From the IMG/VR virus record IMGVR_UViG_3300017917_002303, positions 1 to 54,068 of that record: a stretch of DNA of 54,068 bases, one strand, 5' to 3'. Source of the stretch: a virus. Under the pieces are notes generated by a model that was not told where the DNA came from, ran no database searches, and worked only from the letters and a program-made list of their open reading frames with translations. Positions 1 through 54,068 of the stretch are shown piece by piece; positions within the stretch are counted from its first letter, which is position 1; every line of letters begins with the position of its first letter. The translations under genes and the position numbers were made by a program.

Positions 1-1
1 T

Positions 2-271
2 CTTAACTTTGATAGTGAGAAAGTTCGTGCTAGCAATGATAAAGTTTATGCTATTGCTACCACCATTAGTGGTGATGTTCATGCAGCGTATTTTGTTCCT
101 GTTGTTGCTGAAGTTCCCCAAAAAGAACTGACCAAGTATAACAACAAGGGCATGGATGTTGTTGGTGTGAATTGGATGTTGAGCAAGATCAATGCACCTT
201 TCACTGTTGACGAATACTTCACGTTCTTGAAAGAAGTTATCGCTCCTATTCTTCAAGAAATGGGTTTGTGA
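2..271 (+). CDS. C-terminal end of an unrecognised protein (partial)
   Basis: An open frame enters from the left edge and ends at TGA 269-271, giving 89 residues of a C-terminus that finishes LQEMGL. The visible part is soluble and mixed alpha/beta in character, with no membrane segment or catalytic motif that I recognise. It lies 29 bp before the Dam-type methyltransferase on the same strand and its codon use matches the small genes that follow. The start and most of the gene are outside the window. That it is coding is well supported by the uninterrupted frame; its function is unknown. Confidence 0.75.
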   Translation, partial: LNFDSEKVRASNDKVYAIATTISGDVHAAYFVPVVAEVPQKELTKYNNKGMDVVGVNWMLSKINAPFTVDEYFTFLKEVIAPILQEMGL

Positions 272-300
272 TAGAATAGTAAACTACTGACTGAGTACCT

Positions 301-1092
301 ATGAAACCTGTCATCAAATACCAAGGCGGAAAGACTAAAGAACTGCCGTTGATTAAACAACTCGCACCAGAGCAATTCTCCCGCATTGTTGAACCTTTCT
401 GTGGAGGTGCAGCAGTATCATTAAGTTATGGTCATTCGTGTGTGTTGAATGATATCAATGCTGCTGTAATTAACCTGTATAAGGTGATAGGATCGAAGGA
501 TTATCCTGCACTGCAAAGTAGAATTGATACGATCAAATCGTATGACCATGATGCACTTGAGCAACAGTATTATACTGCTCGCCAAGTAATCAACCACCCA
601 AGTGATTACAGCAGGTTGGTGTATGCTATCTCATACATTGTTGTCAGACAATTATGTTTCAGTGGTATGGAAAGGTATAACGCAAAGGGTGAGTTCAATG
701 TGCCATTCGGTCACTATAAAAAGTTCTCCTGCAACCTATCACCAGAGCATCATCAATTCTTCTCAACCAAGGTAGAACTTTGTGAGGAAGATGGTGTGGA
801 ATTGATCTATCATTGTGATGAGAATGACTTCATCTTTTTAGATCCTCCTTATCTCGATCGTCTGGGTTATAACACTGGAGATGGTGGAAATAGTCTGCAT
901 AATAGGTTAATCAAAGCGATGAAATCTACCAAAGCAAAATGGTTATTCATCCACACAGATTGTGAATACTATCGTGATAACTTATCTGAGTTCAATATAC
1001 AAACTGAAGAGTTTCAGTATGCACAGAACTTTGGTAAGGGAAAGGATCACTCAGGTGCTAAAGTAAAGCACATTTATGTAAAGAACTACTGA
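301..1092 (+). CDS. dam: Dam-type (D12 class) DNA adenine N6-methyltransferase
   Basis: This 263-residue protein should transfer a methyl group from S-adenosylmethionine to the N6 of adenine in DNA, probably in GATC. The D12-class landmarks are present: an N-terminal KYQGGK near residue 7, the SAM-binding motif EPFCGGAAVS at about residues 31-40, an LNDIN segment after it, and the catalytic DPPY at residues 181-184. Length is typical for phage Dam enzymes. No restriction endonuclease lies beside it, so it is an orphan methylase that may protect phage DNA from host nucleases or mark replication and packaging sites. The next gene has its own promoter module starting 5 bp after the stop. GATC as the target is inferred from the family. 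Confidence 0.93.
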   Translation: MKPVIKYQGGKTKELPLIKQLAPEQFSRIVEPFCGGAAVSLSYGHSCVLNDINAAVINLYKVIGSKDYPALQSRIDTIKSYDHDALEQQYYTARQVINHPSDYSRLVYAISYIVVRQLCFSGMERYNAKGEFNVPFGHYKKFSCNLSPEHHQFFSTKVELCEEDGVELIYHCDENDFIFLDPPYLDRLGYNTGDGGNSLHNRLIKAMKSTKAKWLFIHTDCEYYRDNLSEFNIQTEEFQYAQNFGKGKDHSGAKVKHIYVKNY

Positions 1093-1096
1093 GGGG

Positions 1097-1179
1097 TGTG
1101 ACAGTTGGCAGACTGTCCACCAAATCGCCCATGGGCAATCTTGGCGTGCTATGGTATGTTCATACAGATGAGAAACGAC
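1097..1179 (+). promoter_or_regulatory. Promoter module A (first of four copies)
   Basis: The module begins TGTGACAGT, continues into GACTGTCCACCAAATCGCC, and has an extended -10 element TGCTATGGT at 1147-1155, exactly 50 bp from the start of the first box. CAGT and ACTG form a short dyad. The same arrangement recurs at 2360, 2883 and 3954. There is no TTGACA-like -35; the conserved CCACCAAA block sits in that position instead. I infer an extended -10 promoter with an activator or operator site, driving the gene at 1180. Confidence 0.7.
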
Positions 1180-1344
1180 ATGCGAATTGATGTGAAATGC
1201 CATGCTGCTCCTTGGGAGAACACAACAACTGATGTAGATCGTGCATACGATCTTGCGTACAGTTTGAGTGAAGAATACCAGTGTGATGTTGATCTTCGTT
1301 ATAACGAGACTGGCATCATCTTCACCACTGTTTCTAACTACTGA
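1180..1344 (+). CDS. Small phage protein of unknown function, 54 aa
   Basis: The product is an acidic 54-residue protein containing DVDRAYDLAYSLSEEY and ending TVSNY. I place the start at ATG 1180, with ATG 1168 as the alternative. The same frame runs back to a TTG at 1105, but that stretch is promoter module A: its sequence is conserved with three other copies that are clearly upstream of genes, so it is unlikely to be coding. The gene is followed 2 bp later by another small gene. I do not recognise a fold or function. Confidence 0.65.
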   Translation: MRIDVKCHAAPWENTTTDVDRAYDLAYSLSEEYQCDVDLRYNETGIIFTTVSNY

Positions 1345-1346
1345 TC

Positions 1347-1508
1347 ATGAAGAACTATCGTGTTCAAGTTGAGACTAATGACGGATGTGTGACGGTTTGG
1401 TATGAAAAATCAAAAGCAAAGACTGCAGATAAACTGATACTCAATCGTGTTTATAATCAACTCTGTGGATTGAACATCAAAGAAATCAATGTAACTCCTT
1501 CTGTGTGA
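1347..1508 (+). CDS. Small phage protein of unknown function, 53 aa
   Basis: ATG 1347 opens a 53-residue frame that begins MKNYRVQVETNDG and ends TPSV. It reads like a small single-domain beta-rich fold (YRVQVET, VTVWYEK) followed by a helix. The stop TGA overlaps the ATG of the next gene in a TGATG junction, which is typical of translationally coupled phage genes and is the best evidence that the frame is real. No function is recognised. Confidence 0.65.
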   Translation: MKNYRVQVETNDGCVTVWYEKSKAKTADKLILNRVYNQLCGLNIKEINVTPSV

Positions 1509-1771
1509 TGCAGTATTCTAACCTATCAAAGATTAAACCAAAGTTGAGAACAACTGGTAACATTACTGGTAACTTTGGTCGTCCTAAATCACGGGCAGGA
1601 TCTACTCTTAGTGGCATCGGTGTTACTAATACTGAGACTGTCAAATGTGTGACGCAAGATGAGTATCTTGCTCGTCTACATTATGCTTTTGATAATACTG
1701 ACGATCCTAAACTTCGAGAGTTCATTTACACTCAAATCCGCAACATTTACGTTCAACGAGGTACATGGTGA
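1508..1771 (+). CDS. Small phage protein of unknown function, 87 aa
   Basis: The gene starts at ATG 1508, inside the stop of the preceding gene. A GTG one codon upstream would also fit. The N-terminal 35 residues are basic and Gly/Ser/Thr-rich (LRTTGNITGNFGRPKSRAG), suggesting a flexible or nucleic-acid-contacting tail. The remainder (QDEYLARLHYAFDNTDDPKLREFIYTQI, quoted in part) is predicted helical. It is coupled to the next gene by a TGATG overlap. I recognise no catalytic motif. Confidence 0.68.
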   Translation: MQYSNLSKIKPKLRTTGNITGNFGRPKSRAGSTLSGIGVTNTETVKCVTQDEYLARLHYAFDNTDDPKLREFIYTQIRNIYVQRGTW

Positions 1772-2175
1772 TGACTACACTGACGACTGAAAAAGTACTC
1801 GATTTTTGTGAAGAATACTGTGAAGTTCTTCGCAACAAACTGATCCAATGGCGGATCAATTTGCATCGCAATTCTATTGGCAAAGGTGATGATGATAGTT
1901 ATCACGCTAGGAAGATTGATGAACTGGTGAGTGGAATTGATCCTAACATTCCTGAGTATCAGATACAAACTGGCAAGAAGTATGCTCGAATTGTTATGGT
2001 TGATGGGCAACGATCTGTTCATGCTTTTGTGAACTTGAGCAATGGAGATGTGTACAAACCAGCATCATGGGCATCACCAGTTAGGGATGCGCGTTATAAT
2101 TTGCTGCTAGAAGATGCACGCGCTGTGCTATTCAATTCTGTTGATCCTTTCGGTGGTTATCTGTACAAACGATGA
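1771..2175 (+). CDS. Conserved T4-like cyanophage hypothetical protein, about 134 aa
   Basis: The N-terminal half is helical and charged (VLDFCEEYCEVLRNKL). The C-terminal half carries a block I associate with a recurrent small cyanophage protein: KKYARIVMV, RSVHAFVNLSNGDVYKPASW and RDARYNLL in order, a likely beta-sheet domain. ATG 1771 overlaps the previous TGA and lies 9 nt from a GAGG ribosome-binding site at 1758-1761. ATG 1765 is an alternative but is too close to it. The stop overlaps the next ATG. The molecular role is unknown. Confidence 0.75.
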   Translation: MTTLTTEKVLDFCEEYCEVLRNKLIQWRINLHRNSIGKGDDDSYHARKIDELVSGIDPNIPEYQIQTGKKYARIVMVDGQRSVHAFVNLSNGDVYKPASWASPVRDARYNLLLEDARAVLFNSVDPFGGYLYKR

Positions 2176-2351
2176 AAAAAGTAGGAAACTATTTTGTTAG
2201 TGAAAGTGCAATGAATGATCCTGCTGTTGTTGCAGCGATGAAATCTTATGATCTTCGCTTGCAACAAGAGGCAGTCAATCGTGATCGAATTAGACAAGGT
2301 AAAACACCACTGGTTCCCTATAAAGTCTGGAACATTTCAGACCGAGATTGA
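2172..2351 (+). CDS. Small phage protein of unknown function, 59 aa
   Basis: ATG 2172 overlaps the previous stop (ATGA junction) and opens a 59-residue frame, MKKVGNYFVSESAMNDPAVV and onward, ending WNISDRD. The middle is helical and rich in Gln and Arg. It ends 8 bp before promoter module B, so it is the last gene of the small overlapping run that starts at 1180. Function is unknown. Confidence 0.65.
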   Translation: MKKVGNYFVSESAMNDPAVVAAMKSYDLRLQQEAVNRDRIRQGKTPLVPYKVWNISDRD

Positions 2352-2359
2352 AGAGAAAT

Positions 2360-2445
2360 TGTGCCAGTTCGGGAACTGTCCACCATTCTCCCACAGACGC
2401 TCAGATCGGTGCTAATGTATTTACATACAAACAAAGGGAAAAGAA
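2360..2445 (+). promoter_or_regulatory. Promoter module B (second of four copies)
   Basis: TGTGCCAGTTCGGGAACTG contains a perfect CAGTT-CGGG-AACTG dyad and is followed by TCCACCA. The extended -10 TGCTAATGT is at 2410-2418, again 50 bp from the first base of the module. A leader CATACAAACAAAGGGA supplies the ribosome-binding site for ATG 2446. The layout matches modules A, C and D. Confidence 0.75.
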
Positions 2446-2634
2446 ATGAGCACACAACATCGCATTGACAACATCATCGACGCATTGCAAGAAGCACTAA
2501 CAAAATGTCAATTAGTGAACTATCATGATAATGCAAAGACTGAACAATCTCCTCCTTATGTGCTTGGTTGGACATCATCAACCATCAAAAATGCACTGAT
2601 TGATCTCAACCAACTCAAGCAAGATCTGAAATGA
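2446..2634 (+). CDS. Small helical phage protein, 62 aa
   Basis: The 62-residue product begins MSTQHRIDNIIDALQEALTK and ends LNQLKQDLK. It appears mostly helical, with two helices separated by a Ser/Pro-containing loop (KTEQSPPYVLGW). AAAGGGA sits 8 nt before the ATG and belongs to promoter module B, so the gene is the first on that transcript. It overlaps the next gene by 4 bp (ATGA). No function is recognised. Confidence 0.7.
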   Translation: MSTQHRIDNIIDALQEALTKCQLVNYHDNAKTEQSPPYVLGWTSSTIKNALIDLNQLKQDLK

Positions 2635-2834
2635 ACTTTCAAATTGTAGACATCGAGTTTGATTTTGAAACTGATGATGAATACGTCTGGAATACTGGTG
2701 AGCAACAACAAATCATTGACGAAGTTACTAACACTGTCTGGGAAGCAGATGATGAAGATGATCTAGTTGAAGAAATCACTTGTGCAACTGGTTGGTGTAT
2801 CAAATCCCTTGATTACATTCATGTTCTAAAGTAA
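2631..2834 (+). CDS. Small acidic phage protein, 67 aa
   Basis: This 67-residue protein is very acidic, with the runs DIEFDFETDDEY and WEADDEDDLVEEI, and has a cysteine pair around CATGWC near the C-terminus. It is coupled to the preceding gene by a 4-bp overlap. Small acidic proteins in this genome position are often host-takeover or DNA-mimic candidates, but nothing here proves that, and I have no family assignment. Confidence 0.7.
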   Translation: MNFQIVDIEFDFETDDEYVWNTGEQQQIIDEVTNTVWEADDEDDLVEEITCATGWCIKSLDYIHVLK

Positions 2835-2837
2835 TCA

Positions 2838-2858
2838 CTAGCGTCCACAATACGCTAG
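2838..2858 (+). other. Perfect 7-bp hairpin after the 2631 gene
   Basis: CTAGCGT at 2838-2844 pairs with ACGCTAG at 2852-2858 around a 7-nt loop. It begins 3 bp after a stop codon but is not followed by a U tract, so it is more likely an RNA-stabilising or processing hairpin than a standard intrinsic terminator. Confidence 0.4.
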
Positions 2859-2882
2859 AAGGTGAAGAGAAATGCTCTAGGG

Positions 2883-2968
2883 TGTGCCAGTCAGCAAACC
2901 GCACACCAAACGCCCTACAGGTGATCCTGCCGTGGTATTGTATATTCATATAAACAAAGGGAGACGAA
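2883..2968 (+). promoter_or_regulatory. Promoter module C (third of four copies)
   Basis: TGTGCCAGT starts at 2883 and CACCAAACGCC follows. The dyad here is different: GGTGTGC and GCACACC (7 bp each) flank the box. The extended -10 TGGTATTGT is at 2933-2941, 50 bp from the module start. The leader CATATAAACAAAGGGA provides the ribosome-binding site for ATG 2969. Confidence 0.7.
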
Positions 2969-3196
2969 ATGCATCCTTACTACACAACAAACTTCGCAGA
3001 TCGTGAGATGTTTGCTTATAATTCATACCGTGAAAAACAGCAAGCAGAGATAGCACGGATCAATGCACATCCTGAGCAACGTATGAAATACTGCTTCGAG
3101 TTCATTGAAGGCGCTGACGAACAAATGCGTCACAAGTGTTACAACAAGATCGCAGAATACTCTGCAAAACTTGACTGGTCTGAAGCACACTTCTGA
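2969..3196 (+). CDS. Small phage protein of unknown function, 75 aa
   Basis: The 75-residue product (MHPYYTTNFADREMFAYNSY at the start) is predicted to be almost wholly helical after residue 15, with many charged residues and no membrane segment. AAAGGGAG lies 7 nt upstream of the ATG, within promoter module C. It precedes a well-conserved small cyanophage gene by 7 bp. Function is unknown. Confidence 0.7.
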   Translation: MHPYYTTNFADREMFAYNSYREKQQAEIARINAHPEQRMKYCFEFIEGADEQMRHKCYNKIAEYSAKLDWSEAHF

Positions 3197-3203
3197 GGAA
3201 TTG

Positions 3204-3398
3204 ATGATGAAAAACACTACCAAAGTTCAAGCACTTCAACAATTCCGTTACAACTGGAAAGTGTTCACTAAGCAACAACCAAAGTGGAAGGATGATGTTA
3301 TTGCCAAGCGCGAAAGTTGGAACAATTTTGTAGATGCTCTGAACAAAGAAGGTTACATCAGCGACAAACAAGCGATGACATGGGATAATCCTTTCTAA
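3204..3398 (+). CDS. Conserved small T4-like cyanophage protein, 64 aa
   Basis: The product begins MMKNTTKVQALQQFRYNW and ends with DKQAMTWDNPF. The pattern LxQFRYxW, PKWKxDxIAKRExWNNFxDAL, then a C-terminal WxNPF is one I associate with a small protein found repeatedly in T4-like cyanophages, so its length is probably normal. A GAGG site at 3195-3198 precedes ATG 3204 (ATG 3207 is equally possible). An in-frame ATG at 3105 lies inside the preceding gene and is rejected as a start. Role unknown. Confidence 0.75.
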   Translation: MMKNTTKVQALQQFRYNWKVFTKQQPKWKDDVIAKRESWNNFVDALNKEGYISDKQAMTWDNPF

Positions 3399-3438
3399 AG
3401 AGATTGACGCTCCCAAAGTATAAACCACTCAAAGACAC

Positions 3439-3714
3439 ATGAATTACATTTGTATCACCTTTGGTCCTACACTTGCAGATCCAAACTATTGGTGGAATGA
3501 TAAAGAACGTTTTGAGACACAACGAGCAGCAGAACGTCATGGGATTGAAAAGATGCCGATTGCAGGAACTTTCGGATATGTTGTGATTGAAGAGACAGAA
3601 GATAGTTGGGAAGTTGTTGACGAACTGGGAGCACCTGCGAACGCTGTGAGTATCTCCTGCAACAGACTTGGCACCTATTCTGTTCAACCTGCCCCACAAC
3701 TTAACTTAGTTTGA
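3439..3714 (+). CDS. Small phage protein of unknown function, 91 aa
   Basis: This is a 91-residue protein with aromatic-rich N-terminal strands (MNYICITFGP, YWWNDKERFETQRAAERHGI in part) and a compact beta portion (GTFGYVVIEETEDSWEVVDEL). A 40-bp gap before it has no promoter module. Two minus-strand frames cover the same bases but lack ribosome-binding sites and are judged to be shadows. I do not recognise the fold. Confidence 0.65.
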   Translation: MNYICITFGPTLADPNYWWNDKERFETQRAAERHGIEKMPIAGTFGYVVIEETEDSWEVVDELGAPANAVSISCNRLGTYSVQPAPQLNLV

Positions 3715-3722
3715 GAAGCACA

Positions 3723-3938
3723 ATGACACCAGAAAAGCAAAAAGCAATGGAAGAACTTGCAGGGGAGATTGGTGGTTTGGTTGGAAAGTTAATCGGTTCG
3801 CTGATTTTCAATGCAATCTTTGCATCGCTGTTGTATGTTATTTTGATCCACTTGGTGGGGGTTTCTGTTACCTATTTGCAAGTGTTTGGCATGGTTTTGA
3901 TTATTGACTTCATCAAATCTTATATTAAGAAAGTGTAA
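3723..3938 (+). CDS. Small membrane protein, about 71 aa
   Basis: After a charged N-terminus (TPEKQKAMEELAGEIGGL) come two closely spaced hydrophobic segments, roughly residues 24-47 and 49-64, ending in a basic tail SYIKKV. It should be a two-helix inner-membrane protein. Starting at ATG 3723, preceded by GAGAAG, is preferred over a TTG at 3711. Small two-helix membrane proteins in phages include holins and superinfection-exclusion factors; no endolysin is adjacent, so neither role can be assigned. Confidence 0.65.
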   Translation: MTPEKQKAMEELAGEIGGLVGKLIGSLIFNAIFASLLYVILIHLVGVSVTYLQVFGMVLIIDFIKSYIKKV

Positions 3939-3953
3939 AGAACTGCCAACCGC

Positions 3954-4041
3954 TGTGCCAGTTCGGGAACTGTCCACCAAACCGCCAGAACCCCCCGAAC
4001 CCGTGCTATGGTATACACATACCAAACAAGGGAACACCCCA
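3954..4041 (+). promoter_or_regulatory. Promoter module D (fourth of four copies)
   Basis: TGTGCCAGTTCGGGAACTG begins at 3954 and is identical to module B over this stretch, including the CAGTT-CGGG-AACTG dyad, followed by TCCACCAAACCGCC. The extended -10 TGCTATGGT is at 4004-4012, exactly 50 bp downstream of the module start and identical to module A. AACAAGGGA before ATG 4042 is the ribosome-binding site. Confidence 0.75.
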
Positions 4042-4368
4042 ATGCGTAAGATTGAACTCCAAATGAACACCGCCATCACCAAAGGTGTTGACTTCAAGAG
4101 TGCAAACACTGAAGTCATTTCATGCACCAACGTGACGGATGTGTTCCTGCATGGTAATCTGATTGCTCGGATTGGTGAGACTTGGATTGAATTATTCGAT
4201 GGTGGTTGGCAAACTAAAACCACAAAGTCTCGCCTTAATGCTATTCTGCAAGAGCACGGAAATGGCGACAAGGTGTTTCAGAAAGCAGGAAAGTGGTTTG
4301 TCACTTTCACCGACTACCGCAACAATGCTGTCACCGTTCCTTTCTTCTCGGGGATGCGTCTTGCATGA
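4042..4368 (+). CDS. Phage protein of unknown function, 108 aa, HicA neighbour
   Basis: From ATG 4042 the protein runs MRKIELQMNTAITKG to FFSGMRLA, 108 residues, predicted to be mostly beta (VISCTNVTDVFLHGNLIARI, WFVTFTDYRNNAVTV). The frame is open upstream to 3904 but that part is promoter module D. It overlaps the HicA-like gene by 4 bp, so the two are probably translated together. In classical pairs HicA is partnered by HicB; this protein does not show an evident HicB ribbon-helix-helix or RNase-H-like signature, so I do not call it an antitoxin, though its position invites the test. Confidence 0.7.
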   Translation: MRKIELQMNTAITKGVDFKSANTEVISCTNVTDVFLHGNLIARIGETWIELFDGGWQTKTTKSRLNAILQEHGNGDKVFQKAGKWFVTFTDYRNNAVTVPFFSGMRLA

Positions 4369-4547
4369 TGAAGTATAAGACATTTATCCTGTATCTAAAG
4401 GACAAAGGATGTACATTGCATCGCACATCTGGCAAACATCACATCTACACCCATCCTAAGATCAATCGAAACATTGTAATCCCCAAACAGAAAGAAATCT
4501 CCCAAGGCGTCATCTACCAAACACAAAAACTCCTCACAAATGTCTAA
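4365..4547 (+). CDS. hicA: HicA-like mRNA interferase, 60 aa
   Basis: HicA toxins are small dsRBD-fold RNases that cut mRNA using one histidine. The 60-residue product fits in length and pattern: an N-terminal helix with a basic end (LKDKGCTLHRTSG), the GxHHIY-like segment SGKHHIYTHP with candidate catalytic H25/H26, a strand NIVIPKQ, and a closing helix QGVIYQTQKLL. Start ATG 4365 overlaps the preceding stop. No HicB is recognisable on either side. Phage copies of this kind may act on host transcripts or may be inactive relics; the sequence alone does not decide. Family call is fairly secure, toxicity is inference. Confidence 0.72.
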   Translation: MMKYKTFILYLKDKGCTLHRTSGKHHIYTHPKINRNIVIPKQKEISQGVIYQTQKLLTNV

Positions 4548-4695
4548 TCAAGTTCGCATCATTGATAAAGTTGGATTGTTCCCAGAAACCAAAGGTAGAG
4601 CACGTTATGTAACAGTTAAATCTTATGATCATGCCATGGAGATCATAAAGGAACAAACCAAACTTGGCAACATTGTTACACTCGTATTCTGGTAA
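4540..4695 (+). CDS. Small phage protein of unknown function, 51 aa
   Basis: ATG 4540 overlaps the end of the hicA-like gene by 8 bp and encodes 51 residues, MSNQVRIIDKVGLFPETKGR through LGNIVTLVFW. The layout is strand, loop, strand, helix, strand. It is immediately downstream of the HicA-like gene, but it is too short and lacks the features of HicB, so I leave it unassigned. Confidence 0.6.
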   Translation: MSNQVRIIDKVGLFPETKGRARYVTVKSYDHAMEIIKEQTKLGNIVTLVFW

Positions 4696-4697
4696 TC

Positions 4698-4835
4698 ATG
4701 GATCAATTTGACTATCAACCAGACTTCGATTATAATGGTACAGAGTGGCAAGATGATATTCTGATTGCACTCAATGAAGAATCGATTGTTGAAAACTTTG
4801 ATTATGAAACCAATGAACTTCTCAAAACATTCTAA
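4698..4835 (+). CDS. Very acidic small protein, 45 aa
   Basis: The frame starts at ATG 4698, 2 bp after the previous stop, and gives 45 residues with about one third Asp/Glu (DQFDYQPDFDYNGTEWQDD). It overlaps the next gene in a different frame. The coding call rests on spacing and strong acidity similar to the 2631 product; there is no family match I can name. Confidence 0.5.
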   Translation: MDQFDYQPDFDYNGTEWQDDILIALNEESIVENFDYETNELLKTF

Positions 4836-5109
4836 AGACTTCTCCCAGGATTTTATCAATCTGCTTGATGACATGCTGACAGATAGCACGTCCATGGCAG
4901 AAACCGACTTTGTAGATGATCTGCTAGATCTTATCAGCGAAAGACTTGTAAGTTTGCACGATTATTATAATAGCAGTCTTGCCAGCGTACAGTATTATCA
5001 GAGGCAGATCATGGAACGCAAAGTGAAGTCCCCAGTGCAGCAGGATAATTATCAAGATGTCGTGAAGTTTCTGAATAGCAATACCGAAGTCGCACCTGAT
5101 GACTGTTAG
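4804..5109 (+). CDS. Helical phage protein of unknown function, about 101 aa
   Basis: The protein is acidic and helical (QDFINLLDDMLTD, DFVDDLLDLISERL) with an aromatic Tyr-rich middle (LHDYYNSSLASVQYYQRQ). ATG 4804 and ATG 4813 are both possible starts; neither has a clear ribosome-binding site, and translation probably couples to the overlapping 4698 frame. It is the last gene before the origin-like region and ends with the stop at 5107-5109. Function is unknown. Confidence 0.6.
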   Translation: MKPMNFSKHSKDFSQDFINLLDDMLTDSTSMAETDFVDDLLDLISERLVSLHDYYNSSLASVQYYQRQIMERKVKSPVQQDNYQDVVKFLNSNTEVAPDDC

Positions 5110-5160
5110 TATGCTCAAAAGCGCATAGAATAAAAAAGGTTAAAATAAATGTTGTTTGAT

Positions 5161-5439
5161 TGTGGAAAAGGTTGTGAAAAACTTTATAATTTACTGTTGT
5201 TCTGTTGATTACTTCTAAGTCCTTATAAATGCCCGCTGCCGTTGTCACCTTAGCGGTCGCACTATAAGACACACACAGTCTCACAAATCTCCCCCGTCCA
5301 CTATAAGAACCACAGCACACTTTTCCACAGCAAACTTATAAGTTTTCCACACGTTTTTCACAGTTTCTTATAAGTTTTCCACAAGCAGTTTGTGTTACTT
5401 TGAGTGACAGACTGCGATCTCAGTGATACCTGTGGAAAA
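5161..5439 (+). other. DnaA-box cluster, candidate replication origin
   Basis: Five exact TTTTCCACA words occur here: 5161-5169 (minus), 5321-5329, 5343-5351 and 5375-5383 (plus) and 5431-5439 (minus). Two one-mismatch copies, TTTTTCACA, are at 5173-5181 (minus) and 5354-5362 (plus). TTTTCCACA is the DnaA box form used by cyanobacteria. The stretch from 5110 to 5513 has no convincing gene, is flanked by gene-dense DNA, and contains many short TTATAAG-type words that could melt easily. I infer a replication origin or another DnaA-responsive site. A minus-strand frame at 5009-5320 is judged spurious. Confidence 0.6.
5335..5383 (+). repeat. 17-bp direct repeat carrying a DnaA-type box
   Basis: CTTATAAGTTTTCCACA occurs at 5335-5351 and again at 5367-5383, 32 bp apart (about three helical turns), so both copies lie on the same DNA face. 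Each couples the palindrome CTTATAAG to TTTTCCACA. Confidence 0.8.
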
Positions 5440-5513
5440 CTTCGTTGTCACTTATGGGAATGTGTTTGCCCTTATAGTTACACACTACCATACACCTTCG
5501 TTATAACTAACTC

Positions 5514-5675
5514 ATGAGCACTTCGTTGTTGATTTCTGCACTTCGTCTCGGCAACACTGGCAACGAGATCTTGAACATTCTGGATGCACTTGTGTCTGAT
5601 GAGAATGTTAGCACAGATCAGCAGGTTTGTCAAGTCGCTTATAATGCACCTACAGCAGATGTGATCGATTTCTGA
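5514..5675 (+). CDS. Small phage protein next to the origin-like region, 53 aa
   Basis: ATG 5514 opens 53 residues, MSTSLLISALRLGNTGNEIL and onward, closing with QVAYNAPTADVIDF. The pattern of a short helix, GNTGNEILxILDAL, and a C-terminal PTAD motif resembles small proteins that I associate with T4-like cyanophages, where Asn/Gly-rich 50-60 residue proteins of this type recur. Codon use is like the left-hand genes rather than the AT-rich island to the right. No clear ribosome-binding site is visible. Function is unknown. Confidence 0.6.
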   Translation: MSTSLLISALRLGNTGNEILNILDALVSDENVSTDQQVCQVAYNAPTADVIDF

Positions 5676-5684
5676 TCGTTATTC

Positions 5685-5735
5685 ACCCCGTTCGTTCATT
5701 GTCACTTATTGGCAGTGTTTGGGCGGGGTTTCTTA
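5685..5735 (+). terminator. Possible weak terminator after the 5514 gene
   Basis: ACCCCG at 5685-5690 can pair with CGGGGT at 5724-5729, enclosing a smaller CACT/AGTG stem, and TTTCTTAT follows. The loop is long and the U tract is interrupted, so this is only a weak candidate. Confidence 0.3.
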
Positions 5736-5835
5736 TACCGTCGGCGGGCGATGCCTAAAGCTAAAAACGCTAACTACCCTAACCTACAACGAACCAAAAA
5801 CGCGAACGAGATATAAGGTGTTTCAAAAAATTTTT

Positions 5836-5897
5836 CAGGTATAAAAAATTCGTACAGGTATTATAAGGGTCTCAAAAAATTTTTTGAATATATAAAT
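5836..5897 (+). promoter_or_regulatory. AT-rich promoter region for the accessory island
   Basis: The 245 bp between 5676 and 5920 hold no gene. Close to the first island gene are two CAGGTAT words 19 bp apart (5836, 5855), a perfect 16-bp palindrome TCAAAAAATTTTTTGA at 5872-5887, and TATAAAT at 5891-5897, close to the T4-type late motif. This is where I would expect the promoter of the 5921 gene. Confidence 0.45.
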
Positions 5898-5920
5898 CCT
5901 TATAAAGGTTTTTATCCATT

Positions 5921-6502
5921 ATGAAATTCTTTTTTTGTGGAGGTAGTAATATAGATCTACGCATAAAAATTCATAATTTAATTCCTGAACAAAAATATCC
6001 TCATATTGTATCACAACACTTTAATGCGACACACATTAATGAAGGAACTTCTTCTGGTAGTAATAAAAGATCAATTAGAAAAATTTTTTACGAATATGAT
6101 ATGAATGAATTTGATTTCATCTGTATAGAATTTACTCCATATCCAAGAACAGAATTTTATGATGATCAAGAAAAAAAATGGATAAAATTTGCTTACTCAT
6201 ATCACCCCAATAAAACAAGTGACAAGAATAAAAAGTTAATGACGACATATTATAGTGAAATATATAATGCAGATCACGGAAATTTGCAATATGAAATTGA
6301 ATTCACAACAATTAAAAAATATTTAACAGCAATAAAAAAACCATTTGCATTAATTAATACAGATTTGCAATACAGAGGGTTTCAAAAACATGATTTTAAT
6401 GTTGCAGAATACGATACAAATAATTTACATTTAACAGATATTGGACATAAAATGATCGCAAAAAATATAATCAAACATTATGAAAATTTTTTACAACGGT
6501 GA
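5921..6502 (+). CDS. SGNH/GDSL-like protein 1 of 5, 193 aa
   Basis: The family folds like SGNH hydrolases (esterases and acyl hydrolases). Block I is KFFFCGGSNI with the nucleophile-position Ser at residue 9. Near the C-terminus is HLTDIGHKMIAKNI, standing where the Asp/His pair of the family lies. This copy is the most diverged: the HPN of the other members is HLT, and the Asn block differs. It overlaps the next paralogue by 23 bp, so the two are co-translated. Family assignment rests on comparison within the cluster; enzymatic activity is uncertain. The gene is very AT-rich relative to the genes left of 5.7 kb. Confidence 0.6.
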   Translation: MKFFFCGGSNIDLRIKIHNLIPEQKYPHIVSQHFNATHINEGTSSGSNKRSIRKIFYEYDMNEFDFICIEFTPYPRTEFYDDQEKKWIKFAYSYHPNKTSDKNKKLMTTYYSEIYNADHGNLQYEIEFTTIKKYLTAIKKPFALINTDLQYRGFQKHDFNVAEYDTNNLHLTDIGHKMIAKNIIKHYENFLQR

Positions 6503-7052
6503 TAGTTGGACATGGGGATATAATTTAGAAAACCGTGAGTTGCGTTATCCATCTCTTATCGATCAGCATTATGATGCTAAAAGTGTTGATCTTAGTATTC
6601 ATGGCTGTTCTAATAGAACCATTCTTAGAACAACATTAGAACAGGATATAGAAAAATTTAATCTTGGAATTATTAATTTAACTTACAAAAATAGAACAGA
6701 ATATTATAATTGGGAAACGTGTAACTGGGAGTTTTTCAATATGGGACGACATAAAAGATTTCAAAACAAATCAATTGTCTCTAAAAAAATGCAAGAATAT
6801 TATGAATATGTTTACACTGATATTTACGGGGAGACTGATGAATGGATCGCATACACAGCAATAAAAAATTATTTTACCCTGCATCAAGTTCCATTAATTC
6901 TCACAACTAGCCAAAAAACTTCCACCCTAAATTATGATCTAATCCTAAATACTCAAGATATTTCTAGATGTAATATAAGCATACATCCAAATGAAATTGG
7001 ACATAGAAGGATTTATGAAAAGATTATTACACTGGTTCAGGATAAAATATAA
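6480..7052 (+). CDS. SGNH/GDSL-like protein 2 of 5, 190 aa
   Basis: MKIFYNGDSWTWGYNLENRE carries the canonical GDS motif with Ser9. A second conserved segment, LSIHGCSNRTILRTTLEQ, matches the GxSNDxI block of the other paralogues. The C-terminal HPNEIGHRRIYEKII supplies the His of the catalytic dyad near residue 175. With GDS and HPNxxGH both intact this is one of the better candidates for an active member. It begins within the previous gene and its last 38 bp overlap a 27-codon peptide gene in another frame. A role in adding or removing acyl groups on a glycan is possible but not shown. Confidence 0.75.
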   Translation: MKIFYNGDSWTWGYNLENRELRYPSLIDQHYDAKSVDLSIHGCSNRTILRTTLEQDIEKFNLGIINLTYKNRTEYYNWETCNWEFFNMGRHKRFQNKSIVSKKMQEYYEYVYTDIYGETDEWIAYTAIKNYFTLHQVPLILTTSQKTSTLNYDLILNTQDISRCNISIHPNEIGHRRIYEKIITLVQDKI

Positions 7053-7098
7053 ATTATGGAAATTACGTAGAGAAGATCCTTATATTTACGAAGACTAA
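7015..7098 (+). CDS. Tiny basic peptide, YKLWKLRR family copy 1, 27 aa
   Basis: ATG 7015 lies inside the end of the preceding gene in another frame and encodes 27 residues that end YKLWKLRREDPYIYED. The stop abuts the next ATG (7099). The C-terminal 16 residues are nearly identical to the product of 12058-12156, which is in a different genomic context; DNA between the two copies differs mostly at third positions. Conservation of the peptide over 5 kb is strong evidence of coding. It is basic with a Trp/Leu face and an acidic Tyr-rich tail. Function unknown. Confidence 0.75.
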   Translation: MKRLLHWFRIKYKLWKLRREDPYIYED

Positions 7099-7866
7099 AT
7101 GCATTATAATTTACTATTCAATGGATGCAGTTTTACTTATGGAATTGAACTTCAAGGAATTGATAATAATTTAGATAAACAAACAAAGAATAGATTTTCT
7201 CATTTAGTTTCAGAGAAATTAAACTTAACGTATCAAAATATATCCAATCAAGGAGTAAGTAACGATTGGATTGTAGAAAGCACAATCAAATGGTTTGAAG
7301 AAGGTAATACTTGTGATATAGCAGTTATACAATTAACGGCAAAAGCAAGAACTGTTTGGTATAAGAACAATAAGGCATTTAATTTTGCTCCAGGGTTAAT
7401 AGTAGATAAAAAATATTTAAAATTTCCAATACTTGATTATTTCTTAGAACATGGTGCATTAGATCCTCTTAGATTATACTATAAAAAAGTATATTCTGAT
7501 TATATGGGGGATCAGAATTTTTATAAAAACTTATTTTTATTGGAAAATTTTTTTAAAAATAAAAAAATAAAAACAATATTTTTATCTTTGTGTAAAATTC
7601 CAAAACCAAACGATGGTTGGAAATCTTTATGCAAAACAAAAAAGATACAGCATATTATTAATACTGGAATGGAAGGACATCCTATAGATGAAGATCCACT
7701 TGATTATGGGTTAATTGGTAACAGATATACTAACCCAGAAAATTTCTGTCCAGAATTATATCAAAGCACAAAAAATTATGATTTAATTGGAACACGCCCG
7801 AATGAACTAGGACACCAAAAGATTGCGGACTATGTTATTGAGCAAATTAATATCCATAATCAATAG
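7099..7866 (+). CDS. SGNH/GDSL-like protein 3 of 5, 255 aa
   Basis: This is the longest of the five paralogues. Block I reads LLFNGCSFTYGIEL (Ser11, with GCS in place of GDS). The QGVSNDWIVESTIKWFEEG block follows at about residue 55, then a central region with the hydrophobic strand IAVIQLT. The terminal motif is RPNELGHQKIADYVI, where Arg replaces the first His of HPN but the final His is kept. The extra 50-60 residues compared with its relatives lie in the middle and late part. Its 3' end overlaps the end of the minus-strand sulfotransferase by 20 bp. Confidence 0.75.
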   Translation: MHYNLLFNGCSFTYGIELQGIDNNLDKQTKNRFSHLVSEKLNLTYQNISNQGVSNDWIVESTIKWFEEGNTCDIAVIQLTAKARTVWYKNNKAFNFAPGLIVDKKYLKFPILDYFLEHGALDPLRLYYKKVYSDYMGDQNFYKNLFLLENFFKNKKIKTIFLSLCKIPKPNDGWKSLCKTKKIQHIINTGMEGHPIDEDPLDYGLIGNRYTNPENFCPELYQSTKNYDLIGTRPNELGHQKIADYVIEQINIHNQ

Positions 7867-8905
7867 GTGTTCCCCAATCTGCTGGCAGGCATCCATGAAA
7901 TTTTTCAAAATCATCATAAATTGGACTGAAAAATTTCCTCATATAATTATAAAGATCTTCTGTTAAGATCTCCCAGTCAGATGTGTGCTGATCTTCTAGG
8001 AAGTCTAACTTTGGTGCGTTAATTCCTTTATCTGGGACAAATACGCATGGATGGATATGCTCAAGTTTATATGAAATAAACTGTTCTAATTTTGATATTT
8101 CATCTTTTTTCTTATTAAAAAAGTCTTCCATAATAAGATAGCAAACATTGTCACTTCCAAAAATAGAATTTAAATCGCCAATTACGTTTGCATAATTTGT
8201 ACTTATGCTACTTAAGTAATTTTTATTAAACATTATATTTTCAATCAAGTAATTTGTTACTGATTTATTTGATGCAAGTTCAATAAAATTTTCAGGTCTA
8301 TGATATCGCTCTGGAGAACCAACCTCAATTGTGTTACTAATAAGATGTTTTCTATAATATGAAGAGTTTTCAATAGAAAAACATCGTCTTACTGGATCTC
8401 TAAGCATTAGCAAAACTTTTACATCAAAATGTTCAGATAGAACTTGCTTTACATTTGTAAGAAATTTTTCTTCTATGACTAATTGATTACAATTTGAAAA
8501 GTCAGCAACAGCAGTGTAATCGTTTCCAATGTATTCTGACAATTTTAAATAGTATTCAACATAGTTTTCAATAGATGGAACTTTAAAAAGTTTTTCTACT
8601 TCATCTTTAGAAAACTTATATCCAATTTTAAAATAATCATAATGAAAATGATCTGGATTTAAGTTGAGTGTTCGAGACTTAATACTTTCATAATGTTCAA
8701 GAAAGAAATCAACATCTTTCAATGCCATCAAAGGAACATCAGTTTTATAAACAAAAGTAGGATCAAAAATCCTACGCAAATATCCGCATTCTTTATGAAT
8801 TCCTGTATGTAAATATTTTTGACTTCTAGTTAATGTATAATATAGCGATGTTGTACCACACCAAGACGCTCCAAAAAATAAAATAAATTGTCGTTTCATA
8901 CTCAT
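7847..8905 (-). CDS. PAPS-dependent sulfotransferase-like protein, about 352 aa
   Basis: Sulfotransferases of this kind move sulfate from PAPS to hydroxyls on sugars or other acceptors. The 5'-phosphosulfate loop is clear near the N-terminus: FFGASWCGTTSLYYTL, residues 10-25. The 3'-phosphate site appears as LMLRDPVRRCFS near residue 170. ATG 8905 is preferred over the TTG at 8920. It is the only minus-strand gene in the 5.9-15.6 kb island and lies divergent from the next SGNH-like gene with a gap of about 34 bp that must hold two promoters. The substrate is unknown; a host or phage polysaccharide is a reasonable guess. Confidence 0.85.
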   Translation of the reverse strand: MSMKRQFILFFGASWCGTTSLYYTLTRSQKYLHTGIHKECGYLRRIFDPTFVYKTDVPLMALKDVDFFLEHYESIKSRTLNLNPDHFHYDYFKIGYKFSKDEVEKLFKVPSIENYVEYYLKLSEYIGNDYTAVADFSNCNQLVIEEKFLTNVKQVLSEHFDVKVLLMLRDPVRRCFSIENSSYYRKHLISNTIEVGSPERYHRPENFIELASNKSVTNYLIENIMFNKNYLSSISTNYANVIGDLNSIFGSDNVCYLIMEDFFNKKKDEISKLEQFISYKLEHIHPCVFVPDKGINAPKLDFLEDQHTSDWEILTEDLYNYMRKFFSPIYDDFEKFHGCLPADWGTPIDYGY

Positions 8906-8939
8906 TAATAAATATTTCAAAATCTATTAGTATCTATAT

Positions 8940-9554
8940 ATGATTATTTTCTATAATGGATGTTCCTGTACTTGGGGAGATGAATTGCAAAATAGAGAGC
9001 AAGAAAGATATAGCACATTAGTTTCTAATCATTATAATACACCACACGTTAATATTTCTGAATGTGGTATTAGTAATGACGCAATTGCTCGTACTACAAT
9101 GGAGTGGTTTGCTAATGGCAATACTTGCGATTTGGCAATTATTCAATGGACCGTTATATCTCGTATTGATGGATATGATCGTGCAAAAGAAAAATATATT
9201 TGTGTTACAACGCAAACACAAACTAAATGGGCAGAATATTATAGAAAATATTACCACGACCAACTTGGATTTGATGCGCTATTCAAAAATTATTATTTGC
9301 TAGAGCAATTTTTTATTCAAAAAAATATACCATATTTTTTCATTATTCATGATTGCTGGGACCAAATACTTCCAAGTGTTTGGAACAATTATATCAAGGA
9401 AAAAAATTATCACTATATGAGAGGAAATTCTAATTTTTTAAACATAATACTAGACAAAGAAATATACTTTGAAGGTACAAAAGGTCATCCAAATTCCTTA
9501 GGACATCAAGCTATTGCAAATTATATTATAGATAATATTGGAAACTTCCAATAA
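8940..9554 (+). CDS. SGNH/GDSL-like protein 4 of 5, 204 aa
   Basis: The N-terminus MIIFYNGCSCTWGDELQNRE aligns closely with protein 2 (GCS in place of GDS, Ser9). The middle block GISNDAIARTTMEWFANGNT is nearly shared with proteins 3 and 5, and the end GHPNSLGHQAIANYII has the HPNxxGH motif with the final His near residue 189. All residues expected for a Ser/His hydrolase of this fold are present. It lies back to back with the sulfotransferase and 7 bp before the HNH gene. The substrate cannot be inferred. Confidence 0.75.
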   Translation: MIIFYNGCSCTWGDELQNREQERYSTLVSNHYNTPHVNISECGISNDAIARTTMEWFANGNTCDLAIIQWTVISRIDGYDRAKEKYICVTTQTQTKWAEYYRKYYHDQLGFDALFKNYYLLEQFFIQKNIPYFFIIHDCWDQILPSVWNNYIKEKNYHYMRGNSNFLNIILDKEIYFEGTKGHPNSLGHQAIANYIIDNIGNFQ

Positions 9555-9561
9555 AAAATAA

Positions 9562-9951
9562 ATGCTACTCTCTTCTGCAGATGAGTATCTTTATCAATTG
9601 CAAGCGAGCAACAAAGCGGACGCAATTAGACTATGGAGAAAGGCAATCAAAGAAGCATGGAATAATTGTTGCGCATATTGTGGTGAAAATAAGGAACAAA
9701 TGACAATTGATCATGTCATTCCACAGTCCTTAGGCGGCACAGATGAATTAATGAATGTAGTTTGTTGCTGTGAAGAATGCAACCGTGACAAGTCACACAC
9801 TGAGGTTGAGATTTGGTATTTTCAGCAATATTTTTTTTCTCAAGATCGTTGGGATAAAATTGAAGAATGGAGAACGCCAAAAACAACAGGCACTAAAAAA
9901 AAATATGTAAGAGGTAAAAATGGAGTGCCTACTAGATCAATTTTACAATAA
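9562..9951 (+). CDS. HNH endonuclease, 129 aa
   Basis: A small HNH nuclease with the complete zinc-ribbon form: C37-x2-C40, the IDHVIP motif with D50-H51, GG at 58-59, N65, C70-x2-C73 and then N74 and K77. This arrangement (CxxC...DH...N...CxxC) is that of McrA/phage HNH enzymes which nick or cut DNA. The N-terminal 30 residues are helical and the C-terminus is basic (TGTKKKYVRGKNG). It sits between two SGNH-like paralogues and is not inside another gene, so it may be a free-standing homing endonuclease that brought part of the island in, or a DNA-packaging nuclease elsewhere in use. Confidence 0.88.
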   Translation: MLLSSADEYLYQLQASNKADAIRLWRKAIKEAWNNCCAYCGENKEQMTIDHVIPQSLGGTDELMNVVCCCEECNRDKSHTEVEIWYFQQYFFSQDRWDKIEEWRTPKTTGTKKKYVRGKNGVPTRSILQ

Positions 9952-9967
9952 AATAAAAATTTAAACT

Positions 9968-9975
9968 AATAAATA
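9968..9975 (+). promoter_or_regulatory. Late-type promoter motif AATAAATA
   Basis: AATAAATA lies 27 bp before the 10002 start, inside a short AT-rich spacer. It matches the T4-like late consensus at all but the first base. In DNA this AT-rich such words arise by chance, so confidence is modest. Confidence 0.35.
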
Positions 9976-10001
9976 TATAAAGTTATCTTGTTGTACAAAT
10001 T

Positions 10002-10643
10002 ATGCACGTCAATATTTTTTCTAATGGTGACATAGCTTTGCATTGTGGTGGATGTGATGCTGAAATCGAAGCAGAAAGTCATTATATCAATTTAATCGGA
10101 CAAAAACTTAATAAGACTTATAAGGATATTTCATATAATGCAGCATCGAATGATCGAATTGCAAGAACAACAATCGAGTGGTTTGAGAGCGGCAATACTG
10201 CAGACTTTGCGCTTATTCATTTTACTGAAGATTTTAGAATTGAGCACATTGCTGCTGAAAATAAATATCAAGATTGTACTCCCTATGGAGTAAAACATCA
10301 TCAATATCCTACAAATGTGTATAAAGATTATGATAATTATTATGAAAAAATATTTAATCCATTTATAGGTAGTGATAACTTTTACAAAAACCAATTTCTT
10401 TTGGAACTTTATTTTGAAAAGAAAAATATTCCATACTACTTTTTAAAGTTGATGGTATGCGATACCCCATCTCCATGGAAGAATTGGTGTAAAACTCAGG
10501 ATATTACTGCTACCGTTTACGCCAATAGTTTGCTTGATACACAACAAAATAAACCAGAGCACTATCATCACCATCATCCATCTGAATTAGGGCATCAGAT
10601 TATTGCAGACTATGTTATTAACAATATTAAAGATCGAATTTAA
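10002..10643 (+). CDS. SGNH/GDSL-like protein 5 of 5 with lost nucleophile, 213 aa
   Basis: The overall frame of the family is kept: the block YNAASNDRIARTTIEWFESG and the terminal HHHHPSELGHQIIADYVI are clear. Block I, however, reads NIFSNGDIALHCGG: the Ser that follows GD is Ile at residue 11, so the usual nucleophile is absent. Unless another Ser or Cys substitutes, this copy should be catalytically dead and may act as a binding or scaffold protein. A run of four His precedes PSELGH. The stop TAA lies 3 bp before the ATG of the first radical SAM gene, implying co-translation. Confidence 0.72.
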   Translation: MHVNIFSNGDIALHCGGCDAEIEAESHYINLIGQKLNKTYKDISYNAASNDRIARTTIEWFESGNTADFALIHFTEDFRIEHIAAENKYQDCTPYGVKHHQYPTNVYKDYDNYYEKIFNPFIGSDNFYKNQFLLELYFEKKNIPYYFLKLMVCDTPSPWKNWCKTQDITATVYANSLLDTQQNKPEHYHHHHPSELGHQIIADYVINNIKDRI

Positions 10644-10646
10644 TTG

Positions 10647-11870
10647 ATGGAAAACACTGAAGAAAATAAAGTTATTTGCCCATTACCATTTGTAAGAATT
10701 TACAATAATTTAGACGCTGCTGCTTATTCTCCATGTTGTTGGTCAAATCATTGGGAAGATGCTCAATATAATATTTACAATACTTTACCCTTAGAACATT
10801 TTACTGGCGAAGTTTTTAACCGAATCCGAAAAGAGATGTTGGAGGGGGAAAAAACAGAATTTTTAAAAGGATATTGCAATTCTTGCTGGAAAAAAGAAGA
10901 ACAATATCAAAATTCCCCTAGATTAGAATTTAAAAATTTTGCTCGTAAACATAATGTTTATGAAGATTTTTTTGATAAAGATGGAAAACTTTTAGATAAC
11001 AAGAAAAGATTTATTCAAATATGTATTAATGTTTATGGTAATCATTGCAATTTAGAATGTTATGAGTGTTTGCCGCCCAATTCTTCATCTAGACAATCTA
11101 GATTAAATAAATTAAATGACCCTAAAATAAGTGCTGCGTTTAATTATCGCCAATTTGATCATAAAGCGCTAATTCCTAAAGAACAGTTTAAAAGAATTGT
11201 TGATGAAATTATATTATATTCCTATAAAATTAAGGCTATTGAAATCGTTGGCGGAGAGCCAATGATAATGAATGATCATTTTTTCTTATTAGATAAGTTA
11301 ATTGAGTGTGGGGAATCAGAGAATATAGAACTAGTCTACGTGTCAAATATGACACTAATGAATTTATTGAAAATGAAAAAATATTTTGATAAATTTAGTT
11401 ACACTAGAATTCAATGGAGTATCGATGCATTAAAAGAAAGAAATCATTGGTTAAGATACCCAACTGATTGGGATAAAACACTAAAAAATGTTGTTGAGGT
11501 TAAAAAATATCTAACAAAAACAAATAAAGGTTCCTTAAAACCTACAATTACTCCAAGTTTATTCAGTATAACTACATTTAAAGAAACTTATGATTGGTTG
11601 GTATCTAGCGGATATATGCTTTCAGATCAACATCATTATAATATGATTGGAAATCCTAAATTTTTAAGTCCACAACATTTGCCACAAGAATTAAAAGAAA
11701 AAATTGCCCCTGAGGTTTTCAAAATATCAAAAGTTCATTATAATCAATTAATGTCTGATAGAGATGAAAATAGTTTTCAGTTGGCAGTAGAATATGCTGA
11801 TAAATTAGATAAGCAAAGAGGAACAAATTGGATAACTACATTTCCAGAAATTGCAGAATATGCAAAATAA
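10647..11870 (+). CDS. Radical SAM protein with extra cysteine motifs, copy 1
   Basis: The 407-residue protein has a radical SAM cluster motif NHCNLECYEC: C134-x3-C138-x2-C141. The N-terminal region has C11, the pair C30-C31 in SPCCW and a CxxC (CNSCW) near residue 73, which could hold a second iron-sulfur cluster, as in SPASM or twitch-type radical SAM enzymes. A GGEP motif (IVGGEPMIM) follows the strand after the cluster, as usual for the family. These enzymes activate C-H bonds, often on peptides. It is about as long as copy 2 (13579) and shares its C-terminal LDKQRGTNW-TTFPEIA-YA. The substrate is unknown. Confidence 0.87.
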   Translation: MENTEENKVICPLPFVRIYNNLDAAAYSPCCWSNHWEDAQYNIYNTLPLEHFTGEVFNRIRKEMLEGEKTEFLKGYCNSCWKKEEQYQNSPRLEFKNFARKHNVYEDFFDKDGKLLDNKKRFIQICINVYGNHCNLECYECLPPNSSSRQSRLNKLNDPKISAAFNYRQFDHKALIPKEQFKRIVDEIILYSYKIKAIEIVGGEPMIMNDHFFLLDKLIECGESENIELVYVSNMTLMNLLKMKKYFDKFSYTRIQWSIDALKERNHWLRYPTDWDKTLKNVVEVKKYLTKTNKGSLKPTITPSLFSITTFKETYDWLVSSGYMLSDQHHYNMIGNPKFLSPQHLPQELKEKIAPEVFKISKVHYNQLMSDRDENSFQLAVEYADKLDKQRGTNWITTFPEIAEYAK

Positions 11871-11873
11871 ATA
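11866..11873 (+). promoter_or_regulatory. Late-type promoter motif AATAAATA
   Basis: AATAAATA overlaps the stop codon of the first radical SAM gene and lies 30 bp before the small gene at 11903. Match to the late consensus is good except the first base; AT-rich context lowers its weight. Confidence 0.35.
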
Positions 11874-11902
11874 TAAAAAAAGAAACTTTTAGTTAATCTA
11901 TA

Positions 11903-12061
11903 ATGGCATACAATGTTTATATAGATCAAATGATTGCGTTTGAAAACCTTACAAAAGAAGATGCTGAACAACGTGCAAAAGAAATTCAGCAAATGATTTT
12001 TGCTGGTATCCCAACACAATATACAACTGAACAAATTAAAGTATTGGAGATTAAACAATGA
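11903..12061 (+). CDS. Small phage protein of unknown function, 52 aa
   Basis: ATG 11903 encodes 52 residues, MAYNVYIDQMIAFENLTKED and onward, with a strand-helix-strand look and Lys/Glu-rich helix. It overlaps the following tiny peptide gene by 4 bp (ATGA), and the pair lie between radical SAM copy 1 and the carbamoyltransferase. Small proteins beside radical SAM genes are sometimes their peptide substrates, but this one has no recognisable leader/core division and may simply be one of the short conserved phage proteins. No firm assignment. Confidence 0.65.
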   Translation: MAYNVYIDQMIAFENLTKEDAEQRAKEIQQMIFAGIPTQYTTEQIKVLEIKQ

Positions 12062-12156
12062 ACCCGATTGCAAGATTGATTAGATGGATTAGAGGAGAAT
12101 ATAAGTTGTGGAAACTTCGTAGACAAGATCCTTACATTTATGAAAATGAAGATTGA
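12058..12156 (+). CDS. Tiny basic peptide, YKLWKLRR family copy 2, 32 aa
   Basis: This 32-residue peptide ends EYKLWKLRRQDPYIYENED and is a paralogue of the 7015-7098 product; the shared part is LWKLRR-(E/Q)-DPYIYE preceded by YK. The N-terminal part (MNPIARLIRWIRG) is basic and amphipathic. It overlaps the preceding gene by 4 bp and ends 2 bp before ATG 12159 of the carbamoyltransferase. Its repeated occurrence argues for a genuine gene family. It might be a membrane-surface or nucleic-acid-binding peptide, or a substrate of the nearby enzymes; none is shown. Confidence 0.78.
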   Translation: MNPIARLIRWIRGEYKLWKLRRQDPYIYENED

Positions 12157-12158
12157 TC

Positions 12159-13541
12159 ATGATTGGTATAAGTGAAGGATTTCATGATGCTGCAATATCA
12201 GTAGTAAACGATGGTAAGATTAAGTTTGCTGCTCATGCAGAACGATATTCTAGAATAAAGCATGATAAACATTTAAATCTATCAGTATGTGCAGAAGCAT
12301 TATCGTATACTGAAGATGATATTGTATCTTTTTATGAGCGTCCTTGGATAAAGCGTACTCGTCAATTATTTGCAGGGCAGTATAAGAGTGCTTTTAAAAA
12401 TAGAAATATCTATCTAACTCCTTCACAATATTATCCACATCATCTTTCCCATGCTGCTGCAGCATTTCAGACATCACCCTATCAAGATGCTGCATGTGTT
12501 GTCGTAGACAGTATTGGAGAATGGGATACTGCATCTATCTGGAGGGCTCAGATGGTGGAAGGACGTGCAAAGTATAAGAAAGTATGGTGTCAAAGATATC
12601 CCAATTCTATAGGTCTTTGGTATTCATCTTATACAAAATGGGCAGGTTTGAAACCCTTAGATGAAGAATATATCTTTATGGGGATGGCAGCGTTCGGTAA
12701 GCCCTTATACGTCGAACAAGCTCGTAACCTGCTCTCTAGAAATAATCATAAAGGCTTTACAATCTCTCTTGAAGGAACACCAGAAGACAACTCTAAGAGT
12801 GCAGAAGTTGTCTTAGAGGAAAGACTGAAAGAAATTTTTAATAGAGCAAAGAAAATTTCGAGTAATATTTGTTATGGTGGAGGAGTTGCCTTAAACTGCG
12901 TAGTGAATACTAAGTTACAGGAGATGTGTAACCTGTGGATTATGCCTAATCCTGGAGATGCTGGAGCTTCTTTAGGAGCAGCTTTATTATCTTATGGTGG
13001 CAAAGTAATCTTTAATCCTTATTTGGGTTATGATATACAACGTTATATTGATCCTAAAGAGGTTGTTGACATATTACTACAAAAAGGGATCTGTGGGATT
13101 GCAAACGGACCTGCTGAGTTTGGACCACGGGCTTTGGGTAATAGAAGTCTTCTAGCAGATCCTAGGACGCTTGAAATGAAAAATAAAGTTAACGAGATAA
13201 AGAAGCGTCAAAAGTTTCGTCCTTTTGCTCCAGTCATTCTAGAAGAGCATTGTCAGAATTATTTTGATATGCCTTCAGAAAGTCGTTATATGTCTTACGT
13301 ATACAACTGTAAGCGTCCACAAGACATTCCTGCATGTATTCATGTAGATAATAGTGCTCGTGTCCAAACGGTTCCTATATGGTCTTCTAGCATCATCAGA
13401 GTAATTTTAGAGTGTTGGTATGAAAGAACTGGATGCCCAATTCTTCTTAATACATCACTTAATATTAGAGGTATGCCAATTGTTAATGATTGGAAAGATG
13501 CTAAAAAATTTTCTAAAAAATATTTAATTAATGTACTTTAA
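12159..13541 (+). CDS. NodU/CmcH-family O-carbamoyltransferase, about 460 aa
   Basis: Members transfer the carbamoyl group of carbamoyl phosphate, via carbamoyl-adenylate, onto a hydroxyl of a sugar, antibiotic or modified base. The N-terminal ASKHA-type domain starts IGISEGFHDAAISVV and has the metal-site HHLSH at residues 94-98 and a VVVDSIGEWDT strand. GGGVALN is near residue 240. The C-terminal adenylation domain has GPRALGNRS (322-330), KFRPFAPVILEE and LLNTSLNIRG. All family landmarks are present although it is shorter than usual (560-600 residues). ATG 12159 is preferred over TTG 12153. Viral relatives acting on 5-hydroxymethylcytosine are known, but glycan substrates are equally possible here. 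Confidence 0.9.
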   Translation: MIGISEGFHDAAISVVNDGKIKFAAHAERYSRIKHDKHLNLSVCAEALSYTEDDIVSFYERPWIKRTRQLFAGQYKSAFKNRNIYLTPSQYYPHHLSHAAAAFQTSPYQDAACVVVDSIGEWDTASIWRAQMVEGRAKYKKVWCQRYPNSIGLWYSSYTKWAGLKPLDEEYIFMGMAAFGKPLYVEQARNLLSRNNHKGFTISLEGTPEDNSKSAEVVLEERLKEIFNRAKKISSNICYGGGVALNCVVNTKLQEMCNLWIMPNPGDAGASLGAALLSYGGKVIFNPYLGYDIQRYIDPKEVVDILLQKGICGIANGPAEFGPRALGNRSLLADPRTLEMKNKVNEIKKRQKFRPFAPVILEEHCQNYFDMPSESRYMSYVYNCKRPQDIPACIHVDNSARVQTVPIWSSSIIRVILECWYERTGCPILLNTSLNIRGMPIVNDWKDAKKFSKKYLINVL

Positions 13542-13548
13542 ATAAATA
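13541..13548 (+). promoter_or_regulatory. Late-type promoter motif AATAAATA
   Basis: AATAAATA overlaps the carbamoyltransferase stop codon and is 31 bp before the second radical SAM start. Spacing resembles the stronger promoters before gp25 and the 27521 gene, but the first base deviates from consensus. Confidence 0.35.
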
Positions 13549-13578
13549 ATTTACAATTTTAATCGTATATTTTTTATT

Positions 13579-14775
13579 ATGAATAATCCAGTTATTTGTA
13601 TACAGCCATTCAATAACATTTATAATGCTCCAGGAAAATCATATTCTCCTTGTTGTTGGGGTGGTTTATTTAATTATTCTCCAGATGAAGTTTTACCATT
13701 ATCGCATTTTACTAGCGATGAAATGAATAGAATTAGAAAAGAAATGCTTAATGGAGAAAAAACGGAGTTTTTAGAAAAATTTTGCAGCAAATGTTGGCAA
13801 AAAGAAAAGGAATATGGACATTCACCTAGATTAGATGAGGTTGTATCAAAATCATTTACAGATAATTTTAATGAAGATGGAGTTTTAGGGAAGTGTAATC
13901 AAAGATTTTTAAAAATTTCTCTTAATATTTTTGGAAATCAATGCAATTTACAGTGCTATGAGTGTTTACCTAATAACTCTTCATCAAGAATTTCTGTAAT
14001 GAAAAAATTGGACCCACAATGGTCAGATCCTAAAAATTTTCCACATTTTAATGATAAAGAATATGATTTAAAAAAAACAAGGCAAGAACAGTTCAACGAT
14101 GTTGTTAATAATCTTGTTGACAATGCCGATAAAATCAGAACTATTTCCGTAGTTGGTGGAGAGCCTATGTTAATGAAATCTCATTTCCATCTTCTTGATA
14201 GATTAATTGAATGTGGTCATTCTAAAGAAATTTCATTAAATTACTGCTCTAATATGACTGTAACAAAATTATCAAATATGAAAAAATATTTTGATAATTT
14301 TAAGTCTACATTTCTTCAATGGAGTGTTGATTCAATAGGAGAAAGAAATACTTGGTTAAGATATCCAACCAATTGGGAAGAAACCTTGTTAAATGTATTT
14401 GAAATAAAGACATATTTACGAAGCAATTTACTAGGAATTATAGAATCAACTATTACACCAACAATTCTCAGTATTACATCATTCAAAGATACATACAACT
14501 GGCTATTAGAAAATGAATTAATTTCTATTAAAAATAAGCATGTTAATGTGGTATCTAGACCAGAATTTTTGCGTCCACATCATTTACCACAAAAGCTTAA
14601 AGAAGAAATTTCAGAGGATATATTAAAAATTTCAAAATACAGATATAACCAACTCATGGAAACTGGCGATGAGCAAATGTTTAAAAAAGCAATAGAATAT
14701 TGTGATGCATTAGATAAGCAAAGAGGAACAAATTGGAGAACTACATTTCCAGAAATTGCAAAGTATGCGGATTGA
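13579..14775 (+). CDS. Radical SAM protein with extra cysteine motifs, copy 2
   Basis: A 398-residue paralogue of the 10647 product with the same order of motifs: SPCCW near residue 28, a CSKCW pair near residue 70, the radical SAM triad in NQCNLQCYEC (C122, C126, C129), VVGGEPMLM, a central IQWS-like strand (here LQWSVDSIGERNTWLRYPT in part) and the shared C-terminal DKQRGTNW-TTFPEIAKYA. Divergence is spread across the whole protein, so the duplication is not recent, apart from the 3' end where DNA is almost identical. Having two suggests either two substrates or a functional heterodimer. Confidence 0.87.
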   Translation: MNNPVICIQPFNNIYNAPGKSYSPCCWGGLFNYSPDEVLPLSHFTSDEMNRIRKEMLNGEKTEFLEKFCSKCWQKEKEYGHSPRLDEVVSKSFTDNFNEDGVLGKCNQRFLKISLNIFGNQCNLQCYECLPNNSSSRISVMKKLDPQWSDPKNFPHFNDKEYDLKKTRQEQFNDVVNNLVDNADKIRTISVVGGEPMLMKSHFHLLDRLIECGHSKEISLNYCSNMTVTKLSNMKKYFDNFKSTFLQWSVDSIGERNTWLRYPTNWEETLLNVFEIKTYLRSNLLGIIESTITPTILSITSFKDTYNWLLENELISIKNKHVNVVSRPEFLRPHHLPQKLKEEISEDILKISKYRYNQLMETGDEQMFKKAIEYCDALDKQRGTNWRTTFPEIAKYAD

Positions 14776-14781
14776 CGTATT

Positions 14782-14820
14782 CTAAATAACGTGGTATCAT
14801 AAATTTGGGTGATACCCGTT
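14782..14820 (+). promoter_or_regulatory. Late-type promoter motif followed by a leader hairpin
   Basis: CTAAATA at 14782-14788 matches the cyanophage variant of the late promoter. Five bases on, GGTATCA (14793-14799) pairs with TGATACC (14810-14816), and AACG/CGTT extend the stem with one bulged T. No U tract follows, so this is a stable 5'-leader hairpin rather than a terminator, on the transcript for the 14850 gene. Confidence 0.45.
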
Positions 14821-14849
14821 TACGTAAACAAAACAATTGAAGTATATTC

Positions 14850-15611
14850 ATGGCAAAAGGTTTTAAAGTGGTTACAAAACCACCAGTATCATCGTCAAAT
14901 AGTTCAGACGATTTCAATTTAGAAGAAGCAAAAAAAATTATTAAAGACAAAAGCATTGTTTTTTGTCTTCCTGGTAGGGGAGTTTCATATACGTATCTCA
15001 AAAATTTTGTACAACTTTGTTTTGATCTTGTACAAAATGGAGCAAGCATTCAAATTTCGCAAGACTATTCTTCAATGGTCAATTTTGCCCGTTGTAAGTG
15101 TCTTGGTGCTAATGTTCTTCGTGGACCAGATCAACTTCCTTGGGATGGAAAACTAAAATATGATTATCAACTATGGATTGATAGTGATATTGTTTTCAAT
15201 ACGGAATCTTTCTATCGCTTAGTATGGATGGATAAAGATATCTCTTGTGGTTGGTATGCAACTGAAGATGGTGTAACAACATCAGTTGCACATTGGCTTG
15301 AAGAGGATGATTTTAAAAATAATGGTGGTGTTATGAACCATGAAATGGTTGATGGCATTCAAAAGCGTCGCAAACCATTTACTGTTGATTATACTGGATT
15401 TGGTTGGACTCTTATTAAGTACGGAGTGTTTGAGCATCCTGAAATGAAATACCCCTGGTTTGCTCCGCAAATGCAAGTGTTTGAATCTGGGGAAGTTCAA
15501 GATATGTGTGGTGAAGACGTTTCATTCTGTTTAGATGCAATTAAGGCAGGATTTGAAATCTGGTGTGATCCTGTATGTAGAGTTGGTCACGAGAAGACAC
15601 GAATTATCTAA
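14850..15611 (+). CDS. GT-A-type glycosyltransferase-like protein, 253 aa
   Basis: The body starts after a 30-residue Ser/Pro/Lys-rich tail with FCLPGRGVSYTYLKNFVQL, a strand-loop-helix like the nucleotide-sugar site of GT-A enzymes. LWIDSDIVF holds a DxD motif (D111, D113) for the metal-diphosphate, and later come GWYATEDG, a TGFGWTLIKYGVFE segment and GEDVSFCLDAIKAGFEIWCDP, the usual acceptor-side Asp/Glu block ending at VGHEKTR. I infer transfer of a sugar from a nucleotide donor, target unknown. It follows the radical SAM/carbamoyltransferase block but has its own promoter-like leader, and proteins of this type commonly sit near the late genes of cyanophages. Confidence 0.8.
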   Translation: MAKGFKVVTKPPVSSSNSSDDFNLEEAKKIIKDKSIVFCLPGRGVSYTYLKNFVQLCFDLVQNGASIQISQDYSSMVNFARCKCLGANVLRGPDQLPWDGKLKYDYQLWIDSDIVFNTESFYRLVWMDKDISCGWYATEDGVTTSVAHWLEEDDFKNNGGVMNHEMVDGIQKRRKPFTVDYTGFGWTLIKYGVFEHPEMKYPWFAPQMQVFESGEVQDMCGEDVSFCLDAIKAGFEIWCDPVCRVGHEKTRII

Positions 15612-15643
15612 TATAATAAGGAATATTTTGTGTCGAATTACAC

Positions 15644-15808
15644 ATGGAAAAATACGATATATACTGTCAGGGGAGAAAAATTTATTCTTCTGTAACGGAA
15701 GAAGAAATGATGGAGATTACGCAAGAACTTGCGGATCAATTTTACCAAAATGGTACTCCCCATCCTGACGATATCGTGGTAGAATATCTTGGTTACGACG
15801 TTGAATAA
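15644..15808 (+). CDS. Conserved small cyanophage-type protein, 54 aa
   Basis: The peptide runs MEKYDIYCQGRKIYSSVTEE to VEYLGYDVE. The order YDxYxxGxxIYxxxxEEE, a helix ending LADQFYQNG, then TPHPDDIVVE is a pattern I associate with a small protein frequent in T4-like cyanophages. It lies 3 bp before another small conserved gene. Function is unknown. Confidence 0.72.
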   Translation: MEKYDIYCQGRKIYSSVTEEEMMEITQELADQFYQNGTPHPDDIVVEYLGYDVE

Positions 15809-15811
15809 ATT

Positions 15812-15955
15812 ATGGCAATAAAAAAATCTATGAGTGGTTCAAATATTATTGAATCATCTCCAAAAAATACTCGTCAGGGACGCTCAAAAAACACAAAAAT
15901 TTCTGCAACAAGTAGAAATAGTGCTAAAAAGCGTTATAGAGGTCAAGGAAAATAA
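15812..15955 (+). CDS. Small basic phage protein, 47 aa
   Basis: The 47-residue product is strongly basic. It has a Ser-rich N-terminal part and a C-terminal run, NTRQGRSKNTKISATSRN then KKRYRGQGK. It resembles the short basic proteins with the TRQGRSKNTKxSATSRN block seen in T4-like cyanophages. The charge suggests contact with nucleic acid, possibly packaged with DNA or bound to ribosomes, but there is no direct evidence. Confidence 0.75.
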   Translation: MAIKKSMSGSNIIESSPKNTRQGRSKNTKISATSRNSAKKRYRGQGK

Positions 15956-16149
15956 TTCATGATTAATGCATTGGTTTGAATTCCACTTCACATCGTTTAT
16001 CGAAGATGGAGTTTATCCATACAGACAATAGAATATGTCTATCAACATTATTAATGTCATTGATGGTTACATCAGCAGTGATAAAGTTAACTGACGCTTC
16101 AATAACAATTGATAAATTACTAACATCATATAAAAAATAAGATATACAT
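15956..16149 (+). other. Spacer with two tiny open frames
   Basis: Between the 15812 gene and the terminator lie two very short frames, 15966-16031 (21 residues, MHWFEFHFTSFIEDGVYPYR and Q) and 16035-16094 (19 residues, MSINIINVIDGYISSDKVN). The first is rich in aromatic residues and could be a micropeptide; neither has a good ribosome-binding site and I cannot support either as a gene. Confidence 0.3.
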
Positions 16150-16177
16150 AAGACAGGAGATTTTTCCTGTCTTTTTT
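16150..16177 (+). terminator. Intrinsic terminator
   Basis: AAGACAGGA (16150-16158) pairs perfectly with TCCTGTCTT (16165-16173) across a 6-nt loop and runs into TTTTTTATTTTT. It should end transcripts from the 14850-15955 genes. The next start codon, ATG 16184, lies only 6 bp after the T tract. Confidence 0.85.
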
Positions 16178-16183
16178 ATTTTT

Positions 16184-16807
16184 ATGGCATATCTAAATCA
16201 CAATCTTCCTACATTTACTTGCTATATTCGTAATGAATTTCTTTTCAATCACACAAAAGGATTTGGAGAAGTAACTTTATGTGATGTACATTCAGTTGCA
16301 TCATTAGAAAAACATGTTCCTCTTTTTGAAGCATTTTTAGAAAATGGTGTAAATTGGACAAGAAGACCAATACATGCTTTTTGTTGGAAATCCGACGCAC
16401 CAATTCAAAAACTTGAAGAGTGTATGTGGTGGGATTGTTTTTCTCCTTATGTTGATGTTCAAGTTCGTTCTAGACTTGCAAATTTACGTGCTGATCTCAT
16501 TAATTACCGTGGTGAAAAAAATCAAGGTGTTTATATGTTTACCTTGGATTGGTCGTGGGAATCCAAATCTTGCTTAAATACTAACTTTAGCGAAACACCA
16601 GAGCATAAATGTGCTCATTTTTTTAAAATGGATAATGGAAATTATTATGCATACCCAAATAATAAAATTATTTGGTGTGATGATGCTTGGATAAAAAATA
16701 GAATAGATAAAAATCCAGGATATATAATTGATTTAACAGAATATTCAGTTGAAAACTTAAGAAAAATTGAAACTTCAGATGATTTTATGTATGAAGTGAA
16801 AATTTGA
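16184..16807 (+). CDS. Phage protein of unknown function, 207 aa
   Basis: The 207-residue protein begins MAYLNHNLPTFTCYIRNEFL and is rich in Trp, Tyr, Phe and Cys (CMWWDCFSPYVDVQVRSRLA in the middle, FTLDWSWESKSC later). The mix of strands suggests a compact mixed fold, and it resembles conserved hypothetical proteins found near the baseplate genes of T4-like marine phages. Its ATG follows the terminator directly, leaving little room for a leader, so how it is transcribed is unclear. No catalytic motif is recognised. Confidence 0.7.
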   Translation: MAYLNHNLPTFTCYIRNEFLFNHTKGFGEVTLCDVHSVASLEKHVPLFEAFLENGVNWTRRPIHAFCWKSDAPIQKLEECMWWDCFSPYVDVQVRSRLANLRADLINYRGEKNQGVYMFTLDWSWESKSCLNTNFSETPEHKCAHFFKMDNGNYYAYPNNKIIWCDDAWIKNRIDKNPGYIIDLTEYSVENLRKIETSDDFMYEVKI

Positions 16808-16829
16808 GCGATAGAAACCGCTATAAAAG

Positions 16830-16851
16830 TTCTGATTAACCATAATCAGAA
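16830..16851 (+). other. Perfect 8-bp hairpin in the leader of the 16859 gene
   Basis: TTCTGATT (16830-16837) and AATCAGAA (16844-16851) flank a 6-nt loop AACCAT. There is no following U tract. It lies 7 bp before ATG 16859 and could mask or expose that start. Confidence 0.5.
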
Positions 16852-16858
16852 TAGAAAA

Positions 16859-16999
16859 ATGGAACTTCAGGGGCAAAAAACTCATAATTTAATTATTCAA
16901 AATAAACTTCATGAAAAAATTCGTAATGATGAAGATTATGATGACTGGGAATATGGTACAGAACCTACTTATGGAATGCCTATAAATACGAATAAATAG
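16859..16999 (+). CDS. Small acidic phage protein, 46 aa
   Basis: ATG 16859 opens 46 residues, MELQGQKTHNLIIQNKLHEK and onward, with an acidic centre (RNDEDYDDWEYG) and a short polar tail. Its 3' end contains the late promoter of gp25, which overlaps the last six codons. There is no recognised family; a coding call is supported by the frame, spacing and composition only. Confidence 0.55.
   Translation: MELQGQKTHNLIIQNKLHEKIRNDEDYDDWEYGTEPTYGMPINTNK
16981..16988 (+). promoter_or_regulatory. Late promoter TATAAATA before gp25
   Basis: A perfect T4-type late promoter octamer lies 30 bp before the gp25 GTG start, with a second AATAAATA at 16991-16998. It overlaps the end of the 16859 gene. It probably drives the baseplate block in the late phase. 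Confidence 0.7.
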
Positions 17000-17017
17000 A
17001 CGAAGATCTTATAAAAA

Positions 17018-17422
17018 GTGCCTCTTCAAAAAATTTCTAGGGGTTTCAAAGATATTTCTTTATCAATGAAACGTCATCCAGTTACAAACGATATTCTTCC
17101 TTTAAAAAATGAGGATGCTATTAAGCGTTCGGTTCAAAATTTAGTAAGAATTAAGATTGGAGAGGTATTTTTTAACAATTTAATTGGGACTAGAATTAGT
17201 GGGGCACTTTTTGAACTAGCGACAACTGATTTTACTGATCCAATAAAAACTGAAATTGAGACTGTAATAACAAATTATGAACCAAGAGTTATACTAAAAA
17301 CCGTTGAAGTTGATCCAGATCCTGATAATAATGCCTTAGACATCACGATATCTTATGACATAGTTGGTTTATCAACGCCCACACAAACAATTACATTCAT
17401 CTTAGAACCAACTAGACTATAA
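17018..17422 (+). CDS. 25: Baseplate wedge protein gp25
   Basis: gp25 joins gp6 and gp53 at the inner baseplate, where it forms the wedge core and nucleates the tail sheath. The 134-residue length matches T4 gp25 (132). The family pattern is visible: an N-terminal FKDISLSMKRHPVTNDI, then AIKRSVQNLVRIKIGE, FNNLIGTRI, and strands from EPRVILKTVEVDPDPDNNAL to TQTITFIL. The start is GTG 17018. It overlaps gp6 by one base (TAATG), as usual for this pair. Confidence 0.92.
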   Translation: MPLQKISRGFKDISLSMKRHPVTNDILPLKNEDAIKRSVQNLVRIKIGEVFFNNLIGTRISGALFELATTDFTDPIKTEIETVITNYEPRVILKTVEVDPDPDNNALDITISYDIVGLSTPTQTITFILEPTRL

Positions 17423-19302
17423 TGGCACTAACACAATTTACAAATCTAAACTTTGAGGATATAAAAACCTCAATTAAAGATTATTTGAGAGCAAATACTA
17501 ATTTTACAGATTATGATTTTGAGGGATCTAATCTATCAGTCATTATAAATCTACTTGCATATAATTCTTATATTACCGCCTATAACACAAATATGGTGGT
17601 GAATGAAACATTTATAGATTCTGCGACATTGCGTGAAAATGTTGTTTCTCTTGTTCGTAATATTGGATATGTTCCTAGGTCAAAGCGTGCAGCAAAAGCA
17701 ACTGTAGATTTTTTTATTAGTGGAATTTCTACTTCAACAGATACAATTTCATTTCAACCAGGAATTGTTGCAAATGGAAGTGTTTCTGATGTAAATTTTA
17801 TCTTCTCTATACCAGAAAAGGTTACCGTAGCAGCAGAAAATGGTAATTCTTTTGGTAGTTTAGAGATTTATCAAGGGCAATATCTAGAAAATTCTTGGAT
17901 TGTTAATAATTCTCAACCAAATCAACGTTATATAATCCCGAATAATAGTGTTGATACATCGACTTTGCGTGTGCGGATAAAAAACACGTCTACAGATACT
18001 ACCTCCACAGAATATCAATTAGTTGATAATATTCTTGGTATCACCTCAACATCAAATATTTACTTGATTCAAGAAACAACAGACGAAAAATATGAAATTT
18101 TGTTCGGGGATGGAATTTTTGGTAAAAAGTTACAATCTGGAAATGTAATTACTGCGTCTTATATCAAAACAAACGGTAAAGATGGCAACGGGGTCTCTGA
18201 TTTTAGATTTACTGGTACTATTTTTGATGAAAATAATGCCAATATAACCTCTTTTATTGTAGATTTAGCCACACAAATCCCATCTGAAAACGGAGATGGT
18301 ATAGAACCAGTTGAAAGTGTCAAATATTATGCACCTAGACTATATTCATCTCAACATAGAGCAGTAACTGCAAGTGATTATGAGGCGATTTTACCCACTT
18401 TATATCCAAACATAGAAAGTGTTAGTGCATATGGTGGAGAAGATTTAACTCCACCACAATATGGAAGAGTTTTTATTTCTGCTAAACCGAGAAATGGATC
18501 ATTTTTGTCAGATTTTACTAAAAAACAACTTTTACAATCTTTAAAGAATTATTCGGTTGCTGGGATCGTTCCTCAATTTCAAGATTTAAAATATCTTTAC
18601 GTGGAAATAGATAGTTACATTTATTATAATACAAATTTGATTAGTGATTCGAATAATTTAAAGACGGACATAGTTTCTGCTATGACATCTTATGCAAAAA
18701 GTGCGGAAATGAACCAATTTGGTGGAAGATTTAAATATAGTAAAATTTGTTCATTAATTGATAATGTAAATACTGCAATTACTTCAAATATTACAACTGT
18801 AAGAATTAGAAGAGACTTAGTTGCAAAAATAAACAATCCAGCACAGTACGAATTGTGTTTTGACAATCAATTTTACTCTGGAAGAAATGATTATAATATT
18901 AAAAGTACAGGATTTGATGTTCTCAATGTAGATGGAACTTGTTATTTTTCAGATAAGGTTGTTAATGGATCTAATATTGGTAATTTGTTTCTTTTCCAGA
19001 TAATTTCTGATGACGAAATTAATATTCTTTCAACTAAATTTGGAACAGTAAATTATATCACTGGCGAAATCCTTATAGATACTGTAAATATCACTTCAAC
19101 AAGTTTACCAGATAATATTATTGAAGTTCAGGCAATTCCACTATCAAATGATGTTTTAGCGAGAAAGGAATTATATTTGCAACTAGATATTTCTAAGAGT
19201 AATTTCTATATGAAACAGGATAGTATCTCTTCAGGTGCAAATACTTCTGGAACAAGATTTGATATACAGTCAAGCTATCAAAACGGTAAGAAAACAAGAT
19301 AA
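17422..19302 (+). CDS. 6: Baseplate wedge protein gp6 (J-like)
   Basis: gp6 forms the inner ring of the baseplate together with gp25 and gp53. The 626-residue product is near T4 gp6 in length (660) and begins with the family pattern FEDIKTSIKDYLRANTNFTDY then SNLSVIINLLAYNSYITAYN. Middle segments EKYEILFGDGIFGKKLQSGN and YYAPRLYSSQHRAVTASDYE are the hallmark of gp6/gpJ baseplate proteins, the latter preceding the VESVSAYGGED-like loop. It lies between gp25 and a giant structural gene. Confidence 0.93.
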   Translation: MALTQFTNLNFEDIKTSIKDYLRANTNFTDYDFEGSNLSVIINLLAYNSYITAYNTNMVVNETFIDSATLRENVVSLVRNIGYVPRSKRAAKATVDFFISGISTSTDTISFQPGIVANGSVSDVNFIFSIPEKVTVAAENGNSFGSLEIYQGQYLENSWIVNNSQPNQRYIIPNNSVDTSTLRVRIKNTSTDTTSTEYQLVDNILGITSTSNIYLIQETTDEKYEILFGDGIFGKKLQSGNVITASYIKTNGKDGNGVSDFRFTGTIFDENNANITSFIVDLATQIPSENGDGIEPVESVKYYAPRLYSSQHRAVTASDYEAILPTLYPNIESVSAYGGEDLTPPQYGRVFISAKPRNGSFLSDFTKKQLLQSLKNYSVAGIVPQFQDLKYLYVEIDSYIYYNTNLISDSNNLKTDIVSAMTSYAKSAEMNQFGGRFKYSKICSLIDNVNTAITSNITTVRIRRDLVAKINNPAQYELCFDNQFYSGRNDYNIKSTGFDVLNVDGTCYFSDKVVNGSNIGNLFLFQIISDDEINILSTKFGTVNYITGEILIDTVNITSTSLPDNIIEVQAIPLSNDVLARKELYLQLDISKSNFYMKQDSISSGANTSGTRFDIQSSYQNGKKTR

Positions 19303-19305
19303 CAG

Positions 19306-22300
19306 ATGATTGAAACCTCCTTATCCAAAGTCAAAATCAACGAAATTATTCAGAGCCAAATTCCTGAATATATTGATGTTGAAAATCCTTATTTTGGCGA
19401 ATTTCTAAAACAATATTATTACTCTCAGGAGTATCAGGGAGGTTCAGTTGATATTGCAGATAATTTAGTTGAATATAAAAATTTAGACTATTTAAATACA
19501 AGAAATCTTATTGGATTTACATCATTAACATCATATATTAGTGGTATTGATGAAACCATTTATGTACAGTCAACTGACGGCTGGCCAAAGCAATGGGGAT
19601 TATTAAAAATTGATAATGAAATTATCACTTATACGGGTATTGGATCTACTGTATTTACTGGATGCGTTCGTGGATTTAGTGGTATTGAAAAAAATACAAA
19701 AACTAATCAACCTGAGTATCTAACATTTACTTCTAGTGGAATTGCAACCCATGCATCTCAAGCAAGAGTTGAAAATCTTAGCAATATATTTTTAAATGAA
19801 TTTTTAAACAAATTAAAAAAACTAGTTCTTCCTGGATTTGAAGAAAGAAATTTATATGGTGATTTAAATCAAAGCAATTTCATTAGACAAGCAAAAGATT
19901 TTTATAAATCCAAAGGAACAGAAGAAGCATTCAAAATTCTCTTCAAAGCATTATATGCTGAAGATGTTGAGATGGTTCAACCGCAAAAATTTGTTATTAA
20001 ACCATCAGACGCAGATTTTATTGTAAATGATATATTAGTTTGTGAATCTGTTAGTGGAGATCCTACAAAAATTGAAGGCCAAACGCTATTTCAAGATACA
20101 AATCCATTACAAACGAGTGGATCAATTTATAATGTTGAAAAAGCAATTATAGATGGTAAAACTTATTATAAAGTCGCTATTTCTAAAGGAACAACAATAG
20201 GTAAGTTTCTTCAGGTAGGAAAAACTTTTGTTACAAAGACTGCTGGTGCTGGATCTACAATTCTAAATGTAGATAGTACAATTGGTTTCGATAAATCTGG
20301 AGATCTTATATACGAAAATATTGAACTTACATATGCAGATAAAAATTATACGCAGTTTCTTGGTGTTTCTGGAATAACGACAACTGTAGGTATTGGATCA
20401 ACAGTCTTTGCATCTGGTCTCCAGGCGTATTCTTATGAAAATGGAGATCTTGATAATCCTGTTTACCTAAACATATTAGGATCTATTAATAATTTTGTTG
20501 GATATGGAATAAATCAGCAAGAAGAAAGTGATATTAATATATTAACTTTAGGTATTGAGCAAAAAGATACTAGATTTACTTCTTGGATTTACAATACTCC
20601 AACAAAATACAATGTTGACACTATCAATTCATTAGGATCAAATGTTTACGAGTTTAAATTTTTTATTGATCATGTTTTATATGTTGGGGATACATTAGAA
20701 ATTATAGACGAAGATAATAATATTATTATTGGAATATTACTTCAGATAATTAATAATAAAATCATACAAATCAATTCCACTTCTTTAGATTTATCCAAAA
20801 AATATTTTGTAAGAAGACAATTAAAAACAAATAAAGGATATACTGCAGATATTCAAAATACATATGCATCTGGATCTGATGTATATGTTGCATCAAATAG
20901 TCTTCCTCACTGGAATATAAATCCTCAAAAAAGAATTAAAAATTTTAATATATCTGGAGTTACGACAAGTACCCAAATTATTATCACAGATCATCACTTT
21001 AATGATGGTGATCTTGTAGTATATAATCCAGTAAATACGAATACTTCATTATCTGGATTAAGCACTGGTCAATCATATTATATCCGTAAGATAGACGATA
21101 ATGTAGTTTCACTAGCGTATTCATTAGAAAATGCTCGTAGAGGTCAATATATAACAATATTTGGATCGAATGATTTATCTACAATTACTACACATTCCTT
21201 AACTCCATATAATGTTGGATTTTCTACAATAGGAGCACAAAAGATATTAAGAAAGTTTTCAGTTCCTAAATTTGGTGATATTAAATCAGAAACAATTCAG
21301 GGTGGAATTGGTTTGTTTGTTAACGGTGTTGAAATTTATTCATATAAATCCTCCGATAGAGTTTATTATGGTCCAATCCAATCAATTAGTGTTTTAAATG
21401 CAGGATTTGATTATGATGTAATCAACCCACCAAGACTTTCAGTTTATCAAGATGGGCACTCTGGTGTAGGTGCATCTGTTATTGCACATGTATCAGGAAC
21501 TATTAAAGAAATTCTTGTTGATACTGAAGGTTTAGATTACATTTCAGCACCATCTGTTTATATTTCTGGTGGAAATGGTTCTGCTACTGCAGAAGCAAAA
21601 ATGAAATTAGTTCCACATCAAGTGGATTTTGACAGTACTAGTACTGGTGGTATTGTAAATACCACCACTGATAAATTTACCTTCACAGAGGCACATGGAT
21701 TTAAGCATGGTGAAGAGATCATTTATGAAACTCGTGGAACTACTCCCATTGGTATTGGAACAACTCCAGGAACATTAATCAATGGGGCATCTTATTTTGT
21801 AATTAAAAATAATGATTATACTATATCTCTAGCAGAAACAAGACAAAAATCTCTTGTTGGTATTGCAACACTTGATATTATTTCTAATGGCGAAGGATTT
21901 CATTCATTTTATACTAAAGAAAGAAGATTAAAGGTCGATAAAATTTATGCTATTAAAAGTAGTGTATTCTACAATAAAGAAACTACGACAACCCCCGTTG
22001 GTATTAATACATTTACAGATATAATCACAATTAATAATCATGGATATAATTCTGGCGAAGAGCTGAAATATTCAACAACAGGATTAGCAATTGGTGGATT
22101 AAGTACAACTACCAAATATTACGCCATAAAAGTCGATAGCAATCAATTTAGAGTATCTATTTCTACCAGTTTGACGAACTATGTTGGATTGACTAGTATT
22201 GGATCTGGTTATCATATATTCAACTATCCACCAATTACGGTTACATTAAGTGGTTCTCAGGGAATCACAACATCAAATGCTACTGCTACACCAATTGTTA

Positions 22301-25300
22301 GAGGATCAATATCTTCAGTCCATGTAAAAAATTCTGGTAGTGATTTTGGATCAACAATTATTAATGATAACTACAAACCAGAAATTAAAATTATTGAGGG
22401 ATCTAATGCTTCACTAAGACCATTTATTATTAATGGAAAACTAGATTCTGTTATCGTTAAAAGTGGTGGATTAAATTATTTTAGCGTTCCAGATATTATT
22501 ATTTCTGGTGATGGTGTCGGTGCTAAAGCAAAAGCAAATATTTTAAATGGTCAGATAATAAGTGTTGATATTATTGATTCTGGTATAGGATATAGTGAAA
22601 ACTCAACAGTTATCACAGCAACTACGCCTGGAGAAGGTGCAATATTTTCTTCAAATTTAAAAGAATGGAAAATTAATCAGGTAGAAAGATATGCAAAAAT
22701 TGGTGATGTAAATTCTGATGATGGTTTTTATGAATCTATGCGAAGTTCTAAACTTGGAAATCCATATGTAAATTACTATGTTCCAAGAAATTTAAGAAAT
22801 TTTTTAAATGATACTGGTATTCAACATTCTCCAATCTTGGGATATGCTTACGATGGAAGTCCTATTTACGGACCATATGCATATGCAAATATTGATGGTA
22901 CAGGACCATTAAAATATTTACAATCAAGTTATGTAAAAATATCTGGCGCACGAGTAGATGGTCCAGATATTTTACAATATCCGATTGGATTTTTTGTAGA
23001 GGATTACAATTATGTCCAAGGTAGTGGAGATCTAGATGAACATAATGGTCGCTTTGCAATTACACCAGAATATCCTAATGGAGTATACGCATATTACACA
23101 ACAGTATCTTCATCTGTTATTAGCAATAGTGGAAATCCTTTCAATGGAGCAAGACAACCAGAATTTCCATATGTAATTGGCAATACTTATAATTTTTCTC
23201 CAAATATTTTTAATTACGACTACAATTCAACTCAAGATATAGATCCAGTTTCATTAAATTTAATTAGAAATACCAATTCGTATAAAATTAATGACGGATA
23301 TGAATTTATTAGTAATACCATTAAAAATACATTTGTACAATCAAAAATTTCTAAAATAAAGTTTGGTAGCGTAGAAAAAATTGATGTTGTAGAAAGTGGT
23401 ATAAACTACAATGTTAATGACAAAATTATATTCGATAATACAAATACTTCAGGATTTGGTGCAATTGCAAAGATATCGAAAATTGTCGGTGTGGGTGTAA
23501 CTAATATTACATCTACGACTACATCCGTCAATAATCTAACTTTAGTGTGTAATAATAACACAGTAACAGCAATTTCTACTCAACCACACAATTTTATTGA
23601 TGGATCTTATGTATCAATAGTTGGAATTGGATCAACTGTTTTTAATAAACTTGGTGGAACCCATCGAATAAATGTACAATCTGTTAGATCTGGATTGGGA
23701 ACATCGATGAAAATAGTTGGATTAACATCTAGTTTATACATCAAAGATAGTGTTACTAAATTTGAGGTAAATGATATATTAAAAGTTGATGACGAACAAT
23801 TTCTTGTTATGTCTATCGACAGACCAAATAATAGATTAAATTTATTAAGAAACTATAATGGCACTGTTGGACAAGCTCATACTGCAGGTGCTGAAATAAC
23901 AAGACTTGAGACAAAATTTACTTATGAATTAGATAATGTTGTAAATTTATCTACACCAAAGAATGAAACTGTGTTTTTTGATGCTTCTTCTGTTGTTGGA
24001 GTTGGACTATCTTATGGGGTTGGAATAGGAACAACAATTTCTTATATTGGAGCCGGAGATACTACAAAGTCAATTTTTATCCCAACTAGAAGTATTTTCC
24101 TACCAGATAATCCATTGGTTCATGGTGAAGAAGTTTTTTATAGTCCAGGTGCTGGTACTTCATTGACATATTCACTCAATGGAAGTACGACTTTTCCAAT
24201 GCCATCCAAAATGTATGTGCAAAAACTTACAAAAGACTTAATTGCACTTACAACTGCAAAAACAGGTATAAATTCTGATTTATCAAGAGTTTTCTTTAAT
24301 GGAAATATTGGTATTGGAAATAGTCACTCGTTTACAACAAGAAGAAATATTGTTTCATGCGATGTTGAAACTGTAAATGTTGTTGTATCCACAGCATCTT
24401 CTCATGGATTAAGACCAGATGATACAATTGATTTAACCGTTGTTTCTACTGCTACAAGTTCAGTTTCTGCATCTTATAATTCTATTACTAGATTTGTAAG
24501 TATTGCATCATCAATTAATCCAAGTTTGAATGTATCTTTAGGTGATTACTTAGAATTTGATGTTTCAGATCCAAGTCTGTTAAATACAAAATTAGATTTT
24601 TTCTTAGATAAAAATTACACTAAAAAATTTGTTGGATCTGGTGTTTCATCGTTAGAAATAACAAATAAATTTGCTCCAGGAATTACTTCAGCAACAACTA
24701 CAATTCATTTTACCGAGAAAGTTCCATCAGTTTTATATTACAAATTTACGTCGTTAATTCCAACAAAAATTATTGAAATTAATAAAGATATTGATAATTT
24801 TTCAAAAATTATTGTAAATCCTAGTAAATTTACTGGGACACATTCATTAACAACAACCACAAACCAATCCTTCACTTTTAATATATTTGAAGTTCCTGAA
24901 AGAATAGGATATACTAGTGCTTCGCACATCAGTTACATTACCAATTCCACAAATGTAAGTGGACCTATTGCAAAAGTATCTGTTTTGGATGGAGGAAAAA
25001 ATTATAAATCTTTACCAAAAGTATCTGTATCCTCTACATCTGGATCTTCTGCATCTTTAAGACCATATGGATCTAATATTGGATCTATTGATACCGTTAA
25101 AATTATAGATTTTGGATACGATTATTCATCAGATAAAACTCTTCGACCGCAGGCATCTGTTCCTCAGGTAATTTTATTAAAAGATAATTACACTATTGAT
25201 AGTGTAGCAATAACTTCGACAGGTTCAAAATATCTTGTTGCACCTGATTTAATTGTTTATAATAGAAAAACAAATACTATTAATACTCAATCAAGTGTTG

Positions 25301-27504
25301 TTGCTAAGTTATCGGGTAATAGTGTTGGATCAGTCAATATTAATGATGCAGGAGGAAATTTAAAGAGCACTGACAATTATATTATTGCAATTAATAATAC
25401 CAATGGTGTTGGAATTATTAGTGCGACATATTCTTATCCAACAGTCACCCTAAGACTTCAAACTCCAATAACAGGATTTACTACTAGCAATCCATTGCCA
25501 TTTGCAGTTGGCGATCAAATATTTGTAGAAAATATTGGGGTTTCTACTGGAAAGGGGTACAATTCTTCAGAGTATGGATATCGTTATTGGGATATTACTG
25601 GGGTAAATACTGCATTTGGATTAGTAAATCAAGCAACAATTTCATATTCCTTAAATGAAAATCCAGGCGTTCATGATGGATTGCAATATGGAACAGTATC
25701 TAATGCTAAAGATATTGCTAAATTTAATTTAACTTTAAGAGAAGGAGAATTTTATAATGGTGAAGAAGTATATACAAATTCGGTATCAACAAATGTTATT
25801 TCTGGAAATGGTAATGTAACAAATATTTTAAGAGTTAATAGTCTCGTTGGTCTTAATACTGGAGATTTGATAAAAGGAAGAGTTTCAGGTTCTTCTGGAA
25901 TTATTGAAAGTATGCAAAATTATTCTGGATCTTTTGATGTTAATTCATCATTATCAAAAGATTTTGGATGGGAAAAAGACACTGGAAAATTAAATGACTT
26001 TTTCCAAAGAATTCATGATAGTAATTACTACCAACAATTTTCATATTCCCTAAAAAGTAAAATTGGTATTACTAGTTGGAGTGAGCCTGTTGATAGCTTA
26101 GCACATATTGCGGGATTTAAAAAACATTCAGATTTACTCATTCCATCAGATAGTTTATCTGGAGTTGGAAGTACTAGTATTTCAGTTGGTGTTGGAACTC
26201 AATCCAGTACAATTATATTAGTTACACCAGATCCAATAAAAATGTATTGTAAACATGATTGGGATCTAGTTTACGAAACAACAAATAATGATGCAACAAT
26301 TAGCGATAAAGTTGTGTTTCACTCAAATAGATTTGGGGATGCCTTAATTTGCAAATCAAACAGAGTTCTTGAAATAGATGATATTAGTCCTCAATTTTAT
26401 TCGGATCCAGATATAAGTAGAACAATAGAGATTGATAGTTTTGATATCAATCAAACATCTGCTGTTAAGTATTATGCTCAGATTGTTCTTGATACATCTT
26501 TAGGAATTTCTTTTAATGAAACTCAATATACAGAATTTGTTGTTTCTCATGATGGTACAGTATCATTTAACAACCAATATTCAGATTTATCAGATGCTTT
26601 TGATTTAGGAGATTTTAGCACTTCAATTTCTGGCACAACAATTTCTATTTTATTCTCACCATATAATACAACATATTCATATGATATAACTTTCTACAAA
26701 GAAAAGATTGATCCTTTTGTTGGAGTAGGAGCAACTTCGTTTGGCCATATTAAAAAAGTTGGCGTTTCTTCGTTTATTGCTGCATCAGGATCGCCAACAG
26801 AACAGATTATACAAGCAATTGATGCAAATCAGTTTAAGAGTGGTAGTGTTATTGTTTCTGTAATTGGCATTGAGAGTAAAAATATTGTTGAAGCGTCTTT
26901 TCTTGGAATAGGATCAACTTGCCAATATATTGAATTTGGTAAGATGGATAATGGAATTAATCTTGGAACATTTAGTGCTAATATGACTGGAACAAATGAT
27001 CTTCATTTGAAGTGGATACCTGCCATTGGAGTTGGTGTTACAGTTGCTATGCTATCTACCTTAGTCGGCGTTGCAACTACAGTCCCTGGAGGCATTGCAG
27101 GCACGTCTCGTGAAGTTGGAGATGCTTCATTAAATTGTACAAGAACTGGAATTATTTCATCTGCTACACCATCAGCAGAAACTATCGCAATAATTCCGTC
27201 AACTAGTTATACTTCAGTAAAATATATGGTTGAAATTTATAATGTAACAGACGGTGACTATTCATTCTTCCATATTACAGCAAATGTATATGGTGATGTT
27301 GTTAACTATATTAAGTACAACAATCTTTCTACTTCTGTGGATACTAGAAGAGATATTCAAAATATCGATATGACAGTTTCTGGCACAAATGCTCTATTAA
27401 GATTTACCCCAAGAGCAAATAAAGAATATATTGTAAGGACATCAGAGATTAGAATTGATAAACCAGATGATGTGGCATCTGATGTTGTTATAACCCTTCT
27501 ATAA
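19306..27504 (+). CDS. Giant virion structural protein with YHYH domain, 2732 aa
   Basis: The N-terminus (IETSLSKVKINEIIQSQIPEY) matches a conserved large virion protein that follows gp6 in T4-like cyanophages. Near residues 1178-1265 is a YHYH-type domain: GYAYDGSPIYGPY, then DEHNGRFAITPEYPNGVYAYY. Elsewhere there are several GxGYxxxP-type repeats, HG(F/Y)xxGEExxY modules and one 'IDNEIITYTG' module, each also seen in other virion proteins of this window. With no lysogenic or enzymatic signature, it is probably a baseplate-peripheral or fibre-anchoring protein. Length is unusual even for the family. It is directly followed by a late promoter in its last codons. Confidence 0.88.
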   Translation: MIETSLSKVKINEIIQSQIPEYIDVENPYFGEFLKQYYYSQEYQGGSVDIADNLVEYKNLDYLNTRNLIGFTSLTSYISGIDETIYVQSTDGWPKQWGLLKIDNEIITYTGIGSTVFTGCVRGFSGIEKNTKTNQPEYLTFTSSGIATHASQARVENLSNIFLNEFLNKLKKLVLPGFEERNLYGDLNQSNFIRQAKDFYKSKGTEEAFKILFKALYAEDVEMVQPQKFVIKPSDADFIVNDILVCESVSGDPTKIEGQTLFQDTNPLQTSGSIYNVEKAIIDGKTYYKVAISKGTTIGKFLQVGKTFVTKTAGAGSTILNVDSTIGFDKSGDLIYENIELTYADKNYTQFLGVSGITTTVGIGSTVFASGLQAYSYENGDLDNPVYLNILGSINNFVGYGINQQEESDINILTLGIEQKDTRFTSWIYNTPTKYNVDTINSLGSNVYEFKFFIDHVLYVGDTLEIIDEDNNIIIGILLQIINNKIIQINSTSLDLSKKYFVRRQLKTNKGYTADIQNTYASGSDVYVASNSLPHWNINPQKRIKNFNISGVTTSTQIIITDHHFNDGDLVVYNPVNTNTSLSGLSTGQSYYIRKIDDNVVSLAYSLENARRGQYITIFGSNDLSTITTHSLTPYNVGFSTIGAQKILRKFSVPKFGDIKSETIQGGIGLFVNGVEIYSYKSSDRVYYGPIQSISVLNAGFDYDVINPPRLSVYQDGHSGVGASVIAHVSGTIKEILVDTEGLDYISAPSVYISGGNGSATAEAKMKLVPHQVDFDSTSTGGIVNTTTDKFTFTEAHGFKHGEEIIYETRGTTPIGIGTTPGTLINGASYFVIKNNDYTISLAETRQKSLVGIATLDIISNGEGFHSFYTKERRLKVDKIYAIKSSVFYNKETTTTPVGINTFTDIITINNHGYNSGEELKYSTTGLAIGGLSTTTKYYAIKVDSNQFRVSISTSLTNYVGLTSIGSGYHIFNYPPITVTLSGSQGITTSNATATPIVRGSISSVHVKNSGSDFGSTIINDNYKPEIKIIEGSNASLRPFIINGKLDSVIVKSGGLNYFSVPDIIISGDGVGAKAKANILNGQIISVDIIDSGIGYSENSTVITATTPGEGAIFSSNLKEWKINQVERYAKIGDVNSDDGFYESMRSSKLGNPYVNYYVPRNLRNFLNDTGIQHSPILGYAYDGSPIYGPYAYANIDGTGPLKYLQSSYVKISGARVDGPDILQYPIGFFVEDYNYVQGSGDLDEHNGRFAITPEYPNGVYAYYTTVSSSVISNSGNPFNGARQPEFPYVIGNTYNFSPNIFNYDYNSTQDIDPVSLNLIRNTNSYKINDGYEFISNTIKNTFVQSKISKIKFGSVEKIDVVESGINYNVNDKIIFDNTNTSGFGAIAKISKIVGVGVTNITSTTTSVNNLTLVCNNNTVTAISTQPHNFIDGSYVSIVGIGSTVFNKLGGTHRINVQSVRSGLGTSMKIVGLTSSLYIKDSVTKFEVNDILKVDDEQFLVMSIDRPNNRLNLLRNYNGTVGQAHTAGAEITRLETKFTYELDNVVNLSTPKNETVFFDASSVVGVGLSYGVGIGTTISYIGAGDTTKSIFIPTRSIFLPDNPLVHGEEVFYSPGAGTSLTYSLNGSTTFPMPSKMYVQKLTKDLIALTTAKTGINSDLSRVFFNGNIGIGNSHSFTTRRNIVSCDVETVNVVVSTASSHGLRPDDTIDLTVVSTATSSVSASYNSITRFVSIASSINPSLNVSLGDYLEFDVSDPSLLNTKLDFFLDKNYTKKFVGSGVSSLEITNKFAPGITSATTTIHFTEKVPSVLYYKFTSLIPTKIIEINKDIDNFSKIIVNPSKFTGTHSLTTTTNQSFTFNIFEVPERIGYTSASHISYITNSTNVSGPIAKVSVLDGGKNYKSLPKVSVSSTSGSSASLRPYGSNIGSIDTVKIIDFGYDYSSDKTLRPQASVPQVILLKDNYTIDSVAITSTGSKYLVAPDLIVYNRKTNTINTQSSVVAKLSGNSVGSVNINDAGGNLKSTDNYIIAINNTNGVGIISATYSYPTVTLRLQTPITGFTTSNPLPFAVGDQIFVENIGVSTGKGYNSSEYGYRYWDITGVNTAFGLVNQATISYSLNENPGVHDGLQYGTVSNAKDIAKFNLTLREGEFYNGEEVYTNSVSTNVISGNGNVTNILRVNSLVGLNTGDLIKGRVSGSSGIIESMQNYSGSFDVNSSLSKDFGWEKDTGKLNDFFQRIHDSNYYQQFSYSLKSKIGITSWSEPVDSLAHIAGFKKHSDLLIPSDSLSGVGSTSISVGVGTQSSTIILVTPDPIKMYCKHDWDLVYETTNNDATISDKVVFHSNRFGDALICKSNRVLEIDDISPQFYSDPDISRTIEIDSFDINQTSAVKYYAQIVLDTSLGISFNETQYTEFVVSHDGTVSFNNQYSDLSDAFDLGDFSTSISGTTISILFSPYNTTYSYDITFYKEKIDPFVGVGATSFGHIKKVGVSSFIAASGSPTEQIIQAIDANQFKSGSVIVSVIGIESKNIVEASFLGIGSTCQYIEFGKMDNGINLGTFSANMTGTNDLHLKWIPAIGVGVTVAMLSTLVGVATTVPGGIAGTSREVGDASLNCTRTGIISSATPSAETIAIIPSTSYTSVKYMVEIYNVTDGDYSFFHITANVYGDVVNYIKYNNLSTSVDTRRDIQNIDMTVSGTNALLRFTPRANKEYIVRTSEIRIDKPDDVASDVVITLL

Positions 27505-27507
27505 ATA
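27500..27507 (+). promoter_or_regulatory. Late promoter TATAAATA before the 27521 gene
   Basis: The perfect octamer spans the stop codon of the giant structural gene and lies 13 bp before ATG 27521. With initiation expected a few bases downstream, the transcript would have a very short leader. Confidence 0.65.
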
Positions 27508-27520
27508 CTCCAAAAAAGAT

Positions 27521-30500
27521 ATGGGATTTGAGTTAGGATCCGTAAATAAACAATATAACTCAAGAACGGAAACTTTTAGGTATTCGTTTAAATTGACGCA
27601 TGAAGGAGACCCAATTTTTCATAAGGTTTTTGATGGATCTAGTACATCCTCGGTGTTATTTGGATCGGATACTTTTGTAATTAAAAATCACTTTTTTGTA
27701 ACTGGAGAGCCATTATACTATAATGCTGGACCAGGTAATACTGCGATAAGCATTAATCCATCAAGTCCTGGCGTTGGAGGAGCAACAACTTTACCACAAA
27801 GAGTATTTGCAATAAAAGTAGCAGAAAATAAATTTAAAGTAGCTGCAGCAGCATCACTTGCTTATGCTGGAAGTGCTATTGATTTGACTTCTGTTGGTAT
27901 AGGAACAACTCACTCATTCACATCCGAAAAGCAGAATAGTAAATGTATTATTGCTTTAGATAACATAATTCAATCCCCAATTTATAAACGTATTGGATCT
28001 ACTTCAACTCTTACTTTTATTAATGGTAGAATTTTACAAGTTTCCGATATCACTATTTTTAAAAATTATGATCTAATTCAAATCAATGATGAAATCATGA
28101 GAATTCAAGTCATTGGATTCAATGGCATTGCAAATGAACTGTTGGTAGATAGAATGTGGATGGGAACTTCAATGGGAAGTCATTCTATTGGAGATACAGT
28201 TCAACTTATATTTGGTGATTATAATATTGTTAAAGATATAATTACTTTTGCTGATGTTCCTTTTGGTGGAATAAAATATACTGTAGGATTTTCTTCGGAA
28301 AATGTAAATTTAATAAGTAATAGTTTTACAGCACTTTCGGATATTTTTACGACTGGATCTCAGGTTCTTATAAGAAGTTTAACTCCACCAGCGCCTTTAT
28401 TACCAAATAATAATTATTTTTTAATCAAAAACACAACAAATAATTACTCATTTGCTACAAATTTAGATAATGCTAATGCAGGAATAGCAATTACTTTAAC
28501 CAATCCTGGAATAGGAACTCATAATTTAGTTTATGTAGACATTGTAAATGGAAGTTCTTTTCAGGGGAGATCTTTTATAAGATCGAATTATGATGGAAAT
28601 ATCGTTATTGATGATATTTCTCAAAATTTTACAGGTATTGCAAAAACATTTACAATTACTAGTTCTGGAGTAAATACGACTGGTATTACTAGTGATTTTG
28701 GTATACTATTAGTTAATAATATTTTTCAAAAACCAGATATAGATTATGATTTTATTGGAGGAACATCTACTGGAATTACTTCAATAAGATTTACTGGAAA
28801 TAGTGATGCTCTTGTAGAAGCATATAGTACAACAGATGTAAATGCCAATAAACTACCAAGAAAAGGTTTAATTGTCTCACTAGGAAATACTGAAGGATAT
28901 GGATATCAACCACAATATGTCGGAACAGGAACCGCAGTGGTCTCTGGATTTGGAACAGTCACAGTCGCTCTGGGATACTCTGGCAGTGGATACAGAAACG
29001 GTCCAACTACTTATAGAGTTTATGTCGATGGCGGAAATCCTACGGTTGCATCTGCTGGAACGTTCACTGTCTTAAATGGTAAAATTGATAAAATTTATAT
29101 GAATTCTCCAGGTGTAGGGTACACTTGGACGAATATTCCTAAAATTAGATTTGATGCTCCGATCGCATATGATGACATTCAACTCATTAGTTCATCCACT
29201 GGTATTGGTGCTTCGGCATCTATTTTAGTTGGATCTGGATTAAGTATTACAACATTTCAGATAAACAATATTGGATATGGATTTACTGTTGGTGAACAAT
29301 TAAGAATTGCTGGAATTCCAACGGTTGTAAGTGTTGGATCTTCCTTTAGTGAAGCAATTTTTACTGTTAAAGAAACGAGAGATGATGAATTTGCTGGGTG
29401 GACAATAGGAAAACTTCAAATCCTTGATGATTTTTCTTCAGAGTTCAATGGGTCAAAAACTACGTTTACAATAACTGAAAATGGTGCTCCTTTAAGTATC
29501 GATAAATCTATTGGATCTCCAATAGATTTATCTGATGTTTTATTAATATTCATCAATGATGTTTTACAAAAACCTGGTGATGCATATACATTTGATGGAG
29601 GAACACAAATAACATTTGCCGAACCACCAACTCCAGGATCTTCATTGCAAATATTATTTTATAGGGGAACAGATGCTGATATAGATACAGCTACTGCACT
29701 AGACACTATTAAAATTGGAGATGGTTTAACCATACTTAAAAATCCAAATCAAATAACTCCAGTAGAACAAACAGAAAGAATAGTTAGAGCAATTGTTTCT
29801 AGAGATACTATTCAAACAAATAACTATAAAGGTCGTGGTATTAGTCAATCAACTTCTCCTCTTAGACCAGTTATTTTATGTCATCAGCAAGAAGATTTAT
29901 TTGTAGATGGCATTAAAATAAGTAAATCTAGATCTGAGTATGCTGCAAGAGTTAAACCAATAGCAAGAATTATTAAAAATATTAATACGTCTGATAGTAT
30001 TTTTTATGCTGATGGTGGAAGTTTAATCTTTAGTAAGACTGAAGATCCAAATACTACATTATTTGATATTCAAATTATTGATAGCGACAAAGATAATACT
30101 GGATTTGGAACCACAACATTTATACATCCAGTAGAAACAGTAGCATCAGTTTCAGTTACTGGTGATGAGGGAATAATTACTGGAATTGGAACTACAAGTG
30201 AAGGAATACAGTTTAATTTTTATATACCATTGAACTCACCCTTAAGAGATGCTCCATTTGGTAATATTTCTGTGACTGGCATTTCAACTGGAGATTACTT
30301 TATTGTTTCCAGATCAAATGTTGGCAATGGAGTAACAGCACTATCACAAGATGGATTATCAACGGTTGGTCTTGTAACTCAGTATCTAGATGGTGTTTAT
30401 CAAGTAAGTCATATTAGCCCAGTTGGAACTGGTCTTTCTATGAGAGTTCATGTCAATGTTGCAACCAATCATGGATTAAACTTCACTGGTCTTGGATCTG

Positions 30501-30658
30501 GTGGTGGTAACTTCTATGGAGAATATAGTTGGGCTAAATTTACTTCATCAAGAATAACTGGTTTAGCATTTACTTGCAATTCTTTAAATGGATTAACTGG
30601 TATTTCAACTGCGCCACAAATTATTAGATCTACAAAGTTATCTTTAGATTACTCATAA
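27521..30658 (+). CDS. Virion structural protein, 1045 aa
   Basis: It starts MGFELGSVNKQYNSRTETFR and ends LSLDYS. Residues 40-115 hold an HFFVTGEPLYYNAGPG module like those in the 19306 protein; about residues 170-240 an IQINDEIMRI...LLVDRMWMGT module; near 480 and 525 the repeats GYSGSGYRNGP and SPGVGYTWTNIPKI. The blocks DDISQNFTGIAKTFTITSSG and DDFSSEFNGSKTTFTIT, each followed by an FLINDVLQKP-like loop, form another internal pair near residues 365 and 640. This is a large beta-rich tail or baseplate protein, not a known enzyme; its exact T4 counterpart is not clear. Confidence 0.85.
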   Translation: MGFELGSVNKQYNSRTETFRYSFKLTHEGDPIFHKVFDGSSTSSVLFGSDTFVIKNHFFVTGEPLYYNAGPGNTAISINPSSPGVGGATTLPQRVFAIKVAENKFKVAAAASLAYAGSAIDLTSVGIGTTHSFTSEKQNSKCIIALDNIIQSPIYKRIGSTSTLTFINGRILQVSDITIFKNYDLIQINDEIMRIQVIGFNGIANELLVDRMWMGTSMGSHSIGDTVQLIFGDYNIVKDIITFADVPFGGIKYTVGFSSENVNLISNSFTALSDIFTTGSQVLIRSLTPPAPLLPNNNYFLIKNTTNNYSFATNLDNANAGIAITLTNPGIGTHNLVYVDIVNGSSFQGRSFIRSNYDGNIVIDDISQNFTGIAKTFTITSSGVNTTGITSDFGILLVNNIFQKPDIDYDFIGGTSTGITSIRFTGNSDALVEAYSTTDVNANKLPRKGLIVSLGNTEGYGYQPQYVGTGTAVVSGFGTVTVALGYSGSGYRNGPTTYRVYVDGGNPTVASAGTFTVLNGKIDKIYMNSPGVGYTWTNIPKIRFDAPIAYDDIQLISSSTGIGASASILVGSGLSITTFQINNIGYGFTVGEQLRIAGIPTVVSVGSSFSEAIFTVKETRDDEFAGWTIGKLQILDDFSSEFNGSKTTFTITENGAPLSIDKSIGSPIDLSDVLLIFINDVLQKPGDAYTFDGGTQITFAEPPTPGSSLQILFYRGTDADIDTATALDTIKIGDGLTILKNPNQITPVEQTERIVRAIVSRDTIQTNNYKGRGISQSTSPLRPVILCHQQEDLFVDGIKISKSRSEYAARVKPIARIIKNINTSDSIFYADGGSLIFSKTEDPNTTLFDIQIIDSDKDNTGFGTTTFIHPVETVASVSVTGDEGIITGIGTTSEGIQFNFYIPLNSPLRDAPFGNISVTGISTGDYFIVSRSNVGNGVTALSQDGLSTVGLVTQYLDGVYQVSHISPVGTGLSMRVHVNVATNHGLNFTGLGSGGGNFYGEYSWAKFTSSRITGLAFTCNSLNGLTGISTAPQIIRSTKLSLDYS

Positions 30659-30661
30659 ATA
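30654..30661 (+). promoter_or_regulatory. Late promoter CATAAATA before the gp8-like gene
   Basis: CATAAATA overlaps the preceding stop codon and lies 21 bp before ATG 30683. One base differs from TATAAATA; this variant class (NATAAATA) is common for late promoters in cyanophages. Confidence 0.6.
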
Positions 30662-30682
30662 AAACAAAAAGTTTAGAAAATA

Positions 30683-32221
30683 ATGCCCGCGATCATTACT
30701 GATCAGATCAGAGTATTGAATGCATCCAATTTTGTCAGTGGTATTTCAACCTCGGATAATAGCTATTATGTGTTTATTGGTCTTCCAAATGCAACCGAAG
30801 TAACTGCAGATTGGAATACTAATACACCATACCCAATTGATAGTTTTGATCAATATAGCGATATATACGATACTCTAATTTCTGCTAAAAAAATTACATC
30901 AAATGATGTATTAAAAGTTATTAGAAAAAATTCTTGGACATCTGGTACAATCTACGAGATGTATCGGCATGATTATTCTATCAATAAAACTTCTCCACAA
31001 ACTAATGCAACTAGTTTGTATAGAGCAAACTTTTACGTAATGAACTCCGATTATAGGATTTATGAATGCATTTATAATGGTGCTGCTCCTTCAAATACTG
31101 GTAAAGGTATTATTTCTCTTGAAGAGCCCACGCACACAGATCTTCAGCCAAGATTAGAAAGTGATGGATATATTTGGAAATATTTGTTTACAATTAAACC
31201 GAATGATATTGTTAAATTTGATAGCGTCGAATATATTCCAGTTCCTGCAAATTGGAAAACTAATTTAGATGTGGCAGATGTAAAAAACGCTGCTATCGAT
31301 GGAAAAATTGAAGTTGTTGTAATTGAAAGTATTTCTTCTGCATCTTATCAATATAGTGGTGTAAAAAATAATGTTCCTATTAAAGGTGATGGTAGAGATG
31401 GTCTAGCATCGGTTACATTTGTTGATGGAAAACCAACATCAGTAACAGTAACAAATGGAGGAAATGATTATACCTTTGCAACTCTAGATCTTGATAGTGT
31501 TGTAACTGGATCTGGAGCAAGTTTTTCTGTGATTATTCCTCCTCCAGGTGGACATGGTGCAGATATTGATAAAGAACTTGGAGCAAATAGAGTTCTAATT
31601 TATTCTAGAATTGAAAATAGTGATATAACAAATCCAGATTTTCCAGTTGGTAATCAATTTGCAAGAATTGGTGTAATTAAAAACCCTCAAATTAACGGAA
31701 CTTCAAATCTTCTAACTGCATCATCTGCTTCTGGTATCTATGGACTACGTTTAATTGGTGCTGCTACAACAACAATGAATGTGTCAATTGATGGGCAAGT
31801 TAGACAAACTATTGGCGTTGGATCAACTGCTGTTGGAAAAATTATTTCATACGATCCAATTACAAAAATTCTCAGGTACTGGCAGGATAGAGATTTAGCA
31901 ACAGATAGTTCTACAGGTTCAAAACCAACTTACGGATACCGTCTAAATAAGTTTACAAGTTCTCCAGGAACAGGAGGAAGTGTCAATGTAGTTGTAACAA
32001 CAACAACTGGCACTGAAACTGTAGGAATTGAAACGACATTTACTGGAGTTTCAACAACAGTAAACTCAAGAACTTATTACTTTGGACAAACCTTCAATAA
32101 TGGTATTGCGCAACCAGAAATTAAAAAATACTCTGGAGAAATTATTTACGTTGATAATCGACCAGAAGTAACAAGGGCTGCAAACCAAAGAGAAGATATT
32201 AAAATTGTTTTAGAATTCTGA
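30683..32221 (+). CDS. 8: Baseplate wedge protein, gp8-like, 512 aa
   Basis: The product begins MPAIITDQIRVLNASNFVSG and continues with YYVFIGLPN, a DWNTNTPYPIDSFDQYSDIY-type stretch, MYRHDYSINK, SLYRANFYVMNSDYRIYECI and GYIWKYLFTI. In my reading this order corresponds to the gp8-type wedge protein of T4-like cyanophages, which links the wedge to the peripheral baseplate. At 512 residues it exceeds T4 gp8 (334); the extra C-terminal part includes a GGNDYTFATLDL repeat. The stop is 4 bp before the next start. Confidence 0.8.
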   Translation: MPAIITDQIRVLNASNFVSGISTSDNSYYVFIGLPNATEVTADWNTNTPYPIDSFDQYSDIYDTLISAKKITSNDVLKVIRKNSWTSGTIYEMYRHDYSINKTSPQTNATSLYRANFYVMNSDYRIYECIYNGAAPSNTGKGIISLEEPTHTDLQPRLESDGYIWKYLFTIKPNDIVKFDSVEYIPVPANWKTNLDVADVKNAAIDGKIEVVVIESISSASYQYSGVKNNVPIKGDGRDGLASVTFVDGKPTSVTVTNGGNDYTFATLDLDSVVTGSGASFSVIIPPPGGHGADIDKELGANRVLIYSRIENSDITNPDFPVGNQFARIGVIKNPQINGTSNLLTASSASGIYGLRLIGAATTTMNVSIDGQVRQTIGVGSTAVGKIISYDPITKILRYWQDRDLATDSSTGSKPTYGYRLNKFTSSPGTGGSVNVVVTTTTGTETVGIETTFTGVSTTVNSRTYYFGQTFNNGIAQPEIKKYSGEIIYVDNRPEVTRAANQREDIKIVLEF

Positions 32222-32225
32222 TCCG

Positions 32226-35200
32226 ATGCCACAAAACATTAATCTCAACACCAATCCATATTATGATGATTTTGATCAACAAAAAAATTATAATAGAGTT
32301 CTTTTTAAGCCTGGTGTTCCAGTTCAAGCAAGAGAATTAACAACTTTACAGTCAATTCTTCAAGACCAAATCGAAAAATTTGGTAAACATTTTTTTAAAG
32401 AAGGATCTGTTGTAATTCCAGGTTCTATTGCATACGATAACGAATATTATGCAGTAAAATTAGAACCAACTTTTTTTGGTGTATCGGTAGAAACATACTA
32501 CGATCAATTAATTGGATTAACTATTCAAGGTAAAACTTCTGGAATTACTGCTGTAGTTAAGAAAGTTTTATCTAAAAATCAATCCATAGAAGAAACTATA
32601 ACTCTTTATGTAAAGTATCAAAATTCTTCAAGTCAAGATTATAGTACAAATCAATTTCTTGATGGTGAAAATTTGATAACACTTTCGGACTTTACTTATG
32701 GGTCCACAACAATTGCTGCTGGATCAGATTTTGCAACATGCATTCTTTCTAATGCTACTGCAACTGGATCTTCATTTTCAGTATCTGAAGGTGTGTTTTT
32801 TGCAAGGGGAGCATTTGTTGCAGTAGATAATGAGACAATTATTCTTGATCAATACTCAAATACACCTTCATATAGAGTTGGATTTTTTGTAAACGAAGAA
32901 ATTATTAGTGCTATTGATGATCCAACGCTTTATGATAATGCTCAAGGATATTCAAATTATACCGCACCTGGAGCAGACAGATTAAAAATTAGTTTATCTT
33001 TGATTAAAAAGGATTTAGAAGACTATCAAGATGAAAATTTCATTGAATTGTTTAGAGTAAATAATGGTGAAGTTAGAAAAATTATTAAAAAAACAGTTTA
33101 TAGTGAGATCGCTAAAGAACTAGCAAGAAGAACTTATGATGAGAGTGGGGATTATCATATTAGTCAGTTTGATGTTCAAGCAAAAGAAAGTTTGAATGAC
33201 AGACATTCAACTTTTGGCATATTTTTTCCAGAAGAGAATACAGATCAAGGAAACAAACCATCTAAAGACTTGCTTGAAATTCAAGTTGGTCCAGGAAAAG
33301 CATACGTAAAAGGATATGAAGTAGAGATTACTGGAACAACTTTCTTAGATGTAGAAAAACCAAGAGAAACTACATCCGTTTTAGGAGCAGGAATTCCATT
33401 TCAGGCAGGTAATCTTTTACGTGTAAATAATGTTTATGGTGGTGCTAGTGTTGGGTTAGCTACTACAGGATACGTAGATCTTCGCAGCCATAGACTGGGA
33501 TCGAATAAGGCTTCTGTAGCGGGACAAAGTGTTGGTAGAGCAAGAGTTTATGATTACAAATGCACAAACACAGAGTATGTAAATAATGCATCGCAATTTG
33601 ATTTGTATCTATACGATGTTCAAACTGATACAGAAATTACTTTAAATCAAGCGCTATCAGTTAGTGCTCCTGCATTAATTGAAGGTAAAAATTCTGGTGC
33701 AAAAGGATATTTAAGATCTATTTCTGGAAGCATTTTAACACTTCATCAAACTTCAGGAAATTTCATTATAGATGAAGCAATTCTTGTCAATGGAATTGAA
33801 AATGGAAGAATAATTACTAAAGTTTTAGAATTTGATATTACTGATGTTAAATCTGTAAGATCTGAAGTTGGTGTTACGACATTTAGCGCAGATACAGTTT
33901 TAGAACCAAAAATTAATTTTGGTGCAAAACCATTTACAATTACACCTGGATCTGGTGGAATTTCTACTGTTACAAGTTCTACTAGTGGTTGGACAATAGG
34001 AATTAAAACTGGAGATGTTGTTTCATATGCTAGAACCGATACACAAGGAACAATTTATAATCGTGTAAAAACTATTGCATTAACAGGTCAAAGTATAACT
34101 GTTGAGGCGGTTACAACGGTTTCTAATGTTGCCACTGGATCATTACCAGTTTCTCCAGTCAATGTTTCAGGATTTTTAGTTGTTGCACCAAAAATTAGAA
34201 ATTCAAACTCTGGTTTCATGTACGCAGAGTTTCCAAACAAAAATATTGAAAGTGTAGATTTAACAACTTCAGATATTTTTATTAGAAAGGAATATAGAGA
34301 TAGAAGTTCATCTTCTTTGGGAGCACTTGATCTTCCATCGTTAGCAGGAACTGATTTCGTTTACACTCCATTTGATGAAGAAAGATATTCAATCTTTTAT
34401 ATGGATGGAACGATCGAACCATTAACTTCAGATCAATTCCAATTGACAAATGGTGGAAAGGGTGCGACAATTTCTGGTCTATCAAAAACAAACCAAACTG
34501 GAATTATTGTTGTAACAACTCAACAAAAATCAAAAGTTACGTCAAAAAATAAAATTTTAAATAGAGCAGCATCAGTTATAGTTTCAGGATCAAAATACAA
34601 CTATTCTGGCATTTCAACTGGTGTTTCTGATGGTTTAACCTACAATACTGCATATGGAAAACGTGTTCAAGATAAAGAAATTTCTCTTGATGTTGCAGAT
34701 GTTGTAAATGTTCATGCAGTATTTCAATCAACAACAAATAGTGCTCCTATTATTCCAAGTTTAATATTATCATCACTTAATGGTCCAAATAGTACAAATT
34801 TGGATTTGATTGTTGGTGAGATTTTAGTTGGCAATATTTCTGGTGCGTCTGCAATGATCCTCGAAAAAACGGGAACTAATCAGATATACTATATTACAAA
34901 AAATAATCAAAATTTCATAGAGACAGAACAAGTCACCTTCCAAGAAAGTGGAGTAACTGGAAATATTTCTCAAATTAATCTAGGTGATCCAAATATTTTA
35001 GATAACTTTAGTTTTGACACAGGTCAAAGACTTGAATACTATGATTTTGGTAGACTAATTAGAAAAACAGGATCACAAGAACCATCAAGACAACTAAAAA
35101 TTTATTTTGATCATTTCACAATCAATTCTAGTGATAATGGTGAAATTATTACAACAAATAGTTACTCAGATTATGATCAAAACGTCCCAAGTTTTAACAA

Positions 35201-38200
35201 TGTTAGAAACACGGATGTTATTGATTTTAGACCAAGAGTAGCAAACTACAGTGGAACATTATCGCCATTTGAATTTTCATCGAGAAATTTTGGTGGATCT
35301 GGGCAGACTGTTCCAAATGTTATTGTATCTGATGAAAATATTATTTTAGATTACAATTTCTATACTGGAAGAATTGATAGATTATTCTTAAATCAAGATA
35401 GTACATTTACTATTACTAAAGGAGTTCCTTCAGAACGTCCTGTTTTACCAGAAGCAATTAATAGTTCATTTGAATTAGCTACAATTACTTATAAACCATA
35501 TGTTTATAACGTAGATACTGATGTAACAATCAACTTTAAATCGAACAAGCGTTATACAATGCTTGATATTGGAAAACTTGAAGATAGAATTGCTGGATTA
35601 GAGTATTATACAAGTTTATCTTTACTTGAGGCAAAAACATCTAGTCTAATTATTCAAGATCCAGAAACAGGTCTTGATAGATTTAAATCTGGATTTGTTG
35701 TTGATAATTTTAGTACATTTGATGTTGCAGATAAAACTATTCCTTCACTAAAATATGATATTAGAAATAATGAAATGGTTGCAAGATCATATTATGATAG
35801 TATTGATCTTTTAGTTGGATCTGAAGTTCTTATTGGAACAAATGGATCTCCAGATTTAAGTGTTGATGTAAGATATGCAAATGATCTTGGATCAACAAAT
35901 ATTAAAAAATCAAAAAATATTGTAACTTTAAACTATTCTGAGGTAGAGCATTTTAAACAACCATTTGCAAGTAGACTAGTCAACATTAATCCATTTGATG
36001 TTATTACTTGGCGTGGTAGAATGAGTTTAAATCCAACTAAAGACGTTTGGATCGAAAGAGAATATAAAACAATTGATGGTGGATTTGGAACAACAGAAGT
36101 TATTACAACCTCAACTGCAATTCCAAATCTTAGAGCACAAAATATTGAATTTAAGGCTTCAAGATTAAAACCATCAACTAAGTTCTTTAGTTTCTTCTCA
36201 AGAACAGATATGTCTGATAATAGAACATTAACTGTTCCTAAACTATTAGAAGTAACTCCAGTTCAAGGATCATTCCAAGTTGGAGAAACTGTTGTTGGAA
36301 GAATATTATCAAACCAAAACACCACAGCAAATCCAGAAGTTAGATTTAGACTTGCACAAGCAAATCATAAAGATGGTCCATACAACTCACCAACTGCAGT
36401 TTATACAAACAATCCATATTCAAATGTTGGATTAAGTTCCTCCTATAGCGATACTACAGAAGTATTGAATATTGACACATCAGCATTAAATCAAAAATCA
36501 GATGAAAGATTTTTTGGATACGTTGCTCAAGGAATGAGACTTGTTGGTGAGACAAGTAATGCAGAGGCGATTGTAAAAGAAGTTCGTTTGATTAGTGACA
36601 TAAATGGTACATTAATTGGAAGTATTAATATTCCAAATAAAGATCCAAAATTTAGTAACGGAACAAATACGGTTGAAGTTTCTGCAGAAAAAACTCCATC
36701 AAATATTTCTGGAGTTGTTGTAAGTGGAGCAGATGCAAATTTCTTCTCACAAGGAACTTTAGAAACTCAAACAACTATTATTCGTCGTCCACCACCAAGA
36801 CCAGCAGATCCATTAGCTCAATCATTTATTGTAGAAGAAGATCCTGGAATTTTTTATACTTCAGTTGATCTGTATTTTGCAACAAAGAGCTCTACAATTC
36901 CTGTAGAACTTAGAATTGTTACTGTTGAAAATGGAACTCCTACAGGAAATATTATTGATGGATCTTCTGTTATAAAATTCCCCCAAGAAATTGCAACATC
37001 ATCTACAGGATTATTACCAACAACATTTACTTTTGATGCTCCAGTATACTTACAAAGGGGAGAATATGCATTTGTAATTCTCTCAGATACTGATGCATAC
37101 AACGTTTGGATTTCCCGTGTTGGAGAAGAAGATATTTCTACTACAAATCTACCAGAAATTCAAAAAATTATTATTAATAAACAACCATCCTTAGGATCAT
37201 TATTTAAGTCTCAAAATGCTTCTACTTGGGAACCATCACAACTTGAAGATTTAAAGTATGTCGCACGTAAAGCAAAATTTACTAAAGAAAAAGGCACATT
37301 TAAATTTTATAATCCAGAATTGAGAACTTATAATTCTAGAAATATTTTACAAACAAATCCAATTGAAGTTTTTGCAAAAAAAGTAACCCTCGGATTATCT
37401 TCTGCAATTACATCTCCACATGTAGTAGTTGGATCAAAAATTCTCCAAGATAATACTACTGCTGCTGGATTTGTTGAAGATTTACGTGGATCTATTGGAT
37501 TATATGATACTGGTTTGAATATTACCAACGTTGGAATTGGTTACTCTAATGGTACATTTCAAAATGTAAACTTTACTGCTCTTACTGGATCTGGTACAGG
37601 TGCTGTAGGTATCATTACTGTTAGTGGTGGATCAATTGCTAATGTATGTGTAACTTCTAGTGGTCGTGGATATGCAGTTGGAGACACTTTAACTGCTATT
37701 CTTGGAAGTAATACATTAGGTCAGAATTTAACATTTACTGTTGGTGTTGTTACTTCAATAAACACAATTATTCTAACTAATGTAACTGGTCAAAATTTTA
37801 ATACGTCAGATCAAATTCAATATGTTCCAACAGAAGGTGCTGGTGTGGGTGTAGGATCAACTTTATTTTCAATTGTTCCTTCTATCCCTACAATTAATAC
37901 TGATCAATATGATGGAACTTATTTTAAAGTAAATCATAAAGATCATGGGATGTACGCTGATAACAATATCGTTACAATTACTGGTATAAGTGGTGATACC
38001 GTTCCAACAACAATTCAAGTTGGATATGCAGTAAGTTCTATTGAAAACATTAGTGTTGCAAGTAGCACTAACTTTAATATTTTTGAAGGATCTCAAGTTT
38101 CAGCAATAAACCCAGGATTTGCTTTAATTGGTGATGAAATTATTGCTTATACTGGTGTAGGAAATAATATTCTTACTGGAATTACAACTAGAGGTATTGA

Positions 38201-39209
38201 TGGAACAATTCCAAGATCATATGATGCCAATACTCCAATTCAAAAATATGAATTTGCTGGAGTTTCTTTAAGAGCAATTAACAAGACACACAATCTTATC
38301 AATTCTTCTAGTGTAATTCAAGATAAAGTAACCTTAGATTCTTATCATGTAAGAATTTCAGGATCTTCGGTATTTAATTCAAATAAAATTGGTGGTGGAT
38401 CAAACGCCAAAGCAACCAAGAATATTCAGTTTGAGAGTATTGTTCCTCACATTGATTATAATTTGCCCAATGGAACAAATATTAATGCTCAAGTAAGAAC
38501 TGTATCTGGAACTAGTATAGATGGAACAGAGATTTCATTCCAAGATAAAGGTTATGAACCAGTTTCATTAACAAATGAAACTGCATTTAAAGAACCAAGA
38601 TTAATTGCTTCTAGACCAAACGAAGAGGCAAAACTTCTTTCTCTTCCTGGTACTAAATCATTCACTTTTGAGTTGGAATTAAGCACATCAAATGAAAATG
38701 TTTCACCAAGTATCAATGCATTTGAAAGTTTTGTTACTACGCAATCAAATAGAATAAACAGTCCAATTACAGATTATGCAACTGATAGAAGGGTAAATCT
38801 TCTTATAGAAGATCCTCATGATTTATCGTACCTAACGAAAGTAATTAATCTAGAAACTCCTGCGACATCGCTTCAAATTATTCTTGATGCTTATAGACCA
38901 GCACCTGCAGATATTAGAGTTTTATATAGATTATTCAGAATTGATGGATCTGAAATTGATAAAGTATTTGAGCTTTTCCCTGGATATGATAATCTTGATG
39001 CTAATCAACAAGTTATTAGTTTTAAAAATAATAGTGGAAGATCTGATAAAAATATTTCATCAAGTCTTGATAATCAGTTTATCGAATATTCTTGGAGTGT
39101 AAATAATCTTCCACAATTCAGTGCTTATCAAATAAAGATTGAATGCACATCAACAAATCAAGCACAGTCACCAAAAATTAAAAACTTTAGAGCAATAGCT
39201 TTGGCATGA
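32226..39209 (+). CDS. Large DUF4815-type virion structural protein, 2327 aa
   Basis: The N-terminus MPQNINLNTNPYYDDFDQQKN followed by VLFKPGVPVQARELTTLQSI and KFGKHFFKEGSVVIPG is the DUF4815 signature of large cyanophage baseplate/fibre proteins. A C-terminal block from about residue 2170 (INAFESFVTTQSNRINSPITD, then ILDAYRPAPADIRVLYRLFR) is also typical. In between are a proline patch (IIRRPPPRPADPLAQSF), a jelly-roll-like segment PVELRIVTVENGTPTG and a GxGY repeat region near residue 1765-1830. It overlaps the next gene by 4 bp. Its likely place is the distal baseplate where receptor-binding fibres attach. Confidence 0.87.
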   Translation: MPQNINLNTNPYYDDFDQQKNYNRVLFKPGVPVQARELTTLQSILQDQIEKFGKHFFKEGSVVIPGSIAYDNEYYAVKLEPTFFGVSVETYYDQLIGLTIQGKTSGITAVVKKVLSKNQSIEETITLYVKYQNSSSQDYSTNQFLDGENLITLSDFTYGSTTIAAGSDFATCILSNATATGSSFSVSEGVFFARGAFVAVDNETIILDQYSNTPSYRVGFFVNEEIISAIDDPTLYDNAQGYSNYTAPGADRLKISLSLIKKDLEDYQDENFIELFRVNNGEVRKIIKKTVYSEIAKELARRTYDESGDYHISQFDVQAKESLNDRHSTFGIFFPEENTDQGNKPSKDLLEIQVGPGKAYVKGYEVEITGTTFLDVEKPRETTSVLGAGIPFQAGNLLRVNNVYGGASVGLATTGYVDLRSHRLGSNKASVAGQSVGRARVYDYKCTNTEYVNNASQFDLYLYDVQTDTEITLNQALSVSAPALIEGKNSGAKGYLRSISGSILTLHQTSGNFIIDEAILVNGIENGRIITKVLEFDITDVKSVRSEVGVTTFSADTVLEPKINFGAKPFTITPGSGGISTVTSSTSGWTIGIKTGDVVSYARTDTQGTIYNRVKTIALTGQSITVEAVTTVSNVATGSLPVSPVNVSGFLVVAPKIRNSNSGFMYAEFPNKNIESVDLTTSDIFIRKEYRDRSSSSLGALDLPSLAGTDFVYTPFDEERYSIFYMDGTIEPLTSDQFQLTNGGKGATISGLSKTNQTGIIVVTTQQKSKVTSKNKILNRAASVIVSGSKYNYSGISTGVSDGLTYNTAYGKRVQDKEISLDVADVVNVHAVFQSTTNSAPIIPSLILSSLNGPNSTNLDLIVGEILVGNISGASAMILEKTGTNQIYYITKNNQNFIETEQVTFQESGVTGNISQINLGDPNILDNFSFDTGQRLEYYDFGRLIRKTGSQEPSRQLKIYFDHFTINSSDNGEIITTNSYSDYDQNVPSFNNVRNTDVIDFRPRVANYSGTLSPFEFSSRNFGGSGQTVPNVIVSDENIILDYNFYTGRIDRLFLNQDSTFTITKGVPSERPVLPEAINSSFELATITYKPYVYNVDTDVTINFKSNKRYTMLDIGKLEDRIAGLEYYTSLSLLEAKTSSLIIQDPETGLDRFKSGFVVDNFSTFDVADKTIPSLKYDIRNNEMVARSYYDSIDLLVGSEVLIGTNGSPDLSVDVRYANDLGSTNIKKSKNIVTLNYSEVEHFKQPFASRLVNINPFDVITWRGRMSLNPTKDVWIEREYKTIDGGFGTTEVITTSTAIPNLRAQNIEFKASRLKPSTKFFSFFSRTDMSDNRTLTVPKLLEVTPVQGSFQVGETVVGRILSNQNTTANPEVRFRLAQANHKDGPYNSPTAVYTNNPYSNVGLSSSYSDTTEVLNIDTSALNQKSDERFFGYVAQGMRLVGETSNAEAIVKEVRLISDINGTLIGSINIPNKDPKFSNGTNTVEVSAEKTPSNISGVVVSGADANFFSQGTLETQTTIIRRPPPRPADPLAQSFIVEEDPGIFYTSVDLYFATKSSTIPVELRIVTVENGTPTGNIIDGSSVIKFPQEIATSSTGLLPTTFTFDAPVYLQRGEYAFVILSDTDAYNVWISRVGEEDISTTNLPEIQKIIINKQPSLGSLFKSQNASTWEPSQLEDLKYVARKAKFTKEKGTFKFYNPELRTYNSRNILQTNPIEVFAKKVTLGLSSAITSPHVVVGSKILQDNTTAAGFVEDLRGSIGLYDTGLNITNVGIGYSNGTFQNVNFTALTGSGTGAVGIITVSGGSIANVCVTSSGRGYAVGDTLTAILGSNTLGQNLTFTVGVVTSINTIILTNVTGQNFNTSDQIQYVPTEGAGVGVGSTLFSIVPSIPTINTDQYDGTYFKVNHKDHGMYADNNIVTITGISGDTVPTTIQVGYAVSSIENISVASSTNFNIFEGSQVSAINPGFALIGDEIIAYTGVGNNILTGITTRGIDGTIPRSYDANTPIQKYEFAGVSLRAINKTHNLINSSSVIQDKVTLDSYHVRISGSSVFNSNKIGGGSNAKATKNIQFESIVPHIDYNLPNGTNINAQVRTVSGTSIDGTEISFQDKGYEPVSLTNETAFKEPRLIASRPNEEAKLLSLPGTKSFTFELELSTSNENVSPSINAFESFVTTQSNRINSPITDYATDRRVNLLIEDPHDLSYLTKVINLETPATSLQIILDAYRPAPADIRVLYRLFRIDGSEIDKVFELFPGYDNLDANQQVISFKNNSGRSDKNISSSLDNQFIEYSWSVNNLPQFSAYQIKIECTSTNQAQSPKIKNFRAIALA

Positions 39210-39400
39210 TAAAAAGAGCAAAAGTAGAAGATCATTCAAATCTAGAAAGAGATTTACACACACAAGCAATTATAAACACAGATTTAGTTGCTTATGAAAA
39301 GTATATAAACGAAAGAAATACACGTTTAAGGTATGAAAGTGAACTTAGAGAATTGAGATCTGAGATTGAAGTTTTAAAAGCGTTACTACTCAATAAATAA
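39206..39400 (+). CDS. Small coiled-coil phage protein, 64 aa
   Basis: The 64 residues have an N-terminal patch, KVEDHSNLERDLHTQAIINTD in part, and then a long charged helix with heptad-like Leu (ERNTRLRYESELRELRSEIEVLKALL in part). It resembles a short cyanophage protein that lies beside fibre genes. The first four bases overlap the preceding stop. A trimerising or fibre-assembly role is plausible, not shown. Confidence 0.75.
   Translation: MIKRAKVEDHSNLERDLHTQAIINTDLVAYEKYINERNTRLRYESELRELRSEIEVLKALLLNK
39392..39399 (+). promoter_or_regulatory. Late-type promoter motif AATAAATA
   Basis: AATAAATA overlaps the end of the coiled-coil gene and lies 21 bp before ATG 39421. Spacing matches the other late promoters; the first base deviates. 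Confidence 0.45.
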
Positions 39401-39420
39401 TTTTAGTGTAGAGATAACGA

Positions 39421-39762
39421 ATGGCAGTTCCAGTAGTTAACCTTGTTATTGAACAGGGAGCTGATTTTACTAGGACTTTTTCTCTGAAAAGATCTGACGG
39501 ATCTCCATTGAACTTAACAAATTATAACTTTGATGCAAAAATGCGAAAATGGACTGGATCATCTGGTTATATTAGTTTTGCAACAACTTATAATGCTGAT
39601 CCAACACAGGGAAAATTATCAATATCATTAAGCAATTCTCAAACAGGGATTATAACATCTGGTAGATATAATTATGATATTTTAGTTATTAATCATAATT
39701 TAAATGATGTTACTACAAAAGTTATTACTGGACAAATTACTGTAAATGGAACTGTATCCTAA
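39421..39762 (+). CDS. Small virion-associated beta protein, 113 aa
   Basis: MAVPVVNLVIEQGADFTRTF starts a beta-rich 113-residue protein: strands at the N-terminus, a DAKMRKWTGSSGYISFATTY centre and DILVINHNLNDVTTKVITGQ near the end. The opening 'xxxIxQGxDFxxxFxLxxxDGxPxxLTxYxF' resembles BppU-type N-terminal domains that plug fibres into baseplates. It overlaps the next gene by one base and sits just before the long fibre gene, supporting a fibre-adaptor role. Confidence 0.72.
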   Translation: MAVPVVNLVIEQGADFTRTFSLKRSDGSPLNLTNYNFDAKMRKWTGSSGYISFATTYNADPTQGKLSISLSNSQTGIITSGRYNYDILVINHNLNDVTTKVITGQITVNGTVS

Positions 39763-40100
39763 TGCCAGAAGATATTGTAGTTTCGGTTGAAGAAAGTTCA
39801 GCAGATGTTGAAATCGGTGTAGGTCAAATTCAAGTAACTACTCAAGTACAAGACGTGGCAAATTTATCAGATATTCTAGACGTAGATACTTCAAATTTAG
39901 ATAGAACTACTAATAAGTATGTTCTTGTTTATGATGCTGTAAGAAACAAATACATATTCACTAATCCAGATTCCGTTATCGATTCATCCGTTGGAGTAAG
40001 TACGGATGATCCAAATCCAGTTGGAATGACAACTGCAACAATAAATTATTTGGATGATGTATTGGATAATAAAATTGATTTAGATGCTGGAGAATGGTAA
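39762..40100 (+). CDS. Small virion-associated protein, 112 aa
   Basis: The product (MPEDIVVSVEESSADVEIGV start) has an acidic beta N-terminus and a middle segment LSDILDVDTSNLDRTTNKYV that continues into LVYDAVRNKYIFT, a motif frequent in phage fibre proteins (VLVYDATTxxYVF-like). The C-terminal end is DNKIDLDAGEW. It is coupled to the previous gene (TAATG) and followed by a promoter for the long fibre gene. It probably belongs to the same fibre complex. Confidence 0.72.
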   Translation: MPEDIVVSVEESSADVEIGVGQIQVTTQVQDVANLSDILDVDTSNLDRTTNKYVLVYDAVRNKYIFTNPDSVIDSSVGVSTDDPNPVGMTTATINYLDDVLDNKIDLDAGEW

Positions 40101-40103
40101 TTT

Positions 40104-40110
40104 CTAAATA
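40104..40110 (+). promoter_or_regulatory. Late-type promoter CTAAATA before the long fibre gene
   Basis: CTAAATA lies 36 bp upstream of ATG 40146, in the only gap between the adaptor-like gene and the fibre gene. It matches the shorter cyanophage late variant. Confidence 0.5.
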
Positions 40111-40145
40111 GTTGAGAATGTAAACTCATATTCACTTATATTTCC

Positions 40146-43100
40146 ATGGCTGCTCCAGTAATTCAGTTTAAAAGAGGTCTTTTCAGCAATTTACCTGGCT
40201 TAAGAGCGGGTGAACCTGGATTTACCACTGATAAATATGACCTATACGTAGGTGTAAATAGTACATCAGAAGGCAATAAATTCTTTGGTTCTCATAGATA
40301 TTGGACTAAAGAAACATCAACAGCAGGATCTGGTGTAAATCTTGTCGAAGGATCTAATAATGGCGATAACGCAATCACCTTAAAAGCTCCTGCTGCATTA
40401 GCATCTAGTTATACAATTACTTTCCCAGAAGCAATTGTAGCTAACGGATATTTAAAAGTTGCTAGTGACGGAACTCTACGTTGGGACAATGAAGTTTCAG
40501 CGGAAAATGTTAATGTTATTGGTATTGCTTCAATTTCACAACTTTTAGCAACTACAGCAAAAGTAGGTGCTGGTTTAACAGTTACTGGAGCAACAGATCT
40601 AAATGGAGGTCTAGATGTTTCTGGTGGTGCATCTATTGATCAACTATCAGTTTCTGGTGTTACAACTTCAACTGGTGGATTTGTTGGCGATTTAACAGGT
40701 AATGCTGATACAGCAACAGCACTTGACACTGCTCGTGATTTTCAAGTTACTGGTGACGCTACTTCCGCAATTGTTTCATTTGATGGAACTTCAAACGTTG
40801 GTCTTGCAGTAACTTTAGCAACAGTTAATGGTAATATTGGAACATTTGGATCACAAACACAAGTTCCTATTATTACAGTTAATGCTAAAGGTCTTATTAC
40901 TTCAGTATCGACAGCTGCAGTTGGAACTGCCCTAACGGTAACTGGTGACAGTGGATCTGAAACAATTAACCTTTTAACAGAAGCACTAGCAATCACTGGT
41001 GGTACAAATATCACTAGTACTGCTGCTTCAAATGGTATTGATATTGATCTAGATGATAATATTTCACTAATTAATGTTAAAGCTACAGGAATTGTTACAT
41101 CTGGATCTTTTGTTGGTGACGGTGCTAGTGTTACTAACTTAACATATAGCAATATTACTGGAGTTCAAACTTCAGTTCGTAATGAGTTTTCTGCAACTTC
41201 AACCGATTTTGGCAGACTAACCTACAACTCAGCATCTGGTCAATTCAGTGTTGCTGGTGTTACTACCTCTGAGATTAGATCTCAATTTGCAGCTGCAGGA
41301 ACCGATTTCGCTTCCCTTTCATATAATAGTGCATCGGGAACTTTTACTGTAACTGGTGTTACCACATCGCAAATTAGAAATCAGTTCAACGCTGCAGGAA
41401 CCGATTTTGCTTCTCTTGCTTATGATAATTCAACAGGAACCTTTACGGTAACTGGTATTACTACAGCGCAGATTAGAGATAGATTTTCTGCAACTTCAAC
41501 CGATTTTGGCAGACTAACCTACAATTCAACATCAGGTCAGTTTAGTATTTCTGGTATTACAACAAGTGAAATTAGACAGCAATTCTCTGCTGCAGGAACC
41601 GATTTTGCTTCTCTTGCTTATGATAATTCAACAGGAACCTTTACGGTAACTGGTATTACTACAGCGCAGATTAGAAATCAATTCAGTGCTGGAACTGGCG
41701 TAAGTATTACTAATGGTCAAGTAAGCATTGGACAACCAGTTGCAACGACTGATAATGTTACATTTAGCAATGTAAAAGCAACTGGTATTGTAACTGCAAC
41801 TTCATTTGCAACTGGTGCTTCTGGTCAAGCAATCGGCATTAATACTAATACAATTTCAGGTCCAGATACAATTACAATTGATCCTTCTGGTTTAGGTGAT
41901 AACACAGGTACTGTTGTTATTAAAGGTGACTTACAAGTTGATGGTACAACAACGACAATCAACTCAACAACAGTAACAGTTGATGATTTAAATATTACTC
42001 TTGCTGATGGTGCAGTAAATGATGCTGCTGCTAATGGTGGTGGATTTACCGTTCAATCTGGTGACGGAAATAAGACATTCCAGTTTGAGGCAACTGGTGA
42101 CAACTTCGGATCATCCGAGAATTTAAATCTTGCCTCTAGTAAAGTTTATAAAATTAATAATGTTGAGGTTCTTTCTTCTTCAGCATTATCAACAAGCATT
42201 ACTGTTAGCGCAACTTCATTAGATATTGACGGTGCTACTGCAGCAACAACATTAACATCGGATGATTTATTCATTATCGATGATGGTGCTAATGGCACTA
42301 ATAAGAAGTTAACAGCTCAGCAACTATCAAATTATGTTCTAGGTGGTTCTGGCGGTGCTAGCTTCCCAGCAATTACTGTAAGTGGTTTAGGAACTATTAG
42401 CCAACTTCAAGCAACTACAGCTACTGTAGGTGCTGGTCTAACCGTATCTGGTGACGCTGATCTAAATGGTAACCTAGATGTTGCTGGTGGCATTACAGGT
42501 AATCTAAATGCAACTGGTGTATCAACTGCAGCATTCCTACAGTCAACTACTGTAAATGCTTCTGGTATTGTTACTGCATCATCATTTGTTGGTAACGATA
42601 TTCGTAAATCTGACGGTGCTTTAATTCCTCTTGTTGGTGTTGCATCTGTTTCTGCATTCACTGGTCTAGTCACTGCATTTAAGTTCGTAGGTAGTGGTTT
42701 AGAAGACTTCAGCGTTGTTAACGGTGTAGCAGAAGTTTCATACTCTGGTGTTGCTGCTTCAACTTATACAACATCGAATACATTTACTGCAACACAAGGT
42801 CAGACATCATTCAACTTTATTCCTGGATATGTTGGAGGTTTTGTAGATGTTTATCTAAATGGTATTCGTCTCATTACTGGTACTGATTATACTGCAACTG
42901 ATGGAGCAAATGTTGTTCTTTCCTCTGGAGCATCTGCTGGTGATGAACTAGAAATTGTTTCGTTCAAAGAACTAGGTGATCTCATTTATGTTCAAGATCT
43001 TAAAGTTGTTGATAACCTAACTGCAGGTATCGTAACAGCAACTTCAGGATTTGTAGGAAATCTAACTGGTAATGTAACTGGTAATGTAACTGGAAACTTA

Positions 43101-44489
43101 ACTGGCACTGCAACAACTGCAACTAAACTTGAAACTGCTCGTAACTTCCAAATTACTGGTGACGCTACTTCTGCTGCAGTATCCTTTAATGGTACTGGAA
43201 ATGTTGGTCTTGCAGTAACTTTAGCAACAGTTAATGGTAATATTGGAACATTTGGATCACAAACACAAGTTCCTATTATTACAGTTAATGATAAAGGTCT
43301 TGTTACTGCTGTAACAACTGCTTCTGTTGGTACTGCTTTAACTGTAACTGGTGATAGTGGATCAGAGAATATCAATCTTCTAACTGAAGCATTAGCAATC
43401 ACTGGTGGTACCAATATTACCACCAACGCTGCTTCCAATGGTGTTGATATTGATCTAGATGATAATATTTCACTTGTAAGTGTTGTTGCATCTGGTATCA
43501 TAACTGCAACAAATGGATTTGCTGGTAATCTCACTGGTAATGTAACTGGTAATGTAACTGGTAATCTAAACTCTTCTGGAGTTTCTACAGTATCATTCTT
43601 ACAAGCAACTACAGTAAATGTATCTGCTGCTGCTACTGTAGGTGGTGTATTAGATGCTAATGGTGGTTTAGATGTCTCTGGTAGTGCAATTATTGATCAA
43701 CTAACAGTTTCTGGTGTTACAACTTCAACTAATGGTTTTTCTGGAAATCTCACTGGAAATGTAACTGGAAATGTAACTGGAAATGTAACTGGTAATCTAA
43801 ATTCATCTGGTGTATCAACAGTTACCTTCTTGAAGGCGACTACAGCAACTTTAGGCGCTGGTCTAACAGTCACTGGAGCAACTGATCTTAATGGTGGTCT
43901 AGACGTTTCTGGTGGAGAGACAGTTCTTTCTTCCGCAACAGTTTCTGATCTAACTCAAGGTCGTGTTGTTCTTGCTGGCGCTGCTGGTGCTCTTGAGGAT
44001 AGTGGAAATCTAACATTTGGTGCTAACGGTCTAACTGTTACGGGTGGTGCTCTAGTTTCTGCTGCTTCTACATTCAGTGGTAATCTTTCGGTTGGTGGAA
44101 ATGTAGTTGTTTCTGGTGACCTAACGGTTAATGGAACAACAACTCAGATCAATACTGTTGAGATGACTGTTGAAGATACATTGATCGAACTTCAAATGAT
44201 CAATGGATCCGCACCAGGATCAGATACCAACAAAGATGTTGGTGTTGTAATGAACTACTTTGATGGATCTGCTAAGAAAGCAGCATTCTATTGGGATGAT
44301 TCCGCTGGAAGAATGGTTGCTGCAAGTGCAGTTTCTGAAAATAGTGGAGTTCTAACAGCATCAACATTTGCTGGTTTGGAAATCGGTTCTCTATATGTAA
44401 ACGATTGCGCTGGCGCTTCACAGGTTATTTCCTGCAGCGGCACCACACGTTCACTAGAGAACATCACAATTGACGGTGGTCAATTCTGA
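40146..44489 (+). CDS. Long repetitive tail-fibre-like protein, 1447 aa
   Basis: The N-terminus MAAPVIQFKRGLFSNLPGLR, then AGEPGFTTDKYDLYVGVN, is the attachment-type start shared by many cyanophage fibres. The shaft is repetitive: five tandem 33-residue units plus a partial one from residue 345 (TDFASLAYDNSTGTFTVTGI type), runs of GNVTGNVTGNL, and a large internal duplication (TLATVNGNIGTFGSQTQVPI onward) at about residues 217-310 and 1019-1112. The C-terminal third carries VNGTTTQINTVEMTVEDTLI, typical of beta-helical fibres. No chaperone or enzyme domain is seen, so this is probably a receptor-binding or whisker-like fibre. It has higher GC than the island genes. Confidence 0.85.
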   Translation: MAAPVIQFKRGLFSNLPGLRAGEPGFTTDKYDLYVGVNSTSEGNKFFGSHRYWTKETSTAGSGVNLVEGSNNGDNAITLKAPAALASSYTITFPEAIVANGYLKVASDGTLRWDNEVSAENVNVIGIASISQLLATTAKVGAGLTVTGATDLNGGLDVSGGASIDQLSVSGVTTSTGGFVGDLTGNADTATALDTARDFQVTGDATSAIVSFDGTSNVGLAVTLATVNGNIGTFGSQTQVPIITVNAKGLITSVSTAAVGTALTVTGDSGSETINLLTEALAITGGTNITSTAASNGIDIDLDDNISLINVKATGIVTSGSFVGDGASVTNLTYSNITGVQTSVRNEFSATSTDFGRLTYNSASGQFSVAGVTTSEIRSQFAAAGTDFASLSYNSASGTFTVTGVTTSQIRNQFNAAGTDFASLAYDNSTGTFTVTGITTAQIRDRFSATSTDFGRLTYNSTSGQFSISGITTSEIRQQFSAAGTDFASLAYDNSTGTFTVTGITTAQIRNQFSAGTGVSITNGQVSIGQPVATTDNVTFSNVKATGIVTATSFATGASGQAIGINTNTISGPDTITIDPSGLGDNTGTVVIKGDLQVDGTTTTINSTTVTVDDLNITLADGAVNDAAANGGGFTVQSGDGNKTFQFEATGDNFGSSENLNLASSKVYKINNVEVLSSSALSTSITVSATSLDIDGATAATTLTSDDLFIIDDGANGTNKKLTAQQLSNYVLGGSGGASFPAITVSGLGTISQLQATTATVGAGLTVSGDADLNGNLDVAGGITGNLNATGVSTAAFLQSTTVNASGIVTASSFVGNDIRKSDGALIPLVGVASVSAFTGLVTAFKFVGSGLEDFSVVNGVAEVSYSGVAASTYTTSNTFTATQGQTSFNFIPGYVGGFVDVYLNGIRLITGTDYTATDGANVVLSSGASAGDELEIVSFKELGDLIYVQDLKVVDNLTAGIVTATSGFVGNLTGNVTGNVTGNLTGTATTATKLETARNFQITGDATSAAVSFNGTGNVGLAVTLATVNGNIGTFGSQTQVPIITVNDKGLVTAVTTASVGTALTVTGDSGSENINLLTEALAITGGTNITTNAASNGVDIDLDDNISLVSVVASGIITATNGFAGNLTGNVTGNVTGNLNSSGVSTVSFLQATTVNVSAAATVGGVLDANGGLDVSGSAIIDQLTVSGVTTSTNGFSGNLTGNVTGNVTGNVTGNLNSSGVSTVTFLKATTATLGAGLTVTGATDLNGGLDVSGGETVLSSATVSDLTQGRVVLAGAAGALEDSGNLTFGANGLTVTGGALVSAASTFSGNLSVGGNVVVSGDLTVNGTTTQINTVEMTVEDTLIELQMINGSAPGSDTNKDVGVVMNYFDGSAKKAAFYWDDSAGRMVAASAVSENSGVLTASTFAGLEIGSLYVNDCAGASQVISCSGTTRSLENITIDGGQF
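40797..40884 (+). repeat. 88-bp exact repeat in the fibre gene, copy 1
   Basis: The 88 bases from GTTGGTCTTGCAG to ACAGTTAATG are identical to 43203-43290, within a longer duplicated protein segment. Identity at synonymous positions implies recent copying or gene conversion. Confidence 0.85.
41178..41672 (+). repeat. Five tandem 99-bp units in the fibre shaft
   Basis: Units begin at 41178, 41277, 41376, 41475 and 41574, with a sixth partial unit at 41673. Each encodes 33 residues of the type (R-x-x-F-x-A-x-x-T-D-F-x-x-L-x-Y). Eighty-seven bases at 41391-41477 and 41589-41675 are identical, exactly two periods apart; the first and fourth units also share a distinct ATSTDFGRLTYNS version. Confidence 0.88.
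43203..43290 (+). repeat. 88-bp exact repeat in the fibre gene, copy 2
   Basis: This is identical to 40797-40884, 2406 bp downstream and in the same reading frame, so the intervening segment could be lost or expanded by recombination without breaking the frame. Confidence 0.85.
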
Positions 44490-44506
44490 TAGGTTATTTA
44501 AAACCA

Positions 44507-44514
44507 AATAAATA
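44507..44514 (+). promoter_or_regulatory. Late-type promoter motif AATAAATA abutting a hairpin
   Basis: AATAAATA ends exactly where the GGGGAGC hairpin begins. If it works as a late promoter, transcription would start inside that hairpin. Confidence 0.4.
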
Positions 44515-44539
44515 GGGGAGCAATTAGCTCCCCTTTTTT
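44515..44539 (+). terminator. Intrinsic terminator after the long fibre gene
   Basis: GGGGAGC (44515-44521) pairs perfectly with GCTCCCC (44527-44533) over a 5-nt loop, followed by six T. It lies 25 bp after the fibre stop and the last T touches the ATG of the next gene at 44540. Confidence 0.88.
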
Positions 44540-44725
44540 ATGAACCCAGAAATTGAAGCATTACTATCGGTTTATCAAAAACGTTTAAGTGATGTAACTG
44601 CGCAAGCAATCGCATATGAAGCAAGAATACAAATTTTATCTCAACAGATACAAAATCTTCAAATACAATTACAAGAAGAAAATCCCAAAAAATTAAATAA
44701 AGAATCTGATAGTGGTGAATTTTAA
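44540..44725 (+). CDS. Small coiled-coil protein, 61 aa
   Basis: The 61-residue product is one long amphipathic helix (LLSVYQKRLSDVTAQAIAYE, then IQILSQQIQNLQIQLQEE) with a polar tail NKESDSGEF. It resembles the coiled-coil product at 39206 in size and position after a fibre gene. Its ATG follows a terminator T tract with no space for a ribosome-binding site; if translated, leaderless or hairpin-adjacent initiation is needed. It overlaps the methyltransferase start by one base. Confidence 0.65.
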   Translation: MNPEIEALLSVYQKRLSDVTAQAIAYEARIQILSQQIQNLQIQLQEENPKKLNKESDSGEF

Positions 44726-45243
44726 TGGAAGAGTATTTTAGTGGAATTTGGAAAGATGAAAATTTTGCAAATTTAAAATACTCTGGATATCAGTTAGTTG
44801 ATTATGTAAATTCTAAAAACCCCAAAACAGTTTTAGATGTTGGATGTGGTTTTAATCGATTTAAAGGGAAAATTAATAATCTTTATGGTATTGATCCATT
44901 TAATAGTGCTTCGGATCAAAAAATTTCATTAGAAGAGTATGAAGGATCTAAAGTTGACATTGCATTATGTTTAGGATCTATTAATTTTGGTGATGAAGAA
45001 AATATAAATAAACAAATTAAAATTCTTGACAATATTTGGATTAAAGAATGTATTTTTAGAGTTAATCCTGGATTAGAACATACTTGGAGAAATAGAAAAG
45101 AATATAAAAATGTTATTTGGTATCCCTGGACAGTTGATAAAATTTATCAAATACAAAAAAAATACAATTATACATTAAAATGTTTAGAACAAGAATATAA
45201 TGTTCATGGTCATTTAAGATACTTTTTCATTTTTACTAAATAA
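44725..45243 (+). CDS. SAM-dependent methyltransferase-like protein, 172 aa
   Basis: The SAM-binding motif I is clear: TVLDVGCGFNRF with D38-V-G-C-G42, followed by LYGIDPFN as motif II (acidic D after the second strand) and the strand VDIALCLGSINFG as motif IV region. After that come ILDNIWIKECIFRVNPG and a C-terminal mixed domain. It is class I Rossmann-type but short for a complete DNA or small-molecule methylase. The acceptor cannot be inferred. It overlaps the coiled-coil gene (TAATG) and ends 38 bp before the di-iron gene. Confidence 0.8.
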   Translation: MEEYFSGIWKDENFANLKYSGYQLVDYVNSKNPKTVLDVGCGFNRFKGKINNLYGIDPFNSASDQKISLEEYEGSKVDIALCLGSINFGDEENINKQIKILDNIWIKECIFRVNPGLEHTWRNRKEYKNVIWYPWTVDKIYQIQKKYNYTLKCLEQEYNVHGHLRYFFIFTK

Positions 45244-45281
45244 CACTGTAAACGTTAATAATCTATATCAAGGGGTTTACA

Positions 45282-45947
45282 ATGTTATCAGGTAAAGAAT
45301 TTGTGGCAAAAATCAAGGAAGATAATGCTTCCCTTTTTGCAGAATCACGTAAAAACGTTCGTAACTTCTTTGCTTCAAATCCAAGTAAAGAATTTATGAT
45401 TGAGCACTTCACTGGACGTATGGTCAACGAAGCAATGAACATGAAAGCAATCTCTGCTGAGGTTGCTGCTTCTTCTGCTTCAATGGACGTAACCGAACTT
45501 GAACTTCTAACCAAGCAAGCACAGGATGAGGCTAAGCACTTCCGTATGGTTAAAGAAGTTCTTGAGCACATCACTGGCGAGCAGGTTGATGTTGAGTCTG
45601 CTTTTGCTGCTGAAGCTGCTGCTCCACAGGCAAAGGGTGCTTCTCTTCTAGAAAAGTATGGTGCCTCTCAAGATCCCGCTGCTCTTGCTGCATACCAACT
45701 TGTTGCTGAAGGTCGTGCAGAAGCAGTATGGGCAGAAATGGCTGAATGTGTAGAAGATCAATTTATCTCTTCACGCTACGCTGCTATCGCTAAGGATGAA
45801 GGTTTCCACGCTAACATCGGTGGTTGGAAGCTAGAGAAGCTTGTAGAAGGCGGTGCTGAACTACAAGAGCGTATCCTCAGTATGGTTGCTCAAATGCGTA
45901 CAGATCTTCTAGAGATCTCCCGTCAGAACACCGCTATCGCTGTTTGA
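45282..45947 (+). CDS. Ferritin-like di-iron protein, 221 aa
   Basis: The helical protein has the full ligand pattern of ferritin-like di-iron enzymes: a first-helix Glu (E41, E50 or E60), E83-x2-H86 in QDEAKHF, a third-helix Glu in EAVWAEMAECVED (residues 147-158) and E173-x2-H176 in KDEGFHANIG. Rubrerythrins, bacterial oxygenases and alternative oxidases share this layout; the exact reaction is not given by sequence. A strong AAGGGG site precedes ATG 45282. GC and codon use (GCT, CTT, CGT, AAG) are unlike its neighbours and suggest high expression. It converges on the minus-strand gene with a 14-bp tail overlap. Confidence 0.72.
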   Translation: MLSGKEFVAKIKEDNASLFAESRKNVRNFFASNPSKEFMIEHFTGRMVNEAMNMKAISAEVAASSASMDVTELELLTKQAQDEAKHFRMVKEVLEHITGEQVDVESAFAAEAAAPQAKGASLLEKYGASQDPAALAAYQLVAEGRAEAVWAEMAECVEDQFISSRYAAIAKDEGFHANIGGWKLEKLVEGGAELQERILSMVAQMRTDLLEISRQNTAIAV

Positions 45948-46563
45948 ATGGTTTACGACCATCTCTGATGGTTTTATCTAACCAATATTCATCAACGTAG
46001 TTAACATACTTGTGGTTGGCATCTTTATCAATAAAGGTATTGATGCCTTCTACTGTTACGGGAAAATTTAATATTCTTCCAATATATTTGATATAATTTT
46101 CTTTATGAAGAAAAAATGCTTCATGATCTAAAAAGTGGTATTCAATATCTGAGTTTATAATTTCATTATAGTAAGAAAGAGCGGTCGGTAGCGTAACTTC
46201 GCCACCGACCCTTTTTTGTTGTAATGAATTAATATTTTGATCTCGTACAATGATTGCAATTGTAGGTTCAACTCCAAGTTCTTTTGCCCTTTCGCAAACT
46301 TTAATAATTTTAGGTATTTGTCTTATACCATCGTAAAAAAACGGCACACTTACATTTGTAAGAAAAAATTCTCCCTCAGCAAATTCAAGTTCTTCTGGAT
46401 AAACCCAATACCTTGCAAAAGGTTCTTCATCGCTAGGAACCCAATACTTATTTTTAAGATCTTCCCATCCAACAACACTAGGATGAAGACTTAGAAGTCT
46501 TGCAAATAAATGATTACCCGATCCTTGTGGACCTGTACATATTAAAAGTTTTTTTAAATGCAT
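45934..46563 (-). CDS. P-loop sulfotransferase-like protein A, 209 aa
   Basis: The N-terminus LLICTGPQGSGNHLFARLLS carries a P-loop of the sulfotransferase/kinase type at residues 11-18 (GPQGSGNH). IAIIVRDQNINSLQQKR in the middle is placed like the 3'-phosphate site (RDxxxxxxS/Q) of sulfotransferases. At 209 residues it is shorter than the 7847 enzyme. The ATG overlaps the stop of its paralogue by 10 bp and its end overlaps the di-iron gene. Substrate unknown; it could also be a small nucleotide-binding kinase. Confidence 0.72.
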   Translation of the reverse strand: MHLKKLLICTGPQGSGNHLFARLLSLHPSVVGWEDLKNKYWVPSDEEPFARYWVYPEELEFAEGEFFLTNVSVPFFYDGIRQIPKIIKVCERAKELGVEPTIAIIVRDQNINSLQQKRVGGEVTLPTALSYYNEIINSDIEYHFLDHEAFFLHKENYIKYIGRILNFPVTVEGINTFIDKDANHKYVNYVDEYWLDKTIRDGRKPFKQR

Positions 46564-47189
46564 GGTTTTAATTTACTTGGTGTTGCTGTTTTATTGCATA
46601 TATCTAATGGATTATAATCTACATATTTGATATATTTTTCATTCGCATCTTGTTCTAAAATAGTGTTCACTCGATCATCATACCAAGCAATGGGAATTCC
46701 AATATCAAGAGATTTTAGATATTCTTGTTTATACAAATATAATAATTCATAACTCAAATATGTTGGATTTTTCATTTTTGGAAGTTGATCCAAAAAATGT
46801 CTTACTGTACTTTCTTCACGAAGTCTAGACTGTTGATTTCTAAGAATATTTTGATCCCTTCCAATAACAAGAACTTTTGTTTGAATACCAAGTTCTTCTA
46901 CCGCTTGTGTAAATGCTGGAACATTTGGACACCACTTAGTTCCTTGACTTGCAATACCTAGAGGAACACTAATACTTGTAAAGAAATAATCAGATTGATC
47001 CCAGTCAAACTCTTTTAATAGTTCTGTATTTTTCCAACACTGTGCAAATGGTTCTGTAACTCTATGTGCTTCCCAATAATTTTCAAGCAAACTTTTCCAC
47101 CCAAAAACATCTTCATGGAGGGAAAATATTTTTGACCATAAGTGATTTCCAGATCCTTGTGGTCCAGTAAGTATTGCAATTGTCTTCAC
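46554..47189 (-). CDS. P-loop sulfotransferase-like protein B, 211 aa
   Basis: A paralogue of the 45934 product: TGPQGSGNHLWSKIFSLHE at residues 8-26, a VFGWKSLLENYW segment equal to VVGWEDLKNKYW in A, and LVIGRDQNILRNQQSR at the putative PAPS 3'-phosphate site. C-terminal DANEKYIKYVDYNPLD matches DANHKYVNYVDEYWLD of A. The start is GTG 47187-47189. An extended -10 promoter lies just upstream at 47213-47221. The duplication is old, with identity limited to motifs. These two are opposite in direction to the late genes around them. Confidence 0.72.
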   Translation of the reverse strand: MKTIAILTGPQGSGNHLWSKIFSLHEDVFGWKSLLENYWEAHRVTEPFAQCWKNTELLKEFDWDQSDYFFTSISVPLGIASQGTKWCPNVPAFTQAVEELGIQTKVLVIGRDQNILRNQQSRLREESTVRHFLDQLPKMKNPTYLSYELLYLYKQEYLKSLDIGIPIAWYDDRVNTILEQDANEKYIKYVDYNPLDICNKTATPSKLKPCI

Positions 47190-47212
47190 AAATTTATTCT
47201 TTATTTACAGTA

Positions 47213-47221
47213 ATTATACCA
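47213..47221 (-). promoter_or_regulatory. Extended -10 promoter TGGTATAAT (minus)
   Basis: Reading the minus strand, TGGTATAAT is a perfect extended -10 (TG-N-TATAAT), about 24 bp before the GTG of the P-loop gene at 47189. No matching -35 is needed for this class. It should serve host sigma-70 type RNA polymerase. Confidence 0.6.
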
Positions 47222-47229
47222 TATAAATA
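47222..47229 (+). promoter_or_regulatory. Late promoter TATAAATA, adjacent to the minus promoter
   Basis: A perfect late octamer on the plus strand, directly beside the minus-strand extended -10. It lies 134 bp before ATG 47363, with a terminator-like hairpin in between. Confidence 0.5.
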
Positions 47230-47323
47230 ATACCAATAAATCAGTTAGAGACATCAAATTCAAACAAAAAATCTTCCGTAAAGAAAGTAAATACTAATTC
47301 TAACGGTTGTTATTTTTGAATCC

Positions 47324-47358
47324 AAAGTCTCTGCTATATAGCAGACTTTTGTTTTTTT
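47324..47358 (+). terminator. Terminator-like hairpin before the 47363 gene
   Basis: TCTGCT (47329-47334-region) pairs with AGCAGA around ATAT, and AAAG/CTTT extends the stem past a 2-nt bulge; TGTTTTTTT follows. The T tract ends 4 bp before ATG 47363. The long minus-to-plus divergent spacer 47190-47362 holds nothing else beyond the two promoters. Confidence 0.6.
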
Positions 47359-47362
47359 GTGA

Positions 47363-48319
47363 ATGGCAAATCCAGTAATTAAAATAAAACGTTCGGCAAC
47401 TCCAGGAAAAATTCCTACTGTTTCTCAGTTGCCACTAGGAGAATTTGCCATCAATACTTTTGATGGCAAAGTTTTTATTGCAAAAAATGCTGGTGTAAGT
47501 ACAGAGATTATAGAAGTAGGTATTTCTACAACAACAGTATTGTCTGGTATTATTACCACAACAAATTTAGAAGTTACTAATACAATTAGTGGTATTTCTT
47601 CTGGTTCTGTAAAAGTAAGTGTAGTATCTGATAATGGAAACCAATGGCATAATGTTCCATATGTAGATAATGCAACTGGATATCAAACATTAAAATCCAA
47701 TGGATTAACATATAATCCATATATTGGTAAATTATGTTCTGGTATTGGAAGTTTTGGTTCAATTACTGGAAACATTGTATCTGCCGCAGCAACTATAACT
47801 TCGCTTAATAATTTTGTTCTACCAATAGTTGATGGAACTAGTGGTCAAGTTCTTAAAACTGATGGTGTTGGAAATCTTTCCTTTGCAGATGCTTCTGGAG
47901 TTAAAACTGCGCCAGTAGAAGAATTTTTTACGGCAACTTCTGGGCAAACAATTTTTACAACTACAGCAACACTTGCTGGAAATTTTATAGAAGTTTTTAT
48001 AAATGGTGTAAAATTACGATCAACTTCTGATTATACTTCATCAACAAATACAGTAGTATTATCATCTGGAGCATCCTTGCATGATGAAATCGATATTATT
48101 GTTTATGCTGGCAATCAAACAGAAACCCAAATAACAGCAACTCAAAATCAAACAATATTTACAACATCATCCAATTTTAGTTCTGGAAATTATATCACTG
48201 TTTATGTTAATGGTGTTAGAGTTAGAAGAACAGCAGATTTTACAACGACAACTCCAACAACAGTAACATTTACAAGTGGTTTGAATGCAGGAGATGAAGT
48301 TGATATTATCATTAGCTGA
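47363..48319 (+). CDS. Short fibre-like protein, 318 aa
   Basis: MANPVIKIKRSATPGKIPTV then LPLGEFAINTFDGKVFIAKN is the N-terminal pattern of phage fibre proteins with a beta-rich shaft. The C-terminal 130 residues contain two tandem domains of one type, each starting (FTATSGQTIFTTTATLAGNF then FINGVKL; TQNQTIFTTSSNF then YVNGVRV) and ending SGxxxxDExDIIV. The same domain occurs once in the 40146 fibre (FTATQGQTSFNFIPGYVGGF). It probably is a second or shorter fibre. The late promoter of gp13 overlaps its stop. Confidence 0.75.
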   Translation: MANPVIKIKRSATPGKIPTVSQLPLGEFAINTFDGKVFIAKNAGVSTEIIEVGISTTTVLSGIITTTNLEVTNTISGISSGSVKVSVVSDNGNQWHNVPYVDNATGYQTLKSNGLTYNPYIGKLCSGIGSFGSITGNIVSAAATITSLNNFVLPIVDGTSGQVLKTDGVGNLSFADASGVKTAPVEEFFTATSGQTIFTTTATLAGNFIEVFINGVKLRSTSDYTSSTNTVVLSSGASLHDEIDIIVYAGNQTETQITATQNQTIFTTSSNFSSGNYITVYVNGVRVRRTADFTTTTPTTVTFTSGLNAGDEVDIIIS

Positions 48320-48325
48320 TAAATA
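48318..48325 (+). promoter_or_regulatory. Late promoter GATAAATA before gp13
   Basis: GATAAATA is 20 bp upstream of ATG 48345 and overlaps the preceding stop. It belongs to the NATAAATA class and probably drives the neck gene block. Confidence 0.6.
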
Positions 48326-48344
48326 AAGAAAAGTAGTAATATCA

Positions 48345-49190
48345 ATGGCAAACCCTGCTTCAAGACAGGAATTAGTAGACTACGCTAAAAGGCAGTTAGG
48401 ATATCCTGTATTGGAGATCAATCTTGCTGATGAGCAGATTGAAGATCTAATGGATGATGCTATTCAGATATATCAAAATAGACATATGGATGGTGTCGAA
48501 TTGATGTATCTAAAGCATAAAATTACTCAACAATTTCTAGATGCAGTTCAGGCAAGAGGATCTAGTAAAACTATTGGTATAACAACAACTACAGGAACGT
48601 CCAATATTACTGGAATAGGAACAACAACGTTTTCTTTTGAAGAAAATCAAAACTTTATTCAAATTCCAGACGCAGTTATTGGTGTTGAGCGCGTATGGAA
48701 ATTAGATAATCGCGCAATCAGCACAAATATGTTTAGTGTCAATTACCAACTATTTCTTAATGAAATTTATTGGTTTAGTTCAACTGAACTTTTAAATTAT
48801 ACAATGACAAAGAGATATCTAGAAGATATTGATTTTATTTTGCATCCAGATAAGCAAATTAGATTTAATAGAAGACAAAATAGGTTATATCTAGATACCG
48901 ATTATAGTAGTATGAAAGTCGATGATTATATTATCATTCAATGCTATAGGGTTTTAAATCCAAATCAATTTACAAAAGTTTATAATGATCCATTCCTTAA
49001 AAAGTATTTTACTCTTTTAATGAAAAAACAGTGGGGTCAAAACCTTATCAAGTTTAGAGGAGTAAAACTTCCAGGCGGAGTTGAACTAAATGGACGCGAA
49101 ATTTATGAAGATGCTGTAAGAGAATTGGAAAAACTTGAAGAGCGTATGACATATGAGTATGAACTTCCACCATTAGATCTTATTGGATAA
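48345..49190 (+). CDS. 13: Neck protein gp13
   Basis: gp13 closes the head-tail connector after DNA packaging. The product begins MANPASRQELVDYAKRQLGY then PVLEINLADEQIEDLMDDAI, a start I recognise as cyanophage gp13. QIYQNRHMDGVELMYLK and a late section YIIIQCYRVLNPNQF-VYNDPFLKKYF also fit. 281 residues against about 309 in T4. It overlaps gp14 by one base (TAATG). Confidence 0.92.
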   Translation: MANPASRQELVDYAKRQLGYPVLEINLADEQIEDLMDDAIQIYQNRHMDGVELMYLKHKITQQFLDAVQARGSSKTIGITTTTGTSNITGIGTTTFSFEENQNFIQIPDAVIGVERVWKLDNRAISTNMFSVNYQLFLNEIYWFSSTELLNYTMTKRYLEDIDFILHPDKQIRFNRRQNRLYLDTDYSSMKVDDYIIIQCYRVLNPNQFTKVYNDPFLKKYFTLLMKKQWGQNLIKFRGVKLPGGVELNGREIYEDAVRELEKLEERMTYEYELPPLDLIG

Positions 49191-50572
49191 TGTTAAATCC
49201 ATTTTTTACCCAAGGTACAAGATCTGAGCAAACTCTTATTCAAGAGTTGATAGATGAGCATATCAAAATTCATGGAATAGAATTTATCTATCTTCCAAGA
49301 ATATTCGTAAATATAAAATCAATTTTGAGGGAAGTTTCAACATCAAAATTTGATCGCTCTTTCCCAATTGAAGGATATGTTCAAAGTTATGAAGGATTTG
49401 GAGATCCATCAAATATTCTTACAAAATTTGGTGTAAGAACAACTGCAGAAATGCAAATTGTTATTTCACAAAGAAGATTTGAAGATAGTATCACTCCACT
49501 ATTAGAAGGGGTAACTGGATTACCAGATAATCCAACTAGACCATTGGAAGGTGATTTAATTTATTTTCCACTTTCTGACACATTATTTGAAGTAAAGTAT
49601 GTTGAGAACGATCAACCAGCATTTTTTCAACTTCAAAAAAATTATACCTATCTTTTAAAGTGTGAAGCATTTGAATATGAAGATGAAGTTCTCAATACTG
49701 GAATTGATGAAATTGATGATGAATTTGCTTCGTTTGGATACAATGCAACACTAACATTTGTTTCTGCAGGAACAACTGCTGCTGCATTTACTTCATTAGT
49801 TAATGGTGGAGTTCATAAAATTACAATTCTTAATGAGGGAACAGGATATACTGCAGATCCTATAGTCCGTATTGCTCCTCCAGGAATAGGTAGAACTGCA
49901 AAAGCTATTGCAATCACCACTGAAAATAGCGGTGGTTCTAGATCTCTGCAAGCAATTTATATTACAAATCCAGGATTTGGATATACTACTATTCCAACAG
50001 TTCAAATTATTCCTACTGATGGAAGAGGAACTGGAGCATCTGCTGTAGCTGGTATTGGAACAACAGGAACAGTTGGTATTGTCACTATTACTAGCGGCGG
50101 ATCTAGTTATGTTTTACCACCTACTGTTACATTCAGCTCTCCCGTATCAGGTGGTGTTACTGCTATTGGAACTGCTATATTAAATACTCAAAATCAGTTG
50201 CTTGCAATTAGAGTTATCAATGCTGGTTATGGATATACTCAAGCACCAACAATAAATGTTTCTGCTGCGGGAACAATTGGAGTTGGAACTTACCAATACG
50301 CGGATATCATTAGAGGAGTATCTACTGGAACAACTGCATTTGTTGCATCATGGAACCAACCAACACTAACAATGAGAGCACGTAATCTAACTGGTAGATT
50401 TGCTCCTGGTGAAATGGTTCTTGGTGCTGGAACTACTAGTAAAAGTGTTGCATACATACTAAATACAATCAACTATGATGACGACGATCCTTTTGAACAA
50501 AATCAAGAACTTCAATCTGCATCAAATGAAATTCTAGATTTTTCAGAAAAAAATCCATTTGGTGAGGTATAG
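49190..50572 (+). CDS. 14: Neck protein gp14, enlarged by repeats, 460 aa
   Basis: gp14 sits with gp13 at the neck. The first half is clear: MLNPFFTQGTRSEQTLIQEL, FIYLPRIFVN, FPIEGYVQSYEGFGDPSNIL, ISQRRFEDSI, PLEGDLIYFPLSDTLFEVKY. From about residue 195 to 380 is an insertion containing four repeats of the type ILNEGTGYTADP, ITNPGFGYTTIP, ITSGGSSYVLPP and VINAGYGYTQAP, each followed by a GxGxxAxAxxx strand. T4 gp14 is 256 residues, so this insert accounts for most of the excess. The C-terminal LNTINYDDDDPFEQNQELQ resumes the neck protein. Confidence 0.88.
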   Translation: MLNPFFTQGTRSEQTLIQELIDEHIKIHGIEFIYLPRIFVNIKSILREVSTSKFDRSFPIEGYVQSYEGFGDPSNILTKFGVRTTAEMQIVISQRRFEDSITPLLEGVTGLPDNPTRPLEGDLIYFPLSDTLFEVKYVENDQPAFFQLQKNYTYLLKCEAFEYEDEVLNTGIDEIDDEFASFGYNATLTFVSAGTTAAAFTSLVNGGVHKITILNEGTGYTADPIVRIAPPGIGRTAKAIAITTENSGGSRSLQAIYITNPGFGYTTIPTVQIIPTDGRGTGASAVAGIGTTGTVGIVTITSGGSSYVLPPTVTFSSPVSGGVTAIGTAILNTQNQLLAIRVINAGYGYTQAPTINVSAAGTIGVGTYQYADIIRGVSTGTTAFVASWNQPTLTMRARNLTGRFAPGEMVLGAGTTSKSVAYILNTINYDDDDPFEQNQELQSASNEILDFSEKNPFGEV

Positions 50573-50574
50573 AC

Positions 50575-51615
50575 ATGCTAGGAACATATTTCTATCACGA
50601 AATTATTAGAAAAATAGTTATTACATTTGGCACTTTATTTAATAATATTGAAGTAAGGCATAAAGCGGATGACAACGATCAGACTTTAAGTGTTATTAAA
50701 GTTCCAATTGCGTATGGACCAATTCAGAAATTTTTAGCAAGAATTGAACAACAACCAAACTTTGAAAGAACAGTTGCGATTACTTTTCCAAGATTAGCGT
50801 TTGAAATTATATCCTATCGTTATGATCCATCAAGAAAAGTATCACCAATCACTAAATTTTGTGGGGTAGAAGGAAACAAAATTAAGAAAGTTTTCATGCC
50901 AGTCCCATACGATATTGGATTTAGATTGAGTTTTGCATCTAAATTACAAGATGATAGTTTACAAATATTGGAACAAATTTTACCATTTTTCCAACCATCA
51001 TATTCAGTTTCAGTAAAATTAATTGATGAAATTAATGAAGTAAGAGATATTCCATTTACTTTAAATAATATTTCTTTTAGAGATGAATATGAAGGTAGTT
51101 TTGATAAAAGAAGATATATTCAATATGATTTAGATTTTACAGCTAAGACATATTTCTATAACGAATTGCCAACTGATGAAAGCGGTGGCATTATTAAGAA
51201 AGTTCAAATCGATTACTCTTCAGCAATTAGAGCTCCACGGGAAGTTAGGTATGTTGCAACTCCATCTGCAACAAAAGATTACAACAATGATCAAACGACC
51301 ACATTAACTGCAACTTTAGAGGCATCAAAAACTTTAATGAAAGTTACAAGTTCTGCTTCATTAGAAGTTAGAAAGTACATTCAAGTTAATGATGAAGTAA
51401 TGAGGATTGAAGAGATTGATGGTGTAAATATTATTGTTTCTAGAGGACAATATAGTTCTTCAATTCAAGAACATTACTCTGGAGATAAGGTAGATTTAAT
51501 TACTATTGCTGATGATGCATTAATTGATCCTGATGATGATTTCGGATTTAATGAAACTAGAACATTCTTCCAAGATTTTAAATCATTTAGTTCAAGTCAA
51601 GGAAGTGATGTATAA
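50575..51615 (+). CDS. 15: Tail completion protein gp15
   Basis: gp15 is the terminator of tail tube and sheath. MLGTYFYHEIIRKIVITFGT then LFNNIEVRH, VPIAYGPIQKFLARIEQQP and VAITFPRLAFEIISYRYDPS-RK are the gp15 signatures; VPYDIGFRLSFASKLQDDSL and ILPFFQPSYSVSVKLIDE support it. T4 gp15 is 272 residues; here there are 346, the extra being a C-terminal module TTLTATLEASKTLMKV then IQVNDEVMRI, IIVSRGQY, which also occurs in several other virion proteins of the window. Confidence 0.9.
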   Translation: MLGTYFYHEIIRKIVITFGTLFNNIEVRHKADDNDQTLSVIKVPIAYGPIQKFLARIEQQPNFERTVAITFPRLAFEIISYRYDPSRKVSPITKFCGVEGNKIKKVFMPVPYDIGFRLSFASKLQDDSLQILEQILPFFQPSYSVSVKLIDEINEVRDIPFTLNNISFRDEYEGSFDKRRYIQYDLDFTAKTYFYNELPTDESGGIIKKVQIDYSSAIRAPREVRYVATPSATKDYNNDQTTTLTATLEASKTLMKVTSSASLEVRKYIQVNDEVMRIEEIDGVNIIVSRGQYSSSIQEHYSGDKVDLITIADDALIDPDDDFGFNETRTFFQDFKSFSSSQGSDV

Positions 51616-51618
51616 AGA

Positions 51619-52029
51619 ATGGAAAACACGTTTGATGCTATCGATAAGGCGCTTGATATAAAAGCGGAGATGGTGGAAACTGTCAAAGAAAAACCACCAA
51701 TAGAAACTCCTGATGATCCACAAAAAGACTATGAATACAGTAGAGCACAATTATATACTCTTATCGAAAAGGGTCAAGAAGCAGTTAGTGGTATCCTTGA
51801 ACTAGCTCAAGATAGTCAACATCCAAGAGCATTTGAAGTTGCTGGTCAACTTATTAAATCTGTAGGTGATGTTACAGATAAACTACTCGAATTACAAAAG
51901 AAGATGAAAGATATTGAAAAACCACAAGCAAATGGTCCAAAAACCGTTAATAATGCACTGTTCGTTGGTTCAACTGCAGAGTTACAAAAAATGTTAAAGC
52001 AGGGACTTCTAAATAATGATAAGAAGTAA
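51619..52029 (+). CDS. 16: Terminase small subunit gp16
   Basis: gp16 recognises DNA and stimulates gp17 in headful packaging. The 136-residue product has the family layout: an acidic start (FDAIDKALDIKAEMVE), DYEYSRAQLYTLIEKGQEAV, a central coiled-coil LAQDSQHPRAFEVAGQLIKS then VTDKLLELQKKMKDIEK, and the C-terminal NNALFVGSTAELQKMLKQ typical of cyanophage gp16. It follows gp15 by 3 bp. gp17 is not in the next position, where an unrelated basic protein lies. Confidence 0.92.
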   Translation: MENTFDAIDKALDIKAEMVETVKEKPPIETPDDPQKDYEYSRAQLYTLIEKGQEAVSGILELAQDSQHPRAFEVAGQLIKSVGDVTDKLLELQKKMKDIEKPQANGPKTVNNALFVGSTAELQKMLKQGLLNNDKK

Positions 52030-52041
52030 TCAATTTTTAGT

Positions 52042-53526
52042 GTGAAGGATCACGAAGTTTCAATGGCAAATAGTCAACTTGATAAGACTATTGCTAACGC
52101 TAAAAAACTAAAAGCAAGACTTGGCAAGAAGGAGAAAAATATTCCTGCTTGGGTTCAGGCTAAGATTACTGATACTGATCATAATATGGATGCTGCTGCA
52201 TCATATTCAGTTAAAGAAGATTTGAGGAAGTGGTTTGGTAAAGGTGGTGAAGGTGGAGTTGGTGGTGGTGGTTGGGATAGATATAATACAAAGGGTGAAA
52301 GAATTGGTAAATGTGCTCGTGAACCTGGTGAACCAAAACCAAAATGTTTATCTAAAGAAAAAGCAGCGAAGATGTCTAAAGATGAAATTGCTTCTGCAGT
52401 GAGAAGAAAACGTAAAGAAGATCCAGTAGCTGATCGTTCAGGAAAAGGAGGAAAACCAGTTATGTCATCGAACAAAATTGATGAGCAATCAGCACAAGAC
52501 TATCAAAAATTTGATCGTAGAGTGACATCAGCAATGGCAGCGAAATCGCCAGATTTAAAAGTTAAACTTTTAAAACTTGCTGGACAAGCACATCCATCTT
52601 CCCAAGTAAAAACTGCAGAGCAGTTTATGGAAGCCTGTTGGAAGGGATATAAGCAAGTTGGAATGAAGAAGAAAGGAAAAAGAATGGTTCCAAATTGTGT
52701 TCCAGAAGAAACAGAAATTGATGAAATGATTGCTTTAGCAGCTCCAATTGTAAGAGGAATTGCAGCAATATCAAGAATTGGACAAGGTGTTTCAAAAGCA
52801 GGACAGGCATTAAAAACTGGAACACAAAAAGTAGGATCAAAAATTAAAGATGTTGCTAAAACAGCATCAGAAATTTCAGGAGAAATTAAAAAACAACCTT
52901 TAGATGCAAAAAAAGTAAAAGGACCAGAATGGAAGAAGGGATTAAAAAAAGCAGGTGAAACTGCAAAATCAGCGATAAGAACTACCACTGGCGGTTTTGC
53001 TTCAATGTATGAACCAAGAGAAGAATATATTATGGAAAAAAATGTTCCAACAAATCCTTCGTTATGGTCTAAAGCGAAAGCACAAGCAAGAGCAAAATTT
53101 GATGTCTATCCATCCGCCTATGCTAATGGATGGGCTGCCAAATGGTATAAATCCAAAGGTGGCGGATGGAAGAAATCCGCAAAGGAGAGTTATGACGGAA
53201 CAAGAGAACTACTTTCTTTTAGTAATTTTAGGAAGATCTCTAACGATAGCTTCAGTAATGCGGAGGAAACAGTAAATGAAGTTGCAGCATGGCAACGTAA
53301 AGAAGGAAAAAATAAAGAGGGTGGATTAAATGAAAAGGGGAGGAAATCATATGAAGAAGAAAATCCAGGTTCAGATCTAAAAGCACCTTCAAAAAAAGTT
53401 GGTAATCCAAGAAGAAAATCATTTTGTGCCCGTATGACTGGCATGAAGAAAAAATTAACTTCATCTAAAACTGCCAATGATCCAAATTCACGTATCAATA
53501 AATCATTAAGAGCCTGGAACTGCTGA
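52042..53526 (+). CDS. Basic multi-domain phage protein, DUF5872/DUF6321-like, 494 aa
   Basis: Four parts in order: residues 1-55 with DHEVSMANSQLDKTIANAKK and PAWVQAKITDTDHNMDAA; residues 60-140 a DUF5872-like region (LRKWFGKGGEGGVGGGGWDR, GKCAREPGEPKPKCLSKEKA, RRKRKEDPVADRSGKGGKP); a middle Lys/Ala-rich helical part (AKSPDLKVKLLKLAGQAHPS, then KYGWKKSAK-type WAAKWYKSKGGGWKK near 375); and a C-terminal DUF6321-like region near 410-494 (AWQRKEGKNKEGGLNEKGRK, NPRRKSFCARMTGMKKKLTS). The start is GTG 52042 or ATG 52063. Very basic, probably DNA-binding, possibly packaged in the head. Domain names are from memory of the pattern. Confidence 0.72.
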   Translation: MKDHEVSMANSQLDKTIANAKKLKARLGKKEKNIPAWVQAKITDTDHNMDAAASYSVKEDLRKWFGKGGEGGVGGGGWDRYNTKGERIGKCAREPGEPKPKCLSKEKAAKMSKDEIASAVRRKRKEDPVADRSGKGGKPVMSSNKIDEQSAQDYQKFDRRVTSAMAAKSPDLKVKLLKLAGQAHPSSQVKTAEQFMEACWKGYKQVGMKKKGKRMVPNCVPEETEIDEMIALAAPIVRGIAAISRIGQGVSKAGQALKTGTQKVGSKIKDVAKTASEISGEIKKQPLDAKKVKGPEWKKGLKKAGETAKSAIRTTTGGFASMYEPREEYIMEKNVPTNPSLWSKAKAQARAKFDVYPSAYANGWAAKWYKSKGGGWKKSAKESYDGTRELLSFSNFRKISNDSFSNAEETVNEVAAWQRKEGKNKEGGLNEKGRKSYEEENPGSDLKAPSKKVGNPRRKSFCARMTGMKKKLTSSKTANDPNSRINKSLRAWNC

Positions 53527-53858
53527 TGAAATCCTTCAAAGAATTTTTATCCGAAAGCGTAAATATTTCTGGAAATGCTTCTGTAGGAACCATTATTGTT
53601 AATGGTGGTACGGAAACAGAAACTCCAGTTAAGGAAACATTTACTGCTGAAGTTTTTTGGCATGGAAATTTATATAATATGGTTTTTGAATTGGAAGAAA
53701 AAGGTCTTCCAACTAGATGGGAATTGTCTAGAAGATTACAAGAAGAATATCCTGGAGCAGTAGTGCATAACATTTATCCAGATTATTCAAATCCAACATC
53801 ATTAAAAATTAAAGAAATTAAAAAATATCATCCACTAAGATTGCAATGGGAAAATTGA
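53526..53858 (+). CDS. Phage protein with virion-type N-terminus, 110 aa
   Basis: The first residues MKSFKEFLSESVNISG resemble the short N-terminal signal seen in many T4-like phage virion or head-interior proteins. After a Gly/Thr-rich linker (TIIVNGGTETETPVKETF) a compact domain AEVFWHGNLYNMVFELEEKG then TRWELSRRLQEEYPGAVVHN follows. It overlaps the previous gene by one base. It may be a capsid-interior or tail-associated minor protein; the function is not established. Confidence 0.7.
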   Translation: MKSFKEFLSESVNISGNASVGTIIVNGGTETETPVKETFTAEVFWHGNLYNMVFELEEKGLPTRWELSRRLQEEYPGAVVHNIYPDYSNPTSLKIKEIKKYHPLRLQWEN

Positions 53859-53864
53859 AATTAT

Positions 53865-54068
53865 ATGGCACAATTTAATAAAAATACTCAAGATTTTTTA
53901 AATCAAGAAAGAACTCTTTTTGAAGTTAATATGGTCGCCAATAAGAATGGCGAAGTAGTTACTATTGATAATCCATTTCCAGTTACAGGAACTGTTGGAA
54001 TTTCCACAACATCAGTAGTATCAGTAACGTTACCATCAACATCTACTGATGCATTTGGTAGACAAAGA
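53865..54068 (+). CDS. N-terminal part of a virion structural protein (partial)
   Basis: ATG 53865 opens a frame that leaves the right edge after 68 codons. The start MAQFNKNTQDFLNQERTLFE then NKNGEVVTIDNPFPVTGTVG and STDAFGRQR resembles the beginnings of large structural proteins of marine T4-like phages (NPFPVTGTV and DAFGRxRVS segments). The rest of the protein is outside the window. Confidence 0.7.
   Translation, partial: MAQFNKNTQDFLNQERTLFEVNMVANKNGEVVTIDNPFPVTGTVGISTTSVVSVTLPSTSTDAFGRQR

Follow-up and report, generated by a model that had tools for sequence, protein, structure and literature searches.

The T4-like phages are the standard example of replication that does without the host initiator, and the origins of T4 itself, oriA to oriG, rely on R-loops and on recombination-dependent replication. 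Clusters of DnaA boxes also occur away from oriC, as in datA of Escherichia coli and in Bacillus subtilis, where they bind DnaA. In cyanobacteria the DnaA box is the 9-mer TTTTCCACA (PMC4674748, PMC6323995). Among phages, Syn9 was once predicted to have a single theta origin (cited in PMC2984593), and an origin with predicted DnaA boxes was obtained with Ori-Finder for the Pseudomonas phage vB_PseuGesM_254 (PMC11512268). The passages of the open-access literature that we retrieved contain no earlier account of DnaA boxes in cyanophages. Here we describe such boxes in a stretch of 54,068 nucleotides (IMG/VR record IMGVR_UViG_3300017917_002303, hereafter the window), which is a fragment of a T4-like cyanophage (Kyanoviridae). 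Our preferred reading, to which we give a probability of about one half, is that selection has maintained a predicted host-DnaA binding array in the principal non-coding control region of many T4-like cyanophages, where the array most likely helps to start phage replication.

The box array and its gene setting

The exact word TTTTCCACA is found at 5161 (-), 5321 (+), 5343 (+), 5375 (+) and 5431 (-), and the one-mismatch form TTTTTCACA at 5173 (-) and 5354 (+). Together they make up an array of seven DnaA-box-like 9-mers on both strands (5161..5439), with start-to-start spacings of 12, 148, 22, 11, 21 and 56 bp; the five exact and two one-mismatch words that the initial annotation had reported on both strands within 280 bp were all recovered. 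With at least three boxes of the host-clade consensus TTTTCCACA taken as the mark of a cyanobacterial DnaA-box array, the window has five exact ones in 279 bp. The same-strand part of the array (5321..5383, +) is helically phased at 22-11-21 bp; this layout recurs with four exact boxes in the loci L012, L063 and L094, and related runs are present in L057, L205, L227, L264 and L316. The stretch had also been described as gene-free, which is correct for the coding (plus) strand, where open reading frames (ORFs) end at 5109 and resume at 5514 with none of at least 50 aa between them, but a mechanical minus-strand ORF (5009-5320) overlaps the array. Two CTTATAAG palindromes (5335-5342 and 5367-5374) are interleaved with the boxes, and the segment 5335..5383 (+) holds two copies of CTTATAAGTTTTCCACA. 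The same interleaved palindromes are common to L005, L012, L063 and L094, and CTTATAAG occurs 18 times in 117 kb upstream of the conserved core described below against 17 times in 967 kb elsewhere, in loci that were not dereplicated.

Outside the array, the window holds a single further exact TTTTCCACA, at 14037. One-mismatch words are at chance level across the whole window (33 observed, 31.3 expected), and the improbable part is therefore the clustering. The highest number of exact TTTTCCACA words per 280 bp in 100 order-2 Markov simulations was two, reached once, against the five observed, in agreement with the earlier claim of a cluster beyond chance. Three other 9-mers, and no more, reach at least five copies per 280 bp in the window; they overlap one another and belong to a repeat inside the ORF 40146-44489. 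This AATGTAACTGG-type repeat (43539-43792) has at least five copies in about 250 bp of that large ORF.

Some 350-620 bp downstream of the array, where the early genes give way to gp25-gp6, is a non-coding element conserved across the family. This previously unannotated element (5742..5849, +; homologues in L001-L004, L005-L124 and L437-L448), here called the core, contains the invariant 12-mer CCCTAACCTACA at 5777-5788, within a 19-mer that reaches 5795. An AT-rich stretch (5801..5950, +; 24-28% GC per 50-bp bin), a candidate melting region, follows directly after the core, about 360 bp from the last box. The position of the array is fixed by the gp25-like and gp6-like baseplate wedge genes (17018..19302, +), the gene order being early small genes, array, core, short genes, gp25 and gp6, and the same order is seen in S-SSM7, Bellamy, S-SM2, DSL-LC02 and others. 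The conserved element matches 177 phage records, nearly all of them from cyanophages, the few others matching weakly, with E-values up to 10 allowed. In an alignment of 16 loci the invariant CCCTAACCTACA falls within an A/C-rich block, after which come tracts of A and T, while the sequence before the element is G/T-rich, and CCCTAACCTACA is exact and single-copy in 15/15 Kyanoviridae isolate genomes. The core is located in or near the gap between the small early-gene cluster and the structural genes, and is intergenic in most records; a few have a short hypothetical gene annotated across it. A search of the window against Rfam gave no RNA-family match.

Several other features of these regions were recorded. 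Exact boxes are present just downstream of the core in P-SSM7 (L439, +51 and +72) and S-CAM22 (L444, +51), where they sit in an A/T-tract motif; in other phages this motif has AGGTA at its end. A 357-aa ORF without a PHROG match (7847-8920, minus strand) lies against the gene run of the window, and in DSL-LC02, too, a gene on the minus strand follows soon after the core (L437:4151-5152). The ORF at 52042-53526 belongs to phrog_727, a family of unassigned function, and the 52-53 kb bin has GC and AT skews of 0.27 each.

Recurrence upstream of the core

When the 19-base form of the core was used in a blind scan, at least 120 loci were obtained, which together with three isolates and the window make 124 oriented loci; L030, an apparent coding sequence matched by chance, is included in the counts from 88, 65, 70 and 136 loci. 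Among the matches listed, 88 of the 124 have 800 bases upstream of the core, with at least one exact box there in 28/88 and at least three in 13/88, and boxes are ten times as dense in these 800 bases as in the rest of the same loci. An unbiased 9-mer test of 65 dereplicated loci, again among the matches listed, returned TTTTCCACA as the top clustered word upstream, with at least three copies per 400 bp in 17/65 loci, whereas non-overlapping words reach two loci; TTTTCCACA clusters downstream of the core were found in none of the 65. When 70 dereplicated loci from the matches listed were counted, the 121 kb that lie within 2 kb upstream of the core held 107 copies of TTTTCCACA and the 368 kb downstream of it held 5, a 65-fold enrichment.

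The same 70 loci, among the matches listed, were used for 27 one-mismatch variants, and a clear excess was seen for TTATCCACA (7 vs 1) and TATTCCACA (5 vs 1), TTATCCACA having the highest upstream to downstream ratio of the variants present on both sides and TATTCCACA the next. The few enriched variants thus include TTATCCACA, the general bacterial DnaA box. The degeneracy of DnaA recognition, in which TTWTCCACA is favoured, is reflected in a 21-fold enrichment of TTATCCACA, yet TATTCCACA is enriched 15-fold and the window's own TTTTTCACA form only 1.9-fold. A core-independent scan for three close boxes found the core (at most 3 mismatches) in 12/120 loci among the matches listed; in all 12 it lies downstream of the array.

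In the 15 isolate genomes (2.85 Mb), 29/59 exact boxes fall between -2000 and +150 of the core, in 1.1% of the DNA (an 85-fold enrichment); each of the 12 close box pairs is likewise found next to the core. Boxes accompany the core in ten of these genomes. The other five (Sf-FS3, S-SSM7, S-SCSM2R, Bellamy and P-SSM4) have the core with no exact box within 2 kb upstream, and the boxes are therefore not essential in every lineage; a search of these five for substitute repeat arrays gave one weak 8-mer in S-SSM7 and nothing in the other four. Box presence is not simply tied to the host strain, as the WH8102 phages include S-ShM2 with boxes and Sf-FS3 without them. No clusters were found in T4, KVP40, RB49 and Aeh1, which together have 15 TTWTCCACA words, the nearest two at least 369 bases apart, and this four-phage control is in line with the initial view that such clustering is unusual for T4-like phages. 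The window is AT-rich and its one-mismatch words are not in excess, as a chance or compositional accident would have it; the simulations and the recurrence at the same place in many cyanophage loci lead us to reject this explanation, which we hold to be vanishingly improbable.

Spacing and the predicted reader of the boxes

At least two exact boxes are present between -2600 and +150 of the core in 44/136 loci among the matches listed, in 36 distinct arrangements. The phage box spacings form a helical rhythm: among the matches listed, same-strand neighbours are 21 or 22 bp apart in 11/25 cases and 11 or 12 bp apart in 4/25, and convergent neighbours are 23 or 24 bp apart in 14/31. In 16 distinct convergent phage pairs the boxes are kept while the DNA between them differs, as is expected if the boxes themselves are what is selected. 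The distance from array to core is variable (about 140 to 2480 bp among the matches listed). Close same-strand TTTTCCACA pairs are found in 94/116 cyanobacterial genomes, and in 30 cyanobacterial loci chosen by a two-box pattern with gaps of 0-30 the same-strand spacings are 21 (25/58), 22 (7/58) and 11 bp (4/58). By this comparison of sequences, the phage same-strand spacings resemble the cyanobacterial ones; the window's 22-11-21 run, counting TTTTTCACA at 5354, consists of the cyanobacterial spacings 11, 21 and 22 bp, of which 21 is the host mode.

A phage-encoded DnaA was rejected as the reader of the boxes, since the domain IV model PF08299 matched 0/16 phage records against 10/14 control genomes, the positive control. 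DnaA domain IV is present in 19/20 small cyanobacterial genomes. In the flanks of dnaN, one Prochlorococcus-like genome has TTTTCCACA boxes, and in others there are arrays of TTATCCACA spaced at 11 and 21 bp; several have no exact boxes beside dnaN, some of these loci reaching the contig end before the upstream side, and the parallel with host oriC is thus not universal. A separate observation in 7/22 small cyanobacterial genomes (L532-L538) is a convergent TTTTCCACA pair exactly 44 bp apart, which in L534 sits between EVE-domain and Hsp70-like genes. It was rejected as the host oriC because it lies beside the EVE-domain gene, and not dnaN, in 2/3 loci with neighbours tested, and it is possibly a DnaA regulatory site away from dnaN.

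The identification of the words as cyanobacterial-type DnaA boxes is therefore well supported, by the exact word, its degeneracy, the spacing, the recurrence in the family and the lack of a phage DnaA in the 16 records. A phage-encoded DNA-binding protein unrelated to DnaA might read the same word by coincidence, and phased repeats would fit any cooperative binder, several neighbouring small proteins being without a known family. Such a coincidence would have to extend to three features that agree with host DnaA sites, namely the word itself, its TTATCCACA variant and the spacing of 11, 21 and 22 bp, and we consider it improbable. The word, the spacing, the recurrence at one place and the failure to find a phage DnaA instead point to a selected array of predicted host-DnaA sites. 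An ordered cluster of host-DnaA words at one place in the genome suggests that these phages use, or tie up, the replication switch of the host.

Origin or sink, and comparison with known systems

A core that is unique, non-coding, family-wide and strand-asymmetric makes an origin for phage replication with host DnaA the leading reading, and a plausible one. Host DnaA would assemble on the phased boxes early in infection, and its presence on the array would, most likely, help phage DNA synthesis to begin at this place, through melting or marking of the DNA next to the conserved core; the phage's own T4-type replisome would then take over, and later rounds would proceed by recombination. Since cyanomyoviruses carry T4 replisome genes (PMC2984593), the part played by DnaA would be limited to opening or marking the site. 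The GC skew flips sharply across the core, from +0.22 to -0.41 (94 loci, among the matches listed), but this is local: in six genomes no genome-wide switch was found at the core, just a local minimum in the bin before it, and detrended skew maxima lie about 8-13 kb upstream in 5/6 of them. The proposal of the initial annotation that the cluster is a candidate phage origin is plausible, while the genome-wide skew signal that was to accompany it did not appear in the six genomes and a melting-region signal was not seen beside the arrays. Beside 54 distinct arrays there is no GC dip, and DnaA-trio-like runs show no clear excess (9 in 8.4 kb vs 65 in 94 kb). The lack of a skew switch and of an AT-dip or trio signal, the loose distance to the core and the box-less third of the isolates count against an origin.

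The main rival of the origin reading is a DnaA sink, in which the array would titrate host DnaA as phage copies rise and so halt new rounds of host chromosome replication, in the manner of datA or the B. subtilis clusters; the initial annotation had also raised such a sequestration of host DnaA. Arrays of 2-7 boxes, their loose position relative to the core and the lack of a melting-region signal beside the 54 arrays would all suit a sink. Simple titration would require less precision than is seen in the recurrent minimal two-box forms and the near-fixed convergent spacing of 23-24 bp, and it would not lead one to expect that close pairs are always beside the core and never elsewhere in 15 genomes; we regard a sink as possible but unlikely. 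That host DnaA acts here as a transcription factor, regulating early or junction transcripts, is improbable. The site does lie at the junction of early and structural genes, and a weak sigma-70-like match (5163-5190) overlaps the first box, but promoter-like sites are at chance level (5 found vs 3.5 expected) and the array is not at a constant distance from the core, nor therefore from any given downstream gene. As for the features of T4-type R-loop origins, which are a middle promoter and an unwinding element downstream of it, the promoter-like matches are these same chance-level ones, and an AT-rich stretch follows the core.

An extension of the origin reading is that in T4-like cyanophages host DnaA licenses the phage origin, acting as a switch that ties phage genome replication to light and to the cell-cycle state of the host. 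DnaA binding to oriC depends on photosynthesis in Synechococcus elongatus (PMC6478999), from which this light-licensing idea is derived, and some cyanophages replicate only in the light (PMC7238727), which licensing could explain if true. We hold it to be distinctly unlikely.

Compared with the described systems, the array shares the 9-mer TTTTCCACA with the oriC clusters of S. elongatus, Anabaena 7120 and Cyanothece 51142 (PMC4674748, PMC6323995), and its 11/21/22 bp spacing classes with the TTTTCCACA pairs of cyanobacterial genomes. Unlike cyanobacterial oriC, it belongs to the genome of a lytic phage, is not near dnaN or dnaA, and has no AT dip beside it. T4 belongs to the same phage superfamily as the cyanophages and has the same replisome genes (PMC2984593), whereas T4, KVP40, RB49 and Aeh1 have no clusters of TTWTCCACA. 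The datA locus and the B. subtilis clusters are likewise groups of boxes, but they are chromosomal regulators and not part of a phage. The origin of vB_PseuGesM_254 is a single-genome prediction for another host, and the passages of PMC11512268 at hand show no family-wide conservation. DnaA-box clusters as such are already known, and what appears to be new is a conserved, phased and host-matched one in a T4-like group. That very abundant marine phages carry an ordered array of predicted host-DnaA sites next to a non-coding element conserved throughout the family suggests that a branch of the T4-like phages has tied itself to the host cell cycle again. The array also provides a defined location for a candidate cyanophage replication origin, and a connection of phage replication with DnaA and photosynthesis that is open to experiment.

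Follow-up and report, generated by a model that had tools for sequence, protein, structure and literature searches.

The gene cluster at 5921–15611 of the window (the whole 54,068-nucleotide stretch of viral DNA analysed here) raises the question of whether its genes belong together as one decoration module, as an earlier note made from the sequence had proposed, and on what such a module would act. The cluster proved to be real and larger than the original list. All the ORFs named there were open at their positions, and an interleaved HNH endonuclease gene and two conserved small ORFs were added. The features are the following:

5921–6502, + strand: SGNH1, SGNH-family protein with a GGSN motif, block I not clean; missing in the nearest relative (L012)
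6480–7052, + strand: SGNH2, GDSW...HPNEIGH, with Ser and His present; Lipase_GDSL_2 match at E=5e-4
7015–7098, + strand: second copy of the micropeptide, MKRLLHWFRIKYKLWKLRREDPYIYED, ending at the SGNH3 start
7099–7866, + strand: SGNH3, Ser present, Arg at the position of the catalytic His
7847–12052, no strand assigned: block flipped as one unit in L012, 89.9% identity, with breakpoints at gene ends
7847–8920, − strand: predicted PAPS-type sulfotransferase, convergent with SGNH3
8940–9554, + strand: SGNH4, Ser9 and His183 intact; SGNH fold in the AF2 model
9562–9951, + strand: free-standing HNH endonuclease, adjoining SGNH4
10002–10643, + strand: SGNH5, Ile in place of the nucleophile Ser; the L012 protein is identical
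10644–11870, + strand: rSAM1, N-terminal twitch radical SAM protein (NF033640), with an ATG at 10647
11903–12061, + strand: small ORF of 52 aa, conserved in L012–L014, overlapping the micropeptide start (ATGA)
12058–12156, + strand: island micropeptide of 32 aa, MNPIARLIRWIRGEYKLWKLRRQDPYIYENED, its stop 2 nt before the carbamoyltransferase ATG
12159–13541, + strand: predicted NodU/CmcH-type carbamoyltransferase with two Pfam domains and PDB matches; in-frame TTG at 12153
13579–14775, + strand: rSAM2, twitch radical SAM paralogue of rSAM1, inserted between the carbamoyltransferase and flanking genes, absent from L012–L014
14772–14800, + strand: sigma-70-like promoter of the flanking gene, TTGACG-17-TATCAT
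14850–15611, + strand: conserved flanking cyanophage gene (PHROG_1574, "GT-A-like"), used as anchor and lying outside the island

The presumed cyanophage origin was backed by psbA-type genes found in three contigs related to the window; these genes also point to Prochlorococcus or Synechococcus as the probable hosts. The lineage is uncultured, T4-like and oceanic, and carries a quickly reshuffling island of glycan-decoration type. The site is constant: in the loci read the island lies directly upstream of the gp25–gp6 baseplate genes, and in about 80 loci the carbamoyltransferase gene precedes the flanking gene and gp25.

Co-occurrence was tested from the flanking gene as a neutral anchor, which gave 82 loci with the carbamoyltransferase and 35 without it. 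The SGNH/sulfotransferase/radical SAM genes were present in all of the former and absent from all of the latter, and on the tree of the anchor gene two changes explain the presence of the island. Because this co-occurrence is all-or-none, the grouping is not due to chance. Scattered, unlinked genes, which would have spoken against a common module, were not seen; clade-wide presence at a fixed site strongly supports a single decoration module. The radical SAM genes themselves are sporadic (23 of 80 carbamoyltransferase loci). The GT-A-like enzyme, originally counted as an island member, had to be removed from it: this PHROG_1574 protein has no Pfam match, matches a PHROG glycosyltransferase weakly (1e-4) and yields a poor structure model (pLDDT 62). 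Since it is conserved in island-less cyanophages and has its own promoter, it is a flank. Equivalents of this TTGACA/TATAAT-type promoter occur in cyanophages both with and without the island.

The other enzyme classes proposed (five SGNH-like proteins, a sulfotransferase, two radical SAM proteins and a carbamoyltransferase) were backed by profiles or structure. The carbamoyltransferase can be assigned from its sequence to the NodU/CmcH O-carbamoyltransferases, as it passes the Pfam cut-offs (PF16861, 1.5e-49; PF02543, 3.6e-32), has TobZ, GdmN and the novobiocin carbamoyltransferase among its PDB matches, and includes the motifs HHLSHA, GGGVALN and EFGPRALGNRS. The window sulfotransferase alone stayed below the Pfam cut-off (Sulfotransfer_1, 12.4 bits, cut-off 22, E=0.1), and the profile of its family matched the sulfotransferase 3rnl (E=3e-9) and HS3ST enzymes. 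Both PAPS-type motifs (GASWCGTTS and LRDPVRRCFS) are present, RDP..R..S is near-invariant in the family and the N-terminal loop is conserved; homology and motifs together point to a PAPS-dependent sulfotransferase. A search of plasmids with this protein gave no match. Both radical SAM proteins exceed the NCBIfam NF033640 cut-off of 170 (rSAM1 255.7 and rSAM2 262.2 bits) and are thus alike to the twitch radical SAM proteins of this family, among which they form a phage subfamily. They are 53% identical to each other, and the three Cys of CxxxCxxC are invariant among 18 members.

The SGNH proteins remained below the Pfam threshold in single-sequence searches. The AF2 model of SGNH4 (pLDDT 92.8) could be superimposed on TesA and on GDSL hydrolases with a Z of about 15 (with TesA, Z 15.2–15.3 and rmsd 2.8–3.0 over 161–164 residues), so that SGNH4 is predicted to have the SGNH fold. 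The catalytic Ser lies near residue 9, and in 75 of 79 family members Ser and His are both present. In SGNH3 and in SGNH5 one of the two residues is replaced, so that these copies may be inactive hydrolases. Thus, of the proposed five SGNH-like proteins the fold stood, as modelled for SGNH4, while two copies are without a canonical catalytic residue. The block V Asp, three residues before the His, is absent from the five window proteins and from the seven commonest residues of its column (A3). The island SGNH proteins, without this DxxH aspartate, share an invariant Arg, which to our knowledge is not typical of the SGNH superfamily; their chemistry may therefore differ. Conservation in the SGNH (A1) and radical SAM (A5) profiles was too low for collection scans.

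The combination appears to be new among phages, as had been supposed: 50,697 phage records held no match except one, and none was found in the literature searched. The exception, contig MH319727 of the single-cell amplified genome AG-345-D19, is an unannotated 8 kb contig with a sulfotransferase, two SGNH genes, a micropeptide, a carbamoyltransferase (67% identical to that of the window) and a radical SAM gene in a row; its virus name was not found in the literature searched. LPS gene clusters have been described in the large cyanophages P-SSM2, S-SM2 and S-SSM7 (Sullivan et al. 2010, PMC3037559), and a change of the host surface was proposed as their role (PMC2984593, PMC3037559). The island resembles them in lying in a cyanomyovirus and containing glycan-related genes, and these phages also have carbamoyltransferases among their sporadic host-like genes; identity between the island enzyme and the Nol-like carbamoyltransferases is only about 30%. 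The published clusters are located close to hli03 or phoH and tRNAs, whereas the island is upstream of gp25; tRNA genes were not found in the window. Unlike the LPS clusters, the island has multi-copy SGNH and sulfotransferase genes, twitch radical SAM genes and a micropeptide gene, and none of its genes was recognised as encoding a glycosyltransferase. The hyperplastic region between g15 and g18 of cyanomyoviruses (Millard et al. 2009, as cited in PMC2984593) likewise consists of variable insertions within a structural gene module, but as described there it has another position and metabolic genes, while the island has glycan-type enzymes and one lineage-wide family set. The island is thus a variant of the cyanophage surface-glycan clusters that differs in position, content and architecture. 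One genomic site of an uncultured cyanophage lineage acts like a cassette exchange of surface-chemistry enzymes and offers four testable enzyme families and one peptide.

Our preferred reading, to which we tentatively give a probability of about 0.45, is a phage-encoded surface-glycan decoration module, the backbone being most likely the host LPS or another envelope glycan, since no recognised glycosyltransferase was found among the islands examined. A glycan substrate is plausible because sister islands add UDP-glucose dehydrogenase, sugar epimerase and phosphomannomutase, besides a methyltransferase. The island proteins have almost no hydrophobic segments, and as signal peptides and membrane segments are absent, the enzymes would act in the cytoplasm, probably late in infection, to judge by the TAAATA motif described below. 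The sulfotransferase would transfer sulfate from PAPS, and the carbamoyltransferase carbamoyl, to sugar hydroxyls; the SGNH proteins may remove or transfer acyl groups, the residue-deficient copies perhaps only binding; the radical SAM enzymes may oxidise or epimerise the sugar or a partner, and the micropeptide may hold the enzymes at the membrane as a tether or scaffold. Altered decoration would change the receptors available to competing phages or to the progeny released, and varied SGNH/sulfotransferase cassette combinations would match differing host glycans. If this is confirmed, phages rewrite, population-wide, the sulfated/carbamoylated surfaces of abundant ocean phototrophs or their own particles, and the long-open question of the role of cyanophage surface-glycan genes becomes accessible to assay.

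Decoration of the virion itself is possible, though less probable: glycans of the tail fibres or baseplate would be modified, with the flanking gene as the initiating glycosyltransferase. The island is placed at the baseplate cluster, and in relatives SGNH and sulfotransferase genes also adjoin neck and tail-fibre genes, which fits virion decoration equally well as the host-surface reading. A single SGNH gene lies near neck/terminase genes, and one relative (G007) has a second sulfotransferase/P-loop site between a fibre gene and the neck genes, to which 44725–47189 of the window is equivalent. The late-promoter-like TAAATA motif precedes 28 of 124 SGNH genes (8.8 expected) and 8 of 15 radical SAM genes (1.4 expected), compared with 56 of 61 for the positive control gp25 (6.9 expected); it was not found upstream of the sulfotransferase and carbamoyltransferase genes themselves. 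Late expression suits virion modification better than superinfection exclusion. Nevertheless, no glycosyltransferase was recognised in the island, the flanking candidate is kept in island-less phages behind its sigma-70-like promoter, SGNH arrays also adjoin nrdB and gp32-like genes, and the hyperplastic gaps of T4-like phages contain genes unrelated to the virion (PMC2984593).

The islands pool old paralogues, and blocks have been gained, lost and inverted. The nearest relative lay within the same locus for only 1 of 187 SGNH and 3 of 122 sulfotransferase proteins (median in-locus identities 31% and 34%); an origin of the arrays by tandem duplication was ruled out, the nearest relatives being almost always in other phages. 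As for the inverted block, L012 has an 81-nt arm pair derived from two sulfotransferase paralogues, and homologous recombination between these is a possible cause; in the window, a search for flanking inverted repeats of a phase switch turned up nothing beyond AT-rich repeats that look like chance. Such rearrangement, the gene-by-gene mosaic of divergence and the HNH gene beside SGNH4 would also suit a selfish cassette locus, an HNH-driven insertion hot spot filled with host-derived genes of little joint function ("stuffer"). This is unlikely, as the island parts are under purifying selection (dN/dS <0.45 throughout, with neither frameshifts nor values near 1 seen), the clade-wide presence is all-or-none with a consistent enzyme theme, and the HNH gene occurs in just 20 of 80 carbamoyltransferase loci.

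A previously unreported peptide of about 30 residues was found upstream of the carbamoyltransferase in 75 loci, in 47 cases at a distance of ≤150 nt. It has an amphipathic Trp/Arg helix, a DPYIYE segment and an acidic tail, with IYE kept in 76 of 76 copies. In a profile search each island-bearing record tested had one copy and none of the seven records without the island (four named phages and three others) had any; a diverged copy was detected in AG-345-D19. No phage match was obtained by tblastn with two variants, such short queries being insensitive. These features, with an acidic flank like that of tyrosine-sulfation sites, could mean that the peptide (LWKLRRQDPYIYEDD and variants) serves the enzymes as substrate or carrier: a membrane peptide made during infection, sulfated on its invariant Tyr or modified by the radical SAM enzyme and/or carbamoyltransferase, the variable SGNH/sulfotransferase cassettes setting the pattern. 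We consider this very unlikely, since the whole peptide is conserved, contrary to most leader/core precursors, and it remains where the radical SAM or sulfotransferase gene is missing from the visible stretch (for example, L018–L021).

DNA hypermodification, which the earlier note had listed among the targets, or a viperin-like anti-defence role is scarcely credible: none of the island genes searched was recognised as encoding a nucleotide-modification enzyme, the late motif argues against both, and the weak similarity of the radical SAM core to viperin (PADLOC 27–28 bits; PDB viperin) is outweighed by scores of 32.0 and 20.6 bits against the NCBIfam viperin cut-off of 180, compared with >255 for NF033640, so that viperin identity was rejected. 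A search of plasmids with rSAM2 gave no match, and a pattern scan of genome contigs returned just two distant radical SAM relatives (24–26%). At one such distant locus, the neighbours are phage-like virion genes, FkbM, a sulfotransferase and a radical SAM gene.

The window, a 54 kb virus record in which gp25 and gp6 match baseplate wedge PHROGs, is by its gene content a T4-like cyanophage, and the annotated records nearest to the conserved gene flanking the island (flanking gene) come from Kyanoviridae that infect Synechococcus and Prochlorococcus. Contigs with the same island carry psbA-type genes (two each on G002 and G007, one on G005). At the left edge of the island the G+C content drops from ~0.40 to 0.28–0.29.

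5921–14775: island of decoration-type genes, from SGNH1 to rSAM2
7015–7098: micropeptide, second copy, before SGNH3
12058–12156: micropeptide, first copy, stop 2 nt before the carbamoyltransferase (CTase) ATG
14850–15611, plus strand: flanking gene

The SGNH, sulfotransferase (STase), radical SAM (rSAM), and CTase labels proposed earlier were backed by profiles, solved relatives or a structural model. CTase is a complete NodU/CmcH-type protein with both Pfam domains and solved relatives, rSAM1 and rSAM2 both belong to NF033640 and share 53% identity, and STase, undetected by Pfam as a single protein, was clear with a family profile. The SGNH proteins scored under the Pfam cut-offs; the confident predicted model of SGNH4, which is directly followed by an HNH endonuclease, has an SGNH fold with carbohydrate esterases among its structural matches. 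In 79 diverse SGNH members Ser9 (76/79) and His (77/79) are conserved, R75 (Arg) is invariant and the block V Asp is absent. In the window, SGNH3 and SGNH5 each miss one catalytic residue.

The flanking gene (PHROG_1574) had been counted as a glycosyltransferase of the island. It is common to phages with and without the island (77–87% identity), and we treat it as the flank; its glycosyltransferase matches are weak. In S-SSM7, S-SRM01, and DSL-LC03 it precedes gp25, with a few small genes in between, and its promoter is sigma-70-like with TTGACA-type boxes. Between this gene and gp25, window 16184–16807 matches PHROG_3704, whose ferredoxin label looks doubtful.

The counts among 80 loci selected by a CTase scan were 79 for the flanking gene, 78 for gp25, 69 for SGNH, 63 for STase, 23 for rSAM, and 20 for HNH; with at least 5 kb upstream (n = 30), SGNH was present in 30 and STase in 26. 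Since this set was chosen by CTase, co-occurrence was recounted from the flanking gene. Of 52 such loci with 2 kb upstream, 20 contained CTase, in every case accompanied by SGNH, STase or rSAM. The other 32 had none of the four families upstream; one of these is L099, whose flanking gene is inverted and has CTase and rSAM on its opposite side. In the pooled loci, which are not independent samples and include many near-copies, 82 had CTase with at least one other family versus 35 with none, and island presence requires two changes on the tree. STase queries matched only loci of the island kind. Hence, the co-occurrence check in other cyanophages, suggested by the earlier note, found the families present together or absent together.

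Compared with L012, the nearest relative, the gp6–gp25 side is nearly identical (dS 0.01–0.02), while dS is 0.04–0.06 for rSAM1, SGNH5, and HNH, 0.34 for CTase, 0.64–0.84 for SGNH4 and STase, and 1.6 for SGNH3. Judged from these values, island divergence is a gene-by-gene mosaic. A 4.2 kb block (window 7847–12052, L012 5674–9881) is inverted as a unit beside the nearly identical gp25–gp6 flank; L012 misses rSAM2 and SGNH1/2 and has two extra STases, and L013 and L014 are without the SGNH5–rSAM1 cassette. Clustering at 60% identity split 205 SGNH proteins into 81 clusters and 136 STases into 48, whereas 83 flanking gene proteins gave only 16 clusters at 90%, a far lower diversity. Copies within one island are, by their sequences, old paralogues from a shared pool. 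Purifying selection acts on all shared genes, whose dN/dS is below 0.45.

A peptide of ~30 residues, MKRLWNWIKGEYKLWKLRRQDPYIYEDDD in typical form, is encoded directly upstream of CTase; it is new and was missing from the earlier note. A profile search found 76 copies in 75 loci, 47 of them within 150 nt of CTase, with IYE or VYE in all 76 and R..DP[YF][IV]YE in 73. Exactly one occurred in each of 10 island-bearing contigs searched as whole records and none in seven other whole records, including four named phages; in this set it is specific to island-bearing phages.

Cyanophage LPS clusters and carbamoyltransferases are already described (PMC3037559), and for the LPS clusters a change of the host surface has been proposed as their role (PMC2984593). 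What sets the island apart from them is its position, gene content, multi-paralogue architecture, and micropeptide. No paper joining cyanophage, carbamoyltransferase, and sulfotransferase was found in the literature search, and the single paper combining phage, sulfotransferase, carbamoyltransferase, and radical SAM concerned an unrelated subject. In 50,697 phage records, close SGNH, STase, and CTase relatives occurred only in the single-cell virus AG-345-D19, and rSAM had additional 24% relatives in two Vibrio phages. Within this scope, and apart from AG-345-D19, the claim that no phage system with this combination is described still stands. L092, a contig of a gammaproteobacterial MAG, may hold a comparable island from a different group of marine phages: beside phage-like virion genes it has a cluster with three rSAM genes and with sulfotransferase-like and FkbM methyltransferase genes. 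In a bacterial MAG (L093 8650–18432), a run of seven twitch radical SAM genes separates respiratory-chain genes from ATP-synthase genes.

Of 61 distinct loci, 56 have the AT-rich late-type motif TAAATA ahead of gp25, against 6.9 expected from shuffling; it also lies upstream of SGNH in 28/124 (8.8 expected) and of rSAM in 8/15 (1.4 expected). The same count gave no association upstream of STase and CTase. This suggests that part of the island may be expressed late.

The enzymes should be cytoplasmic, as the island proteins have no membrane segments and their catalytic Ser lies near the N-terminus. UDP-glucose dehydrogenase, NAD epimerase, methyltransferase, and HpcH aldolase are also encoded in sister islands, and a phosphomannomutase in a second SGNH/STase array, which together make a sugar theme. 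Our tentative reading, with a probability of roughly 0.45, is that the island acts on a host envelope glycan. SGNH/STase genes elsewhere in these genomes have nrdB, gp32-like, neck, and tail-fibre genes (named from sequence reading) as neighbours, and decoration of the virion is therefore a somewhat less probable alternative; the islands examined contain no recognised glycosyltransferase, which points to a host-made glycan being decorated rather than a new one built. Sites outside the island, in the same phages or in the window, are:

L181 5224–9948: second SGNH/STase array, with phosphomannomutase, downstream of nrdA/nrdB-like genes
L179 4924–6374: SGNH array, downstream of nrdA/nrdB-like genes
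Window 44725–47189: second variable site, between fibre-like and neck-like genes, with a methyltransferase-like ORF
Window 45282–45947: ferritin-like/MiaE-like protein, in the second variable site
Within window 44725–47189, minus strand: two tandem P-loop proteins (GPQGSGNHLW)

The site of G007 equivalent to 44725–47189 carries three STases and a DctP-type solute-binding protein (L188).
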